From Nocardia sp. BMG51109 (GTDB lineage: Bacteria; Actinomycetota; Actinomycetes; Mycobacteriales; Mycobacteriaceae): 64,000 nucleotides of DNA. Each line of letters begins with the position of its first letter. Position 1 is the stretch's first letter. A program made the position numbers and the translations under genes. The stretch is taken from NCBI RefSeq assembly GCF_000526215.1, contig NZ_JAFQ01000004.1, forward strand, positions 1,674,001 to 1,738,000. Reading direction: 5' to 3'. Under the pieces are notes generated by a model, which made no database searches, had not been told where the DNA came from, and was given only the letters and a program-made list of their open reading frames with translations. Below, in pieces: positions 1-64,000 of this stretch.

Positions 1-1
1 C

Positions 2-679
2 TCGACCGCGCTGTACGTGGCGGTGGGCACCGAGAACGACGAACGGCTCACCGAGGCGGTGAAATTCGCCGCCGATACCGGGATTTCGATCCTGGAGGTG
101 TCGCGCACCGATCTGGACCGGATGAGCAACAACGGGCTGCATCAGGGGCTCGCGCTGCAGGTGCCGCCGTACCGCTACGCACATCCCGACGATCTGCTCG
201 ACGCCGCCCGCGCGGCGGGGACGCCGCCGCTGCTGGTGGCGCTGGACAACATCTCCGACCCGCGCAATCTGGGCGCGGTCGTCCGCTCGGTGGCGGCCTT
301 CGGCGGGAACGGCGTGGTGATTCCGCAGCGGCGCAGCGCCAGCGTCACGGCGGTGGCCTGGCGTACCAGCGCGGGCGCCGCGGCCCGGCTGCCGGTCGCC
401 CGGGCCACGAATCTGACTCGCACGCTGAAGAGTTACGCCGACGCCGGGCTCCAGATTGTCGGACTGGATCCCGACGGCGACACCACGCTCGACGAATTCG
501 ACGGCGGCACACCGACCGTCGTGGTGGTCGGCTCGGAGGGCAAAGGCTTGTCCCGGCTGGTCCGGGAGACCTGCGATGCCATTCTGAGCATTCCGATGGC
601 GGGCCCGGTGGAGTCGCTGAACGCGTCGGTCGCCGCCGGCGTGGTGCTGGCCGAGATCGCCAGGCAGCGCCGGGCGTAA
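2..679 (+). CDS. rlmB: 23S rRNA (guanosine-2'-O-)-methyltransferase RlmB, 5'-truncated by window edge
   Basis: C-terminal part of a SPOUT-class RNA ribose 2'-O-methyltransferase of the RlmB/TrmH family, which uses SAM to methylate a guanosine of 23S rRNA. The reading frame is open from base 2, so the true start lies to the left; 225 residues are visible up to the TAA at 677. The SPOUT motifs occur in order: [25 protein letters not shown] and [14 protein letters not shown], the last two forming the knotted SAM pocket. A 7-bp hairpin follows the stop. Membership of the TrmH/RlmB group is secure; the exact nucleotide target is inferred from family and from the conserved neighbourhood (Rv3579c position). 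Confidence 0.93.
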
Positions 680-686
680 ACCCCGA

Positions 687-706
687 GTGCGGGCAAATCC
701 CCGCAC
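687..706 (+). terminator. hairpin after rlmB
   Basis: GTGCGGG (687-693) pairs perfectly with CCCGCAC (700-706) around a 6-nt loop, 8 bases after the rlmB stop codon. There is no clear T-run, as is common for actinobacterial terminators, so function is inferred from position and stem only. Confidence 0.45.
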
Positions 707-788
707 CACCACGCCGTTCGGGTTCCGCGCCGCGAACACGCGACGGCGGACCCGGCGCAAACCGGTACGGCTCACCTAGACTTGATCG

Positions 789-1100
789 GTGACCATGAAC
801 GACCCGTACTACTGGCAGGAGCAGGCGGTACCGAGCCAGGCGGTGGAACATCCGCAGGCCACCACGGTGCTGCTACTCGGCGTGCTGAGCGTATTCTGTT
901 GCGGCGCACTGGGTCCGGTGGCGTGGGTGCTGGGCAAGCGGGCAATGGACCAGATCGAGGCCTCGCAAGGTGCGCTGGGTGGCCGCACGCAGGTGCTGGT
1001 CGGTTACATCCTCGGCGTCGTCGGCACCATCCTGATGGCGCTGATCGGGATCCTGTTCTTCCTGATGGTGCTCGGCGGGAACGCCGACGGAAACGCCTGA
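789..1100 (+). CDS. DUF4190-type small membrane protein
   Basis: A 103-residue protein with two hydrophobic segments (about residues 25-45 and 68-97) separated by a short loop containing GKRAMDQIEAS. This is the arrangement of the DUF4190 family, which is widespread in actinobacteria and has no established function. The hydrophilic N-terminus is expected to face the cytoplasm. The start could be GTG 789 or ATG 795 (two codons later). It stands alone between rlmB and a convergent enoyl-CoA hydratase. Confidence 0.8.
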   Translation: MTMNDPYYWQEQAVPSQAVEHPQATTVLLLGVLSVFCCGALGPVAWVLGKRAMDQIEASQGALGGRTQVLVGYILGVVGTILMALIGILFFLMVLGGNADGNA

Positions 1101-1112
1101 GCCGCCCGCACA

Positions 1113-1922
1113 TCAATCCAGTCCGGGGCGCGTGGGGCTGATCGGCACGCCCCAGGCAGGCCATTCGGTGCTGACGCTGCCGGACCACTTCGGCTGCCGC
1201 CGATCGTGCAGGGCTGCCATCCCCTCGCCGCCGTCGACGCTCTGCGCCACATAGGTATTGAGTTCGCTCTCCAGCTTGCCGACGGCCTCCGCGCTCATCC
1301 CCAGGCTCTCCCACAGCAGCCGCTTGGACAGCGCCGCCGGCAGCGGGGCCGACCCGGCGGCGATGTCGTGCGCCACGGCCAGTGCGGTCGGCAGCACCTC
1401 GCCCGTCGGCAGGCAGCTGTTGGCCAGCCCCATCGCCTTCGCCTCGTCGCCGTCGAAGGTGCGGCCGGTGAGCATGATGTCGGCGGCGTTGGCCATGCCG
1501 ACCAGCCGCGGCAGCGTCCAGTGCGCGTAGCCGTCGGCGAGCACCGCCCGCCGGACCTGGTTGAGTCCGTACACCGCGTCACGGGCCATATACCGCAGGT
1601 CGCACTGCAGCGCGAGCGCCAGCCCGATCCCGACCGCATGCCCGTTCACCGCCGCGATCACCGGCTTGCGCACCTGCCACGGCGGTGGATCGATGGTTCC
1701 GGTGACCTCGCCGGCCCGGTGCGACAGGTCGGCGCCCGCGCAGAAGGCGGGCGGCGTACCCGTGATGATCACCGCGCGGATGGCGTCCTCGGAATCGCAA
1801 CGCCGCAGCGCCGCACCCAATTCGGCGGCCATGGCCGGCGTGATGGCGTTCTGCTGGGCGGGACGGTTGAGCGTGAGCACGGCGATCCCGGCCGAGGCAT
1901 CGACGTGCAGTTCCGAACTCAT
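1113..1922 (-). CDS. enoyl-CoA hydratase/isomerase (crotonase) family protein
   Basis: A 269-residue crotonase-fold protein. The oxyanion-hole segments are visible as CAGADL (around residue 62) and HAVGIGLALALQCDL (around 96). The family hydrates or isomerises acyl-CoA substrates; the substrate cannot be read from sequence. The start chosen is ATG at 1922, giving MSSELHVDASAG; the longer open frame to 2048 has no crotonase-like sequence. It lies downstream of and in the same direction as the acyl-CoA dehydrogenase at 2109-3278, suggesting fatty-acid or branched acyl-CoA catabolism. The canonical catalytic Glu pair is not obvious, so a non-hydratase crotonase activity is possible. Confidence 0.85.
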   Translation of the reverse strand: MSSELHVDASAGIAVLTLNRPAQQNAITPAMAAELGAALRRCDSEDAIRAVIITGTPPAFCAGADLSHRAGEVTGTIDPPPWQVRKPVIAAVNGHAVGIGLALALQCDLRYMARDAVYGLNQVRRAVLADGYAHWTLPRLVGMANAADIMLTGRTFDGDEAKAMGLANSCLPTGEVLPTALAVAHDIAAGSAPLPAALSKRLLWESLGMSAEAVGKLESELNTYVAQSVDGGEGMAALHDRRQPKWSGSVSTEWPAWGVPISPTRPGLD

Positions 1923-2108
1923 GCGAGAAGATCCTAGTTCTGTGACGCTGCGCGGCGCCCGGCTTCGAACCGGCCGAACGCCGCCCTGCCGACTACGGCT
2001 GACTACCGCGAACAACCAGAACACAGACCCGCGCGGCAGCGCAACCACGACGGATCACCGGGACATAGGGGGAACCGAGCCGCCGCCGGTCGGCGGCGCC
2101 GGCAGGGC

Positions 2109-3278
2109 TCAGCGGAGCACCTTCCGGCCGATTGCCCATTTGTGCACCTCGGTCGGGCCGTCGTAGAGGCGGAAGGCGCGCATATCCCGGAAGATCATCT
2201 CCACCACCGTCTCATCGCTGATGCCGATGCCGCCGAGCACCTGCACGCAGCGGTCGGCGACCTTGAACAGCTCCTCGGACACCGACGACTTGGCGATCGA
2301 GCTCTCGTGCCGGGCCTTGTGCCCCTGATCCATCAGCCAGCACGCGTGCCAGATGGTCAGCCGGCACTGGTGCAGCGCGATCTCGTTGTCCGCCAACAGG
2401 AACGACACACCCTCGTGCTCGCCGATCGGCCTGCCGAAGGCGGTGCGGGTCTTGGCATGCTCGACGGCGATGCTCTGTGCGCGCTCGGCGGCACCGAGCC
2501 AGCGCATGCAGTGCGTGAGCCGGGCCGGGGCCAGCCGCAGCTGCGCGTATCGCAGCGCCTGGCCGGTCTCGCCGAGCACCGACTCCTTCGGCAGCACCAG
2601 GTTCTCGAACCGGACCACGCCGTGGCCACCGACGTAGTTGCGATCCATCGTGTTCATGGTGCGTTCGACGACGATGCCCGGGCTTCCGCCTTCGGCGAGG
2701 AACAGAGTGGGCCCCTCGGGCAAGTGCGGATTGGCCTCCAGGCGGGCCATGATGATCCAGGTCTTCGCCCCGTCGGCGCCGGTGATCAGCCATTTGCGGC
2801 CGTTGACGGTGAAGTTCTCGCCATCGAAGGTGGCGGTGGTGGCCAGCTGCCCCGGGTCCGAGCCGGCGCCGTCCGGTTCGGTCATCGCGAACACCGAGCG
2901 CTGGCTGCCGTCGATCACCGGCATCAGGTAGCGGTCGGACTGTTCGGGATTCGCGACCTTGGACAGCAGGAACATGTTGCCCTCGTCCGGGGCCGCGCAG
3001 TTCATCGCGACCGGGCCGAGGGTGGACCAGCCGGCGGCCTCGTAGAGCACCGCCTGCTCGACATGCGACAGGCCGCGCCCGCCCAGCTCCACCGGGGCCT
3101 GAACGGTCAGCAACTTCTCGGCCCGGGCCAGCTCGACCAGTTCCCGGCGCAGATCGTCGTTCGGACCGTGCGAGGTCAGCCGGGGATCGCGCTCGTACGG
3201 AACGATCTTGTCGATGACGAACTGGCGGATCCGGTCGCGTTCGGCGGCCAGGTCGGCGGGAATCGAGAAGTCGATCAT
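2109..3278 (-). CDS. acyl-CoA dehydrogenase, ACAD10/11-like
   Basis: A 389-residue FAD-dependent acyl-CoA dehydrogenase. The FAD/substrate signature MTEPDGAGSDP is near residue 135, the C-terminal helical domain carries AFGRPIGEHEGVSFLLAD, and the protein ends with a DGPTEVHKWAIGRKVLR segment typical of the fold. LTHCMRWLGAAERA resembles the ACAD10/11 subgroup. ATG 3278 is preceded by AAGGTGA at good spacing, which decides the start against the much longer open frame. It probably dehydrogenates an acyl-CoA and passes electrons to ETF; chain length is unknown. It is followed on the same strand by the crotonase at 1113-1922. Confidence 0.9.
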   Translation of the reverse strand: MIDFSIPADLAAERDRIRQFVIDKIVPYERDPRLTSHGPNDDLRRELVELARAEKLLTVQAPVELGGRGLSHVEQAVLYEAAGWSTLGPVAMNCAAPDEGNMFLLSKVANPEQSDRYLMPVIDGSQRSVFAMTEPDGAGSDPGQLATTATFDGENFTVNGRKWLITGADGAKTWIIMARLEANPHLPEGPTLFLAEGGSPGIVVERTMNTMDRNYVGGHGVVRFENLVLPKESVLGETGQALRYAQLRLAPARLTHCMRWLGAAERAQSIAVEHAKTRTAFGRPIGEHEGVSFLLADNEIALHQCRLTIWHACWLMDQGHKARHESSIAKSSVSEELFKVADRCVQVLGGIGISDETVVEMIFRDMRAFRLYDGPTEVHKWAIGRKVLR

Positions 3279-3423
3279 CGTGTGGTCACCTTTGTTCGGG
3301 GGCTGCGACGAGCATACGACGACCACCGGGGCCGACTGAAGGCACGTGCCATCAAACGATGGTCCCGCCGGTCCGGCGAGCCCTCGACCGGAATCCGTGC
3401 AGGTATCCGCCCGGACGAGGGGC

Positions 3424-4167
3424 TCAGGCGAGGATCTCGCGGAGGAACTCCTCGACCTCGGTGCGGTAGCGCTCCGGACGGTCGTCGTGGACGAGGTGGC
3501 CGGCGCCGGGAACCAGGACGTGGCGGGCGTTCGGGTGGACGGCCGCCATCTCGCGCATCTGCCCCGGCGGCGTGATGGTGTACTCGCCCTCGACCAGCAG
3601 GGCCGGAACCCGGATCGCACGCCACTGCGCCCAGAAATCGCGGACTCCCCACTCCTCCGAGATGTCCCGGAACGTGGCGACGGCCCCGTGTAACCGGTAG
3701 CCGTCGGGGTCGCGGCGGAACGACTCCAGGAAGTAGCGGCCGGCGACGGGGCCGAAGTAGTCCAGCACCGCGTCCTCGTCCGGGAACGGCTGCGGCCAGG
3801 ACTCGATCATGGCCGCCCAGTCGCGGGCGGTGCGGCCGCGGAAATCCGGGGCGATGTCCTCGATCACCAGGGCCCGCACCCGCTCGGGATGTTCCGCCGC
3901 GAACACCCAGCCGTGCAGCCCGCCCATCGAATGCCCGACCACCACCATCGGCTCGGTGATCGCCGACGTGGCCGCCGCCAGATCGGCCACGAACGCCTCG
4001 GTGGTCAGCTCGGGCGGGGGCGGGCGGCCGTGTCCCGCGGCATCGAAGGAGTACACGTGCCCGAACGCGCGCAGCCAGTCCAGCTGCGTCCGCCAGGTGC
4101 GCGCACTGCCCATCAGCCCGTGCAGCAGCAGTATCGGCACACCCGTGCCGCCCTCGTCGTACAGCAT
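3424..4167 (-). CDS. alpha/beta hydrolase (Rv3591c-like)
   Basis: A 247-residue alpha/beta-hydrolase-fold protein with no signal peptide. The nucleophile elbow is GHSMGG with Ser80, the oxyanion region is LLLHGLMGS (13-21), and the catalytic His224 is in GAGHLVH near the C-terminus. The acidic triad member is probably in the VEGEYTI segment. It begins 57 bp from the divergent mhuD, the same pairing as Rv3591c/Rv3592 in M. tuberculosis. The substrate is unknown; the shared promoter region hints at co-regulation with haem metabolism, but that is inference. Confidence 0.85.
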   Translation of the reverse strand: MLYDEGGTGVPILLLHGLMGSARTWRTQLDWLRAFGHVYSFDAAGHGRPPPPELTTEAFVADLAAATSAITEPMVVVGHSMGGLHGWVFAAEHPERVRALVIEDIAPDFRGRTARDWAAMIESWPQPFPDEDAVLDYFGPVAGRYFLESFRRDPDGYRLHGAVATFRDISEEWGVRDFWAQWRAIRVPALLVEGEYTITPPGQMREMAAVHPNARHVLVPGAGHLVHDDRPERYRTEVEEFLREILA

Positions 4168-4223
4168 CGTGTCGACGATACGTCGGGCGCCCGCGGCCCG
4201 GAGACGGCGCTAGCCTGGTGCAC

Positions 4224-4532
4224 ATGGCTGTTGTGAAGATCAATGCGATCGAGGTTCCCGAGGGCGCGGGCCCCGAACTGGAGAAGCGGTTCGCGCACCG
4301 TGCGCACGCGGTCGAGAACTCCCCCGGATTCCTCGGCTTCCAGTTGCTCCGCCCGGTGGCCGGTGACGACCGGTACTTCGTTGTCACGCACTGGGATTCG
4401 GAGGAATCGTTCGCCGCGTGGCGGGACGGCCCGGCCAAGGAGGCGCACGCGGGCAGCGACCGCAAGCCGGTGGCGAGCGGAGCGTCGCTGCTGGAGTTCG
4501 AGGTCGTGATGGACGTCCCGGCCAAGTCCTAG
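4224..4532 (+). CDS. mhuD: haem-degrading monooxygenase MhuD (mycobilin-producing)
   Basis: A 102-residue ABM-fold protein nearly identical in pattern to M. tuberculosis MhuD (Rv3592): it begins MAVVKINAIEVPEGAGPELE and contains FLGFQLLRPV. The haem-site residues fall at the same numbers as in MhuD: Asn7, Trp66 and His75 (axial ligand). Enzymes of this family dimerise, bind ruffled haem and release iron without CO, so the role is iron acquisition from haem. ATG 4224 is preferred over GTG 4218 because it restores the canonical N-terminus. The gene converges on the GH65 gene across a strong hairpin. Confidence 0.95.
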   Translation: MAVVKINAIEVPEGAGPELEKRFAHRAHAVENSPGFLGFQLLRPVAGDDRYFVVTHWDSEESFAAWRDGPAKEAHAGSDRKPVASGASLLEFEVVMDVPAKS

Positions 4533-4586
4533 ACCGGCTGCCGGACCGCCACGCGGGCACCGTCGAGAACGCCGGAGCCGACATCG

Positions 4587-4615
4587 CCGGAATGACGCCG
4601 CTGCCGTCATTCCGG
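4587..4615. terminator. convergent terminator hairpin, mhuD / GH65
   Basis: An 11-bp perfect inverted repeat: CCGGAATGACG (4587-4597) and CGTCATTCCGG (4605-4615) with a 7-nt loop. It lies between the convergent mhuD and GH65 genes and overlaps the GH65 stop codon, so it can act in both directions. There is no T-run. Confidence 0.6.
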
Positions 4616-7318
4616 TGCGCGAATCACGTCCAATTCCCGAACACCTGTCTCCGCACCGGGATCCACGCCTGCGAGCCGCAGGCGGACGTAGCGGGCGTAG
4701 GACGGAACCGACAAAGAGCCGTCGGTTCCGCGTGCCACGGTGGTCCAGGTGCGGTTGTCCCGGGATATCGCCACCTCGGACGACGGCGGAGGCGGACCGC
4801 TCCATACCGGCGCCACCCGGCTCACGGCGGTGACCGCACCCAGGTCGACGGTGAGGTCGGCGCGGTCGGTGGCCGGTAGCCAGCGGGTGGCGGGATCGCC
4901 GTCGACCGCCGCGGCGGCGTAGTCGCCCGGGCGCTCGGTGGACGCGGCCGCGGTCTTGCAGCGGGCCGCGTCGGAGGTCGGGGTCAGGTCCGGCCGCCGA
5001 GTCGGCAGATCCAGCGACCGGCCCGGATCCACCTGCCGCACACCATTTCCTGTCTCGACCGGCAGCCGCTCCCCCGACCTCAGCGTGACCTCGCTGCGCT
5101 CCGGACCCACCGAGACATCGAAAATCCTTCCCTGCCAACGTAATCCGCGCACCGTAACGCCCGCACTCAGCTGCGGCGGCAACAACGGATCCAGTCGCAC
5201 TCGGTCTTCCCGCCACCGCAACCCGGCCAGCCCGCCGGTGAACTCCTGCACGAAACCACCGGCGAGAGTGGCGAAATCGAATGCCGGCGATCCGGCCAGC
5301 GGATCGGTGGCGCCCGCCTTCTCCCCGCGCGCCTCGGCGAACTGCCCGAAGGGTTCGCGGACGAACGGGCGGGCCGAACGGTCCAGATAGGTGCCCACCG
5401 AACAGCCCGGCACACCGCTCGCGGCCGCATCGATCTGGTGCACCGAATCGGTCATGGCGGGTCCGTCCGGATCGGTGCGCTCGGCGTAGTAGTCCAGCGT
5501 CCGCTCCGCCACCTGCGGCGCCATCGGCCATTCGAGCGGATATTGCAGCAGCACGGTGTCGGCCTGTTTGATCCGCGTGCCACGGTAGCCGTCGTACTGC
5601 AGGAATATCCCGTCTTGCGCGTCGAACGGCATGCGCAGGTGGTCGGCGACGGCGGTCCACTCCGGTGGCGCGGGGGCACCGATTATGCCCGCGGCCGTGA
5701 CGGCATTGCGGAGCGCCACGGCCGCAACGCCGTTCGTGTAGGCGCCGTCGTCCACGCCGTTGCTGTATTCGTCCGGTCCGGCGACATCGCGGACGGAGTA
5801 GCTGCCGTCCGGATTCGGCGTCGCCCGCGCGGCCCAGAACTCGGCCAGGCTCGACATGATCGGCCAGATGCGTTCGCGCAGGTAACCGATGTCCTTGGTG
5901 GCCAGGAAGTACTGCCAGGCGGCGAGCGAGACATCGCCCTGCAGATGGATCTGCGTCACGCAGTGCGGCGGTGACCAGCTGTGGCACTCGCTCCACAGGT
6001 CACCGGTGTGCGCACTGGTCCACGGGTAGAACGCGCCCGGATGTCCGAGCCGCCGGGCATTCTCCCGCGCACCGGGCAGGGTCTCGAATCGGTAGTCGAT
6101 CACCGACCGGGCCAGTTCGGGTCGAAACGCCAGCAGCGCCGGGTACATCCAGATGTCGGCGTCCCAGAAGATCAGTCCGGCGTAGTTGTCACTGCTCAGC
6201 CCGGTGGGCGAAATACTGTTGTCCTGCTGCGGATTCGTCGCCGAGTACAGCGCGTAGAGCGCGCCCCGGACCCAGCGCTGCACGTCCGGCCGGCCGGGCA
6301 CCTCGATATCCGAATCCCACAGCGCACGCCAAGACTTCGCCTGCGCCGCAAGCAGATTCGACCACCCCCGCGCCGCGGCCCGGTGCGCGGCGCCGACCGC
6401 GGCACGGCCCGGATCGGGCGCGGTGCGACCGGTGTCGACGCCGACGAACTTGGTGACCTCGTGCGACCGCCCCGAGGCGACATCCATCGTCGCCTGCCTG
6501 CCGGATTCCCCCGCCCGAGCCGGGCTCCCGGCATCCAGAACCGACGCCACATCTCCGGTCACATTCGTTGTCCTGGTTCGGAATTCGGCCAGGTACGTGG
6601 CGGGGTCCGGGTTCGGCACCGCGATCGGGTCGACGCGGCGCGCCCCGGCGAAGTCGATCCGATCGATGACCGTCAGGCGGCCGCTCCAGTGCGGTGTCGC
6701 GGTCAGATGCACCGCGGCGGCATGCTGATCGGTGCGATCGGTGAGCACGTCGTACACCAGGTCGGTGGCGCGGCCGTCGCGCGTGGTCCAGGTCAGCTCG
6801 GTCCGCACCAGCCCGCAGCGCAGGTACTGCGTCTGCCGGAAATTCGACACCTGAGCGGACGGCGTTGCGGGCGAGAAGGTTTCGTCGCCCACCCCGACCA
6901 GCAGAGTCGACCAGTTCGGCAGCGCCGCGGCGGTCGCCAGTCCGTCGGCGACGGCCGGATCACGCGCGTACAAACCGGCCGCGAACGCGCCGTCGTAGCG
7001 CGGCGTATACAGCGGCCAGCCGGTCTTCTCCCCGGTCTCCGCGTAGCCCGTACCGGCGGGCGGTATCCGCAGTCCGAGATAGCCGTTGCCGACGAACGGA
7101 TGCGCGTCGTAGCCCGCGCCGAACGACGTCGCCGCCGGCGCCCATCCGGGCTGCGTCGATGCACTGTCGCCGGGACAGGGAAAGCCCTGCGGTGCGGCGG
7201 GCGCCCGCGGCACCACCACCACGATCGCGGCGACCACCACCACCGCCCCGATCGCCGCACCGATGCCGATCGGCAATCGTGAGCGGCGACCGGATGCCGG
7301 TCGGGCAGTTGACGCCAC
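4607..7318 (-). CDS. membrane-anchored glycoside hydrolase family 65 protein with C-terminal discoidin-like domain
   Basis: A 903-residue exported enzyme. After a basic start (RRSRLP) comes one hydrophobic anchor (about residues 18-40), then a GH65 beta-sandwich and (alpha/alpha)6 barrel. Visible GH65 landmarks are FWDADIWMYPALL and the general-acid motif GPDEYSNG with Glu517. The tail beyond about residue 770 (WLPATDRADLTVDLG, YARYVRLRL) looks like an F5/8-type C sugar-binding domain. GH65 members act on alpha-glucosides such as trehalose, kojibiose or maltose. The lack of a phosphate-site signature I can recognise and the export signal favour a secreted acid-trehalase-like hydrolase, but this is inference. 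GTG 7318 is the likely start; the open frame to 7573 runs into the riboswitch region. Confidence 0.85.
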   Translation of the reverse strand: MASTARPASGRRSRLPIGIGAAIGAVVVVAAIVVVVPRAPAAPQGFPCPGDSASTQPGWAPAATSFGAGYDAHPFVGNGYLGLRIPPAGTGYAETGEKTGWPLYTPRYDGAFAAGLYARDPAVADGLATAAALPNWSTLLVGVGDETFSPATPSAQVSNFRQTQYLRCGLVRTELTWTTRDGRATDLVYDVLTDRTDQHAAAVHLTATPHWSGRLTVIDRIDFAGARRVDPIAVPNPDPATYLAEFRTRTTNVTGDVASVLDAGSPARAGESGRQATMDVASGRSHEVTKFVGVDTGRTAPDPGRAAVGAAHRAAARGWSNLLAAQAKSWRALWDSDIEVPGRPDVQRWVRGALYALYSATNPQQDNSISPTGLSSDNYAGLIFWDADIWMYPALLAFRPELARSVIDYRFETLPGARENARRLGHPGAFYPWTSAHTGDLWSECHSWSPPHCVTQIHLQGDVSLAAWQYFLATKDIGYLRERIWPIMSSLAEFWAARATPNPDGSYSVRDVAGPDEYSNGVDDGAYTNGVAAVALRNAVTAAGIIGAPAPPEWTAVADHLRMPFDAQDGIFLQYDGYRGTRIKQADTVLLQYPLEWPMAPQVAERTLDYYAERTDPDGPAMTDSVHQIDAAASGVPGCSVGTYLDRSARPFVREPFGQFAEARGEKAGATDPLAGSPAFDFATLAGGFVQEFTGGLAGLRWREDRVRLDPLLPPQLSAGVTVRGLRWQGRIFDVSVGPERSEVTLRSGERLPVETGNGVRQVDPGRSLDLPTRRPDLTPTSDAARCKTAAASTERPGDYAAAAVDGDPATRWLPATDRADLTVDLGAVTAVSRVAPVWSGPPPPSSEVAISRDNRTWTTVARGTDGSLSVPSYARYVRLRLAGVDPGAETGVRELDVIRAPE

Positions 7319-7350
7319 GTCACTCAGGGTGTCACAGTTCAGAGGACCAG

Positions 7351-7444
7351 AGCGACGGTGACGCGGTAACCCGGTGTGATTCCGGGGCGGTCGCGCCACT
7401 GTGATCCGGCATCCGCCGGAGAGCCAGACACCGGCACCGTCGTT
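7351..7444 (+). ncRNA. cobalamin (adenosylcobalamin-type) riboswitch
   Basis: The region carries the conserved core of cobalamin riboswitches: ACCCGGTGTGATTCCGGGG, then CGCCACTGTGA, then the B12 box GAGCCAGACACC (7421-7432). A closing P1 helix pairs 7351-7360 (AGCGACGGTG) with 7435-7444 (CACCGTCGTT). Downstream, GGGGA (7460-7464) can pair with TCCCC (7473-7477), immediately before the AAGGAGG ribosome-binding site at 7479-7485. This suggests translational control of cbtB by sequestering the start region when B12 is abundant. The aptamer is seen directly; the mechanism is inferred. Confidence 0.92.
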
Positions 7445-7491
7445 GCTAGATCGGCTCGCGGGGACGCGACCATCCCCGAAGGAGGACCACC

Positions 7492-7686
7492 ATGGCCGTT
7501 GCGCATACCCCGAGCCGCGCAACCGATTCCCTCGCCGCCGTGCTCGTGACGGTGGGCGTCGTCTTGTTGGCACTGCTCACGCTGTACCTGGTCGGCTTCG
7601 ATCAGGGCGCGGTCTCCCGCAGCGGGATGTACCTGCACGAGCTGATGCACGACGGACGGCACCTGCTGGGCGTGCCGTGCCACTGA
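7492..7686 (+). CDS. cbtB: cobalt transporter subunit CbtB
   Basis: A 64-residue protein with one transmembrane helix (residues 15-36) and a His/Met/Cys-rich C-terminus (YLHELMHDGRHLLGVPCH) expected to bind metal at the membrane face, as in the CbtB family. AAGGAGG lies 6 nt before ATG 7492. It is the first gene after the cobalamin riboswitch and overlaps cbtA by 10 nt. CbtB partners CbtA in a secondary cobalt-uptake system found next to B12 riboswitches. Confidence 0.93.
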   Translation: MAVAHTPSRATDSLAAVLVTVGVVLLALLTLYLVGFDQGAVSRSGMYLHELMHDGRHLLGVPCH

Positions 7687-8414
7687 CCGGATCGTTCACC
7701 ACCCTGCTGCTCCGCGGCCTGCTGGCCGGACTGATCGCCGGGCTGCTCGCCGGAACGGTCGGATTCGTGATCGGCGAGCCGAAGATCGAATCGGCGATCA
7801 CCCTCGAGGAGTCGAGCGCCGAATCCGGCCACTCCCACGGCGAATCGGAGGAACCGCTGGTCAGCCGCGGCGGCCAGAGGTTCGGCGAGTTCCTGGCGCT
7901 CGGCCTGGGCGGCCTGGCGCTGGGCGCGATCTTCGCCGCCGTCGCCAACGTCGCACGCCGCCACACCGCCCTGCCCGGGCCGAAGCTGGCCGTATCGCTG
8001 GGGCTGTGCGGCTGGCTGGCGATCACCGCGGTGCCGTTCTTCAAGTACCCGGCCAACCCACCCGCGGTCGGCGAACCGGACACGATCAACCAGCGCACCT
8101 GGCTGTGGCTGGCGGCCGTGCTGCTCGGACTCGCGGCGGTCGGCGCGGCGGTGTACGTCCATCGGCTGCTCTCGGCACAACCCGGCACGCTGCGACTCGT
8201 CGCCGCGGTGGCGGTCTTCGTGATCGTGGTGGCGATCGGCTACATCGCGCTGCCCGGGGTGAACGAGGTGAAGGGGGACTTCCCGGCCACGCTGCTGTGG
8301 CAGTTCCGGGTGTCGTCACTGGCCGTGTCGGCGACGCTGTGGGCCGTGCTCGGGCTCGCCTTCGCGACCCTCACCGAATTCGCCGGCCGGAAGAAGGCCG
8401 AGGTCTCCGCGTAG
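7677..8414 (+). CDS. cbtA: cobalt transporter subunit CbtA
   Basis: A 245-residue polytopic membrane protein with about five to six helices (about residues 7-29, 64-85, 98-115, 140-160, 170-190, 212-235). A His-rich cytoplasmic or periplasmic loop (SGHSHGES, around residue 48) follows the first helix and is a plausible metal-binding loop. GTG 7677 inside the end of cbtB gives a 10-nt overlap, so translation is probably coupled. The product imports cobalt for cobalamin synthesis under riboswitch control. Confidence 0.92.
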   Translation: MPLTGSFTTLLLRGLLAGLIAGLLAGTVGFVIGEPKIESAITLEESSAESGHSHGESEEPLVSRGGQRFGEFLALGLGGLALGAIFAAVANVARRHTALPGPKLAVSLGLCGWLAITAVPFFKYPANPPAVGEPDTINQRTWLWLAAVLLGLAAVGAAVYVHRLLSAQPGTLRLVAAVAVFVIVVAIGYIALPGVNEVKGDFPATLLWQFRVSSLAVSATLWAVLGLAFATLTEFAGRKKAEVSA

Positions 8415-8640
8415 GCTCGCGCCTTCTCCGGTCGAACTTGCGCGGCTCCGACCTGCTCGCGGACGAGCCTGACGGCAGGAACATCGGACCCGTGGCCGCG
8501 CTGGCCGCCACGGGGCGGGGCGAACTCGAGAAGACTCAGGTGGCCGGGCTGTCGGCGCTGCTGCGCACCGCGCATGTGGGTGGCGGCGGTGCTCGTCGCG
8601 GTCGCCGCCCTGTACCGCGCCGACGCCCGGTCCTACTCGG
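8415..8640. other. intergenic region with no recognised gene
   Basis: Between convergent cbtA and the OsmC gene. One frame gives a short hydrophobic stretch (MWVAAVLVAVAALYRAD) but no start signal or family resemblance, so no gene is called. Confidence 0.4.
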
Positions 8641-9084
8641 TCAGGACTCCAGCGCGGCATCCAGTTCGATGGTGCCGACGCCCGCCAGGGCCTTGCTGAT
8701 CGGGCAGCCGACCTTGGCGCCCTCGGCCGCGGCCTGGAAACCGGCGGCGTCGAGGCCGTCGACCTTGCCGCGGACGGTCAGCTTGATGGTGCTGATGTGG
8801 AAACCGCCCGCCGGATCCGGGCCCAGGGTGACATCGGCGTCGACGGCCAGGCTCTGCACGGTGCCGCCGGCGGTGGCGATCTGCCCCGACAGCGCCATGG
8901 CATAACACGACGAATGTGCAGCCGCGATCAGTTCCTCCGGGCTGGTGGTGCCCTCGGCGGTGTCGGCGGTCCGCTTCGGGAACGACACATCGAACTTGCC
9001 GACGCCGGAACTCGCCAGTTCGACCTGGCCCGAGCCGTCCTGCAGACCCCCGGTCCAAGCGGTGCGCGCGGTACGTGTTGGCAT
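8641..9084 (-). CDS. osmC: OsmC-family peroxiredoxin
   Basis: A 147-residue OsmC/Ohr-fold protein. The two redox-active cysteines are present: Cys60 in AAHSSCYAMAL and Cys127 in VGCPISKAL. This family reduces organic hydroperoxides using a dithiol partner. TSPEELIAAAHSSC is characteristic of the OsmC branch rather than Ohr. ATG 9084 gives MPTRTARTAW, matching usual family N-termini; longer frames add no homologous sequence. Monocistronic. Confidence 0.92.
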   Translation of the reverse strand: MPTRTARTAWTGGLQDGSGQVELASSGVGKFDVSFPKRTADTAEGTTSPEELIAAAHSSCYAMALSGQIATAGGTVQSLAVDADVTLGPDPAGGFHISTIKLTVRGKVDGLDAAGFQAAAEGAKVGCPISKALAGVGTIELDAALES

Positions 9085-9321
9085 CACTGTCCTTTCACAG
9101 TCGGAAACGCATTGCCGTCCGCTGTCGAACCTACCGGCTCGTGGCGGACTGCCGTACCTCTTCATGGAGTCGGCTAGGAGAAATCGGGGGGACGGTCACT
9201 CGTCCGGACGACCGGCGCCGGGCGCGCCACGTACGGCGTGGCCTGTCCCGGCCGACAGCGACCCGGACGGCCGGAGCCGCCGGAGCCACGGGCACCGGCG
9301 GCTGCCGAACAGTGTTGCCGC

Positions 9322-10170
9322 TCAGATCATGTCGCGGCGGCGGACCAGCCACACCGTGCCACCGACGAACGCCACGACATAGGCGGCCAGGACCACGAAC
9401 GATGCCGGGCGGGACAGAATGTCGAGAACCCCGGGCGTCGCCGCTCCCCCGGCCGTGCGCATCGCACCGGCCAGCGAGCCGGCGGCGGTGCCGGGCAGAT
9501 GGTCGGTGATGACCCGGACCGGGGAGAAGATCGCTCCCACACCGCGCAGCAGGTTCTCCACCACCAGCACCCAGACCAGGCCCAGACCGACCGCGAGCGC
9601 CGGGCCCCGCGCGAGCGCACCGATCAACGCTCCCGCCAGCGTCCACATGCCGAGAATTGCCGTGCCCGTGGCGATACCGATCAGAGACCGGCCGGCCGAC
9701 GGCAGCGCCATCGACTCGTGCTGCGTACCGGCGATCACGGCGGCCACGCCGGTGTCGATCACGAAGGCCGCGCATACCAGCGCCACCGCCACCGCCGTCA
9801 GCGCCAGCACCGCCCCGCCGATCACATTCGTCCGCGAAGGCCCTTGGGTGAGAACGGTTTTCCAGCTCCCCCAGCCGTATCCGCCGCCGACCACCAGCGC
9901 ACCGAGCACCAGCATCAACGCACCGCCGAACATCGCCATACCCTGAGTGAACACCTCCGGCACCGCGGCCGGGAGCATCAGATGCAGCAGCACGTCGCGC
10001 GGCTGACCGTTCGACATCCGGGAGCCTTCGCCCGAGGTGTAGGCCAGATAGTTGAACAGATAGGCGAACGTGAGATTCAACAGGATCCACGTGCCGAGCA
10101 CGATCCAGAACGCGGGCCACTTCCGCAACCGGGTGAATTCCGCTCTGGCACAAGCCAACAGGTCTTTCAT
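9322..10170 (-). CDS. ABC-2 type exporter permease
   Basis: A 282-residue membrane protein with six predicted helices and a short cytoplasmic N-terminus (MKDLLACARAEFTRLRKWP), the layout of ABC-2/BcrB-like permeases. Its ATG overlaps the stop of the upstream ATPase gene (ATGA, 10167-10170), so the two are translationally coupled subunits of one exporter. The adjacent divergent two-component system suggests induction by a cell-envelope or antibiotic signal; the substrate is unknown. Confidence 0.9.
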   Translation of the reverse strand: MKDLLACARAEFTRLRKWPAFWIVLGTWILLNLTFAYLFNYLAYTSGEGSRMSNGQPRDVLLHLMLPAAVPEVFTQGMAMFGGALMLVLGALVVGGGYGWGSWKTVLTQGPSRTNVIGGAVLALTAVAVALVCAAFVIDTGVAAVIAGTQHESMALPSAGRSLIGIATGTAILGMWTLAGALIGALARGPALAVGLGLVWVLVVENLLRGVGAIFSPVRVITDHLPGTAAGSLAGAMRTAGGAATPGVLDILSRPASFVVLAAYVVAFVGGTVWLVRRRDMI

Positions 10171-11627
10171 CGTACTTCCTCCGTTTGCGTCATCTCGAAA
10201 AAGACCTCCTCCAGCGACTTTTCGTCGGTGCGTAGCTCCAGCAGGTCCGCACCGGCCGCGATCACCGCGCGCGCCACCGCCGGCGCCATTGCCGTGCCGG
10301 CATCGACTCTGATGCCGGTGGCGGTCAGCAACGCGGATCGATCGCCCGCCACGCCCCGAACGGCCGGGAAGGCCAGCTCGATCGGTTCTGCTCGCAGGAA
10401 AAGCGTTGCGGCACCGCGTAGTTCGCTCACCGTCGCCTCGGTGAGCAGGCGGCCCCGCGAGATGACGCCGACGCGATCGCAGATCTCCTGCACCTCGCCG
10501 AGCAGGTGCGACGACAGCACGACGGTGTGCCCGTCGGCGGCGAGCCCGGTGATGAGCTCGCGCATGTCGGCCATGCCGGCCGGGTCGAGCCCGTTCGTGG
10601 GTTCGTCGAGGATGAGCAGGTCCGGGCGGCCCAGCAGCGCCGCGGCGACACCGAGCCGCTGCTTCATCCCCAGCGAGTAGGCGCGGAACTTCTCGTCGGC
10701 CCGATCCGTCAACCCGACCCGGTGCAGCACGTGTTCCACATCGTCGTGCAGCGCGCGGGTGTCGCGGGTTCGGGTGCCCGCGGGGAGACCGTTGCGGCCG
10801 CTCTCGCGGGAAAGAGCACTCGGCGCGTCAGCGGTGCGCACGTCGGCGGGGCCGCCCGAACCGGAACGCCGACGACGGTCGAACGTCCCGCGATAGCGGG
10901 CGAGCACCCGCAGATTGTCCCGGCCCGAGAGGTACGGATAGAAGCCGGGCCCTTCGATGAGAACGCCGATGCGCCGCAAGGTATCCGGATCGCCCGGCCG
11001 ACCACCCAGCACGGTCGCCGTTCCGGAACTGGGTCGGATCAGGCCGACCAGCATGCGCAGCGTGGTCGTCTTGCCGGCGCCGTTGGGCCCCAGGAAGCCG
11101 TAGATCTCGCCGCCGCGGACGGTCATATGCAAGGCGTCGACGGCGGTGTGCGAGCCATAGCTTTTGGTCAGGGCCTCGGTGACCACAACCGTGTCGGCCG
11201 GGGCCGGCCGGGCAGTGACCGTATCGGACCCGGCCGCGCCCGGGCGGACGGCGGCCGAGTCCGGGCGGACGGCGGCCGAGTCCGGGCGGACGGCGGCCGA
11301 GTCCGGGCGGACGGCGGCCGAGTCCGGGCGAGCGGCGGCCGAGTCCGGGCGAGCGGCGGCCGAGTCCACACCAGGGGCGGCCGGGGCCGGTCGGGCAGCA
11401 GCCGGATCCGGCCGGACGATGGCCGAGTCCGGGCGAACAGCAGCCGGATCCGGCTGGGGTGTGGCCCGGTCGGGCCGAGCGGCAACCGGGTCCGGTCCTG
11501 CGACGACCGTCGCCGAGAGAGTGTCGGGACGGCCACCGGCGTCGCCGCCCGGGACTCGGCCCGGGATGGCCGGAGTCGGCGCATCGGTGGTCCGGGTGCC
11601 GTCGCTGTCGTGTGCCGAATCGTTCAT
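10167..11627 (-). CDS. ABC transporter ATP-binding protein with repetitive N-terminal extension
   Basis: A 486-residue ATPase. The nucleotide-binding domain begins near residue 147 and has Walker A GPNGAGKT (180-187), the signature YSLGMKQRLG and Walker B LLILDEPTNGLD. It resembles the bacitracin/lantibiotic-exporter (BcrA/DrrA) group. Two features are unusual. About 146 residues of Ala/Pro/Arg/Asp-rich low-complexity sequence precede it, including six copies of a 7-residue unit such as PDSAAVR. A roughly 45-residue Arg/Ser/Gly-rich insert also separates Walker A from the signature. ATG 11627 is the only good start before the domain, but a downstream internal start near residue 147 cannot be excluded. 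Confidence 0.88.
   Translation of the reverse strand: MNDSAHDSDGTRTTDAPTPAIPGRVPGGDAGGRPDTLSATVVAGPDPVAARPDRATPQPDPAAVRPDSAIVRPDPAAARPAPAAPGVDSAAARPDSAAARPDSAAVRPDSAAVRPDSAAVRPDSAAVRPGAAGSDTVTARPAPADTVVVTEALTKSYGSHTAVDALHMTVRGGEIYGFLGPNGAGKTTTLRMLVGLIRPSSGTATVLGGRPGDPDTLRRIGVLIEGPGFYPYLSGRDNLRVLARYRGTFDRRRRSGSGGPADVRTADAPSALSRESGRNGLPAGTRTRDTRALHDDVEHVLHRVGLTDRADEKFRAYSLGMKQRLGVAAALLGRPDLLILDEPTNGLDPAGMADMRELITGLAADGHTVVLSSHLLGEVQEICDRVGVISRGRLLTEATVSELRGAATLFLRAEPIELAFPAVRGVAGDRSALLTATGIRVDAGTAMAPAVARAVIAAGADLLELRTDEKSLEEVFFEMTQTEEVR
11241..11366. repeat. six tandem 21-bp repeats inside the ABC ATPase gene
   Basis: The unit CGGGCGGACGGCGGCCGAGT plus C starts at 11241, 11262, 11283, 11304, 11325 and 11346; the last two have GAGCGG instead of GGACGG. 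The period is a multiple of three, so copy-number change keeps the ATPase frame. On the coding strand it encodes heptads such as PDSAAVR. Confidence 0.93.
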
Positions 11628-11754
11628 GGCATCGAGAATCCGCCTGGGACCTCGGTCGACACATCCGCCGCACGGAGCGATCCGGCATACGTATCCAGAC
11701 GTAATTCGCCGCGCGATGCCCCCGTTTCCCCGTAGCCCCGGCTACCGTGCGAGT

Positions 11755-13113
11755 GTGCAACCGAAGGCGCGGCCGCACGGCCGGGATGTGCTGCCGGCGA
11801 TGATCGTCGCCGCGGTGCAGCTCGTCTTCGGGAACCTGGCCAACCTGCACCAGAGCGGAACCCGCGACCTCGACGCGCTCGGCTTCGCGCTGCTGCTCGC
11901 CGGACCGCTGCTGCTGGTGGTACGCCGCACTCACCCGCGGACCGTGTTCCTCGGCGTACTGGCCGTCACGGCGGCGTACCTGCTCATCGGATACGGGTAC
12001 GGACCCATCTTCCTCTCGCTGGTGTTCGCCTTCCTCACCGCCGCCGCCCGGTGTTCGCGCTGGTACACCTACCCGTTCCTGCCGGTGGGCTATCTGCTGA
12101 TGGTGTGGCCGGTGCCCGCGCTGCGCGGCTACTCGACCAACGGCTGGCAGGCCGCCGGCCTGCTGGCCTGGCTGGCCGTCCTGGTGGCGGTGGCGGAGGG
12201 TATCCGGCAGCGCCGGTCCGTGCTGGTGGCGCGGCGGGAACGCGCGGAGGCCGCCCGTGCCAACGAACGGGCCGAACGCGCCCGCGAGCTGGCCCGGCGC
12301 GAGCAGCGCGCCACCGAGGAACGCTTGGCCATCGCCCGCGAGCTGCACGATGTCCTCGCACACAGCTTGTCGGTGATCAATGTGCAGTCGTCGGTGGCGC
12401 TGGAACTGCTGGACCGCAAGCCGGAGCAGGCGGCCACGTCGCTGGCGGCGATCAAGGAGGCCAGCCGCGACGCCCTCGGCGAGGTGCACGCGCTGCTGCG
12501 CTCCATCCGGGCCGGCGCGGGAACCGTTGCGGTACCGACGAGTCCGGCCGTCGGCATCGGCGACCTCGATACGCTGCTCGGCCCGCCCCGCGCGGCCGGC
12601 CTGACCGTTCGAACCGATATTCGCGGGACCGCGCAGCGGCTGCCCGCCGTGCTGGACGGCGCCGCCGCGCGCATCGTGCAGGAATCGCTCACCAACGTGC
12701 TGCGCCACGCCCCGAGCTCGGAAGCGGTTGTCACCGTGGACTACTCGCCCGGCACCGTACGCCTGACCATCGACAGTTCACCCCCTCGCGAATGTCCACA
12801 ATCGTCCACAATCGGCGGTTACGAAAGAACAGCCGCGGCCGGCGACAAGGACGCCTCCGGGACGGGCTACGAAAACGCCACGGCCGGAACGGACTACGCC
12901 GACACACCTCCCGCAAGCCCCGAAGCCGGCGGATCGACGACCAGCGGTCCGGTTGCGGCGAACAACGGCGGCAACGGAATTCCGGGAATGATCGAGCGCG
13001 CCCACGCCCTCGGCGGCGAACTGACGGCCGAGCCGAGACCCGGCGGCGGCTTCCGGGTCCGCGCCCGCCTCCCGGTCCCCCAGCACGACACCGACAGCGG
13101 AACCGACCGATGA
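11755..13113 (+). CDS. NarL/DesK-type sensor histidine kinase with disrupted ATPase G1 region
   Basis: A 452-residue histidine kinase with four to five N-terminal helices (about residues 10-160), a basic coiled-coil linker (RRERAEAARANERAERAREL), and a HisKA_3 dimerisation box ARELHDVLAHSLSVI with phospho-acceptor His198. The ATPase N-box is IVQESLTNVLRHA. The usual D-x-G-x-G segment is replaced by TIDSSPPRE and a low-complexity insert of about 60 residues before the final GNGIPGMIERAHALGGEL box. GTG 11755 follows the divergent promoter region; ATG 11716 is an alternative. Its TGA overlaps an ATG (13110-13113). It presumably phosphorylates the regulator at 13589. Confidence 0.85.
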   Translation: MQPKARPHGRDVLPAMIVAAVQLVFGNLANLHQSGTRDLDALGFALLLAGPLLLVVRRTHPRTVFLGVLAVTAAYLLIGYGYGPIFLSLVFAFLTAAARCSRWYTYPFLPVGYLLMVWPVPALRGYSTNGWQAAGLLAWLAVLVAVAEGIRQRRSVLVARRERAEAARANERAERARELARREQRATEERLAIARELHDVLAHSLSVINVQSSVALELLDRKPEQAATSLAAIKEASRDALGEVHALLRSIRAGAGTVAVPTSPAVGIGDLDTLLGPPRAAGLTVRTDIRGTAQRLPAVLDGAAARIVQESLTNVLRHAPSSEAVVTVDYSPGTVRLTIDSSPPRECPQSSTIGGYERTAAAGDKDASGTGYENATAGTDYADTPPASPEAGGSTTSGPVAANNGGNGIPGMIERAHALGGELTAEPRPGGGFRVRARLPVPQHDTDSGTDR

Positions 13114-13310
13114 CCACTCGACACCACAGACCGCGGGCGAGCGAGCCGAGGTTCGACGGCCTCCTCCGGGCGCACGCCCGCCTCCCGGTCCCCCCAGTTC
13201 TACACCGACAGCGGAACCGACCGATGACCACTCGGCACCACGGACCACGGGCGAGCGAGCCGAGGTTCGACGGCCTCCTCCGGGCGCACGCCCGCCTCCT
13301 GCTCCCCGGT
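13062..13310 (+). repeat. about 2.1 tandem copies of a 114-bp repeat
   Basis: The 3' end of the histidine-kinase gene and following DNA repeat with a 113-114 bp period. CGCCCGCCTCCCGGTCCCC occurs at 13062 and 13175. AACCGACCGATGACCACTCG occurs at 13101 and 13215. GAGGTTCGACGGCCTCCTCC and the CGCACGCCCGCCT that follows recur at 13157-13183 and 13271-13297. It separates the kinase gene from its response regulator, which in most such operons are adjacent. Confidence 0.9.
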
Positions 13311-13592
13311 TCGGCACCGGCGACCGGACCGGCCGCCGACCGCTCGGCGCCACTGCACCTTGCCTCCGGATTCCCCTTGCGGCCCTTGGACACTCACGGA
13401 CGTCCAGGCACGCGGACAGCGCGCACGGCTCGGTACGGTGTGCGACGGGCGGCGCCGGACAACCCGGGTACCGGATCTCACCGCATACTGGATCACCTGT
13501 GGGAAGCCGGTTGCACGTCGGTGGCCGCTCCGATCCGAGCGGCGCGCCGAGGTCGTGTGCCGACGGACCGGCCGAGGCTGGAGGTGCCGTGA
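13110..13592 (+). CDS. possible coupled ORF between histidine kinase and response regulator
   Basis: An open frame of 160 codons that starts with ATG overlapping the kinase stop (ATGA) and ends with TGA overlapping the regulator's GTG (GTGA). It contains two copies of a 38-residue repeat (MTTRHH...RASEPRFDGLLRAHARL). No family is recognised, and the composition (Arg, Pro, Ala, His rich) is what random high-GC frames give. It may be a by-product of the DNA repeat rather than a gene. The precise double overlap is the only argument in favour. Confidence 0.3.
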   Translation: MTTRHHRPRASEPRFDGLLRAHARLPVPPVLHRQRNRPMTTRHHGPRASEPRFDGLLRAHARLLLPGSAPATGPAADRSAPLHLASGFPLRPLDTHGRPGTRTARTARYGVRRAAPDNPGTGSHRILDHLWEAGCTSVAAPIRAARRGRVPTDRPRLEVP

Positions 13593-14251
13593 GCATTCGG
13601 GTGCTGGTCGCCGACGATCAGGCGCTGGTGCGCGGCGGATTCGTCGCGCTGCTGGACGCGCAGGAGGGGATCGATGTCGTCGGGGAGGCCGACAACGGCG
13701 CGCATGCAGTGCAGATGACCAGGGCACTGCGGCCCGACGTGGTGCTGATGGATATCCGGATGCCCGTCCTCGACGGGTTGGCCGCCACCCGGGAGATCGC
13801 CGCCGACCCCGAGCTGACGGCGGTCAAGGTGGTGGTGCTGACCACCTTCGAACTGGACGAGTACGTCTTCGAGGCGATGCGTTCGGGCGCAACGGGATTC
13901 CTCGTCAAGCACACCGAACCGGCCGATCTGGTGAAGGCGGTGCGGGTGGTGGCGGCGGGCGACGCGCTGCTGTCGCCCAGCGTCACGCGGCGCCTGGTCG
14001 CCGAATTCGCCTCGCGTGCCAAGCCCGCGCCTGCCGTCGAGCTGACGGGGCTGACCGACCGCGAGCGCGAGGTGATGCGGCTGGTCGCCGAGGGCCTCAC
14101 CAATGCGGAGATCGCCGAGCGACTGTTCCTGAGCCCAGCGACCGCGCGCACGCACGTGAGCCGAATCCTGCTGAAACTCGACGCGCGTGACCGCACCCAG
14201 CTGGTGGTCATGGCGTATGAATCGGGCCTGGTACGTCCGGGGTGGCAGTAG
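13589..14251 (+). CDS. LuxR/NarL-family response regulator
   Basis: A 220-residue regulator: receiver domain residues 1-120 with acidic pocket DD (9-10), phospho-acceptor Asp55 in VLMDIRMPVLDG and Lys107 in FLVKHTEP. This is followed by a LuxR-type helix-turn-helix (LTDREREVMRLVAEGLTNAE, about 150-205). GTG 13589 gives the standard SIRVLVADDQ start. It is the partner of the upstream histidine kinase and probably controls the divergent ABC exporter at 9322-11627. Confidence 0.92.
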   Translation: MSIRVLVADDQALVRGGFVALLDAQEGIDVVGEADNGAHAVQMTRALRPDVVLMDIRMPVLDGLAATREIAADPELTAVKVVVLTTFELDEYVFEAMRSGATGFLVKHTEPADLVKAVRVVAAGDALLSPSVTRRLVAEFASRAKPAPAVELTGLTDREREVMRLVAEGLTNAEIAERLFLSPATARTHVSRILLKLDARDRTQLVVMAYESGLVRPGWQ

Positions 14252-14341
14252 CCGCGCGACGTCCGCGTGCGGCGAACCTGTCGGTGCCCCCGGCTAGCCT
14301 CGGCGGCACGAAAACCGCTATCACATCTGGGGGGATCTGCG

Positions 14342-14803
14342 ATGGGTATGGTGATGTCGTTCAGCCGGGTGACACCGGCCGAACTGAACCGGATCGATGC
14401 GAATCCGGAGAATGTGCACGAATTCCTGTGGTCGCTGGATCGCGACGGCGAACCGGACGGCTATCTCGACAAGGCATGGGACGGCCTGCGCTACCTGTTC
14501 GAGGCCGCCCACCTGGGGCTCGACCTGTACATGGAGGGCGAGTCGATCGGCTCCGACGGCACGCTGAGCGCATGGGATGCCGACCTGGTCCACCGCGCCG
14601 CGGACCTGTTGCGCAGCACGCCGTTCGAGCGACTGGCCCGCTGTTTCGACCCCGGACGCATGACGGCGCAGAACGTCTACCCGAACATCTGGTACGAGGG
14701 TGCCGAGGCCCTGGACTATCTGCGCGTGAACTACGACAACCTGGTGCGGTTCTTCGAGTTCGCGGCCGCCGGCGGTTCCGGCGCGATCATGTCGTTCGGT
14801 TGA
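14342..14803 (+). CDS. YfbM-like DUF1877 family protein
   Basis: A 153-residue soluble acidic protein matching DUF1877 (YfbM): MGMVMSFSRVTPAELNRI at the start, YLDKAWDGLRYLFE in the centre and YDNLVRFFEFAAAGGSGAIM at the end. Function is unknown in the family. CTGGGGGGATCT upstream of ATG 14342 provides a ribosome-binding site. It stands alone after the two-component system. Confidence 0.85.
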   Translation: MGMVMSFSRVTPAELNRIDANPENVHEFLWSLDRDGEPDGYLDKAWDGLRYLFEAAHLGLDLYMEGESIGSDGTLSAWDADLVHRAADLLRSTPFERLARCFDPGRMTAQNVYPNIWYEGAEALDYLRVNYDNLVRFFEFAAAGGSGAIMSFG

Positions 14804-14972
14804 ATCGCTCCGGCCGGCACCGGGCCCGGGTGAGCCACCTTCGCATCCGGCCCGGTCCGCGAATCCATCGCGGCGCCGGTGGCGATCGCCCAGCCGATCG
14901 ACCCGCCCCGGCCGATACCATCCGCGACCTGTCGCGCCGAGTTCCGCGCGAGGCCAGGAATGCCGGCGCTCG

Positions 14973-15788
14973 CTACCGGGTCTCCACCGAGGCAGCGGGA
15001 ATACCGTCCAGTCCACGCAGAATCGCCTGTTCGACGGGGGAATACGCGTCGTCGGGCCGATTCAGGGTGCACGGCTCACGCGACAGCAGCGGCGGCTGCG
15101 CCATGAACTTGGGCCGCCCCGTGCGATTCGGCTGCGCCGCATGCACCAGGAACGGATGGCACAGATAGACGTCCCCGGCCTCGCCGGTGGCTCGGACCTC
15201 CGGCAGGTCGGCGGTCGCCGCATACGCCTCGAGCATTCCTCCGGGGCCCGCACTCCCCATCCCCACGCCGTCCTCGCCGAACGGCGCCAACACCTTCGGC
15301 ATGCGCAGATGCGAACCCACCCGGATACGGGTCGGGGCATCGTCGACATCCACATCCGAGAACAGGAACAGCATGAGCAGCGCCCGGCCCTTGGACCACA
15401 GGTTGATCCGCCAGGTCATGAAGTCGTCCGGGTCGTCGCCCGGAAAGCTCGCGTCGATATGCCAGCCGTCACCGCCCGGATCCGCCGAGCTGGGAAAGCG
15501 AATGGGGAAGCTGCCCAGGCTGATCCGCGGCAGCCAGCGCCCCGGACCCACCAGCTGATCGAACGCCTCGTGCAGCGACGCGGTATTCACCGCCTGCCCG
15601 AACGGCTCCTCGGCATGGTCGCCCAGCCAGATCACCGGCTGCGTCCACGTCGACCGGTCGTCCGGATCGCAGCCCGTTGCCCGCCACAGGACCTCCCGCC
15701 CGGCGTCGGCGACCTCCCGGGGGAACGCCCGGTCCACCTTCACGAACCCGGCGGAGACGAACTCCGCTATCTGTGTCTCGGTCAGCAT
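14973..15788 (-). CDS. phytanoyl-CoA dioxygenase (PhyH) family protein
   Basis: A 271-residue Fe(II)/2-oxoglutarate dioxygenase of the PhyH superfamily. The facial triad is visible: His110 and Asp112 in GWHIDASF, and His216 in CHPFLVHAAQ, followed by NRTGRP whose Arg would bind 2-oxoglutarate. Members hydroxylate diverse small molecules; the substrate is not predictable here. There are no biosynthetic neighbours. Confidence 0.88.
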   Translation of the reverse strand: MLTETQIAEFVSAGFVKVDRAFPREVADAGREVLWRATGCDPDDRSTWTQPVIWLGDHAEEPFGQAVNTASLHEAFDQLVGPGRWLPRISLGSFPIRFPSSADPGGDGWHIDASFPGDDPDDFMTWRINLWSKGRALLMLFLFSDVDVDDAPTRIRVGSHLRMPKVLAPFGEDGVGMGSAGPGGMLEAYAATADLPEVRATGEAGDVYLCHPFLVHAAQPNRTGRPKFMAQPPLLSREPCTLNRPDDAYSPVEQAILRGLDGIPAASVETR

Positions 15789-15892
15789 GCGGTCCTTTCG
15801 CGGTCGGTCCGTTCGACGATGCCTCGAACCCTGCGAGTTCCGCCACCGAATTTCCGGCGCTGCGAGCTGTCCCCCATCCGTTCACGGACATG

Positions 15893-15939
15893 CGAGAGCC
15901 CCGCTTCCCCAGGAAAAACCTGGGGAAGCGGGGCTCTCG
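15893..15939. terminator. very strong terminator hairpin after clpC
   Basis: A perfect 21-bp stem: 15893-15913 pairs with 15919-15939 around an AAAAA loop (TTTTT on the clpC strand). It lies 8 bp past the clpC stop and upstream of the PhyH gene start on the same strand, so it isolates PhyH from clpC transcription. The stem core is CCCCGCTTCCCCAGG. Confidence 0.85.
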
Positions 15940-15946
15940 GTGCGAT

Positions 15947-18493
15947 CTACTCTCCGGACGCCGCCGAGGACTCGCCGGCCAGCGCGGCCACCGGCTCACC
16001 CTCGTCTTCGGCCGGCTTGGCGGGCTTGTCCCGGCCGGTGAAGGTGAACTTGGCGTCCTCGCCGGCACCCTCGCCGTCCCAGCCTTCGACATCCACCTCG
16101 ACGATCTGGCCCGCGACCAGCTCGCCGAACAGGATCTTCTCCGACAGCTGGTCCTCGATCTCGCGCTGGATGGTGCGACGCAGCGGCCGCGCACCCAGCA
16201 CCGGGTCGAAGCCGCGCTTCGCGAGCAGGCTCTTGGCCTGGTCGGTCAGCTCCATCTCCATATCCTTGTTCTTCAGCTGCACGCCGACGCGGCCGATCAT
16301 CAGATCCACCATCTCCACGATCTGATCCGTGGTGAGCTGGTGGAAGACGATCACGTCGTCGATGCGGTTGAGGAACTCGGGCCGGAAGTGCTTCTTCAGC
16401 TCGTCGTTGACCTTGAGCTTCATCCGCTCGTAGTTCGAGCCCTCGCTGTTGGACTGGGTGAAGCCCAGACCCACGGCCTTCGAGATGTCCGAGGTACCGA
16501 GGTTCGAGGTGAAGATCAGCACGGTGTTCTTGAAGTCGACCGTGCGACCCTGACCGTCGGTGAGGCGGCCGTCCTCCAGGACCTGCAACAGGGTGTTGTA
16601 GATCTCCTGGTGGGCCTTCTCGATCTCGTCGAACAGCACGACCGAGAACGGCTTGCGGCGCACCTTCTCGGTGAGCTGGCCGCCCTCCTCGTAGCCGACG
16701 TAGCCCGGAGGGGCACCGAACAGCCGCGAGGCGGTGAAGCGGTCGTGGAACTCGCCCATGTCGATCTGGATGAGCGCGTCGTCGTCGCCGAACAGGAAGT
16801 TCGCCAGCGCCTTGGACAGCTCGGTCTTACCGACACCGGACGGACCGGCGAAGATGAACGAACCGGACGGACGCTTCGGATCCTTCAGGCCGGCACGCGT
16901 GCGGCGGATGGCCTTGGAAACGGCCTTGACCGCGTCCTCCTGGCCGATGATCCGCTTGTGCAGCTCGTCCTCCATGCGGAGCAGACGGGTGGTCTCCTCC
17001 TCGGTGAGCTTGAACACCGGGATACCGGTCCAGTTGGCCAGCACCTCCGCGATCTGCTCGTCGTCGACCTCGGCCACGACGTCCAGATCACCGGAACGCC
17101 ACTGCTTCTCGCGCTCGGCGCGCTTGGCGACGAGCTGCTTCTCCTTGTCGCGCAGCCGCGCGGCCTTCTCGAAGTCCTGCGCGTCGATCGCGCTTTCCTT
17201 CTCCCGGCGGGCGTCGGCGATCTTGTCGTCGAACTCGCGCAGGTCGGGCGGTGCGGTCATGCGGCGGATGCGCATGCGGGCGCCGGCCTCGTCGATCAGG
17301 TCGATCGCCTTGTCCGGCAGGAACCGGTCGTTGATGTACCGGTCGGCCAGCGTTGCGGCGGCCACCAGGGCACCGTCGGTGATGGACACCCGGTGGTGCG
17401 CCTCGTACCGGTCGCGCAGGCCCTTGAGGATGTTGATGGTGTGCTCGACCGTCGGCTCCCCCACCTGGACCGGCTGGAAGCGGCGCTCCAGCGCGGCGTC
17501 CTTCTCGATGTACTTGCGGTACTCGTCGAGGGTGGTGGCGCCGATGGTCTGCAGCTCACCGCGGGCCAGCTTCGGCTTCAGGATGGAGGCCGCGTCGATC
17601 GCGCCCTCGGCGGCACCGGCACCGACCAGCGTGTGCAGCTCGTCGATGAACAGGATGATGTCGCCGCGGGTGTTGATCTCCTTCAGCACCTTCTTCAGGC
17701 GCTCCTCGAAATCACCGCGGTAGCGGCTGCCCGCGACCAGGGATCCCAGGTCGAGGGTGTACAGCTGCTTGTCCTTCAGCGTCTCCGGGACCTCGCCGTT
17801 GACGATGGCCTGCGCCAGGCCCTCGACCACGGCGGTCTTACCGACACCGGGCTCGCCGATCAGCACCGGGTTGTTCTTGGTGCGGCGGCTGAGCACCTGC
17901 ATGACGCGCTCGATCTCCTTCGAGCGGCCGATGACCGGATCCAGCTTGCCCTCCAGCGCGGCCTGCGTCAGGTTGCGGCCGAACTGGTCGAGCACCAGCG
18001 AGGTGGACGGGGTGCCCTGCTCGCCGCGGGCGCCGGATTCGACCGGCTCCTTGCCCTGGTAGCCGGACAGCAGCTGAATGACCTGCTGACGCACCCGGTT
18101 GAGGTCGGCGCCGAGCTTGACCAGCACCTGGGCGGCCACGCCCTCGCCCTCGCGAATCAGACCGAGCAGGATGTGCTCGGTGCCGATGTAGTTGTGGCCG
18201 AGCTGCAGCGCCTCGCGCAGGCTCAGCTCCAGCACCTTCTTGGCGCGCGGGGTGAAGGGGATGTGGCCGGACGGCGCCTGCTGGCCCTGCCCGATGATCT
18301 CCTCGACCTGGCTGCGCACACCTTCCAGCGAAATGCCCAGGGACTCCAGGGACTTCGCCGCGACACCCTCACCCTCGTGGATCAGGCCCAGCAGGATGTG
18401 CTCGGTGCCGATGTAGTTGTGGTTGAGCATCCTGGCCTCTTCCTGGGCCAGGACAACGACGCGCCGCGCGCGGTCGGTGAACCTCTCGAACAT
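15947..18493 (-). CDS. clpC: ATP-dependent Clp protease ATP-binding subunit ClpC
   Basis: An 848-residue AAA+ unfoldase, ClpC1-like. It has two Clp-N repeats (residues 1-75 and 76-145, each with [13 protein letters not shown]), AAA-1 with Walker A GEPGVGKT (213-220), a UVR-containing middle domain ([20 protein letters not shown]) and AAA-2 with Walker [17 protein letters not shown] flexible acidic tail follows. It feeds substrates to ClpP1P2 and is essential in mycobacteria; the N-domain is the target of cyclomarin-type drugs. ATG 18493 gives the invariant [11 protein letters not shown] start. Context (lsr2, lysS, pan/fol genes) matches Rv3596c. Confidence 0.98.
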
Positions 18494-18756
18494 CGCTCCC
18501 TCACTTCCTGCTCCGCTTTCTACGGCTGTCCGGCGCTGCTCTGCCGTGTGCTTCACACCTGCTGCGCCAGCCTGCCATGAAGCCCTGGGGTTGCCTCCCC
18601 AGCCTCCACTCTAGTTGCCGGGGGTCACGGTCGTCGTCCGTCCACCCTATTGCGAACCGGCGACAGTACGACTCATTCAGTCATAACGCGACCACCGCCC
18701 GTAACGTTTCCCCAGTACGTACGCCGACAGCGAACAGGGCCGGCCGCCCGCGACGG

Positions 18757-19380
18757 CTACAGATCGCGCTCGGAAATTATCCCGCTCTGCATGGCCAGCA
18801 TCGCCAGGCGCACCCGCTTGCGGTTCTGCGGCAGGTCCTCCACCCCGAACTTGGAGAACAGCGTGCGCAGGTGCGTCTTGATCGAGTCCACGCTCAGGAA
18901 CAGCTCATCGGCGATCTGCTGGTTCGGCGCGGGCGTCGCGAACCCGGCGTTGTTCTTGTACGGGCGGCAGAGCGCGATCAGCACCGCCCGCTGGGTCTCG
19001 GTCAGCGAGCGCAGCGTCGGCAGCGATCCGGTCGAGGTCCGGGTGGCGTCGTCGGCGACGCCCGTGAAATCGTGGAACGACAGCAGCGAGGTCCCCATCC
19101 GGATGCGGTCGCCGGGAGCCAGCCGGCGCCGGCCGACCAACCGCTCGCCGTTGACGAACGTCCCGTTGCGGGACAGGCCGTCGTCGACGATCGTCCAGTG
19201 TGCACCCAGGTACTCCAGCGAGGCGTGCAGGCGGGACACCTCGGCGTCCCAGGACAGGGTCAGGTCCGCCTGCTGCGAACGTCCGATCGTGACACGCTCG
19301 CGGTCGGCAGAAAGGACGAACTCCTCCTGCCGCCCCGTGTCATCGATGAATCGCAAGAACGATTCGTGAAATGCGGTCAC
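18757..19380 (-). CDS. FHA domain protein with C-terminal winged-helix domain
   Basis: A 207-residue protein. The FHA domain (about 25-105) has the phosphothreonine-binding residues: GR at 33-34, Ser49, His52 and Asn72-Gly73 in LSRNGTFVNG. The C-terminal half (about 125-200) contains LTETQRAVLIALCRPYK and SVDSIKTHLRTLFSKF, resembling LuxR-like or winged-helix DNA-binding domains. It is therefore a candidate transcription factor that docks to proteins phosphorylated by Ser/Thr kinases. It lies between lsr2 and clpC, an insertion relative to the Rv3596c-Rv3597c order. Confidence 0.82.
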   Translation of the reverse strand: MTAFHESFLRFIDDTGRQEEFVLSADRERVTIGRSQQADLTLSWDAEVSRLHASLEYLGAHWTIVDDGLSRNGTFVNGERLVGRRRLAPGDRIRMGTSLLSFHDFTGVADDATRTSTGSLPTLRSLTETQRAVLIALCRPYKNNAGFATPAPNQQIADELFLSVDSIKTHLRTLFSKFGVEDLPQNRKRVRLAMLAMQSGIISERDL

Positions 19381-19526
19381 TGTGCCGATCCCTCAACTCT
19401 CCACTCGGCCAGTGACGTCGTTCGCACCTTTCCATGGTGCCGCGCCGCCCCCGACCGAGCAAGATCACGCACCACGCGACGGAGACAAACGCCACCCGTC
19501 GGTTATGCGGAATCGATATGAAAATA

Positions 19527-19570
19527 CCGCTGCCGCCCGGACGGCGCACGATTCCTCCGGACGGCAGCGG
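19527..19570 (-). terminator. intrinsic terminator after lsr2
   Basis: CCGCTGCCGCCCGGA (19527-19541) pairs with TCCGGACGGCAGCGG (19556-19570) with one G-T type mismatch. On the minus strand the stem is followed by TATTTTCATAT, a U-rich tract, making it a convincing rho-independent terminator 50 bp downstream of lsr2. Confidence 0.75.
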
Positions 19571-19620
19571 CGAAAGCGACAACGGACGTCGCACCCGCTT
19601 GCCGGTTGCGACGACCAGAA

Positions 19621-19986
19621 CTAGTTGCTACGACCGACTTCCTTGTTGTATGCCTCGGTAATGTCGGCGGAGATACGTCCGCGCGCGGATACCTTGTGCC
19701 CCTTGCGCCGCGCCCATTCCCGAATTGCCGCGCTCTGCTCACGGTCCATCGACACCCGGCTCTTGGTCGCGCCCGTAGTCCCGCCGGCCGGCTTGCTCCG
19801 CCGCCGACCACTCACCCGGCGTGCGCTGGTGACCCACTGCTCCAGCCCGTCCCGCAGCTTCGACGCATTTGCCGCGGACAGGTCGATCTCGTACGACACA
19901 CCGTCGATCGAGAACTCGACGGTCTCGTCCGCGGTGGACTCACCGTCGACATCGTCGATCAAGCTAACGGTGACCTTCTTTGCCAT
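19621..19986 (-). CDS. lsr2: nucleoid-associated xenogeneic silencer Lsr2
   Basis: A 121-residue Lsr2. The N-terminal dimerisation domain starts [15 protein letters not shown], a basic linker follows ([11 protein letters not shown]), and the C-terminal DNA-binding domain carries the AT-hook-like RGR (102-104) in [12 protein letters not shown]. Lsr2 bridges AT-rich DNA and silences acquired genes, the H-NS role in actinobacteria. ATG 19986 is fixed by the conserved N-terminus. It sits downstream of lysS as in M. tuberculosis Rv3597c-Rv3598c. Confidence 0.98.
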
Positions 19987-20101
19987 GAGATGAACGTCCT
20001 CTCGAAATCGTGCGACCCGCATACTAGGCCGATGCCCGAGTCGAGAATACCTCGAATTCCGAGATTTCCAAGACGAGACTTCGACATTCGATTCCGACTG
20101 C

Positions 20102-21667
20102 TCAGCGAGCCGTCGGACGCACAATTGGGAACAGTATCGTTTCCCGGATTCCCATGCCGGTCAAGGCCATGAGCAACCGATCGATTCCCATGCCGGTACC
20201 CGTTGTCGGTGGCATACCATGTTCCATCGCCGCGAGGAAGTCCTCGTCCAACCGCATGGCCTCGTCGTCGCCCTGGGCGGCCAATCTCGCCTGATCGATG
20301 AACCGCTCGCGCTGAATCACGGGATCCACCAGTTCGGAATAGCCGGTTGCCAACTCGAAGCCACGAACATAGAGATCCCACTTCTCGGTCACTCCCGGCT
20401 CGCTGCGATGCTCCCGGGTCAGTGGTGAAGTCTCCACCGGGAAGTCGCGCACGAAAGTCGGCGCATACAGCTTGTCGCCGTAGGTGTGCTCCCACAGTTC
20501 CTCGACCAGTTTGCCGTGGCCATACCCCTTGTCCGGCGGAATTTCCAGGCCCACCCGATCGGCCAGCTTCAGCAATTCCGGCACGGTCGTTTCGGGTGTC
20601 ACAACGACGCCGAGGGCGTCGGAGAGCGACGGGTACATCTCCACGGTGTTCCACTCGCCGCCGAGATCGTATTCGGTGCCGTCGGCCAGCGTCACCGCCT
20701 GGGTGCCGAAGACCTCCTGCGCCACCTCCTGCACCAATTCCCGCACCATCCGCGCGGAATCATCGTAGGTGCCGTAGGCCTCGTACGTTTCCAGCATGGC
20801 GAACTCCGGCGAATGGGTGGAGTCGGCACCCTCGTTGCGGAAGTTCCGGTTGATCTCGAAGACCTTCTCGAGGCCGCCGACCACGCAGCGCTTGAGGAAC
20901 AACTCCGGAGCAATGCGCAGGTAGAGGTCCATATCGAGGGCGTTCGAGTGGGTCACGAACGGCCGTGCGGCGGCACCGCCGTGCAGCGTCTGCAGCATCG
21001 GCGTCTCGACCTCGAGAAAACCCCTGCGCTCCAAAGCATTTCGCAACGCCCGCACCACCCGCACCCGGGTGCGCGCCATTTCCCGCGCCTCCGGCCGCAC
21101 GATCAGATCGACATAGCGCTGACGAACCCGGGACTCCTCGCTCATCTCCTTGTGCGCCACCGGCAACGGCCGCAGCGCCTTCGCCGCCATCGACCAGGAA
21201 TCGGCCATGACGCTCAATTCCCCGGTGCGCGAGGAGATCACCTCACCGTGCACGAAAACGACATCGCCGAGATCCACGTCGGCCTTCCAGGCGGCCAGCG
21301 CGTCCGCGCCGACGCCGTTCAGGCTGATCATCGCCTGCAGCTTGGTGCCGTCCCCCTCCTGCAGCGTCGCAAAACACAACTTGCCGGTATTGCGCGTGAA
21401 TATGACCCGCCCGGCCACGCCGACCTGCTGCCCCGTGGCGGTATCGGCCGCCAGCTCAGGATAGGCGGCACGAATTTCCGCCAGGGTGTGCGTGCGGGGC
21501 ACCACCACCGGATACGCCTGGCCGCCGTCGGCGAGCAGGCGATCACGCTTCTCCCGGCGAATCCGCATCTGCTCGGGAACGTCGACTTCCGCTGCGGCAG
21601 GTCGGGATTGCCCCGCGGGAACCGAACCCGCGGAGCCACCGGACGAAGGGGTGTTCGGGGTGCTCAC
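20102..21667 (-). CDS. lysS: lysyl-tRNA synthetase, class II
   Basis: A 521-residue class IIb aminoacyl-tRNA synthetase. It has a disordered N-terminus (about 30 residues), an OB-fold anticodon-binding domain ([16 protein letters not shown] onward), motif 2 with [14 protein letters not shown] and motif 3 [13 protein letters not shown] at the C-terminus. It charges tRNA-Lys. It lies upstream of lsr2 on the same strand, 115 bp apart. There is no N-terminal membrane domain, so it is the housekeeping LysS, not the LysX lysyl-phosphatidylglycerol synthase. Confidence 0.97.
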
Positions 21668-21865
21668 AGCGAACTACCCTATCGTGCCGCCGGAAAAGGT
21701 TTTGCGCGCCGCCCGAGCGGCCCCGCGGGCGGCGGCAAAACGGCATCGGCGGAACGCTCGGCCGGTCCTCCGGCACCCACCACAACCGATCGAGTAATTG
21801 CGACGCAACGGACACGATGTCGAAATCCGCTGTGTCGCGCTCGAATTCGGGTGCGATCGGCGAAA

Positions 21866-22297
21866 TTACAGCGAGGCGAGGGCGGCGGCCTCGCGGGCGA
21901 TGTGCGGGGCGCCCGCGGCGACCGACAACAATCCGGCGGCCTTCAGCGCCTGATACCCGCCCACCAGATCGGTGGCCCGATGCAATCCCAGTTGCTGCAA
22001 CGAGGCCGCGGCCAGGCTGGAGGTGTATCCCTCCGAGCAGACGACGATCCATTCCACGTCGTGATCGGTGGCCGAGGCCAACCGGGCCGAACTGGTCGGA
22101 TCCAGCCGCCATTCCAGCACGTTCCGCTCGATCACCAGCGCGCCGGGCAACGTGCCCTCCTTCACGCGCTGCGCCTGCGGCCGGATGTCGACCAATCGCG
22201 CGCCTCTGCCGATCGCCTCCGGCATCTCGAACGCGAAGACCCGCCGCAACTGCGACCGCGCGTTCTCCAACATGGCATCGATCGTCAAGTGGGTCAT
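21866..22297 (-). CDS. rhodanese-like sulfurtransferase
   Basis: A 143-residue single-domain rhodanese. The active-site loop is VVCSEGYTSS with Cys87, and LVDIRP (35-40) is the usual N-terminal rhodanese motif. It transfers sulfane sulfur between thiols. Its ATG overlaps the stop of the cysteine dioxygenase gene (ATGA, 22294-22297), so the two are coupled. The pair probably disposes of excess cysteine and the sulfur species derived from it. Confidence 0.9.
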   Translation of the reverse strand: MTHLTIDAMLENARSQLRRVFAFEMPEAIGRGARLVDIRPQAQRVKEGTLPGALVIERNVLEWRLDPTSSARLASATDHDVEWIVVCSEGYTSSLAAASLQQLGLHRATDLVGGYQALKAAGLLSVAAGAPHIAREAAALASL

Positions 22298-22932
22298 TTC
22301 ACATCGCCTTCGGGCTGGTCGGTGAGGACGGTCCGGGAGCGCCGCAGCGTGCCGTGGCCGGTGACCTCGTAGTAGGACATGGCGGTGAGCGGTGGGGAAT
22401 AGGCGTGCACCGACAGCGTCGGATTCGACGGTTCGGGCGCGCCGGCGAACTGATCGGGCGCGCGGACCACGTCGTGCACCCAGCCGAGCGGGAACGACGC
22501 CTGGTCCCCCGCCGACAGCGTGCGCTGGCGTAATTCCGTTCCGTTCCAACGGAATTCCGATAACGCGCCGCTGAGCACGGTGAGCGCGCCGAGCGAACCC
22601 GCGTGATCGTGCAGTTCGGTGGAACGGTCGGGAACCCAGCTGATCAGCCAGACGTCGACCTCTTCGTCGCTGAGCAGCCGGGCGGCCCAGCGGTTACCGG
22701 CGGGCCAGGTGCCGCCGGCCGGGAACAGGTGGTCGTAGCGCCCGGCCAGCACGTCCTCGGCGCCCTCGTCGGTCAGCCGCAACAGGTCGGCCGGGCGCAG
22801 CCGGGTGGGCAGTGCGGAGGCGACCGGTCGCTCGGTGACCTCGGTGGGGAGCCGGACACCGGCAACCGCCGGAACGGCGGCGGGCGAAGACGCCCGGATA
22901 CGCGCGGGATAACTGACTGCAGAGGAACGCAT
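22294..22932 (-). CDS. cysteine dioxygenase (cupin)
   Basis: A 212-residue type I cysteine dioxygenase. The iron ligands of the cupin are His108 and His110 in TELHDHAGS and His153 in GWVHDVVRAP; the stretch between them (GALTVLSGALSEF) is family-typical. It oxidises cysteine to cysteine sulfinate with O2. The protein is coupled to a rhodanese and preceded by a leader with a short Cys-Cys ORF and alternative hairpins, which suggests regulation by cysteine supply. ATG 22932 has TGGAG 9 nt upstream. Confidence 0.9.
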   Translation of the reverse strand: MRSSAVSYPARIRASSPAAVPAVAGVRLPTEVTERPVASALPTRLRPADLLRLTDEGAEDVLAGRYDHLFPAGGTWPAGNRWAARLLSDEEVDVWLISWVPDRSTELHDHAGSLGALTVLSGALSEFRWNGTELRQRTLSAGDQASFPLGWVHDVVRAPDQFAGAPEPSNPTLSVHAYSPPLTAMSYYEVTGHGTLRRSRTVLTDQPEGDVK

Positions 22933-22935
22933 GAG

Positions 22936-23031
22936 CGAGGCTCCAGGAGAAGTGGGAATGGTCGAGGGCGATTGCGAAGCCTCGACATCGGCCGAGGCGA
23001 ATCAGCCTCGACAACACTCCTGAACGCGCAC
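22936..23031 (-). promoter_or_regulatory. candidate cysteine-responsive leader (attenuator) of the cysteine dioxygenase operon
   Basis: The untranslated leader contains a 9-codon ORF (23031-23002, VRVQECCRG) with two adjacent Cys codons. The sequence GTCGAGGC inside it (23012-23005) recurs at 22986-22979. Segments complementary to it are GCCTCG at 22998-22993, CCTCGAC at 22967-22961, and GCCTCG at 22941-22936 between the ribosome-binding site and the ATG. Several mutually exclusive helices can therefore form, the hallmark of ribosome-controlled attenuation. Polycysteine leaderless short ORFs with this role are known in mycobacteria. Function here is inferred from the layout. Confidence 0.65.
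23002..23031 (-). CDS. leader peptide with Cys-Cys
   Basis: A 9-residue ORF, GTG start at 23031, sequence VRVQECCRG, TGA at 23002. It is 69 bp upstream of the cysteine dioxygenase start. There is no ribosome-binding site in front of it, so it would have to be leaderless; the transcription start is not known. Tandem Cys codons just upstream of a 6-bp hairpin suggest a cysteine sensor. Confidence 0.55.
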   Translation of the reverse strand: MRVQECCRG

Positions 23032-23147
23032 GCGGAAAGTCACGGCAGCGAGTTTAGCAGCGGTTCCACCGGCCGCAAGCATCGTGTCGGATTCCCCACA
23101 TCCGCCGGTGCCGGGCGGGCGCAGCACAGCGCCGGCGCCGCAGATTA

Positions 23148-23939
23148 TCAGCGTCGGCGCTGCAGATTGCGCTCGAAGACCACCCGCAGCCCGTCCAGCG
23201 TCAGATGCGGTTCGTGCCGTTCGATGGTCTCGGACTCGGGCACGATCAGCGGCGCCGTCCGACCGGTGGCCACGACCACGACATTGTCACCGGCGAAGGT
23301 GTCGAGTTCGTCGCGAATGCGGTCGATCAGCCCGTCGACGAGCCCGGCGAAACCGAAGACGGCCCCGGCCTGGATGCACTCCATACTGTTCTTGCCCACC
23401 ACCGAGCGCGGCCTGGTGAGCTCGGCCCGGCGCAATGCGGTGCGCTCCACGATCGCCTCCGTCGCGATCTCCACGCCCGGCGCGATCACGCCGCCGAGGA
23501 ACTCGCCCTTCGCCGACACCAGATCCACGCAGATGGCGGTGCCGAAGTCGACCACGACGGCCGGGGCGTCGAAGCGGTGAAAGGCGGCCAGGCAGTTCAC
23601 GATGCGGTCGGCGCCGACCTCCTTCGGATTGTCCACCAGCAGCGGAATGCCCGTGCGCACACCGGGTTCCACCAGCACGTGCGGCACGTGGCTCCAGTAC
23701 CGGCTCAGCATCTCGCGCAGCTCGCGCAGCACCGGCGGCACCGTGGACAGCGCCGACACCCCGACCACCCGATCGGCCTGATCGCCGATCAGCCCGCGCA
23801 CCTGCATGGCGAATTCGTCGGCGGTCAGCAGCGGATTGGTATGCACCCGCCAGGTCTGCTCGAGTTTCGCGTGCTCGCCGCTCCCGGAGAACAGCCCGAT
23901 CTCGATGCTGGTACTGCGCACGTCGATGGTCAGCAACAT
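23148..23939 (-). CDS. coaX: type III pantothenate kinase CoaX
   Basis: A 263-residue type III pantothenate kinase, catalysing the first step of CoA synthesis. Conserved segments are [41 protein letters not shown] and [14 protein letters not shown]. The N-terminal phosphate loop reads [11 protein letters not shown] (residues 5-15) rather than the consensus DVGNTN; Asp6 is kept. M. tuberculosis CoaX also has a variant here (DVRNTH) and is reported non-essential beside CoaA, so activity of this copy is uncertain. It is the last gene of the panC-panD-coaX run. Confidence 0.93.
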
Positions 23940-23979
23940 CCGACCCGCCCCCTACTCTCCTGCCCCCGACCCAGACCGC

Positions 23980-24399
23980 TCACGCCGGGGTCAGTGACCG
24001 CGGGGAGGTCAGGCCCGAGCCCTCCGGTGCGTGCGCCGGGTCGGAGCCCAGCTGCACCGCGCGGTTGCATTCGTCCACGAACACCACGCGCGGGGCGTAG
24101 TCGCGCAGCTCGGACTCGTCCAGCATGCCGTAGGCGATCAGGATCACCAGATCGCCCGGATGCACGAGATGCGCTGCGGCGCCGTTGATTCCGATCACTC
24201 CGGAACCGCGTTCGCCGGCGATCACATAGGTCTCCAGCCGGGCGCCGTTATCGATGTCGACGATGCAGACCTGCTCGCCCTCGAGCAGATCGGCGGCGTC
24301 CAGCAGGTCCGGGTCGACGGTCACCGAGCCGACGTAGTGCAGGTCGGCGTGGGTCACCGTGGCGCGGTGGATCTTCGATTTCATCATGGTGCGCAACAT
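23980..24399 (-). CDS. panD: aspartate 1-decarboxylase
   Basis: A 139-residue pyruvoyl-dependent enzyme making beta-alanine for pantothenate. The self-cleavage site Gly24-Ser25 is in HYVGSVTVD, and conserved [17 protein letters not shown] is present. The C-terminal extension after residue 115 ([12 protein letters not shown]...) resembles the flexible tail implicated in pyrazinamide action in mycobacteria. ATG 24399 gives [16 protein letters not shown], the family start. Only 14 bp separate it from panC. Confidence 0.97.
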
Positions 24400-24413
24400 C
24401 GTCGTCGCCCTTC

Positions 24414-25382
24414 CTACGAGTTCGCCCGGGTGGGCTGGGCATGCGGAGTGGTCGGATGGCCGTCTACGCGCGCGAGGGAGACGGCCGTGTTGTCTATCAG
24501 GCGGGTGCCGCCGAGGCGGGCGGCGACCAGCAGCCGGGCATTTCCGCTCCACTCGGGCGGAGCGGGCGCGGTGAGCGGGCTCAGATCGGAGCGGCGCAGC
24601 TCGAGATAGTCGACGTCGAGACCGGACACGCCGTCCAGCACGGCGCGCGCGGCATCGAGCACCGCGTCCGGCCCCAGACCACCGGCGTGCCGGCCCGCTG
24701 CCAGCGCCGCCGACAGGGTCGTGGCGAGTTCGCGCTGCACCGGATCGAGATACCGATTGCGTGAGGACAGGGCCAGGCCGTCGTGCTCGCGGACCGTGGC
24801 CACGGGGACGATCTTCAGATCGAAGTTCAGGTCCCGCACCATCTGCCGGATCAGCGTCAGCTGCTGATAGTCCTTCTCGCCGAAGAACGTCTCGTGCGGG
24901 CGGGCGATCTGGAACAGCTTCGCGACGACGGTCAGCACGCCGGCGAAATGCGTCGGCCGGGACGCGCCCTCCAGTTCGGCGCCCAGCGGTCCCGCGTGCA
25001 CCGACGTGCGCGGACCATCCGGGTACATCTCGGCGGCGCTGGGGGCGAACACCAGCTCGACACCCTCACCACGCAGCAACTCCACATCGGAGTCCAGGGT
25101 GCGCGGATACTTGTCCAGATCCTCGCCGGCCCCGAACTGCAAGGGGTTCACGAAGATCGAGACGATCACGACCTGATTGGTGCGCCGCGCCTGCCGCACC
25201 AGCTCGAGATGGCCCTCGTGCAGCGCACCCATGGTGGGCACGAGCGCAACCTTGCGACCGGCCGAACGCAGCGCGTTCGAGACCGCTGTCACCGTCGCCG
25301 GGTCGTGCAGCACGGTCGTCTCGCCGGGCCGGTAAGCCGCACGCAGCGCCTGCTGACGCGGCATCGGATCGGACATCAGCAT
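24414..25382 (-). CDS. panC: pantothenate synthetase (pantoate-beta-alanine ligase)
   Basis: A 322-residue ATP-dependent ligase condensing pantoate with beta-alanine. Hallmarks: [46 protein letters not shown] and [15 protein letters not shown] 25382 has AGGAG at 7-nt spacing; ATG 25376 two codons on is also possible. The operon order panC-panD-coaX (reading the minus strand) matches Rv3602c-Rv3600c. Confidence 0.97.
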
Positions 25383-25463
25383 CCCTTCTCTCCTCGTCCG
25401 GGGCCTGTCGTGGTCGTGCCGGGCCGCGCCGTCCGGGGGCAGCGGGTACCGCACCCGCGGCGC

Positions 25464-26483
25464 TCACGCACCGCTTTCACCTTCCGGTCCGCCGCGCCGC
25501 GAACGGCGCGGACGGGATTCCGTCAACAGGTCGATCAGCGCGGTATCGGCGCCTGCGCGTTCGGCCGTACGCAGCGACAGGGCTCGATAGCCGGCCGCCA
25601 GCCGCGGATCGACCTCGTCGAGCGCGCCGAGATGGGCGGCGACCGCCTCGGTGTCGCCCCGCGCCACCGGACCGGTCAGCGCCGCCTGTCCGCGCCGCAG
25701 CGCGTTGTCCAGCGCCGCCGAGGCCAGCGGCGCCAGAATGCGCTCGGCCAGCCCGTTCGGCTGCTCGTCCACCTGCTGCTGACCGAGCAGGCCCGGGCCG
25801 TCGAGCGCCGCCCGCAGCGCGGCGACCGCGTCGACGATCAGCGTGACCAGGTGATTGCTGCCGTGGGCCAGCGCCGCGTGATAGAGCGTGCGATGTTCCT
25901 CGGGCACCCGCACCGGCTCGCCACCCATCTCGATCACCAGCGATTGCGCGATGGCGTAGCCGACCTCGTCGGCCGCGGTGATACCGAAGCAGGCATTGCC
26001 CAGCCGGACCACGTCCTCGTCGTGCCCGGTGAATGTCATCGCCGGATGAATCGCCAGCGGGCGGGCGCCGAGTTCGGCCAGCGGCGCCAGCACCGCGATG
26101 CCGTTCGCGCCGGAGGTGTGCGCGACGATCGTGCCCGGGCGCACCGCCCGCGCCGCCGCCAGACCGGCGACCAGACCGGCCAGTTCGCTGTCGGGTACCG
26201 CCAGCACCAGCAGTTCGCTGCGCGCGGCGACCTGTTCGGCCGGCAGGATCCGGGAATCCGGCAACCGGGTCTGCGCCCGCCGCACCGACGCGTCCGAAAT
26301 CGCGGACACGCCGAATACGACGTGCCCGGCACGCTCCAGCGCCGCGCCGACGGCCGAACCCACGCGTCCCGCCGAGACGATTCCCACCGTCAGGCGTGCG
26401 GGCGCCGGGTCATTCCCCGAAACACCGCCGCTGTCCGAAAGCCCACGGCCCGCATCGGGCCGCGAAGAATCAGAGGTCACCAT
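25464..26483 (-). CDS. Rossmann-fold and DUF2520 domain protein (Rv3603c-like)
   Basis: A 339-residue protein with an N-terminal NAD(P)-binding Rossmann fold (VGIVSAGRVGSAVGAAL, about 33-49) and a helical C-terminal DUF2520 domain (LYHAALAHGSNHLVTLIVDA, about 207-226). It resembles ketopantoate or prephenate dehydrogenase architectures. Its constant position next to panC in mycolate actinomycetes suggests a role in pantothenate metabolism, perhaps pantoate formation, but this is unproven. The first 30 residues are low complexity. Confidence 0.85.
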   Translation of the reverse strand: MVTSDSSRPDAGRGLSDSGGVSGNDPAPARLTVGIVSAGRVGSAVGAALERAGHVVFGVSAISDASVRRAQTRLPDSRILPAEQVAARSELLVLAVPDSELAGLVAGLAAARAVRPGTIVAHTSGANGIAVLAPLAELGARPLAIHPAMTFTGHDEDVVRLGNACFGITAADEVGYAIAQSLVIEMGGEPVRVPEEHRTLYHAALAHGSNHLVTLIVDAVAALRAALDGPGLLGQQQVDEQPNGLAERILAPLASAALDNALRRGQAALTGPVARGDTEAVAAHLGALDEVDPRLAAGYRALSLRTAERAGADTALIDLLTESRPRRSRRGGPEGESGA

Positions 26484-26620
26484 TGTCCTCTCGAAGTCGT
26501 TCCAGTCCCGCCGCGCGGGTACCGGACGTTATCGCTTCGAGAATAGGCCCGGCCGCGCACCGCGGACAGGGCCGGGGCCGGTGATGTTCCCCACCGCCGA
26601 CACGACCGGGGCGGGCCTGC

Positions 26621-27868
26621 TCAGCGGTTCGAGTTGTTCTGCTCCGAGCGGAGATTCGCCATGATCTCGGCCACCGACAGCTGGCGGCCCGGATGGTCCC
26701 CGCCGGACTCGATGCGGCGGCGGCGACGCGAACCCGCCGACGGCGACCACGAGGGCTGGGTTTCGCCGTCCTCGAAGGAGGACCGAGTAGCACTGTCCTC
26801 GAAGGAGGACCGAGTAGCACTGTCCTCGAAGGAGGACCGAGTAGCACTGTCCTCGAAGGAGGACCGAGTAGCACCGTCCTCGAAGGAGGACCGAGTAGCA
26901 CCGTCCTCGAAGGAGGACCGGGCAGCCCCGCCCTCGAAGGAGGACCGAGCCTCACCGTCCCCGAAGGAGGACCGGGCAGCCCCGTCCACCGCGGGACGGT
27001 CGGACAGCCGAACGGGACGATCGGTATCCGGAGCGGAGGCAGCGGTCCGGCCGTTGCTCCACGCGCCCGTATCGGCGCCGCGGTCGGCGGATCCGGCATC
27101 CGATGACGGCGGCTCGAATTCCCATGCGCGCGATCCGGATCGACCGGATTCGCCGGACTCGTCGTCGGACTCGGGCTCGTACTCGGCCTCGGCCCATGCC
27201 TCGAAGTCCGGCCGGGTGCGGTCCGGCGTCACGATGGACGTTTCGGCCGTCACCGGATCGTCGTCGGGGCTGGCGAACATCGGGGCTTCGGGGTGGTCGG
27301 ACTCGAAGACCGGCGTCAGCGATCCGCGCGGCACGGCGGGCACACTCCACGCGTCCCAGGTGTCGGCTTCCGGCGAGTTACCGTTCGCCCGCTTTCCGGG
27401 TAGTTCCTGAATTCGCACGGCGTCGGCGCGCAGGGCGGGCCGCTCCACCGGCAGTTCGCCGTCGAACAGCCGCTGCAGGCTCTCCCGGAGCACCGCGAGT
27501 TCGGCGCGCAGGGCGGCCAGTTCGGCGGCGTCGGCGCCGACCTCCTCGCGAACCCGGGCCTCGACCCCGAGTTCGTACTCGCGGCGGGCGTTGATCTCCT
27601 TCTCCAGCTGTAGCTCGTACACCGTTTGCAAACCACGCACCTTGGCCTGGTCAGCGGCCGCCTCGCGGCGGTACCGGGTGGCTGCCAGGACGCCGATCGC
27701 GGCCGCCCACAGGGCCGCCACCAGGCCGATGCGGATCAGTTGCAGGTTGTGGCTGAAGACCAGAAAAACACTGGCAATCAGACCGAGCAGAATCAATACA
27801 CCGACGACCAATTTTCCCGCGTCTACCCGCCGCCGACGGGAAGTACTGCTACGGGAGGGTGAAACCAT
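26621..27868 (-). CDS. Rv3604c-like membrane protein with 9-residue tandem repeats
   Basis: A 415-residue protein. After a basic N-terminus come two helices (residues 18-37 and 46-63), then a cytoplasmic coiled coil (AADQAKVRGLQTVYELQLEK to about 140) and a long disordered acidic region. Near the C-terminus eight 9-residue repeats such as SFEDSATRS occupy about residues 296-367, followed by a basic patch (GSRRRRRIESGG) and a conserved tail RQLSVAEIMANLRSEQ. The position between the Rv3603c- and Rv3605c-like genes is conserved. Function is unknown. The repeat is specific to this copy as far as I can tell. Confidence 0.85.
   Translation of the reverse strand: MVSPSRSSTSRRRRVDAGKLVVGVLILLGLIASVFLVFSHNLQLIRIGLVAALWAAAIGVLAATRYRREAAADQAKVRGLQTVYELQLEKEINARREYELGVEARVREEVGADAAELAALRAELAVLRESLQRLFDGELPVERPALRADAVRIQELPGKRANGNSPEADTWDAWSVPAVPRGSLTPVFESDHPEAPMFASPDDDPVTAETSIVTPDRTRPDFEAWAEAEYEPESDDESGESGRSGSRAWEFEPPSSDAGSADRGADTGAWSNGRTAASAPDTDRPVRLSDRPAVDGAARSSFGDGEARSSFEGGAARSSFEDGATRSSFEDGATRSSFEDSATRSSFEDSATRSSFEDSATRSSFEDGETQPSWSPSAGSRRRRRIESGGDHPGRQLSVAEIMANLRSEQNNSNR
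26768..26983. repeat. eight tandem 27-bp repeats in the Rv3604c-like gene
   Basis: A 27-bp unit, GTCCTCGAAGGAGGACCGAG followed by TAGCACT, begins at 26768, 26795, 26822, 26849, 26876, 26903, 26930 and 26957. The first six copies are nearly identical, the last two diverged. The unit contains the palindrome-like core TCCTCGAAGGAGGA. The frame is preserved (9 codons, S-F-E-D/G-x-A-x-R-S). Confidence 0.95.
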
Positions 27869-27941
27869 GCCCGACAGGGTAGCTCGGTTGACCGAATTCA
27901 GCTTGCGACCAGGTCGGAAGGCCCGTCCGCAAGGGTCGCTG

Positions 27942-28418
27942 TCACGTTGCCGGTTCGTCCGGAGGGTCGATCGGCGCGCGACAGCAATGCTCCAGCCACA
28001 GCGCGGCCGCCACCAGCAGCACGCCGGCCACGAGGCCGATGATCGCGCCCGGGGTGTCCGCGGCCGCCGCGCGCAGCGTCGACCGCTGCGGGAACACCCA
28101 GACGAGGAAACCCAGCCAGACGCCGGCGGCCAGCGAACCCACCTGCGCCGACGCCTTGGCCAGCGCCACCGCCCGCGCCACGGTGATCGGATGCAGATCC
28201 TTCGGGCCGTCCCCGACGCGCTGATCCTGCACCCGGGACCGGACGAGGAACGCCAGCACCACCTCCAGCGCGGCCACCGGATACAGGGACGCGCCGGCGA
28301 TCACGGAGATGGACGGAAAGCTGGAATACGCCCAGCGCGTGGCTACCCAGGCGACAACCGCCGCCAGCAGCACATTCGCCGTCAGATCCAGCAGCCGGGT
28401 CGGCTTCATGGCGTTCAT
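27942..28418 (-). CDS. DUF3180 membrane protein (Rv3605c-like)
   Basis: A 158-residue protein with four predicted helices (about residues 11-28, 35-55, 82-105, 120-142), matching DUF3180. It starts [12 protein letters not shown] with ATG 28418 overlapping the folK stop (ATGA), so it is part of the folate operon. The same arrangement occurs in mycobacteria. Function is unknown. Confidence 0.88.
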   Translation of the reverse strand: MNAMKPTRLLDLTANVLLAAVVAWVATRWAYSSFPSISVIAGASLYPVAALEVVLAFLVRSRVQDQRVGDGPKDLHPITVARAVALAKASAQVGSLAAGVWLGFLVWVFPQRSTLRAAAADTPGAIIGLVAGVLLVAAALWLEHCCRAPIDPPDEPAT

Positions 28419-28981
28419 GACCGGGTCCGATCGGATTCCGGCCGCTCCGGCGCGGCCGGTCGCAGCGTCAGTTCGGTGCGGTGCACCCCGGCGCGCTCGG
28501 CGGGGTGCAAGGCGGCCAGCAGTTCCCGCACCGGGCGCGGCTCCTCGGATACCTCGAGCACCGCCCCGGGATCCGCCTCGAGCCACGGCACCAGCACGAA
28601 CGCGCGATGGTGCGCCTGCGGATGCGGCAGCGTGAGCTCCGGATCGGTACTGCGGACCGGGTGGGCGCCATCGGTCCGCCGCTCCTCGCACCGGATCACG
28701 TCGACGTCGAGAGTCCGTGCGCCCCAGCGCACTTCGCGCACCCGGTCCGCGGCCCGCTCCAGGTCCCGACCGCGTCGCAGCCAGTCCCACGGACTCGCCA
28801 CCGGATCGTCGACCAGCAGGATCGCGTTGAGATAGGGCTCCTGCGGCACCGGGCCCCACGGTGCGGTCTCGTACACCGAGGACACCGCGACGAGGTGCGG
28901 GGCGAATGCGTCGACCACGCTGCGCAGATGCGCCCGGCGGTCGCCCATATTCGATCCGATCGACAGTACGGCGCGACTCAT
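28415..28981 (-). CDS. folK: 2-amino-4-hydroxy-6-hydroxymethyldihydropteridine pyrophosphokinase
   Basis: A 188-residue HPPK, which transfers pyrophosphate from ATP to hydroxymethyl-dihydropterin. It shows [14 protein letters not shown] at the start, the pterin/ATP segment [16 protein letters not shown], and [18 protein letters not shown]. The start overlaps folB by 4 nt and the end overlaps the DUF3180 gene by 4 nt, giving one coupled operon folE-folP-folB-folK. Confidence 0.97.
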
Positions 28982-29433
28982 CCGACCGTTCCCGTGCGAC
29001 TGCCCGACCCGGCCCGCGCCGGCACCGCGTCCGCGCCGTCGGTGCGGCTGCGCACGGCCACCACTCGGACGTCGCCGAAGGTGTGCGGAATCGGCGCCGA
29101 CGGCTTGTGCACGACCACCTCGGCGGCGGCGACGCGCGCATCGGCCATCACGTCGTCGGCGATCTCGGCGGCCACCGTCTCGATGAGATTGCGCGCCGGG
29201 CCCTGCACGATCGCCACCGCCCGGCCCGCCAGGGCGCCGTAGTCGACGGTGGCGGCGAGATCGTCGGTGGCCGCGGCCGCCGCGAGATCCAGCCGGAGGG
29301 TGATGTCGACGATGAACTCCTGACCGTCGCGACGCTCGAAATCGAAGCAGCCGTGGTGCCCGAAGGCGCGCAGCCCGCGCAGCTCGATGCGGTCGGAATC
29401 GGCCGGGCCGCGCTCGCTCCGCCGATCGGTCAT
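28978..29433 (-). CDS. folB: dihydroneopterin aldolase
   Basis: A 151-residue FolB, which converts dihydroneopterin to hydroxymethyl-dihydropterin. Family residues are seen in [20 protein letters not shown], in [17 protein letters not shown] and in the active-site [18 protein letters not shown] 29433 overlaps the folP stop by 4 nt; the product is about 20 residues longer than usual because of an Arg/Ser/Gly-rich tail. Confidence 0.95.
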
Positions 29434-30296
29434 CGAGCGGCCCCTTTCGCGCGGCGCCGGGCCGACCAGGCGTCGGTGACGGCGACGGCGTCCAGCGAAG
29501 AACGCACGTCGTGCACCCGCACGCCCCATGCGCCGTGCTCGGCCGCCAGCGCCGAGATGGTGGCGGTCGCGACCTCGCGGCCGTCGGGAGGCCGCAGGGC
29601 CTCGCCGTCCGCCAGCAGGGCCCCCAGGAACCGCTTGCGGGAGGCGCCGATCAGGATCGGCAGCCCCTGCGCGGTCAGCTCCGGCAGCGCGCCGAGCAGG
29701 GCCCAGTTGTGCTCGGCGTTCTTGGCGAAGCCCAATCCCGGATCCAGCACCAGCCGGCTCGGATGCACACCCGCCGCCATGGCCAGATCCACCTGGACCG
29801 ACAACTCCGCCAGTACCTCGGCGACCACGTCGTCGTACCGGTCGGCCGGACCGGTGTGCCGATAGTCGGCATCGGCGCGCCAATGCATGAGGATCCACGG
29901 GACCTCCGCCGACGCAACGACTTTCACCATATCCGGATCGGCCCGCCCGCCCGATACGTCGTTGATCACGCCGACCCCGGCATCGACCGCGGCGTCGGCC
30001 ACCCGCGCCCGCATGGTGTCCACGCTGGTCGGAACGCCGGCCGCGACCAGTTCCCGGATCACCGGAACCACCCGGGACGCCTCGGTCTCCGGATCGACGC
30101 GGACCGCACCCGGGCGGGTCGACTCGCCGCCCACGTCGATGATGTCGGCCCCCTGCTCGTACAGCCGCACCCCGTGTTCGACCGCCAGCGCCGGGTCCAG
30201 ATAGCGGCCGCCATCGGAGAACGAATCGCTGGTGACGTTGACGACCCCCATCACCACACAGGAGCGCCCCGCACGCGGAGTGATCAGACCGGTCAT
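29430..30296 (-). CDS. folP: dihydropteroate synthase
   Basis: A 288-residue TIM-barrel enzyme joining p-aminobenzoate to the pterin, the sulfonamide target. Signature loops: [44 protein letters not shown] and [10 protein letters not shown]. The start ATG 30296 is 10 bp from the folE stop. It is FolP1-like (in an operon with folE, folB and folK). Confidence 0.97.
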
Positions 30297-30306
30297 CAGC
30301 CGCCGC

Positions 30307-30960
30307 TCACTTACGCAGGATCAGGTCGAGGGCCTCCGCGCGCGAGGACGCGCTGGTCTGCAGCAGGCCGCGCACCGCGGAGGTGGTGGTGCTGGCGCCG
30401 GGCTTGCGGATGCCCCGCATCGCCATGCACAGATGTTCGGCCTCGACCACCACGATGGCCCCGCGCGGATCCAGCTTGCGCATCACCGCGTCGGCGATCT
30501 GGCTGGTGAGCCGCTCCTGCACCTGCGGCCGCTTGGCATACAGGTCCACCAGCCGGGCCAGCTTCGACAGGCCGGTGACCCGCCCGTGCGGGCCCGGGAT
30601 ATACCCGACGTGCGCGACACCGTGGAATGCCACCAGGTGATGTTCGCAGGTGGAGTACAGCGGAATGTCGCGCACCAGGACCAGCTCCTGATGTCCCTCG
30701 TCGAAGGTGGTGTTCAGCACCGAATCCGGTTCGGTGTACAGGCCCGTGAACATCTCCCGGTAGGCGCGCGCGACCCGGGCCGGCGTATCGGCCAGGCCCG
30801 GACGGTCCGGATCCTCGCCGACCGCGATCAACAACTCCCGCACGGCCGCCTCGGCCCGATCCTGATCGAACGGCCGCCCGGTGTGGAGCGCGACGTCACC
30901 CGCCGCGACCGCGGAGGACGACCCATCGGACCCGGCAACGACACGGTTGTTGACCGACAC
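30307..30960 (-). CDS. folE: GTP cyclohydrolase I
   Basis: A 217-residue FolE, the first enzyme of folate synthesis. The zinc ligands Cys105 and His108 ([12 protein letters not shown]) and Cys178 ([11 protein letters not shown]) are present, so it is the zinc-dependent type IA. GTG 30960 is preceded by GGAGGTG at 7 nt, which decides the start over the longer frame. It lies 130 bp downstream of ftsH on the same strand. Confidence 0.97.
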
Positions 30961-31090
30961 TCGAGGACACCTCCACAACTCAGTACTCGACGCGCCCGGC
31001 ATCACGGGCCGACGCCCCTGCAGCCTCGAACGCGACGGAAACACCGGCAATTCCCCGGCGCTTCAACAGTCGAGCCTAATCACCGGTCGT

Positions 31091-33466
31091 TCAGTGCCGT
31101 CCGTTCGGTCCGTCCCAGTCGCCGCCTTCCCCCTCGCCGTTCGGCTGCGGGTAGCCCTCCTGATCACCGGGACGGCCCCAGCCCGGGCGCCCGTAGCGCT
31201 GGCCGCCACCCGGCGCCCAGCCGCCCGGCCCGCCGCCGTAACCAGGGGCGGCCGAGCCCTGGGGACCCGAACCGGGCCGGCCGGACTGCGGATCCTCCTG
31301 CGGCGGCCAGCCCGGCGCCGACCATCCGGCCGGGGCGCCGTAATCGGGCCGCGACCCGTGCGTACCGCCGCTCTGACGCGGATACGCGGGTTGCTGATAG
31401 CCCGCCGGTCGCGGAGCCGGCTGGTTGTAGCCCGGCTGCGGATTCGGGTAGCCCTCCGGCGGATAGCCGTTGGCCGGAACCGGTTGCGCGGCGGCCTTCC
31501 GCACCGCCTGCTCCTGCTCGTCGGGCCACGGCTCGCCGCGCTCGGCGGCCAGCTCGCGCGGCGTCTTCACCGGCGGCCGGTCGGACGGGACGCGCTCGCC
31601 GAAGTCGTTGAACGCCGTTATCCGCGGCCGCTTGTCGACGGTCGACAGGACGCCCTCGAGCTCCCGGCGATGCAGGGTCTCGTTCTCCAGCAGCGCGGTG
31701 GCCAGGCTGTCCAGCTCGTCGCGGTAATCGTTGAGGATCGCCCACGCCTCGGTGTGCGCGGCCTCTATGAGGTTGCGCACCTCCTCGTCGATCTCGCGGG
31801 CGACCTCGTGCGAGTAGTCCGAGGCCGTGCCCATCGTGCGGCCGAGGAACGGATCGCCCTGTTCCTGCCCGTAGCGGACGGCGCCCAGCCGCGCGCTCAT
31901 GCCGTATTCGGTCACCATCGCGCGGGCGATCTTGGTGGCCTGGTCGATATCGGAGGAGGCGCCGGTGGTCGGCTCGTGGAACACCAGTTCCTCGGCGGCG
32001 CGGCCCCCCATCGCCATCACCAGGCGGGAGATCATCTCCGAGCGCGTCATCAGGCCCTTGTCGTCCTCGGGCACGGTCATCGCGTGACCGCCGGTGCGGC
32101 CGCGGGCCAGAATCGTCACCTTGTAGACCGGCTCGATATCGGGCATCGCCCACGCGGCCAGGGCGTGGCCGCCCTCGTGATACGCGGTGATCTTCTTCTC
32201 GTGCTCGCTGATGATGCGGCTCTTGCGGCGCGGACCGCCGATCACGCGGTCGACCGACTCCTCCAGCGCCGGACCGGTGATGACGTTGCCGTGCTCGCGC
32301 GCGGTGAGCAGCGCGGCCTCGTTGATGACGTTGGCCAGGTCGGCGCCGGACATGCCGACGGTCCGCTTGGCCAGGCCGTCCAGGTCGGCGTCGGGCGCTA
32401 TCGGCTTGCCCTGCGAATGCACCCGCAGGATGGCGCGCCGACCGGCGAGATCCGGATTGCTGACCGGAATCTGGCGATCGAAGCGGCCCGGCCGCAGCAG
32501 TGCCGGATCCAGGATGTCGGGGCGGTTGGTGGCCGCGATGATGATCACACCGGTGCGGTCGCCGAAGCCGTCCATCTCGACCAGCAACTGGTTCAGGGTC
32601 TGCTCGCGCTCGTCGTGGCCACCGCCGAGGCCGGCGCCGCGCTGACGGCCGACCGCGTCGATCTCGTCGACGAAGATGATGCACGGGCTGTTCTGTTTGG
32701 CCTGGTCGAACAGGTCGCGCACGCGGGACGCGCCGACACCGACGAACATCTCCACGAAGTCCGACCCGGAAATGGTGAAGAACGGCACACCGGCCTCACC
32801 GGCGACGGCGCGGGCGAGCAGCGTCTTACCGGTGCCGGGCGGGCCGTACAGCAGCACGCCCTTGGGGATCTTGGCCCCCAGCGCCTGGTAGCGGGCCGGG
32901 CTCTGCAGGAAGTCCTTGATCTCGTAGAGCTCCTCGACCGCCTCGTCGGCGCCGGCCACGTCGGCGAACGTGGTCTTGGGCATGTCCTTGGACAATTGTT
33001 TGGCCTTGGACTTGCCGAAGCCCATCATGCCGCCGCGACCACCGCCCTGCATGCGGGCCATGACGAAGACGAACAACCCCAGCAGGATCACCATCGGTAG
33101 CACGAACAGCAGCACCTGGGTGAACCAGCTGTCCTGCTTGACGCTGGTGTTGTACGGCGCGCCCGAGTTCTGAACGTCTCTCAGGATCTGCGAGGAGACC
33201 TCGCTGCCGCCCGGATATTTGGCGATGATCTGGGCCTGGCCGCCGGTCGCGTCGTTGCCCTTGTTCAGGGTGATGCGAAGCTGCTGTTCCTTGTCATCGA
33301 TCTGGACCTGCTTGACATTGGACTTGTCCTGGAGCTGGGTGAGCGCCACCGACGTGTCGACGTTCTTCCAGCCGCGTGTGTCGTTGCTGAAGTACGTGAC
33401 CAGGTAGATCACGAGCAGGATGCCCGCGACTATGGCCAGGTTGCGGAACACTGTCTTGCGGTTCAT
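31091..33466 (-). CDS. ftsH: membrane AAA+ zinc metalloprotease FtsH
   Basis: A 791-residue FtsH. Two transmembrane helices (about residues 9-26 and 114-137) flank a periplasmic domain. The AAA module has Walker A GPPGTGKT (208-215) and the second region of homology around residues 311-331. The protease has the zinc motif HEGGH (430-434). From about residue 645 the protein continues as a Pro/Gly/Tyr/Gln-rich disordered tail of nearly 150 residues, longer than in E. coli and similar to mycobacterial FtsH. It degrades unassembled membrane and some soluble proteins. Confidence 0.98.
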
Positions 33467-33764
33467 AGAGCGTCGGCCGACGGGGCCAGTCCTTTCCGGT
33501 GTATCCGGTGCGTGCCTACGATGCTTCGGGCGGGTCCGCCTCCGTGCCGAAACCCCGGCGGGTCCGGCGGAACGGATGCGGACATGCCACGTTACCGCGT
33601 ACGGTCTACTCGTTACATCGCGCAGTTCGGCAGCTGATGCAGTTCAACTGGTAAACGGTCGGAGAACGCGAGTGGTTCCCGGCCTATCGGGCGGATACCT
33701 GGAGGTGTCAGCCCAAGTGGTAACAATCATGGCATGCACGTCCCATTGTGACCGACGACACAAG
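33467..33764. other. divergent intergenic region upstream of ftsH
   Basis: About 300 bp between the ftsH start and the hypothetical gene at 33765. It should hold both promoters. I see no riboswitch-like or repeated structure; base composition drops slightly around 33585-33730 (for example GTTACATCGCGCAG and GTGGTAACAATCATGG). Confidence 0.4.
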
Positions 33765-34703
33765 ATGAGCGCAGGGGGTATGGACATAGTCGAGCTACGG
33801 ACACCCACAGCGATTTTGCGTCACGGCGGCGGGCGCCTGCAGGTGCTGCGCCCCGGCGGGACCGACGGCGAGCGCGTGCTCGACGTGCCGATCTCCGATC
33901 TGCTCAAGGTCCGCCTGAACCGGCGCTCCGACGACGCCGTCGTCATAGAAATCTACCTGCGGTACCCCACCTCGCTGCTGACCGGCACCCCGGCCGATCG
34001 CACGCCCTTACCGGTGCTGATCGCCGAACACGACGTGCCGGCCGCCACCGTGATCGTGGAGCGGATCAACGCCCAGATCGTGGCGACTCAGCGCATCGAC
34101 ATGTCCATGCCCGACCTCACCCCGCCCGCCCCCGCCTGGGGCCGGGCGGGGCCGACCCGAGCCGACGTGGATCGCGCGGTGCGCCGGATGGTGCCCCGCC
34201 GCGAGGCCCGCTCGGCGATCGCCGACTTACATCGGCTCGTCACGCCGGAGGAATTCGCGCTGGAGACGGCATGGGTCGACGCCGAACCGCCGACCGGGCG
34301 GGGGCGCGGGCTGCTCGCGGTCACCACCGGACGGATGCTGTTCGTCTCCGGCGGCGGTTCGGGCAGCCACTATGCCTACGAGATGCCGGTGGCGGCACTG
34401 CTGTCGGCGCGATTGACCGACGACACCGGCAGCACCGGCGAATACGGCATCGACGTATCCGACGGCAATGTGACGCTGCACTTCACCGGCATCGACCGGG
34501 CCGACACCGACCGCGCCGTCGGCGCACTCACCTTCGCCATCCAGCGGGTATCCGCCGACGGCGCCGTCGCGCCGCCGGATCCCGGTGTGACACAGCTGTA
34601 TTCGGAATGGGAGCTGCTGGTGGAGCGGCACTCGCTCGGGATGGTCGACGACGCACAGTTCCAGCGCTACGGGCGCGGCATCCTGCGCTCGTTACCGGAC
34701 TGA
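33765..34703 (+). CDS. uncharacterised conserved protein
   Basis: A 312-residue soluble protein I do not recognise. It appears to hold two similar beta-rich halves: residues 6-100 (TPTAILRHGGGRLQVLRPGG, LLKVRLNRR) and 165-275 (GRGLLAVTTGRMLFVSGGGS, HFTGIDRADTDRAVGALTFA), each resembling PH-like folds. They are followed by a short-C-terminal-domain-like helix pair (QLYSEWELLVERHSLGMVDD). ATG 33765 or ATG 33780 may be the start; neither has a well-spaced ribosome-binding site. It is divergent from ftsH. Confidence 0.75.
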   Translation: MSAGGMDIVELRTPTAILRHGGGRLQVLRPGGTDGERVLDVPISDLLKVRLNRRSDDAVVIEIYLRYPTSLLTGTPADRTPLPVLIAEHDVPAATVIVERINAQIVATQRIDMSMPDLTPPAPAWGRAGPTRADVDRAVRRMVPRREARSAIADLHRLVTPEEFALETAWVDAEPPTGRGRGLLAVTTGRMLFVSGGGSGSHYAYEMPVAALLSARLTDDTGSTGEYGIDVSDGNVTLHFTGIDRADTDRAVGALTFAIQRVSADGAVAPPDPGVTQLYSEWELLVERHSLGMVDDAQFQRYGRGILRSLPD

Positions 34704-34779
34704 GCGCATACCGGCGGCGCCGGGCCCGTGCCATACCGGCGGTGCCGGGCCGTACTGCGGAGCCTCAGCCTGCGGAGCC

Positions 34780-35604
34780 TCAGTCGCTGGGCTGCAACGA
34801 GATTCGACGCCACGGGCTGGTCGGGCGCATCCACAGCCGGACCAGCTCCATGCGGCGGTCCACCCCGCCGGACTTGAGTTCGGCCAGATCCTCGCACGCC
34901 TGCCAGTAGGTCCAGCCGGTCAGGAACGAATCACCGAACTGCCGCCAGTTGCGGTACCGGCGCTGCGCCGGCGCCAGCGTCCGCATCACGTAGTCCCAGG
35001 CCACATCGGCATCGAGGTAGCCGGCGGTGAACGCCATCCGCGCCACCGCCACCACCCGGGCCAGATCCCACGCCTCGATATCGGAGGGCAGCGGCTGCAC
35101 CAGGTGCTCGATCAGGCCGAGCTTGATCGCCTGCGACCAGATGTCGTAGTCGCGCACCAGCGCCTCGGGATTGTCCATGCCGCGGAACGAGCCGACCTGC
35201 CGCAGGAACGCGCGGTGCCGGTCGGCGCGCTCGCCGAACCGGTCGCGCTCCGGGGCGTTGATGGAGGCCGACACCAGCGGGTGCACCAGGGCGTACAGCG
35301 GAGAGTGCATGCCGTCGAGCAGCTGCTCCATCGAGGCCATCGCCTCGGTGCCGTCGGTGATGCCCCAGGCGCCGGTGAGGGTGTCGATGGCCAGCTCGCG
35401 ACGGTCGCCCATCGGATGCTCGCGCTCGGGGCCCAGCAGCAGCGCATCGTGGAAGGCGTCCCAGCGCGACGAATAGAACGCGCCCAGCGACAGCGCGCGC
35501 AGCTCGTCGTCGGAGACCTGCGCACCGGACCAATGGTCCTCCTCGCGCCGGTCCAGCTCTTCGTAGGGGAAGGTGGTCAGCGTCGGGACGTCGCGGGCAG
35601 CCAT
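34780..35604 (-). CDS. DUF1266-like protein
   Basis: A 274-residue Trp-rich soluble protein. The pattern LTGAWGITDGTEAMASMEQL, WDLARVVAVARMAFTAGYLD, AQRRYRNWRQFGDSFLTGWTYW resembles DUF1266 proteins, in which such helical segments repeat. No catalytic residues are recognisable. ATG 35604 is the family-like start. It is divergent from the DUF2277 gene. Confidence 0.7.
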   Translation of the reverse strand: MAARDVPTLTTFPYEELDRREEDHWSGAQVSDDELRALSLGAFYSSRWDAFHDALLLGPEREHPMGDRRELAIDTLTGAWGITDGTEAMASMEQLLDGMHSPLYALVHPLVSASINAPERDRFGERADRHRAFLRQVGSFRGMDNPEALVRDYDIWSQAIKLGLIEHLVQPLPSDIEAWDLARVVAVARMAFTAGYLDADVAWDYVMRTLAPAQRRYRNWRQFGDSFLTGWTYWQACEDLAELKSGGVDRRMELVRLWMRPTSPWRRISLQPSD

Positions 35605-35762
35605 ATCTCCGATTGTGTCCCACCGCGCCGGATTGCGCTGCCTCCCCCGTCGCGTGTTTGCCACGACGCGCCCACGGGGTAGCGCGAGAGCGCAACACAC
35701 AATTTTCACATCAGTACAGTCTTAGCCTGTCGTGGCTGGGAACCTAGCGCTAATCTCTGGCC

Positions 35763-35999
35763 ATGAGTGGAAACATCACCGTCCTGCGTGGGCTCGAGCC
35801 CCCTGCGACAGAGCAGGAAATATACGCGGCCGCACAGGAATACGTGCGGAAGGTCGGTGGGCTGTCCGGCCTGTCGTCCACTACGAAGCCCGCCTTCGAC
35901 AAGGCCGTGGCGGCCGTCGCGGCGGCAACCACCACGCTGCTGTCGGAGCTGCCGGAGCGCGGCCTGCCGCCCACCACCGATTCGCCCCTGCGTCGCTGA
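35763..35999 (+). CDS. DUF2277 family small protein
   Basis: A 78-residue protein matching DUF2277: N-terminus ITVLRGLEPPATEQEIYAAA, then QEYVRKVGGLSGLS and a helical AFDKAVAAVAAAT segment. The usual MCRNI start is MSGNI here. Function is unknown in the family; it is small, soluble and helical. Confidence 0.85.
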   Translation: MSGNITVLRGLEPPATEQEIYAAAQEYVRKVGGLSGLSSTTKPAFDKAVAAVAAATTTLLSELPERGLPPTTDSPLRR

Positions 36000-36059
36000 C
36001 GAGCGACTCCGGTCCGGCGGATAGCGCGCCGACGCCCTCGGCACGGCGCCGACCGCTCG

Positions 36060-36540
36060 AGATCGGACACCGTAGATCGACGTGAGCGATCTGCCACCGC
36101 GCGCTGCGGCGCTCGATCGGGTGACCGAGCGGCTGCTCGATCCGCTGAATTCTATAGCGGACCGTATTTTTGTGTAGACCAAGGGTTTTCGCGGTGGCAT
36201 CCGGACCGCGACGGCAGCGCGGGTAGGCGTGCGGACGCAGCATCCGGGAGCACCGGTACGCCCCAGTTCACGATCGATCAGCGCCCGCATCGCCGCCGAG
36301 GACCACCAGGGCGTGTGCCCGGGTGCTCGCCTCCAGATCCCGGCGCATTTCACGATCGGCCAATTCCGGGATGCGCCGGATGATCGACTCGTCGAGCCGG
36401 TGCACCGCGTGTTCGAGGGTTTCGGTGCGCAGGGTCTCGGCGACGAAGTCGACGATCCACCGGCGAACCGGCACGTCGGTCGCCCCGATCGCCCTGGGAA
36501 ACCTCCGAACTTGTTCTCCCGAGCACAAGATCACCCACAC
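36060..36540 (-). pseudogene. remnant of a PucR-family transcriptional regulator
   Basis: Reading the minus strand from 36540, 90 codons resemble the N-terminal RsbRD-like domain of PucR regulators (VDFVAETLRTETLEHAVHRL, ASTRAHALVVLGG) and end at a TGA at 36268. The same frame resumes at 36243 and encodes the C-terminal PucR helix-turn-helix (TAKTLGLHKNTVRYRIQRIE, then LGHPIERRSARWQIAHVDL). The central few hundred residues are missing, and the end has lost its stop and runs on towards the DUF2277 gene. This is a deletion-type pseudogene. Confidence 0.75.
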
Positions 36541-36644
36541 CGGTTGACAGTAGAAGCCGAGAACTCGACCGGCGATTGTGTCACGATCATAGGTCAGTGA
36601 AGTAGTTCACAGTCGCACCGCAGCGCACCTGGGAAGAGCAGATC

Positions 36645-38987
36645 GTGACGAATACCGACCCGGCCCCCGAGGCGAGAGACCCGGGGAACTCCCCGGATGC
36701 CGCCGGCGACTCCGACGGCCGGACCCCGGCCCGCAAGGCCACCGGTTCCCGCGCCGCGGCGAAGACCCCGGCAAAGAAGACCCCGGCAAAGAAGACCGCG
36801 GCGAAAAAAGCTCCAGCGAAAAAAGCTCCGGCGAAAAAGGCCGCGGCGAAGACATCGGAGCCGACGAAGGCCACGGCGAAGAAGACCGCGGCGGAGAAAC
36901 CGACGCCGGCGAAGCCCCCGGCCAAGAAGACCGCAGCAGAGCAGACCGCGCCGGAGGAGAAGGCAGCGCCGGAAGAGGCCGCACCGAAGGACACCTCGGA
37001 CAAGAAGGCACCGCCGAGGAAGACACCGCGAAAAGCGGCCCCCCGGAAGCGAACCGAGCCGAAAGACACCACCTCGAACAAGCCCCGGGCAGCCGAACCA
37101 CGGACGAACAACCGCACCGGATCGCCGCCGACCGAGGCCACCGAAACACCGACCACCGAGGCACAGCCGACCGACGTCACCGAACCGCGGGAAACGGCGC
37201 CCAGGAAGCGACAGACCGCCGCGAACGCCGAGCCCCGAGCAACCGAGACGACCGGTCCACAGGCAGCCGAGGCCACCGAACCACCAGCGACCGGGACCAC
37301 CGAACCGCAGGCAGCCGCGACCACCGATGCATCGGCGACCACTGCGCCGCAGGGAACGACGACGATCCCCGAGCGACAGCCGGCCGAGAGCGCCGAACCG
37401 CAGGCCGCCGAAGCAGACGGACCACAGGCGGCCGAGGCAGACGGACCGCAGGCGGCCGAGATCGAGGTTCACAACCCCGCGACCGGCGAGGAGGTCGGCC
37501 GGGTGACCGTGGATTCCGCGGACGAGGTCGCGGCGAAGGTCGATCGGTTGCGGCAGCACCAGCCGGAATGGGAGGCCATCGGTCCCGCGGGCCGCAAGCG
37601 GTGGCTGCTGAAGTTGCAGGACTGGCTGATCGACAACACCGATCACCTGGCCGACGTGCTGCAGTCGGAGACCGGCAAGCCGCGGATGGACGCGCTCATC
37701 GACCCCGGCTTCGCGGTGGATCTGATCGGCTACTACGCGCGCCGGGCCGGGAAGTTCCTCGCCGACGAGCATCCGTCACCGCACAGCCCGCTGGCCCGGG
37801 TCAAGCGGCTCACCACCGTCTATCGGCCGTACCCGGTCGTCGGGGTGATCACGCCCTGGAACTTCCCGCTGGCCATGCCTGCACTGGACGTGATTCCGGC
37901 GCTCGCGGCGGGCGCCGCGGTACTGCTCAAGCCGTCGGAGGTGACGCCGCTGTCGGCCCTGGAGCTGGCCCGCGGCTGGTCCGAGATCGGCGCGCCGCCG
38001 GTGCTGTCGGTGTCCACCGGCGCCGCGGAAACCGGTGCGGCCGTGGTGAATACCGTCGATTACGTGCAGTTCACCGGATCCACCCGGACCGGCCGGGCGA
38101 TCGCCGCGGCATGCGCGGAGCGGCTCGTTCCCTACAGCCTGGAGCTCGGTGGCAAGGATCCGGCGCTGGTGCTCGCCGACGCCGATCTCGATCGCGCCGC
38201 CTACGGCATCGCGTTCGGTGGCCTGTTCAATGCCGGGCAGGTGTGCATCTCGGTGGAGCGGGTGTACGTCGAGGCACCGGTGTACGACGAATTCGTCACC
38301 AAGCTGACCGAGCACGTCCGCGAATTACGCCAGGGCGCCGACGGCCGCGAATCCCGTTACGACATCGGCGCTCTCGCCAGTCACGCGCAGCGCGACGTCG
38401 TAACCCGCCACGTCGATGACGCGATCGCCAAGGGCGCGAGGGCCGTGACCGGAGGCAGGCCGACCGGCGTCGGCACCTTCTTCGAACCGACCGTGCTGGT
38501 GGATGTCGACCACGGCATGGCGTGCATGACCGAGGAGACCTTCGGCCCGACCCTGCCGGTCATGAAGGTGGCCGACGAGGCCGAAGCCGTTGCGCTGGCG
38601 AATGATTCGATCTACGGGCTGTCGGCGTCGGTGTGGACCGGCGACCGGGCGCGCGGCGAACGCATTGCGCGGCAACTGGATGCGGGCGCGGTGAACGTCA
38701 ACGACGTCTTCGCCAACCTGTTCAACTTCGCGCTGCCGATGGGTGGCTGGCAGCAGTCCGGCGTCGGCGCCCGGTGGGGCGGCGCGGAGGGGCTGCGGAA
38801 GTACTGCCGCAAGCAGGCGGTCACCGCCCCGATACTGCCGACCCAGCAGAAGGAACTGTTCTGGTTCCCCTACAGCACAAGGAAACTCGGCTTCGCGTTG
38901 ACGGCCATGCGCGCGGCCGGCGCCCGCGGCCTGCGGCGCCTGGGAGTCCGGGACGTGATCAACACCGTGGGAGGTAAGGGCAAGTGA
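36645..38987 (+). CDS. aldehyde dehydrogenase with histone-H1-like N-terminal tail
   Basis: A 780-residue fusion. Residues 1-270 are disordered, rich in Ala, Lys, Pro, Thr and Glu, with PAKKTPAKKTAAKKAPAKK-type repeats (about 42-66) like histone H1 or the HupB tail, then Glu/Thr/Ala repeats such as EADGPQAA. Residues 272-745 form a complete NAD(P)-dependent aldehyde dehydrogenase: GVITPWNFPLAMP, general base Glu500 in LELGGKDP and nucleophile Cys534 in NAGQVCIS. GTG 36645 has GGGAAGAG at about 6 nt, supporting translation of the tail. The stop overlaps the start of an SDR gene (GTGA), so the two oxidoreductases are coupled. Substrate is unknown; the tail could bind nucleic acid or polyanions. 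Confidence 0.9.
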   Translation: MTNTDPAPEARDPGNSPDAAGDSDGRTPARKATGSRAAAKTPAKKTPAKKTAAKKAPAKKAPAKKAAAKTSEPTKATAKKTAAEKPTPAKPPAKKTAAEQTAPEEKAAPEEAAPKDTSDKKAPPRKTPRKAAPRKRTEPKDTTSNKPRAAEPRTNNRTGSPPTEATETPTTEAQPTDVTEPRETAPRKRQTAANAEPRATETTGPQAAEATEPPATGTTEPQAAATTDASATTAPQGTTTIPERQPAESAEPQAAEADGPQAAEADGPQAAEIEVHNPATGEEVGRVTVDSADEVAAKVDRLRQHQPEWEAIGPAGRKRWLLKLQDWLIDNTDHLADVLQSETGKPRMDALIDPGFAVDLIGYYARRAGKFLADEHPSPHSPLARVKRLTTVYRPYPVVGVITPWNFPLAMPALDVIPALAAGAAVLLKPSEVTPLSALELARGWSEIGAPPVLSVSTGAAETGAAVVNTVDYVQFTGSTRTGRAIAAACAERLVPYSLELGGKDPALVLADADLDRAAYGIAFGGLFNAGQVCISVERVYVEAPVYDEFVTKLTEHVRELRQGADGRESRYDIGALASHAQRDVVTRHVDDAIAKGARAVTGGRPTGVGTFFEPTVLVDVDHGMACMTEETFGPTLPVMKVADEAEAVALANDSIYGLSASVWTGDRARGERIARQLDAGAVNVNDVFANLFNFALPMGGWQQSGVGARWGGAEGLRKYCRKQAVTAPILPTQQKELFWFPYSTRKLGFALTAMRAAGARGLRRLGVRDVINTVGGKGK

Positions 38988-39823
38988 CGGAGTTCGGAAC
39001 GATCCGCGGCAAGGTAGTCGTCATCACCGGTGGAGCCCGCGGGATCGGCCTCGCCACGGCCACCGCGCTGCAGCGGTTGGGCGCGAGGATCGCCATCGGC
39101 GACGTGGACGAGACAGCGGTGAAGGAGTCCGGCACCGCGCGGGAGTTCGACCACTACGGTCGGCTCGACGTCACCGATCAGCAGTCGTTCGCGAATTTCC
39201 TCGACGAGGTGGAGCGGCAGCTGGGCCCGATCGACGTGCTGATCAACAATGCCGGAATCATGCCGACCGGCAAGCTGATCGACGAGCCGGACGCGCTCAC
39301 CCGGCGCATTCTCGACATCAACGTGTACGGCGTGATCCTGGGTTCGAAGCTGGCGCTGGAGCGCATGCTGCCGCGCCACAGCGGGCATGTCGTCAATATC
39401 GCCTCGCTGGCCGGCGAGACCCACATTCCGGGCCTGGCCACCTACAACGCCAGTAAGCACGCGGTGCTCGGCTTCACCGACACGCTGCGAGAGGAGTATC
39501 GCGGCAGCGGCGTGTCGTTCTCCTCGGTGCTGCCGACGCTGACGAACACCGACCTGGGCTCGGGCGTGACGGCGCCGAAGCTGCTGCGGCCCGCCGAGCC
39601 GCAGGAGATCGCGGAGGCCATCACCAAGCTGCTCGTCCAGCCCCGCTCCAAGGTCCGGATCACCCGCGTGGCGGGGGTGTTCTCGCAGGTCTTCGGCCTG
39701 ATGCCGCAATCGGTCGCCGACAGCATCGGCCGGGCGATGGGTTCGCAGCGCGCCTTCCTCGACGACGTCGACTCGGGCGTCCGCAAGGCCTACGAGCAAC
39801 GCGTGCGCACCGGGACGGAGTAG
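38984..39823 (+). CDS. short-chain dehydrogenase/reductase
   Basis: A 279-residue classical SDR: cofactor motif TGGARGIG (residues 15-22), NNAG, Ser in NIASLAG and the YNASK active site. A C-terminal extension after residue 225 (RVAGVFSQVFGLMPQSVADS) is typical of SDRs that act on lipophilic substrates. Its GTG overlaps the aldehyde dehydrogenase stop by 4 nt. An alcohol-to-aldehyde-to-acid relay with the upstream enzyme is plausible but inferred. Confidence 0.92.
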   Translation: MTEFGTIRGKVVVITGGARGIGLATATALQRLGARIAIGDVDETAVKESGTAREFDHYGRLDVTDQQSFANFLDEVERQLGPIDVLINNAGIMPTGKLIDEPDALTRRILDINVYGVILGSKLALERMLPRHSGHVVNIASLAGETHIPGLATYNASKHAVLGFTDTLREEYRGSGVSFSSVLPTLTNTDLGSGVTAPKLLRPAEPQEIAEAITKLLVQPRSKVRITRVAGVFSQVFGLMPQSVADSIGRAMGSQRAFLDDVDSGVRKAYEQRVRTGTE

Positions 39824-39870
39824 ACCGCGCCGGTCCGCCCGGACGGGGCCTCGGTGGTTACTCTCGCCCT

Positions 39871-40758
39871 ATGGCCACAGCGGTGTTCGTCGGGCTCACT
39901 ACGCTCGATATCGCGTACGCGGTGCGGCGCTATCCGGACGAGGACAGTAAGACCCAGGCGCAAAACCAGTTTCTGGGGGCGGGCGGGCCGGCGGCCAATG
40001 CCGCGGTGGCCTGCGCGTTCCTGTCCGGCCGCACCCCGGCGCTGATCACCGCGCTCGGCGAACATCCACTGGCACAGATGATCCGGCGCGACCTCGACGA
40101 TCACGGGGTCGCCCCGCTGGATGTCACGCCGGCGAGCGGCCGTCAACCGCCGGTCTCGTCCATCGTCGTGGCGACCGAGACGGGCACCCGCACCATCGTG
40201 TCGCTGGACGGCGCGGAGATATCGGCGCCGTTCGAGGCGGGCCAGCTCGGGCCGCTCAACGACGCCGCCGTCCTGCTGATCGATGGCCACTATCCCGAAC
40301 TCGCGATCGGATTCGCCACGGCCGCCAGGAAATCCGGGGTCACGGTGGTGCTGGACGCCGGTCGGTGGCGGCCGGTGCACGCCGAATTGCTGCCGCTGAC
40401 CGATATCGCGATCTGCTCGGCCGCCTTCGCACCGCCGGACACCGACGGCTCCCCCGACCAGGTACTCGACCGGCTGCGCGCCCACGGCGTACGCCAGGCG
40501 GCGATCACGCGGGGCGGCGGTTCGATGCACTGTTCGGCCGATGGCCACCGGGTCGACATCGAGACGCCCGCCGCGACCGCCGTCGATACGCTGGGCGCGG
40601 GCGATATTCTGCACGGCGCCTTTTGCCACTATCACAGTGCCGGGCAACCGTTCCCGGAGGCGCTACGCAACGCGGCGGCCGTCGCGACGCTGTCGTGCGA
40701 ATATCTCGGTACCCGAGAATGGATGCGGCACCTGCCTTCTCGGCCTCCGCGGACATGA
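39871..40758 (+). CDS. PfkB-family carbohydrate/nucleoside kinase
   Basis: A 295-residue ribokinase-like protein: N-terminal GAGGPAANAAVACAFL (about 36-51) and C-terminal anion-hole/catalytic motif AVDTLGAGDILHGAF, whose Asp is the catalytic base. Substrate (sugar or nucleoside) cannot be told. It converges on the P-loop kinase gene with 8 bp between stops. Confidence 0.92.
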   Translation: MATAVFVGLTTLDIAYAVRRYPDEDSKTQAQNQFLGAGGPAANAAVACAFLSGRTPALITALGEHPLAQMIRRDLDDHGVAPLDVTPASGRQPPVSSIVVATETGTRTIVSLDGAEISAPFEAGQLGPLNDAAVLLIDGHYPELAIGFATAARKSGVTVVLDAGRWRPVHAELLPLTDIAICSAAFAPPDTDGSPDQVLDRLRAHGVRQAAITRGGGSMHCSADGHRVDIETPAATAVDTLGAGDILHGAFCHYHSAGQPFPEALRNAAAVATLSCEYLGTREWMRHLPSRPPRT

Positions 40759-40766
40759 CCAGCCGA

Positions 40767-41447
40767 TCAGAGGACGCGGTAGCGCCGCCCGGCGGCCCGC
40801 AGCACCAGATCCGCGCGCTCGCGGGTGGTGGCGACGAGTTCGGCGTTCAGCAGATCGCTGTCGGCCACCTTCGACCGGGCGAACTGCTCGCTCTTACCGC
40901 CGTGAACATGTCGGCGCACCAGGCGTTTTCGTAGTACATCGGCGGGGGCGTCGACATACCAGACCTCGTCGAGGTACTCCCGCACCGAGGACCAGCCGGC
41001 CGGCCCGACATCGTCGAACAGCAGGAAGTTTCCCTCGGTGATGGCGATCCGCTGCCGGTCGAACACCACCCCGCCGGGCACCGGCTCGTGCCGCAGGCGG
41101 TCGTAGGAGGGCAACGAAACACGCTGTCCCGGTGGCGTTTCCCGGAGGGTGCGCAGGCCGTCCAGATATCCGGCGACGTCGAAGGTATCGGGCTCGCCCT
41201 TGCGGGCCAGCGCGCCCGCGACCCGCAGTTCCGCGTTGGTCAGGTGAAATCCGTCCATCGGCGCCACCTCGGCCACGGCCTTGCCGGCCTGCTCGTTCAC
41301 GGTGTCGCGCAGGGCCGCGGCCAGCGTCGACTTGCCCGCGCCGGGCGGCCCGGCGATGCCGAGCACGTAACGACCGTCCCGGTTCGCGGCCCGGTCGCGC
41401 ACGCGCGCCGCCAGTTCCGTCAGCGATATCTCGCCCTCACCGACCAC
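40767..41447 (-). CDS. uridine-kinase-like P-loop kinase
   Basis: A 226-residue P-loop protein with Walker A GPPGAGKS (33-40), the DGFHLTN segment seen in the uridine kinase/pantothenate kinase/phosphoribulokinase superfamily, TFDVAGYLDGL, and an RRHVHGGKSEQFARSKVADS lid. It belongs to the nucleoside/nucleotide kinase family of unclear substrate, often linked to sugar metabolism. GTG 41447 is the likely start. Its proximity to a PfkB kinase may be coincidental. Confidence 0.85.
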   Translation of the reverse strand: MVGEGEISLTELAARVRDRAANRDGRYVLGIAGPPGAGKSTLAAALRDTVNEQAGKAVAEVAPMDGFHLTNAELRVAGALARKGEPDTFDVAGYLDGLRTLRETPPGQRVSLPSYDRLRHEPVPGGVVFDRQRIAITEGNFLLFDDVGPAGWSSVREYLDEVWYVDAPADVLRKRLVRRHVHGGKSEQFARSKVADSDLLNAELVATTRERADLVLRAAGRRYRVL

Positions 41448-41510
41448 GTGCCCGACCCTACCGGGACCGCCGGCCGATCCCGCCAGTCGGCCTGTCCCCG
41501 CCGCATCCCT

Positions 41511-41532
41511 CCCCAGCCGTCCACGGCTGGGG
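41511..41532. terminator. hairpin downstream of the cyclase operon
   Basis: CCCCAGCCGT (41511-41520) and ACGGCTGGGG (41523-41532) form a perfect stem with a very short loop. It lies in the 333-bp gap between the cyclase stop (41781) and the next minus-strand gene (41447). The rest of the gap shows no gene. Confidence 0.5.
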
Positions 41533-41780
41533 AACGCGCACGAACCATCCGAGCGCCACCACACCGACACAGCCGAACACCGTCATATCGGCGCTCTCGG
41601 CCGGAATCCGTCTACAACACGGGTATCCCGGCCGAGGGTGCCGGAATGACTGTCGAGTGGTGGGCAGCGGCACCACTATCCGAACGACACAACGATCCGA
41701 TCGGCCCGGCCGCCGGCTCCCCAAGCGGCACCGGTTCCCTGAGCGAATCGGGCGCATCGGCCGGCACCGTCGGCGGCCGC

Positions 41781-42491
41781 TCAGCACGGAATCAGCGCAT
41801 ACACTCCCGCGGGCGACCCCGATCCGCCGCGGTGAATCGCACCACCCGCCAGCACCCACGCACCGGTATCCGGCAGGTCGGCGAGGTTGGCGAGGCATTC
41901 GAGGCTGATGCGGTGCTCGCGATACAGCAGCTTGGATACGGTGTAGGACTCGTCGGTGCCGAGATCGGGCCCGAACGTGTCGATCCCCAGGGCTCCCCGG
42001 CGTCCCAATCGGCCGGTGTCGAGCAGCCAGCGCACCGCCGCTGGCGCGAATCCCGGCTGGTGACCCGAGAATTCACCCGTTCCGGCGAAAGCGGGTGTGC
42101 CCCACAGCCCGTCCCACCCGGTCCAGGCGACGACGGCGGCGCCGCGCGGAATCGGCCCGAACCGCCGCTCCCAGGACTGGAGATCCGCCACGGTGATCGC
42201 GTAGTCCCGATTCCCCGAGCACTGCGCGCGGACATCGATCCGCACTGCCGGAAGCAGCAGGTCCTCGGGGCCGAGCCGATCAGCGGCGAGGCCGTCCGGA
42301 TCGAAGTGAATCGGTGCGCCCCAATGAGTCCCGGTGTGCTCGCCCTGACACACCCGGCGCAGGTAGTACCCGTCGTGTTCGATGGTGGCGACGGTCTCGG
42401 CGGTGAACTCGGGATCGCCCGGGTACAACGGTGTCGTAGCCGGGTCGTGCACATGCGACAGGTTCACGATCCGCGCGAACGGCGCGGTCAC
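41781..42491 (-). CDS. cyclase family protein (kynurenine-formamidase-like)
   Basis: A 236-residue cyclase-superfamily (PF04199-type) hydrolase. The metal-binding motif is HTGTHWGAPIHF (His52, His56, His62) where the family consensus has Asp in place of Gly58. Further on there is TGWDGLWG and a GIDTFGPD segment. Such proteins hydrolyse N-formylkynurenine, cyclic amides or related substrates. GTG 42491 overlaps the stop of the membrane kinase gene (GTGA), so the two are co-translated, an unusual partnership. Confidence 0.85.
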   Translation of the reverse strand: MTAPFARIVNLSHVHDPATTPLYPGDPEFTAETVATIEHDGYYLRRVCQGEHTGTHWGAPIHFDPDGLAADRLGPEDLLLPAVRIDVRAQCSGNRDYAITVADLQSWERRFGPIPRGAAVVAWTGWDGLWGTPAFAGTGEFSGHQPGFAPAAVRWLLDTGRLGRRGALGIDTFGPDLGTDESYTVSKLLYREHRISLECLANLADLPDTGAWVLAGGAIHRGGSGSPAGVYALIPC

Positions 42492-44938
42492 TTGCTCCCC
42501 TTGAAATGCGACATGCGCTGAGCCGCAGCGGGGTCCACCACCCGCTCCAGGGCGCGCAGATCGGCCTCGAGCGCCCGGAACAGCACATAGGACGCCACGA
42601 ACGCGACGATCGCGCCCACACTCAGCACCCGGACCGCCACGACCACCCGCGGAATATCTTCCGGCGGAAGCAGAGTCACCCCGGCGACCGCGAGCAGCGG
42701 TACCGATGCCGCCACCGCCAGGTAACTGGTGGCGCGCCGGCCCAATCGGCGCAGCCGTTGCGCATCGCCGGCGCTGACGTCGCCGTGCCGCAGGAACACC
42801 GGATAGATGCAGCGCATCGTGTACAGCGCCACCAGGAAGAACGGATAGGCCACCGCCATCGCGCCGCACACCAGGACCGAGGACAGAAAATGCAGCACGG
42901 CCTGCATGCCGACCTCCCCGGTGGCCAGCCGCAGCGCGACCGGAAAGGTGATCGCGGCAACAACCCACGCCGAAAAGGCCACCATCACCACACGATCCGC
43001 CATCAGCAGCGCATCCACCCGCGCTCGCGCCAGCTCCGCCGGATCGTATTCGCGTCCCCGGCTCAGCCCTCGCGGCACCGTGATCAGGCGGCGAGACAGA
43101 TACGCCAGCACCGCGACTCCGATCGGCCACAGTACCGCGTTCACCGCAGCCGTCACGAGAATGAACGTCTGCTGGGACGGCTGGCCCAGCCGCTCGATGA
43201 TCAGCGACCTGTTGTGCTGGATGTTGTACAGCGCCGCGGCCACATTCGGAATCGCGATGGCCAGTGCACCCAGCGGCACCCGCCACGCCCGCAGCAACAG
43301 CCGCCAGCTGCCCGGCGGCGGATCGACCAGATCACGCGCCCGTTCATCCAGGCACAGCTGTAGCTGCTGTGCCAGCTTCTCCCCACTCGCCCAGCGGTTT
43401 TCACGTTCAGCCGCCAAGCAGGTCAGCAGCACCCGGCGCAGTGCCGCCGGGCAGTCGGCCGGAAGTTGTTCCAGCGCCTCGTCCTCCACTCCGGCGCGAC
43501 GCCGCCGCAGCATCCTGGCCAGGGTCGTCGCATCACCGTACTCGTCGGCCGTATCGTCGTCGAAAGGCTTTGCGCCGGTGAGCAGTTCCCACAGGACGAC
43601 GCCGAGGGAGTAGATGTCCGCGCGGGTGTCCAGATCATCGGCCGTGCGGTCACAGCCGGGATGACATGCCTCCAGCTGCTCCGGCGACATGTAGGACAGC
43701 GAACCGCCGAAGTAGGCGACCGGACTCGTGCCGGTCAGGGTGCGGCTGAAGCTGATATTGAAATCGGCCAGCTTGGGCACCGCCTCCGCGGTGAGCAACA
43801 CGTTGGCCGGCTTCACATCGCGATGCAGCACTCCCTGCACGTCGGCGTACGCCAGCGCCTCGGCCAGCCGCCGCCCCAGCCACGCCACGGTCTCCGGCCA
43901 GGACAGGCCGGCGATCTCGGCGCGCACGCTGGAGTCGGTGGGCCGGATCTCCCCCTTCTCCTCCATCGCGGCGTCGACGGCGTCCAACAGCAGCCGCCCG
44001 CTGCGCAGCGCCGCCGGGGTGGCGCGCACCCAGCGCAACACCCCGAGCAGGGTGCCGCCGGGCAGAAATTGCATGTACAGCAGGCGAAGTCGGCGTGCCC
44101 GCGGATCGGTGCCCGCGGCCGGATCGAATTCCTCGAGCAGCCGCTGGTCGAAGACCCGCACGATGTAGTCGTGGTCGAGCTGGGCCAGCGTCTGCGGTTC
44201 GGCGCCGCGGTCGGCGGACAGCTTCACCGCCACCAGCCGCTGCATACTGCGCTGCCGGGCCAGGAACACCCGCGCGAAAGCGCCGCTGCCCAGCGCCGTC
44301 AGCAGCTCGAAATCGTCGAAGCGCTGGCCGATCTCGATGGCGTCCAGGGCATCGAACCGGCTGCCCGACGGTTCGACGGATTCGACCAGCAGGTCGGCGG
44401 TGGTACGGGTCGACGCGGCGGTCCAGGTGCCCGAATCGTCCGGCGGTCGCGCGGTGTCGGTGAGATCGGGGCCGGCCCGCCGGGTGCTGCGATCCTCGTC
44501 ATCGGCGTTCAGCAGTTCCCGCAGTTGCCGGGCATGCTCCGGATATTCGCGCAGGCATTCGCGCGGATCCACTCGTTCCCCGCTGTGGCGGCGGATCACG
44601 AACTCCTCGTACACCAGGCTTGCCGGAATCGTCTCCGGCGCCAGCTCCGGGAATTCCGCGCAGTATTCGCGCAGCCGCTTGGTCGGTACCGCGGACCGCT
44701 CCGCGCCCGGAGCGGACAAACGAGACAACCACCGGTAGCGCATGTCGATCCGGATCAGCTCGAGCAGGGCGTCCCGCCGCAACGTCCGGGCGTCGGGCAG
44801 GTAGTCGGCGATCACCGGCGGCCGGGAGGCGGACTCCCACGCCGTGGCGAATGCGGACACCGCACCGAATTCGATTCCGGCCGTGGGGCGTCCGAAGAAC
44901 CCACCGAAGTCGGAGCCGTCAACCATATCCGCACCCAT
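42488..44938 (-). CDS. membrane Ser/Thr protein kinase with atypical DFN motif and N-terminal extension
   Basis: An 816-residue protein. Residues 1-205 form an N-terminal region with EEFVIRRHSGERVDPRECLR and EYPEHARQLRELL, reminiscent of the segment before planctomycete-type kinases. The kinase domain (about 210-500) has glycine loop GSGAFARV (217-224), Lys239 in VAVKLS, HRDVKPAN (372-379) and SPE (419-421). The metal-binding DFG is DFN (392-394). Residues about 540-800 hold six transmembrane helices. All catalytic residues except the DFG glycine are present, so it is probably active. It is coupled to a cyclase-family enzyme. ATG 44938 or 44926 is the start. Confidence 0.9.
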   Translation of the reverse strand: MGADMVDGSDFGGFFGRPTAGIEFGAVSAFATAWESASRPPVIADYLPDARTLRRDALLELIRIDMRYRWLSRLSAPGAERSAVPTKRLREYCAEFPELAPETIPASLVYEEFVIRRHSGERVDPRECLREYPEHARQLRELLNADDEDRSTRRAGPDLTDTARPPDDSGTWTAASTRTTADLLVESVEPSGSRFDALDAIEIGQRFDDFELLTALGSGAFARVFLARQRSMQRLVAVKLSADRGAEPQTLAQLDHDYIVRVFDQRLLEEFDPAAGTDPRARRLRLLYMQFLPGGTLLGVLRWVRATPAALRSGRLLLDAVDAAMEEKGEIRPTDSSVRAEIAGLSWPETVAWLGRRLAEALAYADVQGVLHRDVKPANVLLTAEAVPKLADFNISFSRTLTGTSPVAYFGGSLSYMSPEQLEACHPGCDRTADDLDTRADIYSLGVVLWELLTGAKPFDDDTADEYGDATTLARMLRRRRAGVEDEALEQLPADCPAALRRVLLTCLAAERENRWASGEKLAQQLQLCLDERARDLVDPPPGSWRLLLRAWRVPLGALAIAIPNVAAALYNIQHNRSLIIERLGQPSQQTFILVTAAVNAVLWPIGVAVLAYLSRRLITVPRGLSRGREYDPAELARARVDALLMADRVVMVAFSAWVVAAITFPVALRLATGEVGMQAVLHFLSSVLVCGAMAVAYPFFLVALYTMRCIYPVFLRHGDVSAGDAQRLRRLGRRATSYLAVAASVPLLAVAGVTLLPPEDIPRVVVAVRVLSVGAIVAFVASYVLFRALEADLRALERVVDPAAAQRMSHFKGSK

Positions 44939-44951
44939 CCAGACCTGTCGC

Positions 44952-44984
44952 ACCGACCGCGGACCGAAATCCGCACCGGTCGGT
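44952..44984. promoter_or_regulatory. inverted repeat upstream of the kinase gene
   Basis: ACCGACC (44952-44958) with GGTCGGT (44978-44984), and inside it GCGGA (44959-44963) with TCCGC (44970-44974). It lies just upstream of the kinase ATG and in the divergent region shared with the amidase, so it could be an operator or a 5'-UTR hairpin. Confidence 0.35.
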
Positions 44985-45110
44985 CGGCGGTGGGGCGGAT
45001 AGAATCCGCCACACCCGAGACCATCATCCCCGAGCGTTGCCCGAAATGATAATTTGCGCGTCGACACGCAACCACCCCATTTCGACCACGACGCGACGGG
45101 GGCAAGCAGG

Positions 45111-46613
45111 ATGCACAACGACGGCACGGCGCTAGCGGACGGCATCTCACCAGCGAATACCTCCCCTGAGACACCGACGCCCGGCACCGGCGCCACGCAG
45201 GAGGTACCGGTGGGCGCGAACGAGGCGACCGACCCGGCATCGCCACGGGTACCGGATCCGACCACGGCGACGGCGATCGCGGCCGCGGTGCGCGACGGTG
45301 CGTTGCGGCCCGAGCAGATCGTCGAGTCCGCACTCGATCGCATCCGGGCCGGGGACCCGAAGGTCGACGCCTTCAGCCTGGTTCGCGGCGAGCGGGCCCG
45401 GGCCGAGGCCGCGGAGCTGGCCGACCGGCCGGACCTCGACATGCTGCCGCTGGCCGGTGTGCCGCTCGCCGTCAAGAACAACATCGACGTCGCGGGCGAG
45501 GTGACCCTGGCCGGATCGCTGGCCGGTGATCGACAGCCTGCCGCGGCGGACCATCCGGTCGTGCGACGACTGCGCGCGGCCGGGGCGGTGATCGTCGGGC
45601 TCACCGAGACACCGGAGTTCGGGCTGTGGGGCACGACCGACACGCCCGAACGAATCGCCCGCTCACCCTGGAACATTCGCTACAGCGCGGGCGGTTCGTC
45701 GGGTGGCTCGGGAGCCGCCGTGGGCGCCGGCCTGGTGCCCGTGGCGCACGGCAACGACGGCCTGGGGTCGGTCCGCATCCCGGCCGCCTGCTGTGGCGTC
45801 GTGGGGGTCAAGCCGGGCCGCGGCGTGGTACCCGCCGAAGTCGGCCTGGACTCCTGGGACGGGATGACCGAGAACGGCGTGCTGGCGACCACGGTCGCCG
45901 ACGCCGCGCTGATGCTGTCGGTGCTGGCCGACCGTCCCGCGCTGGCCGAACTGGATCCCCCGGCGCAGTTGCGCATAGGCGTGACGGTCACCGCGCCGTC
46001 GCCGCTGCTGCGGGTGGACCCGCGGTGGGCGGGCGCGGCACGCACGGCGGCGCAGACCGCCGCGGCCGCCGGACATGTCGTGGCGGATGCCGATCTGCCC
46101 GACGCCGGCGCACCGACCGCGCTGGCGCTGCGCTGGCTGGCCAACCCGGTGCGCGAGGCCGCCGCGCTGCCGAATCCCCGGCTGCTACAGCGGCGCACCC
46201 GCGCACATCTGGCCCTCGGCCGGGCGGTGCTGCGCACCGGACTGGTCCGCCCCGGACAGATCGACCGCATCGAGTCCCGGCTGCTGGATTACTTCGACGA
46301 CCACGACGTGGTGCTCACGCCCACACTCGCCGCCGCGCCACCGCGCGCGGCCGCCTGGCACCGCCGGGGCTGGGTCGCCAACGCATGGACCAGCATTCGC
46401 TTCGCGCCCTTCACCGCGCTGTGGAATCTCGTCGGCTGGCCGGCACTGAGTGTGCCGATGGGCATCCATCCCCGCACCGGAACCCCGCTCGCCGCACAGT
46501 TGGCCGGTCCACCGGGAAGCGAATCCACCCTGCTGCGCCTGGCCGCTCAGCTCGAGGCCGCACGCCCCTGGCGACGGGTCGCCGGCGCGCCCGGAGACTC
46601 CGCTCAGTCCTGA
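45111..46613 (+). CDS. amidase signature enzyme
   Basis: A 500-residue amidase-signature hydrolase. The Ser-cisSer-Lys triad is visible: Lys122 in AVKNNIDV, Ser197 in [10 protein letters not shown] and nucleophile Ser220 in [11 protein letters not shown]. The first 50 residues are low complexity; ATG 45111 is chosen. It is not GatA-like by context (no gatC or gatB). Its end overlaps the convergent LysR gene by 10 bp. Confidence 0.92.
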
Positions 46614-47488
46614 GCCTTGTCCGGCGCGCCGAATCCGCCGGCGAGCACGCGGTTGGCGAAATCGAGGATCGTCGGCCGATCGTCGTCGGCCCGCCAGGCC
46701 ACCGCCAGCTCGCACGGCGGCAGCCCGGTCACCGGGCGCGCCGACAATCCGGGCCACCGATACATCGGCACGTTGTTCTCCGCCAGCAGGCAGACGCCCA
46801 GGCCCAGACTCACGGCCTCGAGGCGCTCCTCCGCCGTCGCCGCCTCGCCGCCGATCTTCGGCTGCCGGCCGCCGCGGGCGTCGTTGCCCAGCCAGAACTC
46901 GCGCGCGGCGCCGGCCTCCGGGGGCATCGCGACGAACGGCTCGTGGGCCAGGTCGGCGAATTCGATCGCCTCCCGCTCGGCCAGCGGATGATTCTCCGGT
47001 AGCAGCACCCACCGCGGCTCGGTGCGCAGCACCTGCCAGCGGTACCGGCCGGCGTCGGGGACCGGCAGCCAGGTCAGCGCCAGATCGGCCTGACGCCCGG
47101 ACAGCCCGCTGGAGGGATCGGTCCACGACGCCGAGTGCAGCGCCAGCCGGTGCCCGCTGGCGCTTTCCAGATCGGCGATCAGGCCGCGGCCGATCGAACT
47201 CTGAATTCCCACCCGCAGCACCTCGCCCGCCTCCTGCAGGGCGACGTTGGTGACCTCCCACAGCTCGAGAATCTTGCGCGCACCCTCGAGCAATTCCTTA
47301 CCGGCCACGGTCAGCGCGACACTGCGCTGATTCCGGTCGAACAGCACCACGTCGAGCTGCCGCTCGAGCTGGCGGATCTGCCGCGAGAGGGTGGGTTGAG
47401 CGATGTGCAGCCGCTGAGCGGCATTCGTGAAGTGCAGTTCCTCAGCGACGGCGACGAAATACCGCAAGTCGCGCAAATGCGGGTCCAT
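46604..47488 (-). CDS. LysR-family transcriptional regulator
   Basis: A 294-residue LysR protein: winged helix-turn-helix (residues 1-60, LHFTNAAQRLHIAQPTLSRQ) and a substrate-binding domain from about 88. LysR proteins usually respond to small ligands and control neighbouring genes; the convergent amidase is a candidate target but not a divergent one. It is preceded by an unusually AT-rich 390-bp region with a CRP-type site. Confidence 0.93.
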   Translation of the reverse strand: MDPHLRDLRYFVAVAEELHFTNAAQRLHIAQPTLSRQIRQLERQLDVVLFDRNQRSVALTVAGKELLEGARKILELWEVTNVALQEAGEVLRVGIQSSIGRGLIADLESASGHRLALHSASWTDPSSGLSGRQADLALTWLPVPDAGRYRWQVLRTEPRWVLLPENHPLAEREAIEFADLAHEPFVAMPPEAGAAREFWLGNDARGGRQPKIGGEAATAEERLEAVSLGLGVCLLAENNVPMYRWPGLSARPVTGLPPCELAVAWRADDDRPTILDFANRVLAGGFGAPDKAQD

Positions 47489-47876
47489 AGCCCCTTGCTA
47501 TCAGAATCGGTTCTAAAAATCCAGCTGGTTCAGACCTCAAAGTTTAAAAGTTCGCCTGAAAACAGCCATCAGGTTTGTTACTGCCAGCATATTACCTAGA
47601 CAAAACGGGCGCACGGCCGCCTCCGCGAATTCGCAGAAAATCCAATCTTCAACCGACCCGGCGGGCCATAGAAGTAGGCGACCAGGAGTAATCCGGGCCA
47701 CTCCCCACCGGCGACAGATGAGTTTCCTCGCCCGCGATGCAGACCACCGGGTCTCAGCAACACTCGACACGCGGAGACACGCGGACAGTGCAATCAAACT
47801 GTGACATTTATCACACACATTGTGTGGCGCGACAAAACACGCCGAATGCGGTTAGTCGACCGGGCCCGCGGCCCGG
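47489..47876. other. AT-rich intergenic region between hpt and the LysR gene
   Basis: A 388-bp stretch of clearly lower GC than its surroundings (for example 47500-47610 with TCAAAGTTTAAAAGTTCG). It contains a consensus CRP-type palindrome and a second CACACA-T-TGTGTG palindrome. An open frame at 47537-47818 (minus) has no family resemblance and starts inside these sites. No convincing gene is seen; a small RNA or a long regulatory leader for the LysR gene is possible. Confidence 0.5.
47800..47815. promoter_or_regulatory. consensus CRP/FNR-family (CRP-type) binding site
   Basis: TGTGACATTTATCACA matches the TGTGA-N6-TCACA consensus of CRP, including the mycobacterial cAMP receptor protein. 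Right next to it, CACACA-T-TGTGTG (47814-47826) forms a second perfect palindrome. The site is 312 bp upstream of the LysR start and beyond the end of hpt, so its target is unclear. Confidence 0.65.
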
Positions 47877-48467
47877 TCACTCGCCGCTGTACACCTTGGG
47901 ATCCAGCGTGCCGATGTACGGCAGGTCCCGGAAGCGCTCGGCATAGTCCAGCCCGTAACCGACCACGAATTCGTTGGGGATGTCGAACCCCACGTGCGCG
48001 ACCTCGACCTGGGAGCGCAGCGCGTCGGGCTTGCGCAGCAGCGTCACCACCTCGAGCGAGGCCGGGTTGCGGCTGGACAGATTGCGCTGCAGCCACGACA
48101 GCGTGAGACCGGAGTCGATGATGTCCTCGACGATCAGCACGTGCCGCCCGGCGATGTCCTTGTCCAGGTCCTTGAGGATGCGCACCACGCCCGACGAGGA
48201 CGTGGACGATCCGTAGGAGGACACCGCCATGAACTCCATCTGGGTCGGAATGGGCAGCGCCCGAGCCAGATCGGTCATGAAGAAGATCGCGCCCTTGAGC
48301 ACGCCCACCAACAGCAGATCGCCCTCGGGCCCGATCGAGGAGCTCGTCCCGCCGGCCCCTGCGGCATCTCCCGCATAGCGTTTCGCGATCAGCTCGGCCA
48401 GTTCCTCGACCTTCGCCTTGATCTGTTCCTCGGTGATCAGCACCGACGCGATGTCGTCCCCGTACAC
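47877..48467 (-). CDS. hpt: hypoxanthine phosphoribosyltransferase
   Basis: A 196-residue purine-salvage enzyme. The PRPP-binding motif is [14 protein letters not shown]; also [20 protein letters not shown] and [20 protein letters not shown]. It converts hypoxanthine/guanine to IMP/GMP. A roughly 15-residue Gly/Ala/Ser-rich insert follows YAGDAAGAG. The order hpt-tilS-metalloprotease-dacB with divergent ppa is conserved with M. tuberculosis. Confidence 0.97.
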
Positions 48468-48523
48468 GTGCGCTGGTTTCCCTTCACTGAAGTCCGATCA
48501 CGGCGCCGGCGCCACCGGGATCA

Positions 48524-49540
48524 CTATCGTGCAAAACGCAGGGTCAGCTTCCCATGTTCGCGCGTGGCAACCAACCGGATCCCCGGCTTTCCGCCGCCGA
48601 CGGCGACTCCGCCCTGTCCGCGCCAATCCGTGACCAGCGCATCCACGGCGCGTAAATGCTTGTCGGTCAACGCCTTTGCGCCCCCAGCCAACAACCAGGC
48701 ACGGATGGCGCGCCGACGCAATGCCGCGGGGGCAGTGGTGAGAGTCTCTATCGACAACTCCGGACCGTCGGTCGCGGTGTCCAGCAACTGCCCGGCAAGC
48801 ATATCGAGGACGTCGCCGTCCTCGCGTAGCTGTTCCGCGGTGCGGGCCAGCGCCGTCGCCACGCCGCCGCCGAGCACCTCCTCCAGCTGCGGCAGCACCT
48901 CGGTCCGCAGCCGCACCCGGGTGAACTCGGTCGCCCGGTTGTGCGGATCCTCGTACGGGTGGAGCCCCAGATCCGCGCACAACTGCCGGGTAGCCTCGCG
49001 CCGCACCCGCAGCAGCGGGCGCCCCCACGGGTCGGAGAACTCGGCCATCCCCCGGATCGACCGCGCACCGGAACCGCGCGCCAGGCCCAGCAGTACGGTT
49101 TCGGCCTGATCGTCGAGGGTGTGGCCGAGCAGTACCGGAAGCCCCTCGCGGGCCTCGTCGAGCGCGGCGTATCTGGCCTGCCGGGCCGCCGCCTCCAGGC
49201 CGCCGTCGTCACCCACCTCGACCGGGAGCACCCGGACCGCCCGGCAGCCCAGCGATTCCGCCGCCGCGGCCGCCTCCGCGGCCACTCGGTCCGAACCCGT
49301 CTGCAGCCCGTGATCGACGATCAGGGCGTCGACCACCTCGGCCTCGGCGAGCGCGGCCGCGGTCAGCGCCAGCGAGTCGGCGCCGCCGGACAGCGCCACC
49401 GCGACCACACCGGTGGGTGCATACCGCGCCAGCCAGTCCCGCAGCGCGTGCCGCAGATCCAGAGCCGCCGACGTACGCGGCAGCGGCCGTCCTCCGGCGG
49501 GCGCCGCCGACGTCCTGCGGGATGCGCCCGGCGGCCCCAT
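48524..49540 (-). CDS. tilS: tRNA(Ile)-lysidine synthetase
   Basis: A 338-residue N-type ATP pyrophosphatase with the PP-loop SGGADS (51-56), DALIVDHGLQTGS and GHTLDDQAETVLLGLARGSG. It modifies C34 of tRNA-Ile to lysidine. ATG 49540 is 1 bp from the stop of the metalloprotease gene. It has the short actinobacterial form with a reduced C-terminal domain. Confidence 0.97.
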   Translation of the reverse strand: MGPPGASRRTSAAPAGGRPLPRTSAALDLRHALRDWLARYAPTGVVAVALSGGADSLALTAAALAEAEVVDALIVDHGLQTGSDRVAAEAAAAAESLGCRAVRVLPVEVGDDGGLEAAARQARYAALDEAREGLPVLLGHTLDDQAETVLLGLARGSGARSIRGMAEFSDPWGRPLLRVRREATRQLCADLGLHPYEDPHNRATEFTRVRLRTEVLPQLEEVLGGGVATALARTAEQLREDGDVLDMLAGQLLDTATDGPELSIETLTTAPAALRRRAIRAWLLAGGAKALTDKHLRAVDALVTDWRGQGGVAVGGGKPGIRLVATREHGKLTLRFAR

Positions 49541-49541
49541 C

Positions 49542-50702
49542 TCAGCCGAGTACCCGAGCGATCCAGCGCTGTGGTTCGCCGATCTCGTCGGTGCGCGGCA
49601 GCGTGTCGCCGTCGGTCCACACCGTGTTGAACCGCTGCATGCCGACCGTGCCGACCACCTCGTCGACGAACGCCTTGCCGCGCACGTACTGGGCCACCTT
49701 GGCGTCCACCCCGAGCAGGGCACGCAGCAACCGCTGCAACGGATTTCCGGGCCGGCGCCGACGCTGGTCGAAGGCCCGCCGGATCTGCTCGACCGAGGGG
49801 ATCACCGCCGGGCCGACCGCGTCCATCACGTGGTCGGCGTGGCCCTCGAGCAGCGTGCCGAGCATCAGCAGCCGGTCCAGCGCCTCGCGCTGCGGCGGCG
49901 CCTGGGTGACCCGCAGCAGTCCCAGTACGCCGCGATCGGCGGGATCGTCGCTGTGTTCCCGGGTGCCGCGGCGCCGCTCGCGCACCGCGTCCAGCACCCG
50001 CGACAGCATCTCGTCGAGCGGCTCGTCACCGACCTCGCCGAGCACCTCGACGTTGCGCTTCATATAGCCGGCCAGCCAGGGCGCCGAGGAGAACTGCACC
50101 CGGTGTGTCACCTCGTGCAGGCACACCCAGAGCCGGAAATCGCTGGGGGACACGCCGAGTGCCCGTTCCACGCCCACGATGTTGGGCGCCACCAGCAGCA
50201 GCGTGCCGTCCGGCCCGCTGAACGGGTCGTACTGGCCGAGAATCGCGGTGGACAGGAACGCCAGCATCGCGCCGGCCTGCACACCCGCGGGCTTGCCGGT
50301 GAACCGGCCGCGGTCGGGATCGGGGTCGCCGATCAGCTGCGCCATCGAGTCCGCGGCCGCGCCGATCCAGCCGGGCCGGTCCACGATGCGCGCCTCCGGC
50401 ACCGCCCGGTCGTCGGCCAGCAGGCTCACCTCTCGCACCGGGGATTCGGCGCGGGCGGAGGCCGCCGACAGCTCCTCGACCACCTGTTCTGCGGAGTAGC
50501 GCGTGGTGCGCGGGCCCGACGGCACCAGCGCCGCACCGGTTCGGGCGGCCAGCGCCCAGTCGACCGCACCGGCCATGGCGGGGCGGCGGGACGTGAGGGG
50601 CGTGGCCTCGGTCGCGGCGTCGACCATCACCTGCTCGGAACGGTCGGGGGTCTGGTCGCGGGCCGCCCCGTCGTCCGGGGCGGCATCACCGGGTCCGGTC
50701 AT
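49542..50702 (-). CDS. zinc-dependent metalloprotease, coenzyme F420 biosynthesis-associated family (DUF2342)
   Basis: A 386-residue putative zincin. The motif HEVTH (196-200) is followed by a helical domain containing LLEGHADHVMDAVG, which provides a further ligand. This is the Rv3626c family. Family naming refers to co-occurrence with F420 biosynthesis; no activity is established. ATG 50702 is 13 bp after the dacB stop; ATG 50756 would overlap dacB by 41 bp. Confidence 0.88.
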   Translation of the reverse strand: MTGPGDAAPDDGAARDQTPDRSEQVMVDAATEATPLTSRRPAMAGAVDWALAARTGAALVPSGPRTTRYSAEQVVEELSAASARAESPVREVSLLADDRAVPEARIVDRPGWIGAAADSMAQLIGDPDPDRGRFTGKPAGVQAGAMLAFLSTAILGQYDPFSGPDGTLLLVAPNIVGVERALGVSPSDFRLWVCLHEVTHRVQFSSAPWLAGYMKRNVEVLGEVGDEPLDEMLSRVLDAVRERRRGTREHSDDPADRGVLGLLRVTQAPPQREALDRLLMLGTLLEGHADHVMDAVGPAVIPSVEQIRRAFDQRRRRPGNPLQRLLRALLGVDAKVAQYVRGKAFVDEVVGTVGMQRFNTVWTDGDTLPRTDEIGEPQRWIARVLG

Positions 50703-50715
50703 CGTCTTCCCAACG

Positions 50716-52221
50716 TCAGGAGCATCCACATCTGCGCAGTCCGGCGGCGATGGCATCCAACGCCGGCCGGCTCGCCTCCGGTGGCCGGTCGTTCGACATC
50801 AGCGCGAACGTCAGCACGCGACCATCGCTGTCCAGGACATACCCTGCCAACGCGCTCGATACCGACAGAGTTCCGGTCTTCGCTCGCACCCAACCCGCGC
50901 CGGTGCGGTCGGCCGGGGTCACGAAGCGGTCGGCCAGTGACCCGCTGCCCGCCGCGACCGGCAGATAATCCAGCAACGGCGCCAGCGGCGAACCGGTCCC
51001 CGTCGATCCGTCGGCGGCCGTCGTTCCGGTGGTGTCACCCTGTCCCGCGGCACCGCCTGTTGCCGTCGCACCGCCCGTTCCCGTCGTAGTGCCGGAACCG
51101 GGCTGCGGTGCCGCCGCCTCCACCAGAATGCGGTCCAGCAGCCGCGCCGGAACCCGGTCGTCGGTCGAGAGCCCGCTGTTGTCCAGCATGGTCGTGCCGG
51201 TGGTGTCGAACCCCGCGGCGTTCAACGCGGTCACCATGGCGGTGGCCGCCCCGGCGAAGGACTGCTCGTTCCCGGTGACGGTCGCGACCTCGCGGCCGAT
51301 CGTCTCCGCCAGCACGTCGTCGGAGTGGATCATCATCTCGCTCAGGCGATCCCGCAGCGGTGCCGACTGCACCTGCGCGACCTCGGCCGCCCCGGCCGGT
51401 GCGCGGCCCGAACGCACCCGGCCCGGATCGATCCCCAGTTCCGCCGCCAGCCGCCGACCGGCGTCCAGCGCGGGAGTCGGTGTGCGAGGCGAGTATTCGA
51501 CCAGCGGATCCAGTCGGCCGCCGTCGATCATCACCGGCTCGATCGGGGCCCAGGAGCCGCCGGCGATATCGGCCGGATCCCAGCCCGACGGCGAGGTCGG
51601 GCCGGTGTACAGGGACGTGTCCACCACGATCGTGTCGGCTTGGCGGCCGGACGCGCGGATCTGCTGCACCAGATCGGACAGCCGTGGCCCGTTGCGGTAG
51701 TAGCCCTTGCCGTCGGCCTGCGCGGTCAGGGTGGGGTCGCCCCCGCCCACCAGCACCAGTTCGTTCGGGCTCGCACCCGCCACCACCCTGGTCGAGACGC
51801 GGTGCTCGGGCGGCGCGACGAGCAGGGCCGCGGCGGCGGTCATCACCTTCGCCGTGGAGGCCGGGATGACCGGCTTGCCGGGATCGACGCTCCACAGCGT
51901 GGTACGCGTGTCGGGGTCGCTGACCGAGGCGCTGAACGCGCCGAGATCCGGGTTGCCGGCCACCGGCGCGAGCGCGGCCGCAAGCCCCTGCGGACTGGGG
52001 CCAGGCTTCGTCGACGAGGCGGTAGCCGGCTGCGCGGCCGGCCGCAGCGGCGCGGGAGCCGCCGCGATCTGTAGGCCGCCGTGCCGGAATTCCTCGGTCC
52101 ACGGGCGCACCGTGACCAGAACCACGGCGGCGGCCACCGCCACCACGATCACCACCAGCCCGGTGAGCACACCGATCCAGATGTTGCGCCGCCGCCGAGC
52201 GGGCGGCCCACCCATATCCAT
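50716..52221 (-). CDS. dacB: D-alanyl-D-alanine carboxypeptidase/endopeptidase (PBP4 type)
   Basis: A 501-residue class C penicillin-binding protein anchored by one N-terminal helix (about 13-37). SxxK is Ser122-Thr-Ala-Lys125 and KTG is Lys448-Gly450. The second motif reads Ser300-Asp-Asp302 in HSDDVLAE where SxN is expected. A Gly/Thr-rich insert of about 40 residues (372-411) precedes the KTG domain. It trims or cleaves peptidoglycan stem peptides outside the membrane. ATG 52221 is supported by GAGGAAAT just upstream; ATG 52239 is less likely. Confidence 0.93.
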   Translation of the reverse strand: MDMGGPPARRRRNIWIGVLTGLVVIVVAVAAAVVLVTVRPWTEEFRHGGLQIAAAPAPLRPAAQPATASSTKPGPSPQGLAAALAPVAGNPDLGAFSASVSDPDTRTTLWSVDPGKPVIPASTAKVMTAAAALLVAPPEHRVSTRVVAGASPNELVLVGGGDPTLTAQADGKGYYRNGPRLSDLVQQIRASGRQADTIVVDTSLYTGPTSPSGWDPADIAGGSWAPIEPVMIDGGRLDPLVEYSPRTPTPALDAGRRLAAELGIDPGRVRSGRAPAGAAEVAQVQSAPLRDRLSEMMIHSDDVLAETIGREVATVTGNEQSFAGAATAMVTALNAAGFDTTGTTMLDNSGLSTDDRVPARLLDRILVEAAAPQPGSGTTTGTGGATATGGAAGQGDTTGTTAADGSTGTGSPLAPLLDYLPVAAGSGSLADRFVTPADRTGAGWVRAKTGTLSVSSALAGYVLDSDGRVLTFALMSNDRPPEASRPALDAIAAGLRRCGCS

Positions 52222-52465
52222 ATTTCCTCGATCTACCACGTGATCGCGTTCTCCCTCGGCACCCGTGACAGGGTCGCATCGCGACAGGTTTCACCGGACC
52301 CCGGTCCCTGCCGCACCCATGCGCCCGCGGACCACACTATCCTCACTTCGCCGGCGTTCCCCCGCACGAGCTGGCGAGTCGGGAGCGACGGGCCCGGCCA
52401 CGGCTCGAGCCACCGCGGAGCCCGCGGACGCCGCACCGACACAGGCACCAGATTAAGGAGACGAC

Positions 52466-52957
52466 GTGGAGTTCGACGTCACCATCGAGATCCCCAAGGG
52501 ACAGCGCAACAAGTACGAGGTCGACCACGAGACCGGTCGGGTGCGTCTGGATCGCTACCTCTACACGCCGATGGTCTACCCGGCCGACTACGGCTACATC
52601 GAGAACAGCCTCGGTTCCGACGGCGATCCGCTCGACTGCCTGGTGCTGCTGCCCGAATCCGTATTCCCCGGCGTGATCGTCGAGGCCCGCCCGGTCGGCG
52701 TGCTGCTGATGAGCGACGAGGCCGGCGGCGACGAGAAGATCGTGGCGGTGCCCGCGGGCGACAAGCGCTGGGACCACATCCAGGAGGTCTCCGACGTCGG
52801 CGAGTTCGAGCGCAAGGCGATCGGGCACTTCTTCGAGCACTACAAGGACCTGGAACCGGGCAAGTGGGTCAAGGTCGACGGCTGGGACGGCCGGGCCAAG
52901 GCCGAGACCCTGGTCGAGGAGGCCTTCGCCCGGCTGAAGGAGCAGGGCAGCCACTGA
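52466..52957 (+). CDS. ppa: inorganic pyrophosphatase
   Basis: A 163-residue family I soluble pyrophosphatase. The metal site is in [13 protein letters not shown] and in the following [11 protein letters not shown]; the N-terminal [20 protein letters not shown] is standard. GTG 52466 has AAGGAGA at 4 nt. It is divergent from dacB as in Rv3627c-Rv3628. Confidence 0.98.
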
Positions 52958-52969
52958 CGAACCGGCACC

Positions 52970-53002
52970 CGGTGGGAGTTCCGGAGCATCCGGCTCCCAC
53001 CG
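52970..53002. terminator. convergent terminator hairpin, ppa / crotonase
   Basis: CGGTGGGAG (52970-52978) pairs with CTCCCACCG (52994-53002); the loop itself contains CCGG...CCGG. It sits between the convergent ppa and crotonase genes. Confidence 0.65.
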
Positions 53003-53011
53003 CGCGCCGTC

Positions 53012-53833
53012 TCACCGGCCCTTGAACTCCGGCGACCGCTTCTCGAAGACGGCCTGGATGGCCTCGGTGAGATCCTCCGACGGCAGGAACGCCGCGTTCC
53101 ACGCCGACACGTAGCGCAGCCCGTCGGCGACCCGTCCGGCCTTCGGCTGGTCCAGCACGTCCTTCACGCCCTGCACCACCAGCGGCGGGTTGGCGGCGAT
53201 CTCGCGGGCCAGTGCGTGCGCGGCGTCCAGCGCCGCCGCCTGATCCGGGTACACGTCGTTGACCAGGCCGATCTTCTCCGCCCGCGCGGCGTCGATGTCC
53301 TTGCCGGTGTAGGCGAGTTCGCGCAGCTGGCCCTCCCCGATGATGCCGGGCAGCCGGTGCAGCGAGCCGACGTCGGCCACGATGGCCACCTTGGCCTCGC
53401 GCAGGCTGAACGTCGCCTCGGCGCTCGCCACCCGGATATCGGCGGCGGCGATCAGATCCAGCCCGCCACCGACGCACCAGCCGGAGACCGCGGCGATCAC
53501 CGGCTTGCGGCAGTCGGCGACGGCGGTCACCGCGGCCTGCAGCCGCCGGATGTCGATCAGGAAGTCGGTGCGCGGGGCCGCCAGGGCCTTGTCGGCCAGC
53601 AGCGGGCCGAACGTCGGGCTCATCGCCTGCAGATCGAGACCGTAGGAGAAATGCTTGCCCGAACCGGTCAGCACGATCGCGCGCACCTCCGGATCGGCCG
53701 CGAGTTCCCCGAAGACCAGCGGCAGTTCCCGCCAGAAGTCCGGGCCCATGGCATTGCCCTTACCCGGGCCGGTCAGCGTCACCTGCGCGACGTGGTCTTT
53801 GCTCTCCACAGTGAAGGCCGTCCATTCGGTCAT
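53012..53833 (-). CDS. enoyl-CoA hydratase/isomerase (ECH1-like)
   Basis: A 273-residue crotonase. Oxyanion-hole motifs KHFSYGLDLQAM and SGWCVGGGLDLIAAADIRVA are clear. The DVGSLHRLP segment and acidic residues nearby resemble the delta(3,5)-delta(2,4)-dienoyl-CoA isomerase (ECH1) type. ATG 53833 starts MTEWTAFTVES. Monocistronic. Confidence 0.9.
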   Translation of the reverse strand: MTEWTAFTVESKDHVAQVTLTGPGKGNAMGPDFWRELPLVFGELAADPEVRAIVLTGSGKHFSYGLDLQAMSPTFGPLLADKALAAPRTDFLIDIRRLQAAVTAVADCRKPVIAAVSGWCVGGGLDLIAAADIRVASAEATFSLREAKVAIVADVGSLHRLPGIIGEGQLRELAYTGKDIDAARAEKIGLVNDVYPDQAAALDAAHALAREIAANPPLVVQGVKDVLDQPKAGRVADGLRYVSAWNAAFLPSEDLTEAIQAVFEKRSPEFKGR

Positions 53834-53978
53834 TCGCCCAGCGTAACGACTCGGCCCGGAGCATCCGAACGCATGTAAAACCTGTGCAAATTCTGCGGCG
53901 GGCGGTGGCCGGCGATCCGGGCGCGGTGAGACCATCGGCTACTCAGGATTCGCCGCCACCGGTTACTCGGAGGCCACC

Positions 53979-54317
53979 ATGTTGATGCACAACGGCATCG
54001 GCCTGAATCGATTCAATTCGTTGTCCCGCAGCCGTGCCGTGCACGCCCTCTACGAATGCTGTTGCAGCGTGACGTGGGCGGAGAAGATCGCCGACGGCCG
54101 CCCCTACCCCGATCGGGCGACGTTGCTCACCGCAGCGGACGTCGAGCTGCTGGCACTGTCCGCGCCGGATCTGGATCGCATCGTCGATTCGCTTGCACAC
54201 GTCGATTCGCTTGCACACCAAGACGTTCCGGACCGCTCACCGCAGCGGCTGGTGCGGATCGCCCGCGAGCGGGTCGACCGAATGCTCGGGCCCGCCGACG
54301 GCTATCCCGACTACTGA
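53979..54317 (+). CDS. truncated OHCU-decarboxylase-like protein
   Basis: A 112-residue protein. It resembles the N-terminal part of 2-oxo-4-hydroxy-4-carboxy-5-ureidoimidazoline decarboxylase (ureide pathway): GLNRFNSL, ALYECCCSVTWAEKIADGRP, LLTAADVELLAL. The catalytic HPRIG segment that should follow is absent and an 18-bp tandem duplication (VDSLAH twice) stands there. The rest ends early (ERVDRMLGPADGYPDY). It may be an inactive paralogue with another role or a decaying gene. No other purine-catabolic gene is nearby. Confidence 0.65.
   Translation: MLMHNGIGLNRFNSLSRSRAVHALYECCCSVTWAEKIADGRPYPDRATLLTAADVELLALSAPDLDRIVDSLAHVDSLAHQDVPDRSPQRLVRIARERVDRMLGPADGYPDY
54183..54218 (+). repeat. 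18-bp tandem duplication inside the OHCU-like gene
   Basis: GTCGATTCGCTTGCACAC occurs twice head to tail (54183-54200, 54201-54218), adding six in-frame codons. Confidence 0.95.
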
Positions 54318-54349
54318 GCCGGTTCGACGCCGAATTCCCGGGGCCCCGG

Positions 54350-54385
54350 GCCGACATCGTGCGCAGGGCCGACATCGTGCGCAGG
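54350..54385 (+). repeat. 18-bp tandem duplication in the intergenic region
   Basis: GCCGACATCGTGCGCAGG occurs twice (54350-54367, 54368-54385), 130 bp from the other 18-bp duplication and unrelated to it in sequence. It lies upstream of the flavin reductase gene. Confidence 0.95.
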
Positions 54386-54540
54386 CCCTGGCCGCCCCGG
54401 GAACTTCCGGCACGGTCCGGGGACCGGCGATCGATGTGGATTGAGCCACGACCGCGAACACTCGCGCCCGGCCCGACGTAGGTTGGAACGGTGGATGAGT
54501 CAGCGATGCAACGTCCGCTGCCGGTCGGCCGGGTGGTGAC

Positions 54541-55077
54541 ATGAGCAGTTCCTCCGACGTCGAGCCGGAGTCGCCCGACGACCCCAGCGGGATCACCGCG
54601 TCGCGGTATCGCGCCGCGATGCGCCGGTATCCGGCCGGTGTCACCATCGTCACGCTGGGCTCCGAAACCGGCCCGATCGGCTTCACCGCCACGTCGTTCG
54701 CGTCGCTGTCGCTGGATCCGCCGCTCATCTCGTTCAATATCGCGCACACCTCGTCGAGCATCGAGGCGATGCTGGCCGCCGAATCCCTGGTGGTGCACTT
54801 TCTGGGCGACCATCAGCGGCATCTGGCGCAGCGGTTCTCCCGCACGGCGGACGAGCGTTTCGCCGATCCCCAGCTGTGGACCCGGCTGGATACCGGCGAG
54901 CCGGTGCTGCACGACACCCCGATCTGGGTGCGCGCCACCGTGTACCGGCTCATCCCGGTCGGGGACCACACCGTGGTCGTCGGGCTGGTCACCCGGGTTC
55001 ACGACGACACCGACGCCGACCCCGCACCACTGCTGTACTACAACGGCGGTTACCACCGTCCGCACGACCTGGACTAG
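54541..55077 (+). CDS. flavin reductase-like domain protein
   Basis: A 178-residue FMN-binding split-barrel protein: [37 protein letters not shown] and a C-terminal [10 protein letters not shown]. It matches flavin reductases that supply reduced flavin to two-component monooxygenases, but no monooxygenase partner is adjacent. ATG 54541; convergent with the LysE gene. Confidence 0.9.
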
Positions 55078-55167
55078 CACCGAATCGCCCATTGCCCCAG
55101 CGTGTTCAGAGTCGGTACCGGAGCATGCCGGGTGGTCACCGATCAGGCCCGGTGCGCGGGGCGCCGA

Positions 55168-55809
55168 TCAGGCCGCGGACGTGGCCGTGCCGATCCCGAG
55201 CGCCGCGAGCACACCGGCGCTGATCTGCTCCAGCCGATCCCGGACGCGCGGCCGCCGCAACAGCGCGACGGCACGCGCCGCCGCGATCGCCAGCAGCACC
55301 ATTTCCGCTGCGGCGACGGTGGATTCGATCGCGCCGAGGACCAGCACGTTGCCGAAGGTCACCTCGGTCAGGAACTGCGGCAGCACGGCCAGATAGAACA
55401 ACCCGACCTTGGGGTTGAACAGGCACGACACCAAACCCGCGGTGAACGCCGCACGCACCGTGGCCACGTCGGCCGACGGCGCCTCCGCCGATTCCCGCAC
55501 CTGCGCCGTTCGCGCCCGACGATGTTCGACCAGCGTCCGAATACCCAAGTACACCAGGTAGATTCCGCCGACCACCTTCATCGCCCGGTAGGCCGTCGCG
55601 GATTGTTCCAGCAGCGCGGCCACCCCGGCCGCGACCACGACGGCCCAGACGATGCCGCCGAGCGCCGACCCGATGGCGGCGGCGATCCCCGGACGCCGCC
55701 CCGCGATCGAGAACCGCAGCACCAGGAACGAGTCCGGCCCGGGCGTGATCGCGAGCAGCACGCACAGGCCGACGAAGCCCAACAGCAGAGAGATGCTCAC
55801 CCACACCAT
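55168..55809 (-). CDS. LysE/RhtB-family amino-acid exporter
   Basis: A 213-residue membrane protein with six predicted helices. The LysE signature LLAITPGPDSFLVLRFSIAG and the second motif GLVSCLFNPKVGLFYLAVLP are present. It exports amino acids or related metabolites. ATG 55809 is chosen. It is divergent from the SAM-IV riboswitch and its gene. Confidence 0.92.
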   Translation of the reverse strand: MVWVSISLLLGFVGLCVLLAITPGPDSFLVLRFSIAGRRPGIAAAIGSALGGIVWAVVVAAGVAALLEQSATAYRAMKVVGGIYLVYLGIRTLVEHRRARTAQVRESAEAPSADVATVRAAFTAGLVSCLFNPKVGLFYLAVLPQFLTEVTFGNVLVLGAIESTVAAAEMVLLAIAAARAVALLRRPRVRDRLEQISAGVLAALGIGTATSAA

Positions 55810-55895
55810 GACAGCGCGGCCCGGGCCCGGAGGCAATCGGTTTTACCGGTCCGCGAGTTGACAAGATCTGCTCGAATCTGCCACGCTCGGTAACA

Positions 55896-56010
55896 GGTCA
55901 TGAGTGCCAGCGTGAAGCCCCGGCTTGCTGGCCGGCAACCCTCCTCCGCGGTGGGGTGCTCCGGGTGACGACCGGGCCGCTGCCCGACCGGGCACGGCAA
56001 GCGCGGACTC
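55896..56010 (+). ncRNA. SAM-IV riboswitch
   Basis: The sequence GGTCATGAGTGCCAGCG, GCCCCGGCTTGCTGGCCGGC, AACCCTCC, CGCGGTGGGGTGCTCCGGG, TGACGACC and finally GGCAAGCGCGG reproduces the conserved core of actinobacterial SAM-IV riboswitches in order. Immediately downstream GGACTCC (56005-56011) pairs with GGAGTCC (56028-56034), which overlaps the aptamer end and can act as the expression switch before the start codon at 56054. It implies repression at high S-adenosylmethionine. Confidence 0.93.
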
Positions 56011-56053
56011 CGATCACCTTTCCCTGCGGAGTCCCCGGACCCGAAGGGATTGC

Positions 56054-57376
56054 ATGATGACCCCCGTTCTCGACCAGACCCGCGCCGCTCCCGCCCGTGT
56101 CTCCGGATGCGATCTGCGAGTTCCGTTGGTGCAGGGCGGAACTCGCACGTATGCCAACTTCGACTGCGCCGCGAGTGCGCCGGCCCTGGCACAGGTCACC
56201 GACCGGGTCGCCGAGCTGCTGCCCTACTACGCCAGCGTTCATCGCGGCGCGGGCTATCCGTCCCGGATCTCCACCGACTGCTACGAATCCGCCCGCGGCT
56301 CGGTGGCACGCCTGCTGCACTGCGCCGACGACCAGGTGGTCGTGTTCACCCGCAACACGACCGACGCACTGAACCTGCTGGCCTCCTGCGTGCCCGGCGA
56401 CACCGTCGTGCTCGATATCGAACACCACGCCAACTTCCTGCCCTGGACGCGGCACGGCCGCCGGGTGGTGCCGGCGGCGGACACGATCGAGGAGACGATC
56501 CGCCGCCTGGTCGCCGAGCTGTGCACCAAACCCGCTGCGCTGCTTGCTGTTACCGGTGCATCGAATGTCACCGGCGAGGTCCTGCCGCTGCGCCGCCTGG
56601 CCACGATCGCGCACCAGTGCGGCGCCCGGATCCTGGTGGACGCGGCGCAACTGGCACCGCACCGGCGAATCGACCTGCGCGACACCGGGATCGACTACCT
56701 GGCCTGCTCCGGGCACAAGCTGTACGCGCCGTTCGGCGCCGGCGTGCTGGTGGGCCGCCGGGACTGGCTCGATGCCGCGGCCCCCTATCTCGCCGGTGGC
56801 GGCGCGGTCCGGGAGGTCACCACCACCGGCGCCGAATGGGCCGCGGCCCCGCAGCGGCACGAGGCCGGCTCCCCGAACGTGCTGGGCGTGGCCGCCCTGG
56901 CCGCCGCCTGCGACACCCTGGCGGAGCTGGACGAACCGACCGTCACCGAACACGAGCACCGCTTGACCGAACGCCTGCGAGACGGGTTGAAAACCATTGC
57001 GGGAGTTCGATTTCTGCGCATCTGGCCGGACAGCACCGACAGCGTCGGCATCGTGACACTTACCGTCGACGGTTTCGAACCGGGCCACATCGCCGCCTAC
57101 CTGTCGGCCGAACACGGCATCGGCGTGCGCGACGGCCGATTCTGCGCCCACCCCCTGCTGGCCCGCCTCGGCGTCGACACCGCCGTCCGCGCCAGCATCG
57201 GACTGGGGACCTCCGCCGACGACGTCGACCGGCTGATCGAGGCCATCGGCACCATGGTCGAGCGGGGTCCGGACTGGGACTACTCCTGCCGCGACGGCCG
57301 CTGGGATCCGACCCCCGAGACTCGTCCTCGGCTGGCTCCCGACACCCCTGCCGGCTCGGCACCCTGCACGTTCTGA
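56054..57376 (+). CDS. class V aminotransferase / cysteine desulfurase-like enzyme
   Basis: A 440-residue PLP enzyme of the SufS-like branch. The PLP lysine is Lys222 in CSGHKLYAPFGAGVLVG, DIEHHANFLPW binds the cofactor ring, and Cys364 in VRDGRFCAHPLL matches the desulfurase active-site Cys. It begins YANFDCAASAPAL, typical of SufS-like proteins. It is not in a suf operon but behind a SAM-IV riboswitch, so a role in sulfur amino-acid (methionine/cysteine) metabolism is likely. GAAGGGA precedes ATG 56054 and ATG 56057. Confidence 0.88.
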   Translation: MMTPVLDQTRAAPARVSGCDLRVPLVQGGTRTYANFDCAASAPALAQVTDRVAELLPYYASVHRGAGYPSRISTDCYESARGSVARLLHCADDQVVVFTRNTTDALNLLASCVPGDTVVLDIEHHANFLPWTRHGRRVVPAADTIEETIRRLVAELCTKPAALLAVTGASNVTGEVLPLRRLATIAHQCGARILVDAAQLAPHRRIDLRDTGIDYLACSGHKLYAPFGAGVLVGRRDWLDAAAPYLAGGGAVREVTTTGAEWAAAPQRHEAGSPNVLGVAALAAACDTLAELDEPTVTEHEHRLTERLRDGLKTIAGVRFLRIWPDSTDSVGIVTLTVDGFEPGHIAAYLSAEHGIGVRDGRFCAHPLLARLGVDTAVRASIGLGTSADDVDRLIEAIGTMVERGPDWDYSCRDGRWDPTPETRPRLAPDTPAGSAPCTF

Positions 57377-57868
57377 TCAAGATCGGGTGCCCTGGGCACG
57401 GTTCGAACCCGTTGCACGCCAACCTGATTGCCCCGGGACGGCGGCACCGAGCACCGTTCCGCGCCGCGTTCGGGGGATCCCTGCCGACCGGTCCGCCCAC
57501 CGCACACGGCCGGGAAGCGGCCGGACTTCGGGTACGGGCGTGCGGGCGGCAGTGGCGGCTCCTCCTGAGCTTCCCCAGCTCACAGCGAGTGCCGTGGCGG
57601 TAGCTCGCTCCGGTCGCCCGTGCACCCGGCGAGCGCGGAGGACGCGTTCCGCAGTCACATCACCCGGCCGAGCCCCGCAGCCCAATGCGGCGCGGAACCA
57701 TGGGCGCGGCGGTGCGGCTCCCTCTGAGCTTCCCCATCCCACGGCGAGTGCCGTGGCGGTAGCTCGCTCCGGACGCCCGTGCAGCCCGGCGAGCGCGGAG
57801 GACGCGTTCCGCAGTCACATCACCCGGCCGAGCCGCGCGACCCAATGCGGCGCGGAACACGTGCCGTG
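57377..57868. other. non-coding region with long direct repeats
   Basis: A 492-bp gap containing two 145-bp near-identical direct copies and no convincing gene. Open frames across it are Arg/Ala-rich and frame-inconsistent. Confidence 0.6.
57555..57859. repeat. two direct repeats of about 145 bp, 159-bp period
   Basis: Copy A spans about 57555-57699 and copy B about 57714-57859. Shared blocks are GTGCCGTGGCGGTAGCTCGC, CCGGCGAGCGCGGAGGACGC and CAGTCACATCACCCGGCCGA, ending CAATGCGGCGCGGAAC. The copies differ by a few substitutions and single-base indels. Each contains GCGGA...TCCGC, able to form a small hairpin. Confidence 0.9.
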
Positions 57869-58057
57869 TCAGGGCACGAGATAGCGCGCCGCGAGTTCCT
57901 CGAGCAGCGGATCGTCGTCGGCGACCGCGTCCAGTGCCTCCAGATCGTTCTCGATCGAGATCTGGCGCGGGTCGTCCTGCTCCGAGTCCGGCGAGCCGTC
58001 CTCGTTCAACTGCCGCAGCATCTTCTCGCGCAACCGTGCCTTCAGCGATTCAGCCAT
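57869..58057 (-). CDS. small hypothetical acidic protein
   Basis: A 62-residue protein starting MAESLKARLREKMLRQLNED, with an acidic middle (DGSPDSEQDD) and a helical C-terminus (PLLEELAARYLVP). The composition is that of a real, helical, charged protein rather than a random high-GC frame. No family is recognised. ATG 58057 is 55 bp from the DUF2752 stop. Confidence 0.6.
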   Translation of the reverse strand: MAESLKARLREKMLRQLNEDGSPDSEQDDPRQISIENDLEALDAVADDDPLLEELAARYLVP

Positions 58058-58112
58058 ACCGTCAGCATGCCCAGTCTGCGGCGACTGCCCCAACGGCCAC
58101 GCCGCGCGCCCC

Positions 58113-58553
58113 TCAGACCGGCGCCAGCCACGTTCCCCACGGGGTGTTGCGAAACACCGTGAACACCGTCAATACCGCCACTATCACCAAGAGCTGGATG
58201 CGGCCGAGCGCGAACGGGAACGGCCGTTCCCCCTGCCCGCGCCAGCGCCGCAGCGCCCAGTTCCCCCACCACACCGCGAATCCCACCAGCAACGGCAGCA
58301 GCAGCACATTGCTGTGCACCGCGTCGAGCAACCGCCCATCGGTGAGGTTGTGCATCGCCCGCAGACCACCACAGCCCGGACACCACCAGCCGGTCACCGC
58401 GTAGAACGGGCAGATGCTGTAGGACCCCGGCACATGCGGATCCCGGAAGTGCAGCACCGCGACCGCCGCCGCGGCGGCGCCCGCCATGACGAGCGGCTGC
58501 CCGAGAGCCCGCCGGCCCCGACGGGTTTCGGCCTGTGCAGGTGCGATATCCAC
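58113..58553 (-). CDS. DUF2752 membrane protein
   Basis: A 146-residue protein with three helices (about 21-37, 78-97, 120-137). The hallmark CPFYAVTGWWCPGCGGLRA (around residue 48) between the first two helices defines DUF2752; its cysteines may form disulfides or bind metal. Function is unknown. Confidence 0.88.
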   Translation of the reverse strand: MDIAPAQAETRRGRRALGQPLVMAGAAAAAVAVLHFRDPHVPGSYSICPFYAVTGWWCPGCGGLRAMHNLTDGRLLDAVHSNVLLLPLLVGFAVWWGNWALRRWRGQGERPFPFALGRIQLLVIVAVLTVFTVFRNTPWGTWLAPV

Positions 58554-58593
58554 AGTCGTCCACGGTAGCCGCCACGGACGACGATGCGCCAGG

Positions 58594-58965
58594 TCAGTCC
58601 GGCTGCGCGAACCGCAGCTCGTTGCCGAACGGGTCGGTCACGGAGAATCCCGGACCGCCGGGACCGTCCTCGGGCGCGCCGGGCCGCGCGTAGGCATAGC
58701 TCTTACCGGCGACCTCGGCATACAGGCCGTGGATATCGCTCACGGCGATCCACACCACCGTCCCCGGCGTGCCGTCACCGTGATGCTCGCTGAGATGCAC
58801 CTTCGCCGACGACCGGGAGACCTGCGCGTACAGCGGCAGTCCGGGCTCGAACCGGTGCTCCCAGTCGACAGCGAAACCCAAGTAGTCGCAATAGAACTCG
58901 TATGCCTTCGCCACGTCGAAGATGCGCAGCACGGGAATCGGAGCGGCGAGCCGGATGTCTGCCAT
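58594..58965 (-). CDS. glyoxalase/bleomycin-resistance (VOC) superfamily protein
   Basis: A 123-residue VOC-fold protein: PVLRIFDVAKAYEFYCDYLG, WEHRFEPGLPLYAQVSRS, VHLSEHHGDG and a final TDPFGNELRF. It resembles bleomycin-resistance-like binding proteins (one domain, dimer). ATG 58965. Confidence 0.9.
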   Translation of the reverse strand: MADIRLAAPIPVLRIFDVAKAYEFYCDYLGFAVDWEHRFEPGLPLYAQVSRSSAKVHLSEHHGDGTPGTVVWIAVSDIHGLYAEVAGKSYAYARPGAPEDGPGGPGFSVTDPFGNELRFAQPD

Positions 58966-59016
58966 CGTCCGATAATGGCAGAGGGGAAGCGCCCGGAACA
59001 GTCCCCTGCGCACCGA

Positions 59017-59676
59017 TTACCGGGCCGGCGCGCGTTCGGTGACCGGAGCGGTCAGGGTGCCCGCGAGGATATCGATGATCTCGGTCCGGGCCGCCGGATC
59101 GTCGGCCGCCGCCCGGCCGGACTCGATCGCCCGCTCATGGTCGGCGAGCAGGGCGAACAACACCGTCGGCAGCATGCGCAGCCGGCGATGCCGCAACCGT
59201 GCCGGCAGCATCGGCAGGCCGCGCTCGAGCCCCTGCATGATGAGCCGCACCGAAGTGCGCCGCTCGCTGTCCAGATTCGCCGCATCGGTCACCGCGGGAT
59301 GGGTGCGAATCTGCTCCAGGAACCGGGCGTAGTGGCCGATCCCGTGCCGCGCACCCAGTTCGAACATCGGCAGCACGAGCGCCTCCAGCAGCGCGTGCAC
59401 CGAGCCGGCGGCGGCCGAACCCGCCTGTTCGGCAAGCAGTTCCAGCCGGCGCACCTCGAGCATCGCCAGCCGGTTCTCCACCACCGCCGCGACGAGTTCG
59501 TCCCGGGAGCCGAAGTGGTACTGGATCGCGGAATTGTTGCGCTGCCCGGCCGCGGCCGCGATGTCGCGCAGCGGGACCGTCGGGCCACGCTCGGCGATCA
59601 ATCGCTCCGCCGCTCGGATCAGCCGCTCCCGCGCCGTCGTCGTCTGCACAGCTGAACGATAGCGCCCCACCAGCAT
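59017..59676 (-). CDS. TetR-family transcriptional regulator
   Basis: A 219-residue TetR protein: N-terminal helix-turn-helix (RERLIRAAERLIAERGPTVP, then AAGQRNNSAIQYHFGSRDEL) and a helical ligand domain. GTG 59685 (AAGGAG only 2 nt away), ATG 59676 and GTG 59649 are possible starts. It is divergent from the SDR gene over a perfect 20-bp palindrome, so it probably represses both itself and the SDR-reductase operon. Confidence 0.92.
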   Translation of the reverse strand: MLVGRYRSAVQTTTARERLIRAAERLIAERGPTVPLRDIAAAAGQRNNSAIQYHFGSRDELVAAVVENRLAMLEVRRLELLAEQAGSAAAGSVHALLEALVLPMFELGARHGIGHYARFLEQIRTHPAVTDAANLDSERRTSVRLIMQGLERGLPMLPARLRHRRLRMLPTVLFALLADHERAIESGRAAADDPAARTEIIDILAGTLTAPVTERAPAR

Positions 59677-59691
59677 GTTGAGCACTACTCC

Positions 59692-59719
59692 TTGACAGTT
59701 AAGAAATAGTTCTTAACAC
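59692..59719. promoter_or_regulatory. TetR-type operator and overlapping promoter
   Basis: GTTAAGAA-ATAG-TTCTTAAC (59698-59717) is a perfect 8+4+8 palindrome. TTGACA at 59692-59697 lies 16 bp before TAACAC (59714-59719), giving a near-consensus promoter towards the SDR gene that the palindrome covers. A bound TetR dimer would block it. Confidence 0.75.
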
Positions 59720-59799
59720 TGCCGTGTGACCGCCCTCACGGTCGCGCAGACCGTACAGCAGGACCCGTCCGCCGGGTCCGGACAAGGAGCCTCGCCGCG

Positions 59800-60588
59800 A
59801 TGATTCTGGACAATTTCCGCCTGGACGGCCGCGTCGCGGTCGTGACCGGAGCCGGGCGCGGCATCGGGGCCGCGACCGCGCTGGCCCTCGCCGAGGCGGG
59901 CGCCGACGTCGCCATCGCCGCCCGCACCGCCACCCAGCTGGACGAGGTGGCCGACAAGATCCGCGCCCTGGGACGCCGGGTGGTCACCGTCCCCTGCGAC
60001 CTGTCGGAACTGTCCGCCGTCACCGCCTTCGCCGATACCGCGGCCGCCGAACTGGGCCGCCTCGACATCGTCGTCAACAACGTGGGCGGCACCATGCCGA
60101 ACACGTTCCTCACCACCGGCACCGAATTCCTGGAGGAGGCATTCCGTTTCAATGTCTCCACCGCGCACGCGCTGACCCGGGCGGCCGTGCCGCACATGCT
60201 GAACGGTGACGGCGGATCCGTGGTCGGCATCTCGTCGATGATGGGCCGCACCGCCGGCCGGGGTTTCCTCGCCTACGGCACCGCGAAGGCCGCGCTGGCG
60301 CACTGGACCCGTTTGGCGGCAACCGATCTGGCGCCCCGCATCCGGGTCAATGCCGTCGCCGTGGGTTCGGTGCTCACCTCCGCCCTGGATGTCGTTGCGC
60401 AGCAACCGGAGATCAAGCAGCGCATGGAGGACGCCACACCGCTGCACCGGCTGGGTGAACCGTGGGAGATCGCCGCCGCCATCGTGTATCTCAGCTCGCG
60501 GGCGGGCGGCTATGTCACCGGCAAGGTGCTGGAGGTGGACGGCGGCATCGAAAGCCCGAATCTCGAACTGGGACTTCCCGATCTGTGA
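59800..60588 (+). CDS. short-chain dehydrogenase/reductase
   Basis: A 262-residue classical SDR with TGAGRGIG (16-23), NNVGG, and the active site Ser...YGTAK; the C-terminus ends [12 protein letters not shown]. FabG-like in architecture; substrate unknown. Eight bases after its stop comes the next gene's ATG region (10-bp gap), and both are probably controlled by the divergent TetR. Confidence 0.93.
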
Positions 60589-60598
60589 GGAGACGACG

Positions 60599-61663
60599 AT
60601 GACCTATCGCGTAGTGCAGTGGAGCACAGGCAACGTCGGACGGTGGGCGCTACGGTCGATCATCGCCCGGCCGGAACTGGAGCTGGCGGGCGTGTGGGTG
60701 TCCAGCGACGCCAAGGCCGGCAAGGACGCCGCCGAGCTCGCCGGCCTGGACGAACCGACCGGCGTACTCGCCACCACCGATGCCGAGGCGCTGCTCGCGT
60801 TGCGGCCCGACTGCATCGTGCACACGGCCATGGCCGACGACCGGCTGGTGGAGGCCGTCGAGGATCTGAAGACCATCCTGCGGGCGGGCATCAACGTGGT
60901 GTCGAGCAGCCCGGTTTTTCTCCAGTTCCCTTACGGCACCGTGCCTTCGGAGATGATCGACCCGATCGTCGAGGCCGCCCGGGAGGGCGGTGCCTCGCTG
61001 TGGGTCAACGGCATCGACCCCGGCTGGGCCAACGACTGGCTACCGCTCCTGCTGAGCAGCGGCAGCGAGCGCATCGACAAGATCGTGTGCTCGGAGCTGA
61101 TGGACTACTCCACCTACGACAACCCGAAGGTGCTGTTCGAGATCATGGGCTTCGGCCGCGACCTCGACGACCTGCCGCTGCTGTTGCAGCCGGGCGTACT
61201 CACCCTGGCCTGGGGCAGCGTGGTGCGCCAGCTGGCGGCCGCCCTCGACGTCGAACTCGACGAGGTGACACAGCATTTCGAGCGCCTCGCGACACCGGAA
61301 CCGCTGCGGGTGGCCGGCCACACGATCGCGGCGGGCACCGCGGCCGCCCTCCGCTTCCAGGTGAACGGCGTCCGCGCCGGCCGCACGGTCATCGCCCTCG
61401 AACACATCACCCGCCTACACCCCGCCCTGGCCCCGGACTGGCCCCAGCCCACCGGAAAGGGTTGCTACCGCGTCGAGATCGAGGGCGAACCGGACTACCA
61501 ACTGGACCTACAGCTCTACAGCAACGGCGACCACGCCCGAGCCGGCCTGGTCGGCACAGCTGCCCGCCTGGTCAGCGCGGTCCCAGCAGTCATCCAGGCC
61601 GAGCCGGGCCTCCTGACCGCCACCGACCTCCCCCTGACCACAGGCCGCGGCCTGATCCGCTGA
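60599..61663 (+). CDS. NAD(P)H-dependent amine/dihydrodipicolinate reductase-like protein
   Basis: A 354-residue protein with an N-terminal Rossmann motif (WSTGNVGRWALRSI, residues 8-21). The overall fold resembles dihydrodipicolinate reductase and 2,4-diaminopentanoate dehydrogenase, the family common in mycobacteria and Nocardia. GAGGAGA precedes ATG 60599. Co-transcribed with the SDR; the pair may degrade or reduce the TetR ligand, which is inference. Confidence 0.85.
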   Translation: MTYRVVQWSTGNVGRWALRSIIARPELELAGVWVSSDAKAGKDAAELAGLDEPTGVLATTDAEALLALRPDCIVHTAMADDRLVEAVEDLKTILRAGINVVSSSPVFLQFPYGTVPSEMIDPIVEAAREGGASLWVNGIDPGWANDWLPLLLSSGSERIDKIVCSELMDYSTYDNPKVLFEIMGFGRDLDDLPLLLQPGVLTLAWGSVVRQLAAALDVELDEVTQHFERLATPEPLRVAGHTIAAGTAAALRFQVNGVRAGRTVIALEHITRLHPALAPDWPQPTGKGCYRVEIEGEPDYQLDLQLYSNGDHARAGLVGTAARLVSAVPAVIQAEPGLLTATDLPLTTGRGLIR

Positions 61664-61797
61664 CCGGCCGATGCCACCCTGCCGACGCCGGCAGCACACG
61701 CAGGCAGGGCCGGGCTACCGCCTGACGGACAGTCCGGCCCTCGGCGAGCCCGAACATCTTGCCGCCGCAGCGAAATGACGCACTCACCGGTGCCGTA

Positions 61798-62040
61798 TCA
61801 GTCGCGGGGTTTCCCACCGGGAGGCAAGTTCGGCGTGGATCGCGTGATGCCCCGGCGCCGCGATCCCCTGCCCGCCAGGCTTTCGTCGCCGTCCTCATCT
61901 TCCGGTTCGTCGTCCGCGTCGGCATCGGGCCTGTCGTCCGGGCTCGCCCCGCCGATTCCGATAAGCCAGATCAACGGTGTGTCCGACGGCATCGGGCGGA
62001 AGCCCCGCAGGGACTCGGGGAGCGCTGTCGGCTCTGGCAC
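61798..62040 (-). CDS. possible small acidic protein
   Basis: An 80-codon frame beginning MPEPTALPESLRGFRPMPSD, with a short hydrophobic segment (LIWLIGIGGA) and a very acidic middle (DADADDEPEDEDGDE). The composition is unlike a random antisense frame, but no family is recognised and no ribosome-binding site is evident. It may be a fragment within the degenerate region next to tRNA-Thr. Confidence 0.35.
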   Translation of the reverse strand: MPEPTALPESLRGFRPMPSDTPLIWLIGIGGASPDDRPDADADDEPEDEDGDESLAGRGSRRRGITRSTPNLPPGGKPRD

Positions 62041-62115
62041 AGTGCTGTCGGTTGATGCGCAGGCGACCCGCCGCCGTAATGACGGCTCGTGCGCAGCGCC
62101 TCACGAAGAACCTCA

Positions 62116-62580
62116 TCAAAGGTCCGCTTGTCTGGGCAGGAAAGTTTGGTATGCGAGCCAGATGATGAACGCCTGGTGGTCGAGCGGGACGGCCGATGGC
62201 AGGGAAAGCCACTGGCGGTGGATGAAGGTGGCGGTGAACCAACCGTTGCCCAGTGGGTCGCCGTGTTCGGTGACGGTATAGCGGTCACGTTTGCCCTGGA
62301 CCATCTGGTAGCGGCGGTCTGCCGCCTGAATTTTCCAGGAGTACTGCACGGGGCGAGTGGTGGTGGCTGTCATCGTCGCCGGGGCCGAGGGTGGCGCCGG
62401 CGGATCGGTGTCGGCGGGGATGGGATAGGCGCGGATGTCGATGTTGGAGTGGTTGCGGAAGGTCAGTGTCGCCGTGGGCAGTTCAGCGATGGCGCCATGC
62501 CATCGCTGCCGCAGAACACCGACACGCTGGTTGTCACGGGTCAGTTCCAGACGGCGCCACTTGGCCCGCGCTACCAGCAT
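62116..62580 (-). CDS. hypothetical protein in the tRNA-adjacent region
   Basis: A 154-residue frame starting MLVARAKWRRLELTRDN at 62580 (the frame stays open to 62865). Composition (Trp, Tyr, Phe, Gln, Asn spread evenly: YSWKIQAADRRYQMVQGKRD, GNGWFTATFIHRQWLSLPSA) indicates real coding sequence, probably beta-rich. No family is recognised. Lower GC than the core genes suggests acquired DNA. Confidence 0.5.
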   Translation of the reverse strand: MLVARAKWRRLELTRDNQRVGVLRQRWHGAIAELPTATLTFRNHSNIDIRAYPIPADTDPPAPPSAPATMTATTTRPVQYSWKIQAADRRYQMVQGKRDRYTVTEHGDPLGNGWFTATFIHRQWLSLPSAVPLDHQAFIIWLAYQTFLPRQADL

Positions 62581-63076
62581 GCGCCGACGATAACGCGGCG
62601 GCGCTTCTACGGCACGCCGGTATTCACGTGCCGCCGCGGAGCGGGTAACGCTCGCCGGAGGCGACTGTGCCAGGTCGGCGGTGAGACCACCCACGTCGAG
62701 ACGTTCACCGGCCAAGAAATGCCGACCCGCTGCCACCAGCGCTCCGCGGACATGACGACGTCCGGCGACATACAGAACAACCACACACCGCACCCCGACA
62801 GGCGCCCCACGCGCCTCCCAGAAACCCGAAATCAGCTGAAGGACAACGACAATGACAATGACCACTCATGACATCGACGCCGACCTCTACGCTGCTAGGG
62901 CATCCACCAGCGAAGCGCATGCGCCGTGCAATCAGCGCAACAGGATGGTGCCGCTCGCTGAGAGGAAACCTGCAAAGCTCTCGAACGACTGCTCGGTGAC
63001 ACCGACACGCACACCGAATCCTTGTTCGACCAGCAAAAAGACCCCGACACACGCTCGGCATGTCAGAGACCTTTTG
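62581..63076. other. low-GC, probably degenerate region next to tRNA-Thr
   Basis: About 500 bp with GC well below the flanks. A plus-strand frame (ETCKALERLLGDTDTHTESL, then FDQQKDPDTRSACQ, around 62968-63070) looks like the broken C-terminus of a gene and runs into the tRNA. Another plus frame starts at 62852 (MTMTTHDIDADLYAARA). Neither is complete. This is consistent with remnants of an element integrated at the tRNA 3' end. Confidence 0.45.
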
Positions 63077-63152
63077 TGGAGCCGCCTGGGGGAATCGAAC
63101 CCCCGACCTTTTCATTACGAGTGAAGCGCTCTACCGACTGAGCTAAGGCGGC
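63077..63152 (-). tRNA. tRNA-Thr (anticodon CGU)
   Basis: The minus strand reads GCCGCCT acceptor (63152-63146), D-arm GCTC...GAGC, anticodon loop CTCGTAA with anticodon CGT, T-arm GGGGG-TTCGATT-CCCCC, acceptor AGGCGGC, T and an encoded CCA (63079-63077). All stems pair except C27-A43 at the base of the anticodon stem. It decodes ACG threonine codons. The 3' side abuts degenerate DNA, making it a likely integration site. Confidence 0.96.
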
Positions 63153-63232
63153 GTGCCTTGCGGCGGTGCGAGTCTATCGTCTCGCGGGCGGATCGCGAAA
63201 ACGGGTGGTCTGGGACACTCGGTATGGGCCGG

Positions 63233-64000
63233 TCAGGGGGTGCGGGCGGCGATCAGGCCCGCGACCATGGCGGCGACGGCGAAGCGGGGCTTGACGTTCT
63301 GGTCCAGGGCCTCCCGGCACTCGAGCACCGCCTCGATCGAGCGGAGCAGGCCCTCGGGGCGGACATCGGTGGCCAGTTCGCGGATCTGATCGGCGAGGTC
63401 GGGATGAGTCAGGGCGATGCCGGACGCCGTAACCGGCTTCGCCGCGCCGAAGCCGACGGTCAGCGCATCGCGGTAGAGGCCGGCGACGTCGATCAGGGCG
63501 CGGTCGAGCGAATCGCGGCTGGTGCGGGTGGCCCGGGATTTCTGGCGGCGCTCCAGCTCCTTCAGCACGCCGGCCGAGCCGCGGGTCGCCGAGGCGGTGC
63601 CCTTACCGGTGCCGCCGGCGCCCATCGCGGTCGCCAGTTCTTCCTTCTCCCGCTCGTCGCGGGTGGCACTGACCTGCTTGGCCTCCTCGTCGGCCGTCTT
63701 CACCAGTTCGTCGGCGGCCGCATAGGCCGCGGCCGGGCGCGCGGTGGCCGACACCAGGGCCAGGGCTCGCTTGCGGCGGGCCTGCGCCTCCTCGTCGGTG
63801 GCCAGGCGGCGTGCCCGGCCGACGTGCCCGCCGCTGATCGAGGCCGCCCAGGCCGCCGTATCGGCGGGCAGACCGTCGCGCTCGCGCAGGACCCGGGCGA
63901 TGGCATCGGCCGACGGTGTCACCAGATGTACGTGCCGGCAACGGGACCGGAGCGTGACCGAGATGTCCTCCGGATCGTCGGACGGTGCGCACAGCAGGAA
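63233..64000 (-). CDS. holB: DNA polymerase III subunit delta', 5' end beyond window
   Basis: The C-terminal 255 residues of a clamp-loader delta' subunit. The first visible codons read FLLCAPSDDPEDISVTLRSR then CRHVHL, the delta' sensor/arginine region; the C-terminal collar domain follows (GLYRDALTVGFGA, LLRSIEAVLECREALDQNV). There is an Arg/Lys/Glu-rich linker (KQVSATRDEREKEELATAMG). The gene begins right of the window. Its position downstream of the conserved block matches Rv3644c. Confidence 0.93.
   Translation of the reverse strand, partial: FLLCAPSDDPEDISVTLRSRCRHVHLVTPSADAIARVLRERDGLPADTAAWAASISGGHVGRARRLATDEEAQARRKRALALVSATARPAAAYAAADELVKTADEEAKQVSATRDEREKEELATAMGAGGTGKGTASATRGSAGVLKELERRQKSRATRTSRDSLDRALIDVAGLYRDALTVGFGAAKPVTASGIALTHPDLADQIRELATDVRPEGLLRSIEAVLECREALDQNVKPRFAVAAMVAGLIAARTP

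Follow-up and report, generated by a model that had tools for sequence, protein, structure and literature searches.

A Cys-Cys short ORF as a probable cysteine-responsive translational attenuator in front of a dioxygenase-rhodanese operon of Nocardia and its relatives

The window that we analysed, a stretch of 64,000 nt from the genome of Nocardia sp. BMG51109, carries on its minus strand a compact leader lodged between a type III pantothenate kinase gene and a pair of overlapping genes, a cysteine-dioxygenase-like gene and a single-domain rhodanese gene, beyond which lies a lysyl-tRNA synthetase gene (Table 1). As judged from its sequence, the product of the first gene of the pair is cysteine-dioxygenase-like: it scores 36.9 bits against PF05995, for a cut-off of 23, matches solved cysteine dioxygenases (8qfl and others) with an E-value of 2.7e-13, and has HDH and YSPP in common with 8qfl in the alignment. 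The rhodanese has 2hhg as a solved relative. A second dioxygenase-like and rhodanese pair, with 43% identity, is present in the same genome (G000:C4:12456-13191), and our scan of the genome detected no leaderless Cys-Cys short ORF (sORF) at this second pair. The leader gave no Rfam match at gathering score, all three matches in the window lying elsewhere, and NCBIfam returned no family for the sORF peptide, which was doubled to reach 20 residues. The window also holds a SAM-IV riboswitch (55896-56009, plus strand, 110.2 bits) and a Cobalamin riboswitch (7312-7453, plus strand, 37.1 bits).

Table 1. Positions in the window of the leader elements and of the neighbouring genes, in the order of transcription.
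Feature	Position	Strand	Remark
Type III pantothenate kinase gene	23939-23148	minus	upstream of the leader
Extended -10 element, TGCTAAACT	23051..23059	minus	7 nt upstream of the sORF GTG
sORF, MTFRVRVQECCRG and stop, 13 codons	23002..23043	minus	GTG 23043 to TGA 23002; probably leaderless
P0 5' strand, CGCGTGCGC, sORF nt 10-18 (codons 4-6)	23026..23034	minus	pairs with the start-codon region
P1 5' strand, TCAGGAG, sORF nt 21-27 (codons 7-9)	23017..23023	minus	pairs with the SD region
Cys-Cys codons, TGTTGT	23011..23016	minus	in 117/117 leaders analysed, from loci found with the leader model or ranking among the top dioxygenase matches of the genus
Segment 1, CGAGGC, Arg-Gly codons	23005..23010	minus	5' arm of hairpin H1
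Segment 2, GCCTCG	22993..22998	minus	3' arm of H1; alternative partner of segment 3
Segment 3, GTCGAGGC	22979..22986	minus	5' arm of hairpin H2
Segment 4, CCTCGAC	22961..22967	minus	3' arm of H2
P1 3' strand, CTCCTGG	22943..22949	minus	overlaps the SD
Shine-Dalgarno (SD) of the dioxygenase gene, GGAG	22941..22944	minus	invariant in 30/30
P0 3' strand, GCTCATGCG	22928..22936	minus	holds the dioxygenase start codon
Cysteine-dioxygenase-like gene (Pfam CDO_I)	22294..22932	minus	ATG at 22932; PF05995, E 3.4e-9
Single-domain rhodanese gene	21866..22297	minus	PF00581, E 7.7e-11; start overlaps the dioxygenase stop
Lysyl-tRNA synthetase gene	21667-20102	minus	downstream of the rhodanese gene

An earlier note on this DNA had described a 9-codon ORF with two Cys codons. 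Such a frame does run from the GTG at 23031, but the sORF is better taken as 13 codons from the GTG at 23043, and the bounds of the feature should reach 23043, or 23059 with the promoter. A GTG four codons upstream of the shorter start occurs in all of the first 30 Nocardia loci (the window included, where it is 23043), and in each of them the sORF starts with GTG, counts 13 codons and ends in QECCRG before the stop; ECCRG is found in 86 of 87 further loci. A start codon occupies the first position of the leader model in 115 of 117 leaders (104 GTG, 10 ATG and 1 TTG). Among 113 distinct upstream regions, we found T at -16 in 102, G at -15 in 96, A at -12 in 99 and T at -8 in 96. The pattern TANNNT ends 6-7 nt before the sORF start in 71/113, versus 3.2% of shuffled upstream regions (5-8 nt); the strict pattern is unmet in the other 42, often with C replacing T at the first base. 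None of the 113 regions has an SD-like motif before the sORF. As an extended -10 stands at a constant distance and no SD-like motif precedes it, the sORF is probably leaderless, and we infer from the sequence a transcription start at or adjoining GTG 23043.

The predicted folding energy of the 114-nt leader is -45.6 kcal/mol; shuffled sequences average -35.5 (z -3.25), and 0/200 of them were as good. The earlier note had seen that the repeat GTCGAGGC (23012-23005, minus strand) returns 26 nt later at 22986-22979 and that three complementary segments follow (GCCTCG 22998-22993, CCTCGAC 22967-22961 and GCCTCG 22941-22936), the last one between the SD (GGAG 22944-22941) and the ATG at 22932. All of these are in place. 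Its proposal that a ribosome chooses between helices stands as far as mutually exclusive helices are concerned; it had missed the main helix, in which sORF codons 4-9 pair with the downstream start codon (P0) and its SD (P1). In the window, P0 contains one mismatch (nt 16) and GGAGTG has an alternative partner.

Leaders measure 84-123 nt overall and come in two forms. The long form, with both H1 and H2, spans 105-123 nt in Nocardia and 111-113 nt in five non-Nocardia leaders, while the short form, with H1 only, spans 84-87 nt and accounts for 41/49 non-Nocardia leaders, three others measuring 93-103 nt. The short form, seen in Rhodococcus and others, lacks a counterpart of H2 and segment 4. 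The Nocardia alignment comprises 49 of 68 leaders: from the first 30 loci the window and 13 others were taken in, and the 38 outside the model contributed all but L039, L049 and L104. The non-Nocardia alignment holds 40 of the 49 fetched leaders, without the five long forms, L089, L096, L098 and L100. In the 49 Nocardia leaders, 94.8% of cells are paired for P1, 99.7% for H1 and 97.6% for H2; in 35 distinct short leaders, P1 reaches 95.7% and H1 99.3%. One pair of H2 shows an A-U to G-C double change in 9/49 Nocardia leaders, and one pair of H1 a double compensatory change in 4/35 short leaders. As many double-changed cells as in the real alignments arose in 1/500 shuffles for H1 (short) and 0/500 for H2 (Nocardia); the number of double-changed pairs, one per alignment, was equalled in 262/500 (short) and 464/500 (Nocardia).

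Pairing of segments 2 and 3 is possible in 99.7% of cells of the 49 Nocardia leaders, using U-G in the 10/49 leaders with an altered segment 3, and shows no double change among them. P1 also lacks double changes in the aligned leaders, and the Gln-Glu codons and the SD could be the cause of much of its conservation. As for the GCCTCG at 22941-22936, which had been offered as a further partner of segment 3, 83.0% of cells are paired, yet there is no double change, and of the six pairs one is broken in 18 and another in 28 of the 49 leaders; we rejected this pairing.

Conservation was followed with a covariance model (R1) built from 30 Nocardia leaders. The 30 top dioxygenase loci of Nocardia, the window's own included, all carry the leader; 58 of its 114 positions are invariant in the 30 aligned Nocardia leaders, with a mean column identity of 87%. 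Both the dioxygenase and R1 match 148/148 Nocardia genomes, 30 of which supplied the model; the best match by E-value to the window dioxygenase among them, in G069, has 90% identity. Of 251 genomes drawn from the family, 95 match R1 (21 Nocardia and 74/230 others), in 12 of 31 genera, Nocardia included. The dioxygenase is found at E 1e-20 in 160 genomes of this draw, 72 of them R1-positive, and goes unmatched in 23 R1-positive genomes. Among 150 genomes drawn from the order, all 5 matches lie inside the family. Misses are no proof of absence because large runs use strict filters. From these matches we fetched 38 of the 118 Nocardia genomes outside the model, 20 of them mostly low-scoring by choice, and 49 of the 74 non-Nocardia matches. 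A rhodanese gene lies downstream in 87/87 loci fetched outside the first 30, all selected via the leader model, versus a dioxygenase gene in 73/87, the leader facing the rhodanese without an intervening dioxygenase in 14/87; the presence of the leader thus goes with the rhodanese and not with the dioxygenase. In L072 (L072:390-620), counted among the 73, the leader and rhodanese are kept and the dioxygenase is a remnant of about 59 matched residues.

A motif pattern scan of named genomes returned at least 119 stretches, and the genera among the matches listed are Nocardia, Rhodococcus, Rhodococcoides, Prescottella, Williamsia and Aldersonia. The list further includes an uncultured actinobacterium (L177), as well as two strays (L168, L212). 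Downstream of the 80 stretches examined, we found dioxygenase and rhodanese in 59, rhodanese alone in 12, dioxygenase alone in 5, which end within 631 bases, and neither gene in 4, namely L193 and L215, which end within 136 bases, and the two strays. L192, a Kitasatospora arboriphila record, has a Williamsia-like leader before a 31%-identical rhodanese-like protein, either by transfer or by contamination. Read by eye, other genera of the family have the motif relaxed to CCR with different neighbours, and some of their dioxygenase loci have no Cys-Cys sORF. Of 197 genomes drawn from the class, 86 have a dioxygenase match; several of the 16 loci inspected outside the family have a Cys-codon sORF after an AT-rich -10, as seen by eye and without a control. 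Three of another actinomycete family (L303, L304 and L305) have the five-codon sORF MRCCC, followed by a stop, after an AT-rich -10 and before a dioxygenase-rhodanese operon, and related loci have different Cys-ending sORFs. Altogether, the alignment across Nocardia and relatives that the earlier note had asked for bears out part of its proposal: a Cys-Cys sORF and mutually exclusive helices before the dioxygenase-rhodanese operon are conserved there, with the Cys codons retained and the stems conserved and in places covarying.

On sequence grounds, P0 is the informative helix of the leader. In register, 84.6% of its cells are paired in the 117 leaders and 78.7% in the 63 distinct strand pairs; sliding the register by 1-4 nt gives 16.5-56.3%. 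The sORF nt 14, in codon 5, stands opposite the first base of the downstream start codon. Where this codon is ATG, nt 14 is T in 98/101 leaders, the exceptions being L038 and L113, which have C, and L104, in which a 12-nt insert shifts the count. Where it is GTG, nt 14 is C in 9/16 leaders and T, allowing U-G, in 5/16, so that 14/16 have C or T; the remaining two (L093 and L097) have an sORF one codon shorter. The C-G exchange is found in three lineages: Nocardia (L050, L108), a Rhodococcus group (L062, L079, L081, L083, L091, L092) and genus g6 (L094). The association between nt 14 and the start codon has a hypergeometric P of 9e-5 over the 63 distinct strand pairs, uncorrected for descent. 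When whole 3' strands were shuffled among leaders, P0 pairing was equalled in 100/2000 trials; the covariation case for P0 therefore rests on position 14, and the remainder of the helix adds little beyond base conservation.

The 5' strands of P0 and P1 sit where a ribosome stalled on Cys-Cys would be, and folding therefore predicts derepression on cysteine shortage. We modelled the stall by masking the mRNA under a ribosome with its A site at Cys1 and computing what it costs to open -15..+13 of the downstream start for 117 leaders (68 Nocardia and 49 others), of which 14 were drawn. With the ribosome at Cys1, this cost falls from 16.4 to 10.3 kcal/mol in Nocardia (lower in 67/68 leaders) and from 18.9 to 8.5 kcal/mol in the others (49/49), that is in 116/117 overall; the 8-10 kcal/mol of the stalled state is uncalibrated against ordinary genes. 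A ribosome at the stop codon gives 12.1 (Nocardia) and 10.1 kcal/mol (others), more than at Cys1 in 101/117 leaders; read by eye, at least 8 of the 14 drawn leaders then have P0 formed again. Shuffling sORF nt 4-27 in 30 leaders lowers the free cost from 17.0 to 10.8 and the gain from 7.6 to 1.1 kcal/mol, 36/587 shuffles reaching the real free cost. Synonymous recoding of codons 2-9 in 40 leaders gives a mean free cost of 13.4 kcal/mol versus 17.1 for the real ones; 110/800 recodings are as high as the real sequence, and 9/40 leaders beat all their 20. Taken together, the fall in opening cost, the shuffling and the recoding point to derepression by stalling, and hence by cysteine shortage. In the window leader, the cost goes from 11.7 to 9.8, a gain of just 1.9 kcal/mol, so the sign of the switch rests on the family and not on this leader; for 19/20 of its synonymous recodings, opening is at least as costly. 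We also tried SD accessibility alone as a marker of state, and it gave the opposite sign to the whole start region: the mean unpaired probability of the SD drops in the modelled stall from 0.27 to 0.05 in Nocardia and from 0.28 to 0.15 in the others, and in the drawn Nocardia leaders the SD is then mostly sequestered in a local hairpin that involves the opening codons of the gene. Both the weak response of the window leader and the behaviour of the SD speak against derepression by stalling. The unpaired probability of the start codon, on the other hand, rises from 0.14 to 0.59 in Nocardia and from 0.05 to 0.39 in the others.

We therefore consider it likely, from conservation and modelled folding, that control is exerted on translation: the leader would be an attenuator that senses cysteine supply by way of a leaderless Cys-Cys sORF and turns the operon on upon shortage, the 13-codon sORF probably acting as a ribosome-operated switch before the dioxygenase-rhodanese operon. 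In RNA whose sORF is free of ribosomes, P0 would join codons 4-6 to the downstream start codon, and P1 would join codons 7-9 to the SD; both helices would close around H1, and in Nocardia also around H2, and keep the operon off. A ribosome awaiting Cys-tRNA on TGT-TGT would cover approximately sORF nt 10-39 and take both strands away, which would free the downstream start region and turn the operon on. A ribosome that reads through to the sORF stop would have moved downstream, and P0 could re-form. Cysteine shortage would then lead to more synthesis of the dioxygenase and the rhodanese, whose role would be the salvage of sulfur and not the disposal of cysteine.

The earlier note had expected a logic opposite to that of biosynthetic attenuators, in which cysteine abundance raises the operon, read-through and termination opening the start while a stall closes it via the local SD hairpin. 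The modelled stall argues otherwise: a ribosome halted at the Cys codons makes the whole start region cheaper to open in almost every leader, the same sign as in biosynthetic attenuators, the cost is mostly higher at the stop codon than at Cys1, and a ribosome at the stop lets P0 re-form in the majority of the drawn leaders. We thus regard the opposite logic as unlikely, with several observations on its side. The SD becomes less accessible in the modelled Cys stall, the window leader hardly separates the two states, and the enzyme looks cysteine-degrading; that an enzyme which destroys cysteine should be switched on when cysteine is low is paradoxical, and this counts against our preferred explanation. 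Moreover, in a study of R. qingshengii IGTS8 grown on dibenzothiophene and not sulfate (PMC8557817), two proteins fall more than fourfold that are rhodanese or sulfurtransferase by annotation, one of which might be the leader-linked rhodanese.

Control at the level of transcription, with H1 and H2 serving as terminator and antiterminator and the ribosome choosing between 1:2/3:4 and 2:3, or control by Rho, seems improbable to us. All three pairings are retained in Nocardia, as such a device would have them, but 22880-23160 contains 0 terminator-like sites (a stem and a T run) and the short leaders have no counterpart of H2. A functional or arrest peptide, ECCRG, that responds to redox state, a metal or some further signal in place of Cys-tRNA appears more improbable still. 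The nearly constant ECCRG outside the first 30 loci would suit it, and redox status is raised as a possibility for mycobacterial Cys-rich sORFs by Shell et al. 2015 (PMC4633059); against it, the residues flanking Cys-Cys are relaxed in other genera (ECCRP, ECCRF, ECCRR, GCCRR), in other actinomycetes this position is taken by unrelated Cys sORFs, MRCCC among them, and the E, R and G codons fall within the P1 and H1 strands. Returning to the translational attenuator, we tentatively suggest a wider reading, itself somewhat less likely than not, in which a cysteine-starvation switch drives a thiol dioxygenase and a rhodanese: the 'cysteine dioxygenase' would work in sulfur salvage, other thiols or persulfides being oxidised and sulfite recovered, and not in cysteine disposal, and unrelated Cys-codon sORFs would stand at the same place across dioxygenase-rhodanese operons of Actinomycetes as if the control had arisen or been rebuilt repeatedly.

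With this leader, cysteine-codon attenuation would reach beyond mycobacteria, into Nocardia, Rhodococcus, Rhodococcoides, Prescottella, Williamsia and Aldersonia. The leader offers a compact example (84-123 nt) in which an sORF codon covaries, at the level of the base, with the start codon of the gene that it would control. It also carries a counter-intuitive prediction: cells short of cysteine should make an apparent cysteine-degrading enzyme. If this is true, the role of the enzyme has been misread; if not, the same architecture runs with reversed sign. Polycysteine-encoding leaderless short ORFs of mycobacteria are reportedly the subject of Canestrari et al. 2020 (Mol Microbiol 114:93). In the open-licence literature that we searched, we found no account of a Cys sORF before a cysteine dioxygenase. 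The leader would appear to be a conserved cysteine-codon translational attenuator of a kind already known in mycobacteria, with an unexpected, catabolic-looking target.

The leaderless polycysteine sORFs of mycobacteria are published attenuators of the same type (PMC9094748, PMC9031893, PMC13236596), and their forerunners appear in Shell et al. 2015 (PMC4633059) at cysA2/Msmeg_5788, Rv0485/Msmeg_0932 and nirA/Msmeg_4527. Like them, the sORF described here has consecutive Cys codons, is probably leaderless and would be the first ORF of a sulfur-metabolism transcript, is predicted to pair with the downstream ribosome-binding site in a structure that a stalled ribosome would disrupt, and has a rhodanese gene among its targets (cysA2 in mycobacteria). 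It differs from them by having just two Cys codons in 13, within a conserved ECCRG, by its catabolic-looking target, the dioxygenase-rhodanese operon, and by a predicted pairing with the downstream start codon as well as with the SD, which the mycobacterial sORFs are not known to form.

The same genome also has a leaderless-looking CCC sORF, MQTRRELMLTRRRTVDLCRLGGCCCLCV (L289:320-406; G000:C4:1510800-1510886), followed by a 168-aa ORF and then by a 277-aa two-domain rhodanese ORF. It shares with the ECCRG leader its leaderless look and a Cys cluster near the C terminus; unlike it, the CCC sORF is longer and has another ORF before the rhodanese, the likeness being limited to the Cys codons. It resembles the published Cys-rich sORF upstream of mycobacterial cysA2 (PMC4633059), a parallel that favours the attenuator reading. 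A further comparison is with the ilvB1 transcription attenuator of M. tuberculosis, which uses a Rho-independent terminator with a U tract (PMC13236596). As in that attenuator, the sORF codons are proposed here to sense amino acids and the helices are mutually exclusive, whereas the present leader, in which no terminator with a T run was found, would act on translation.
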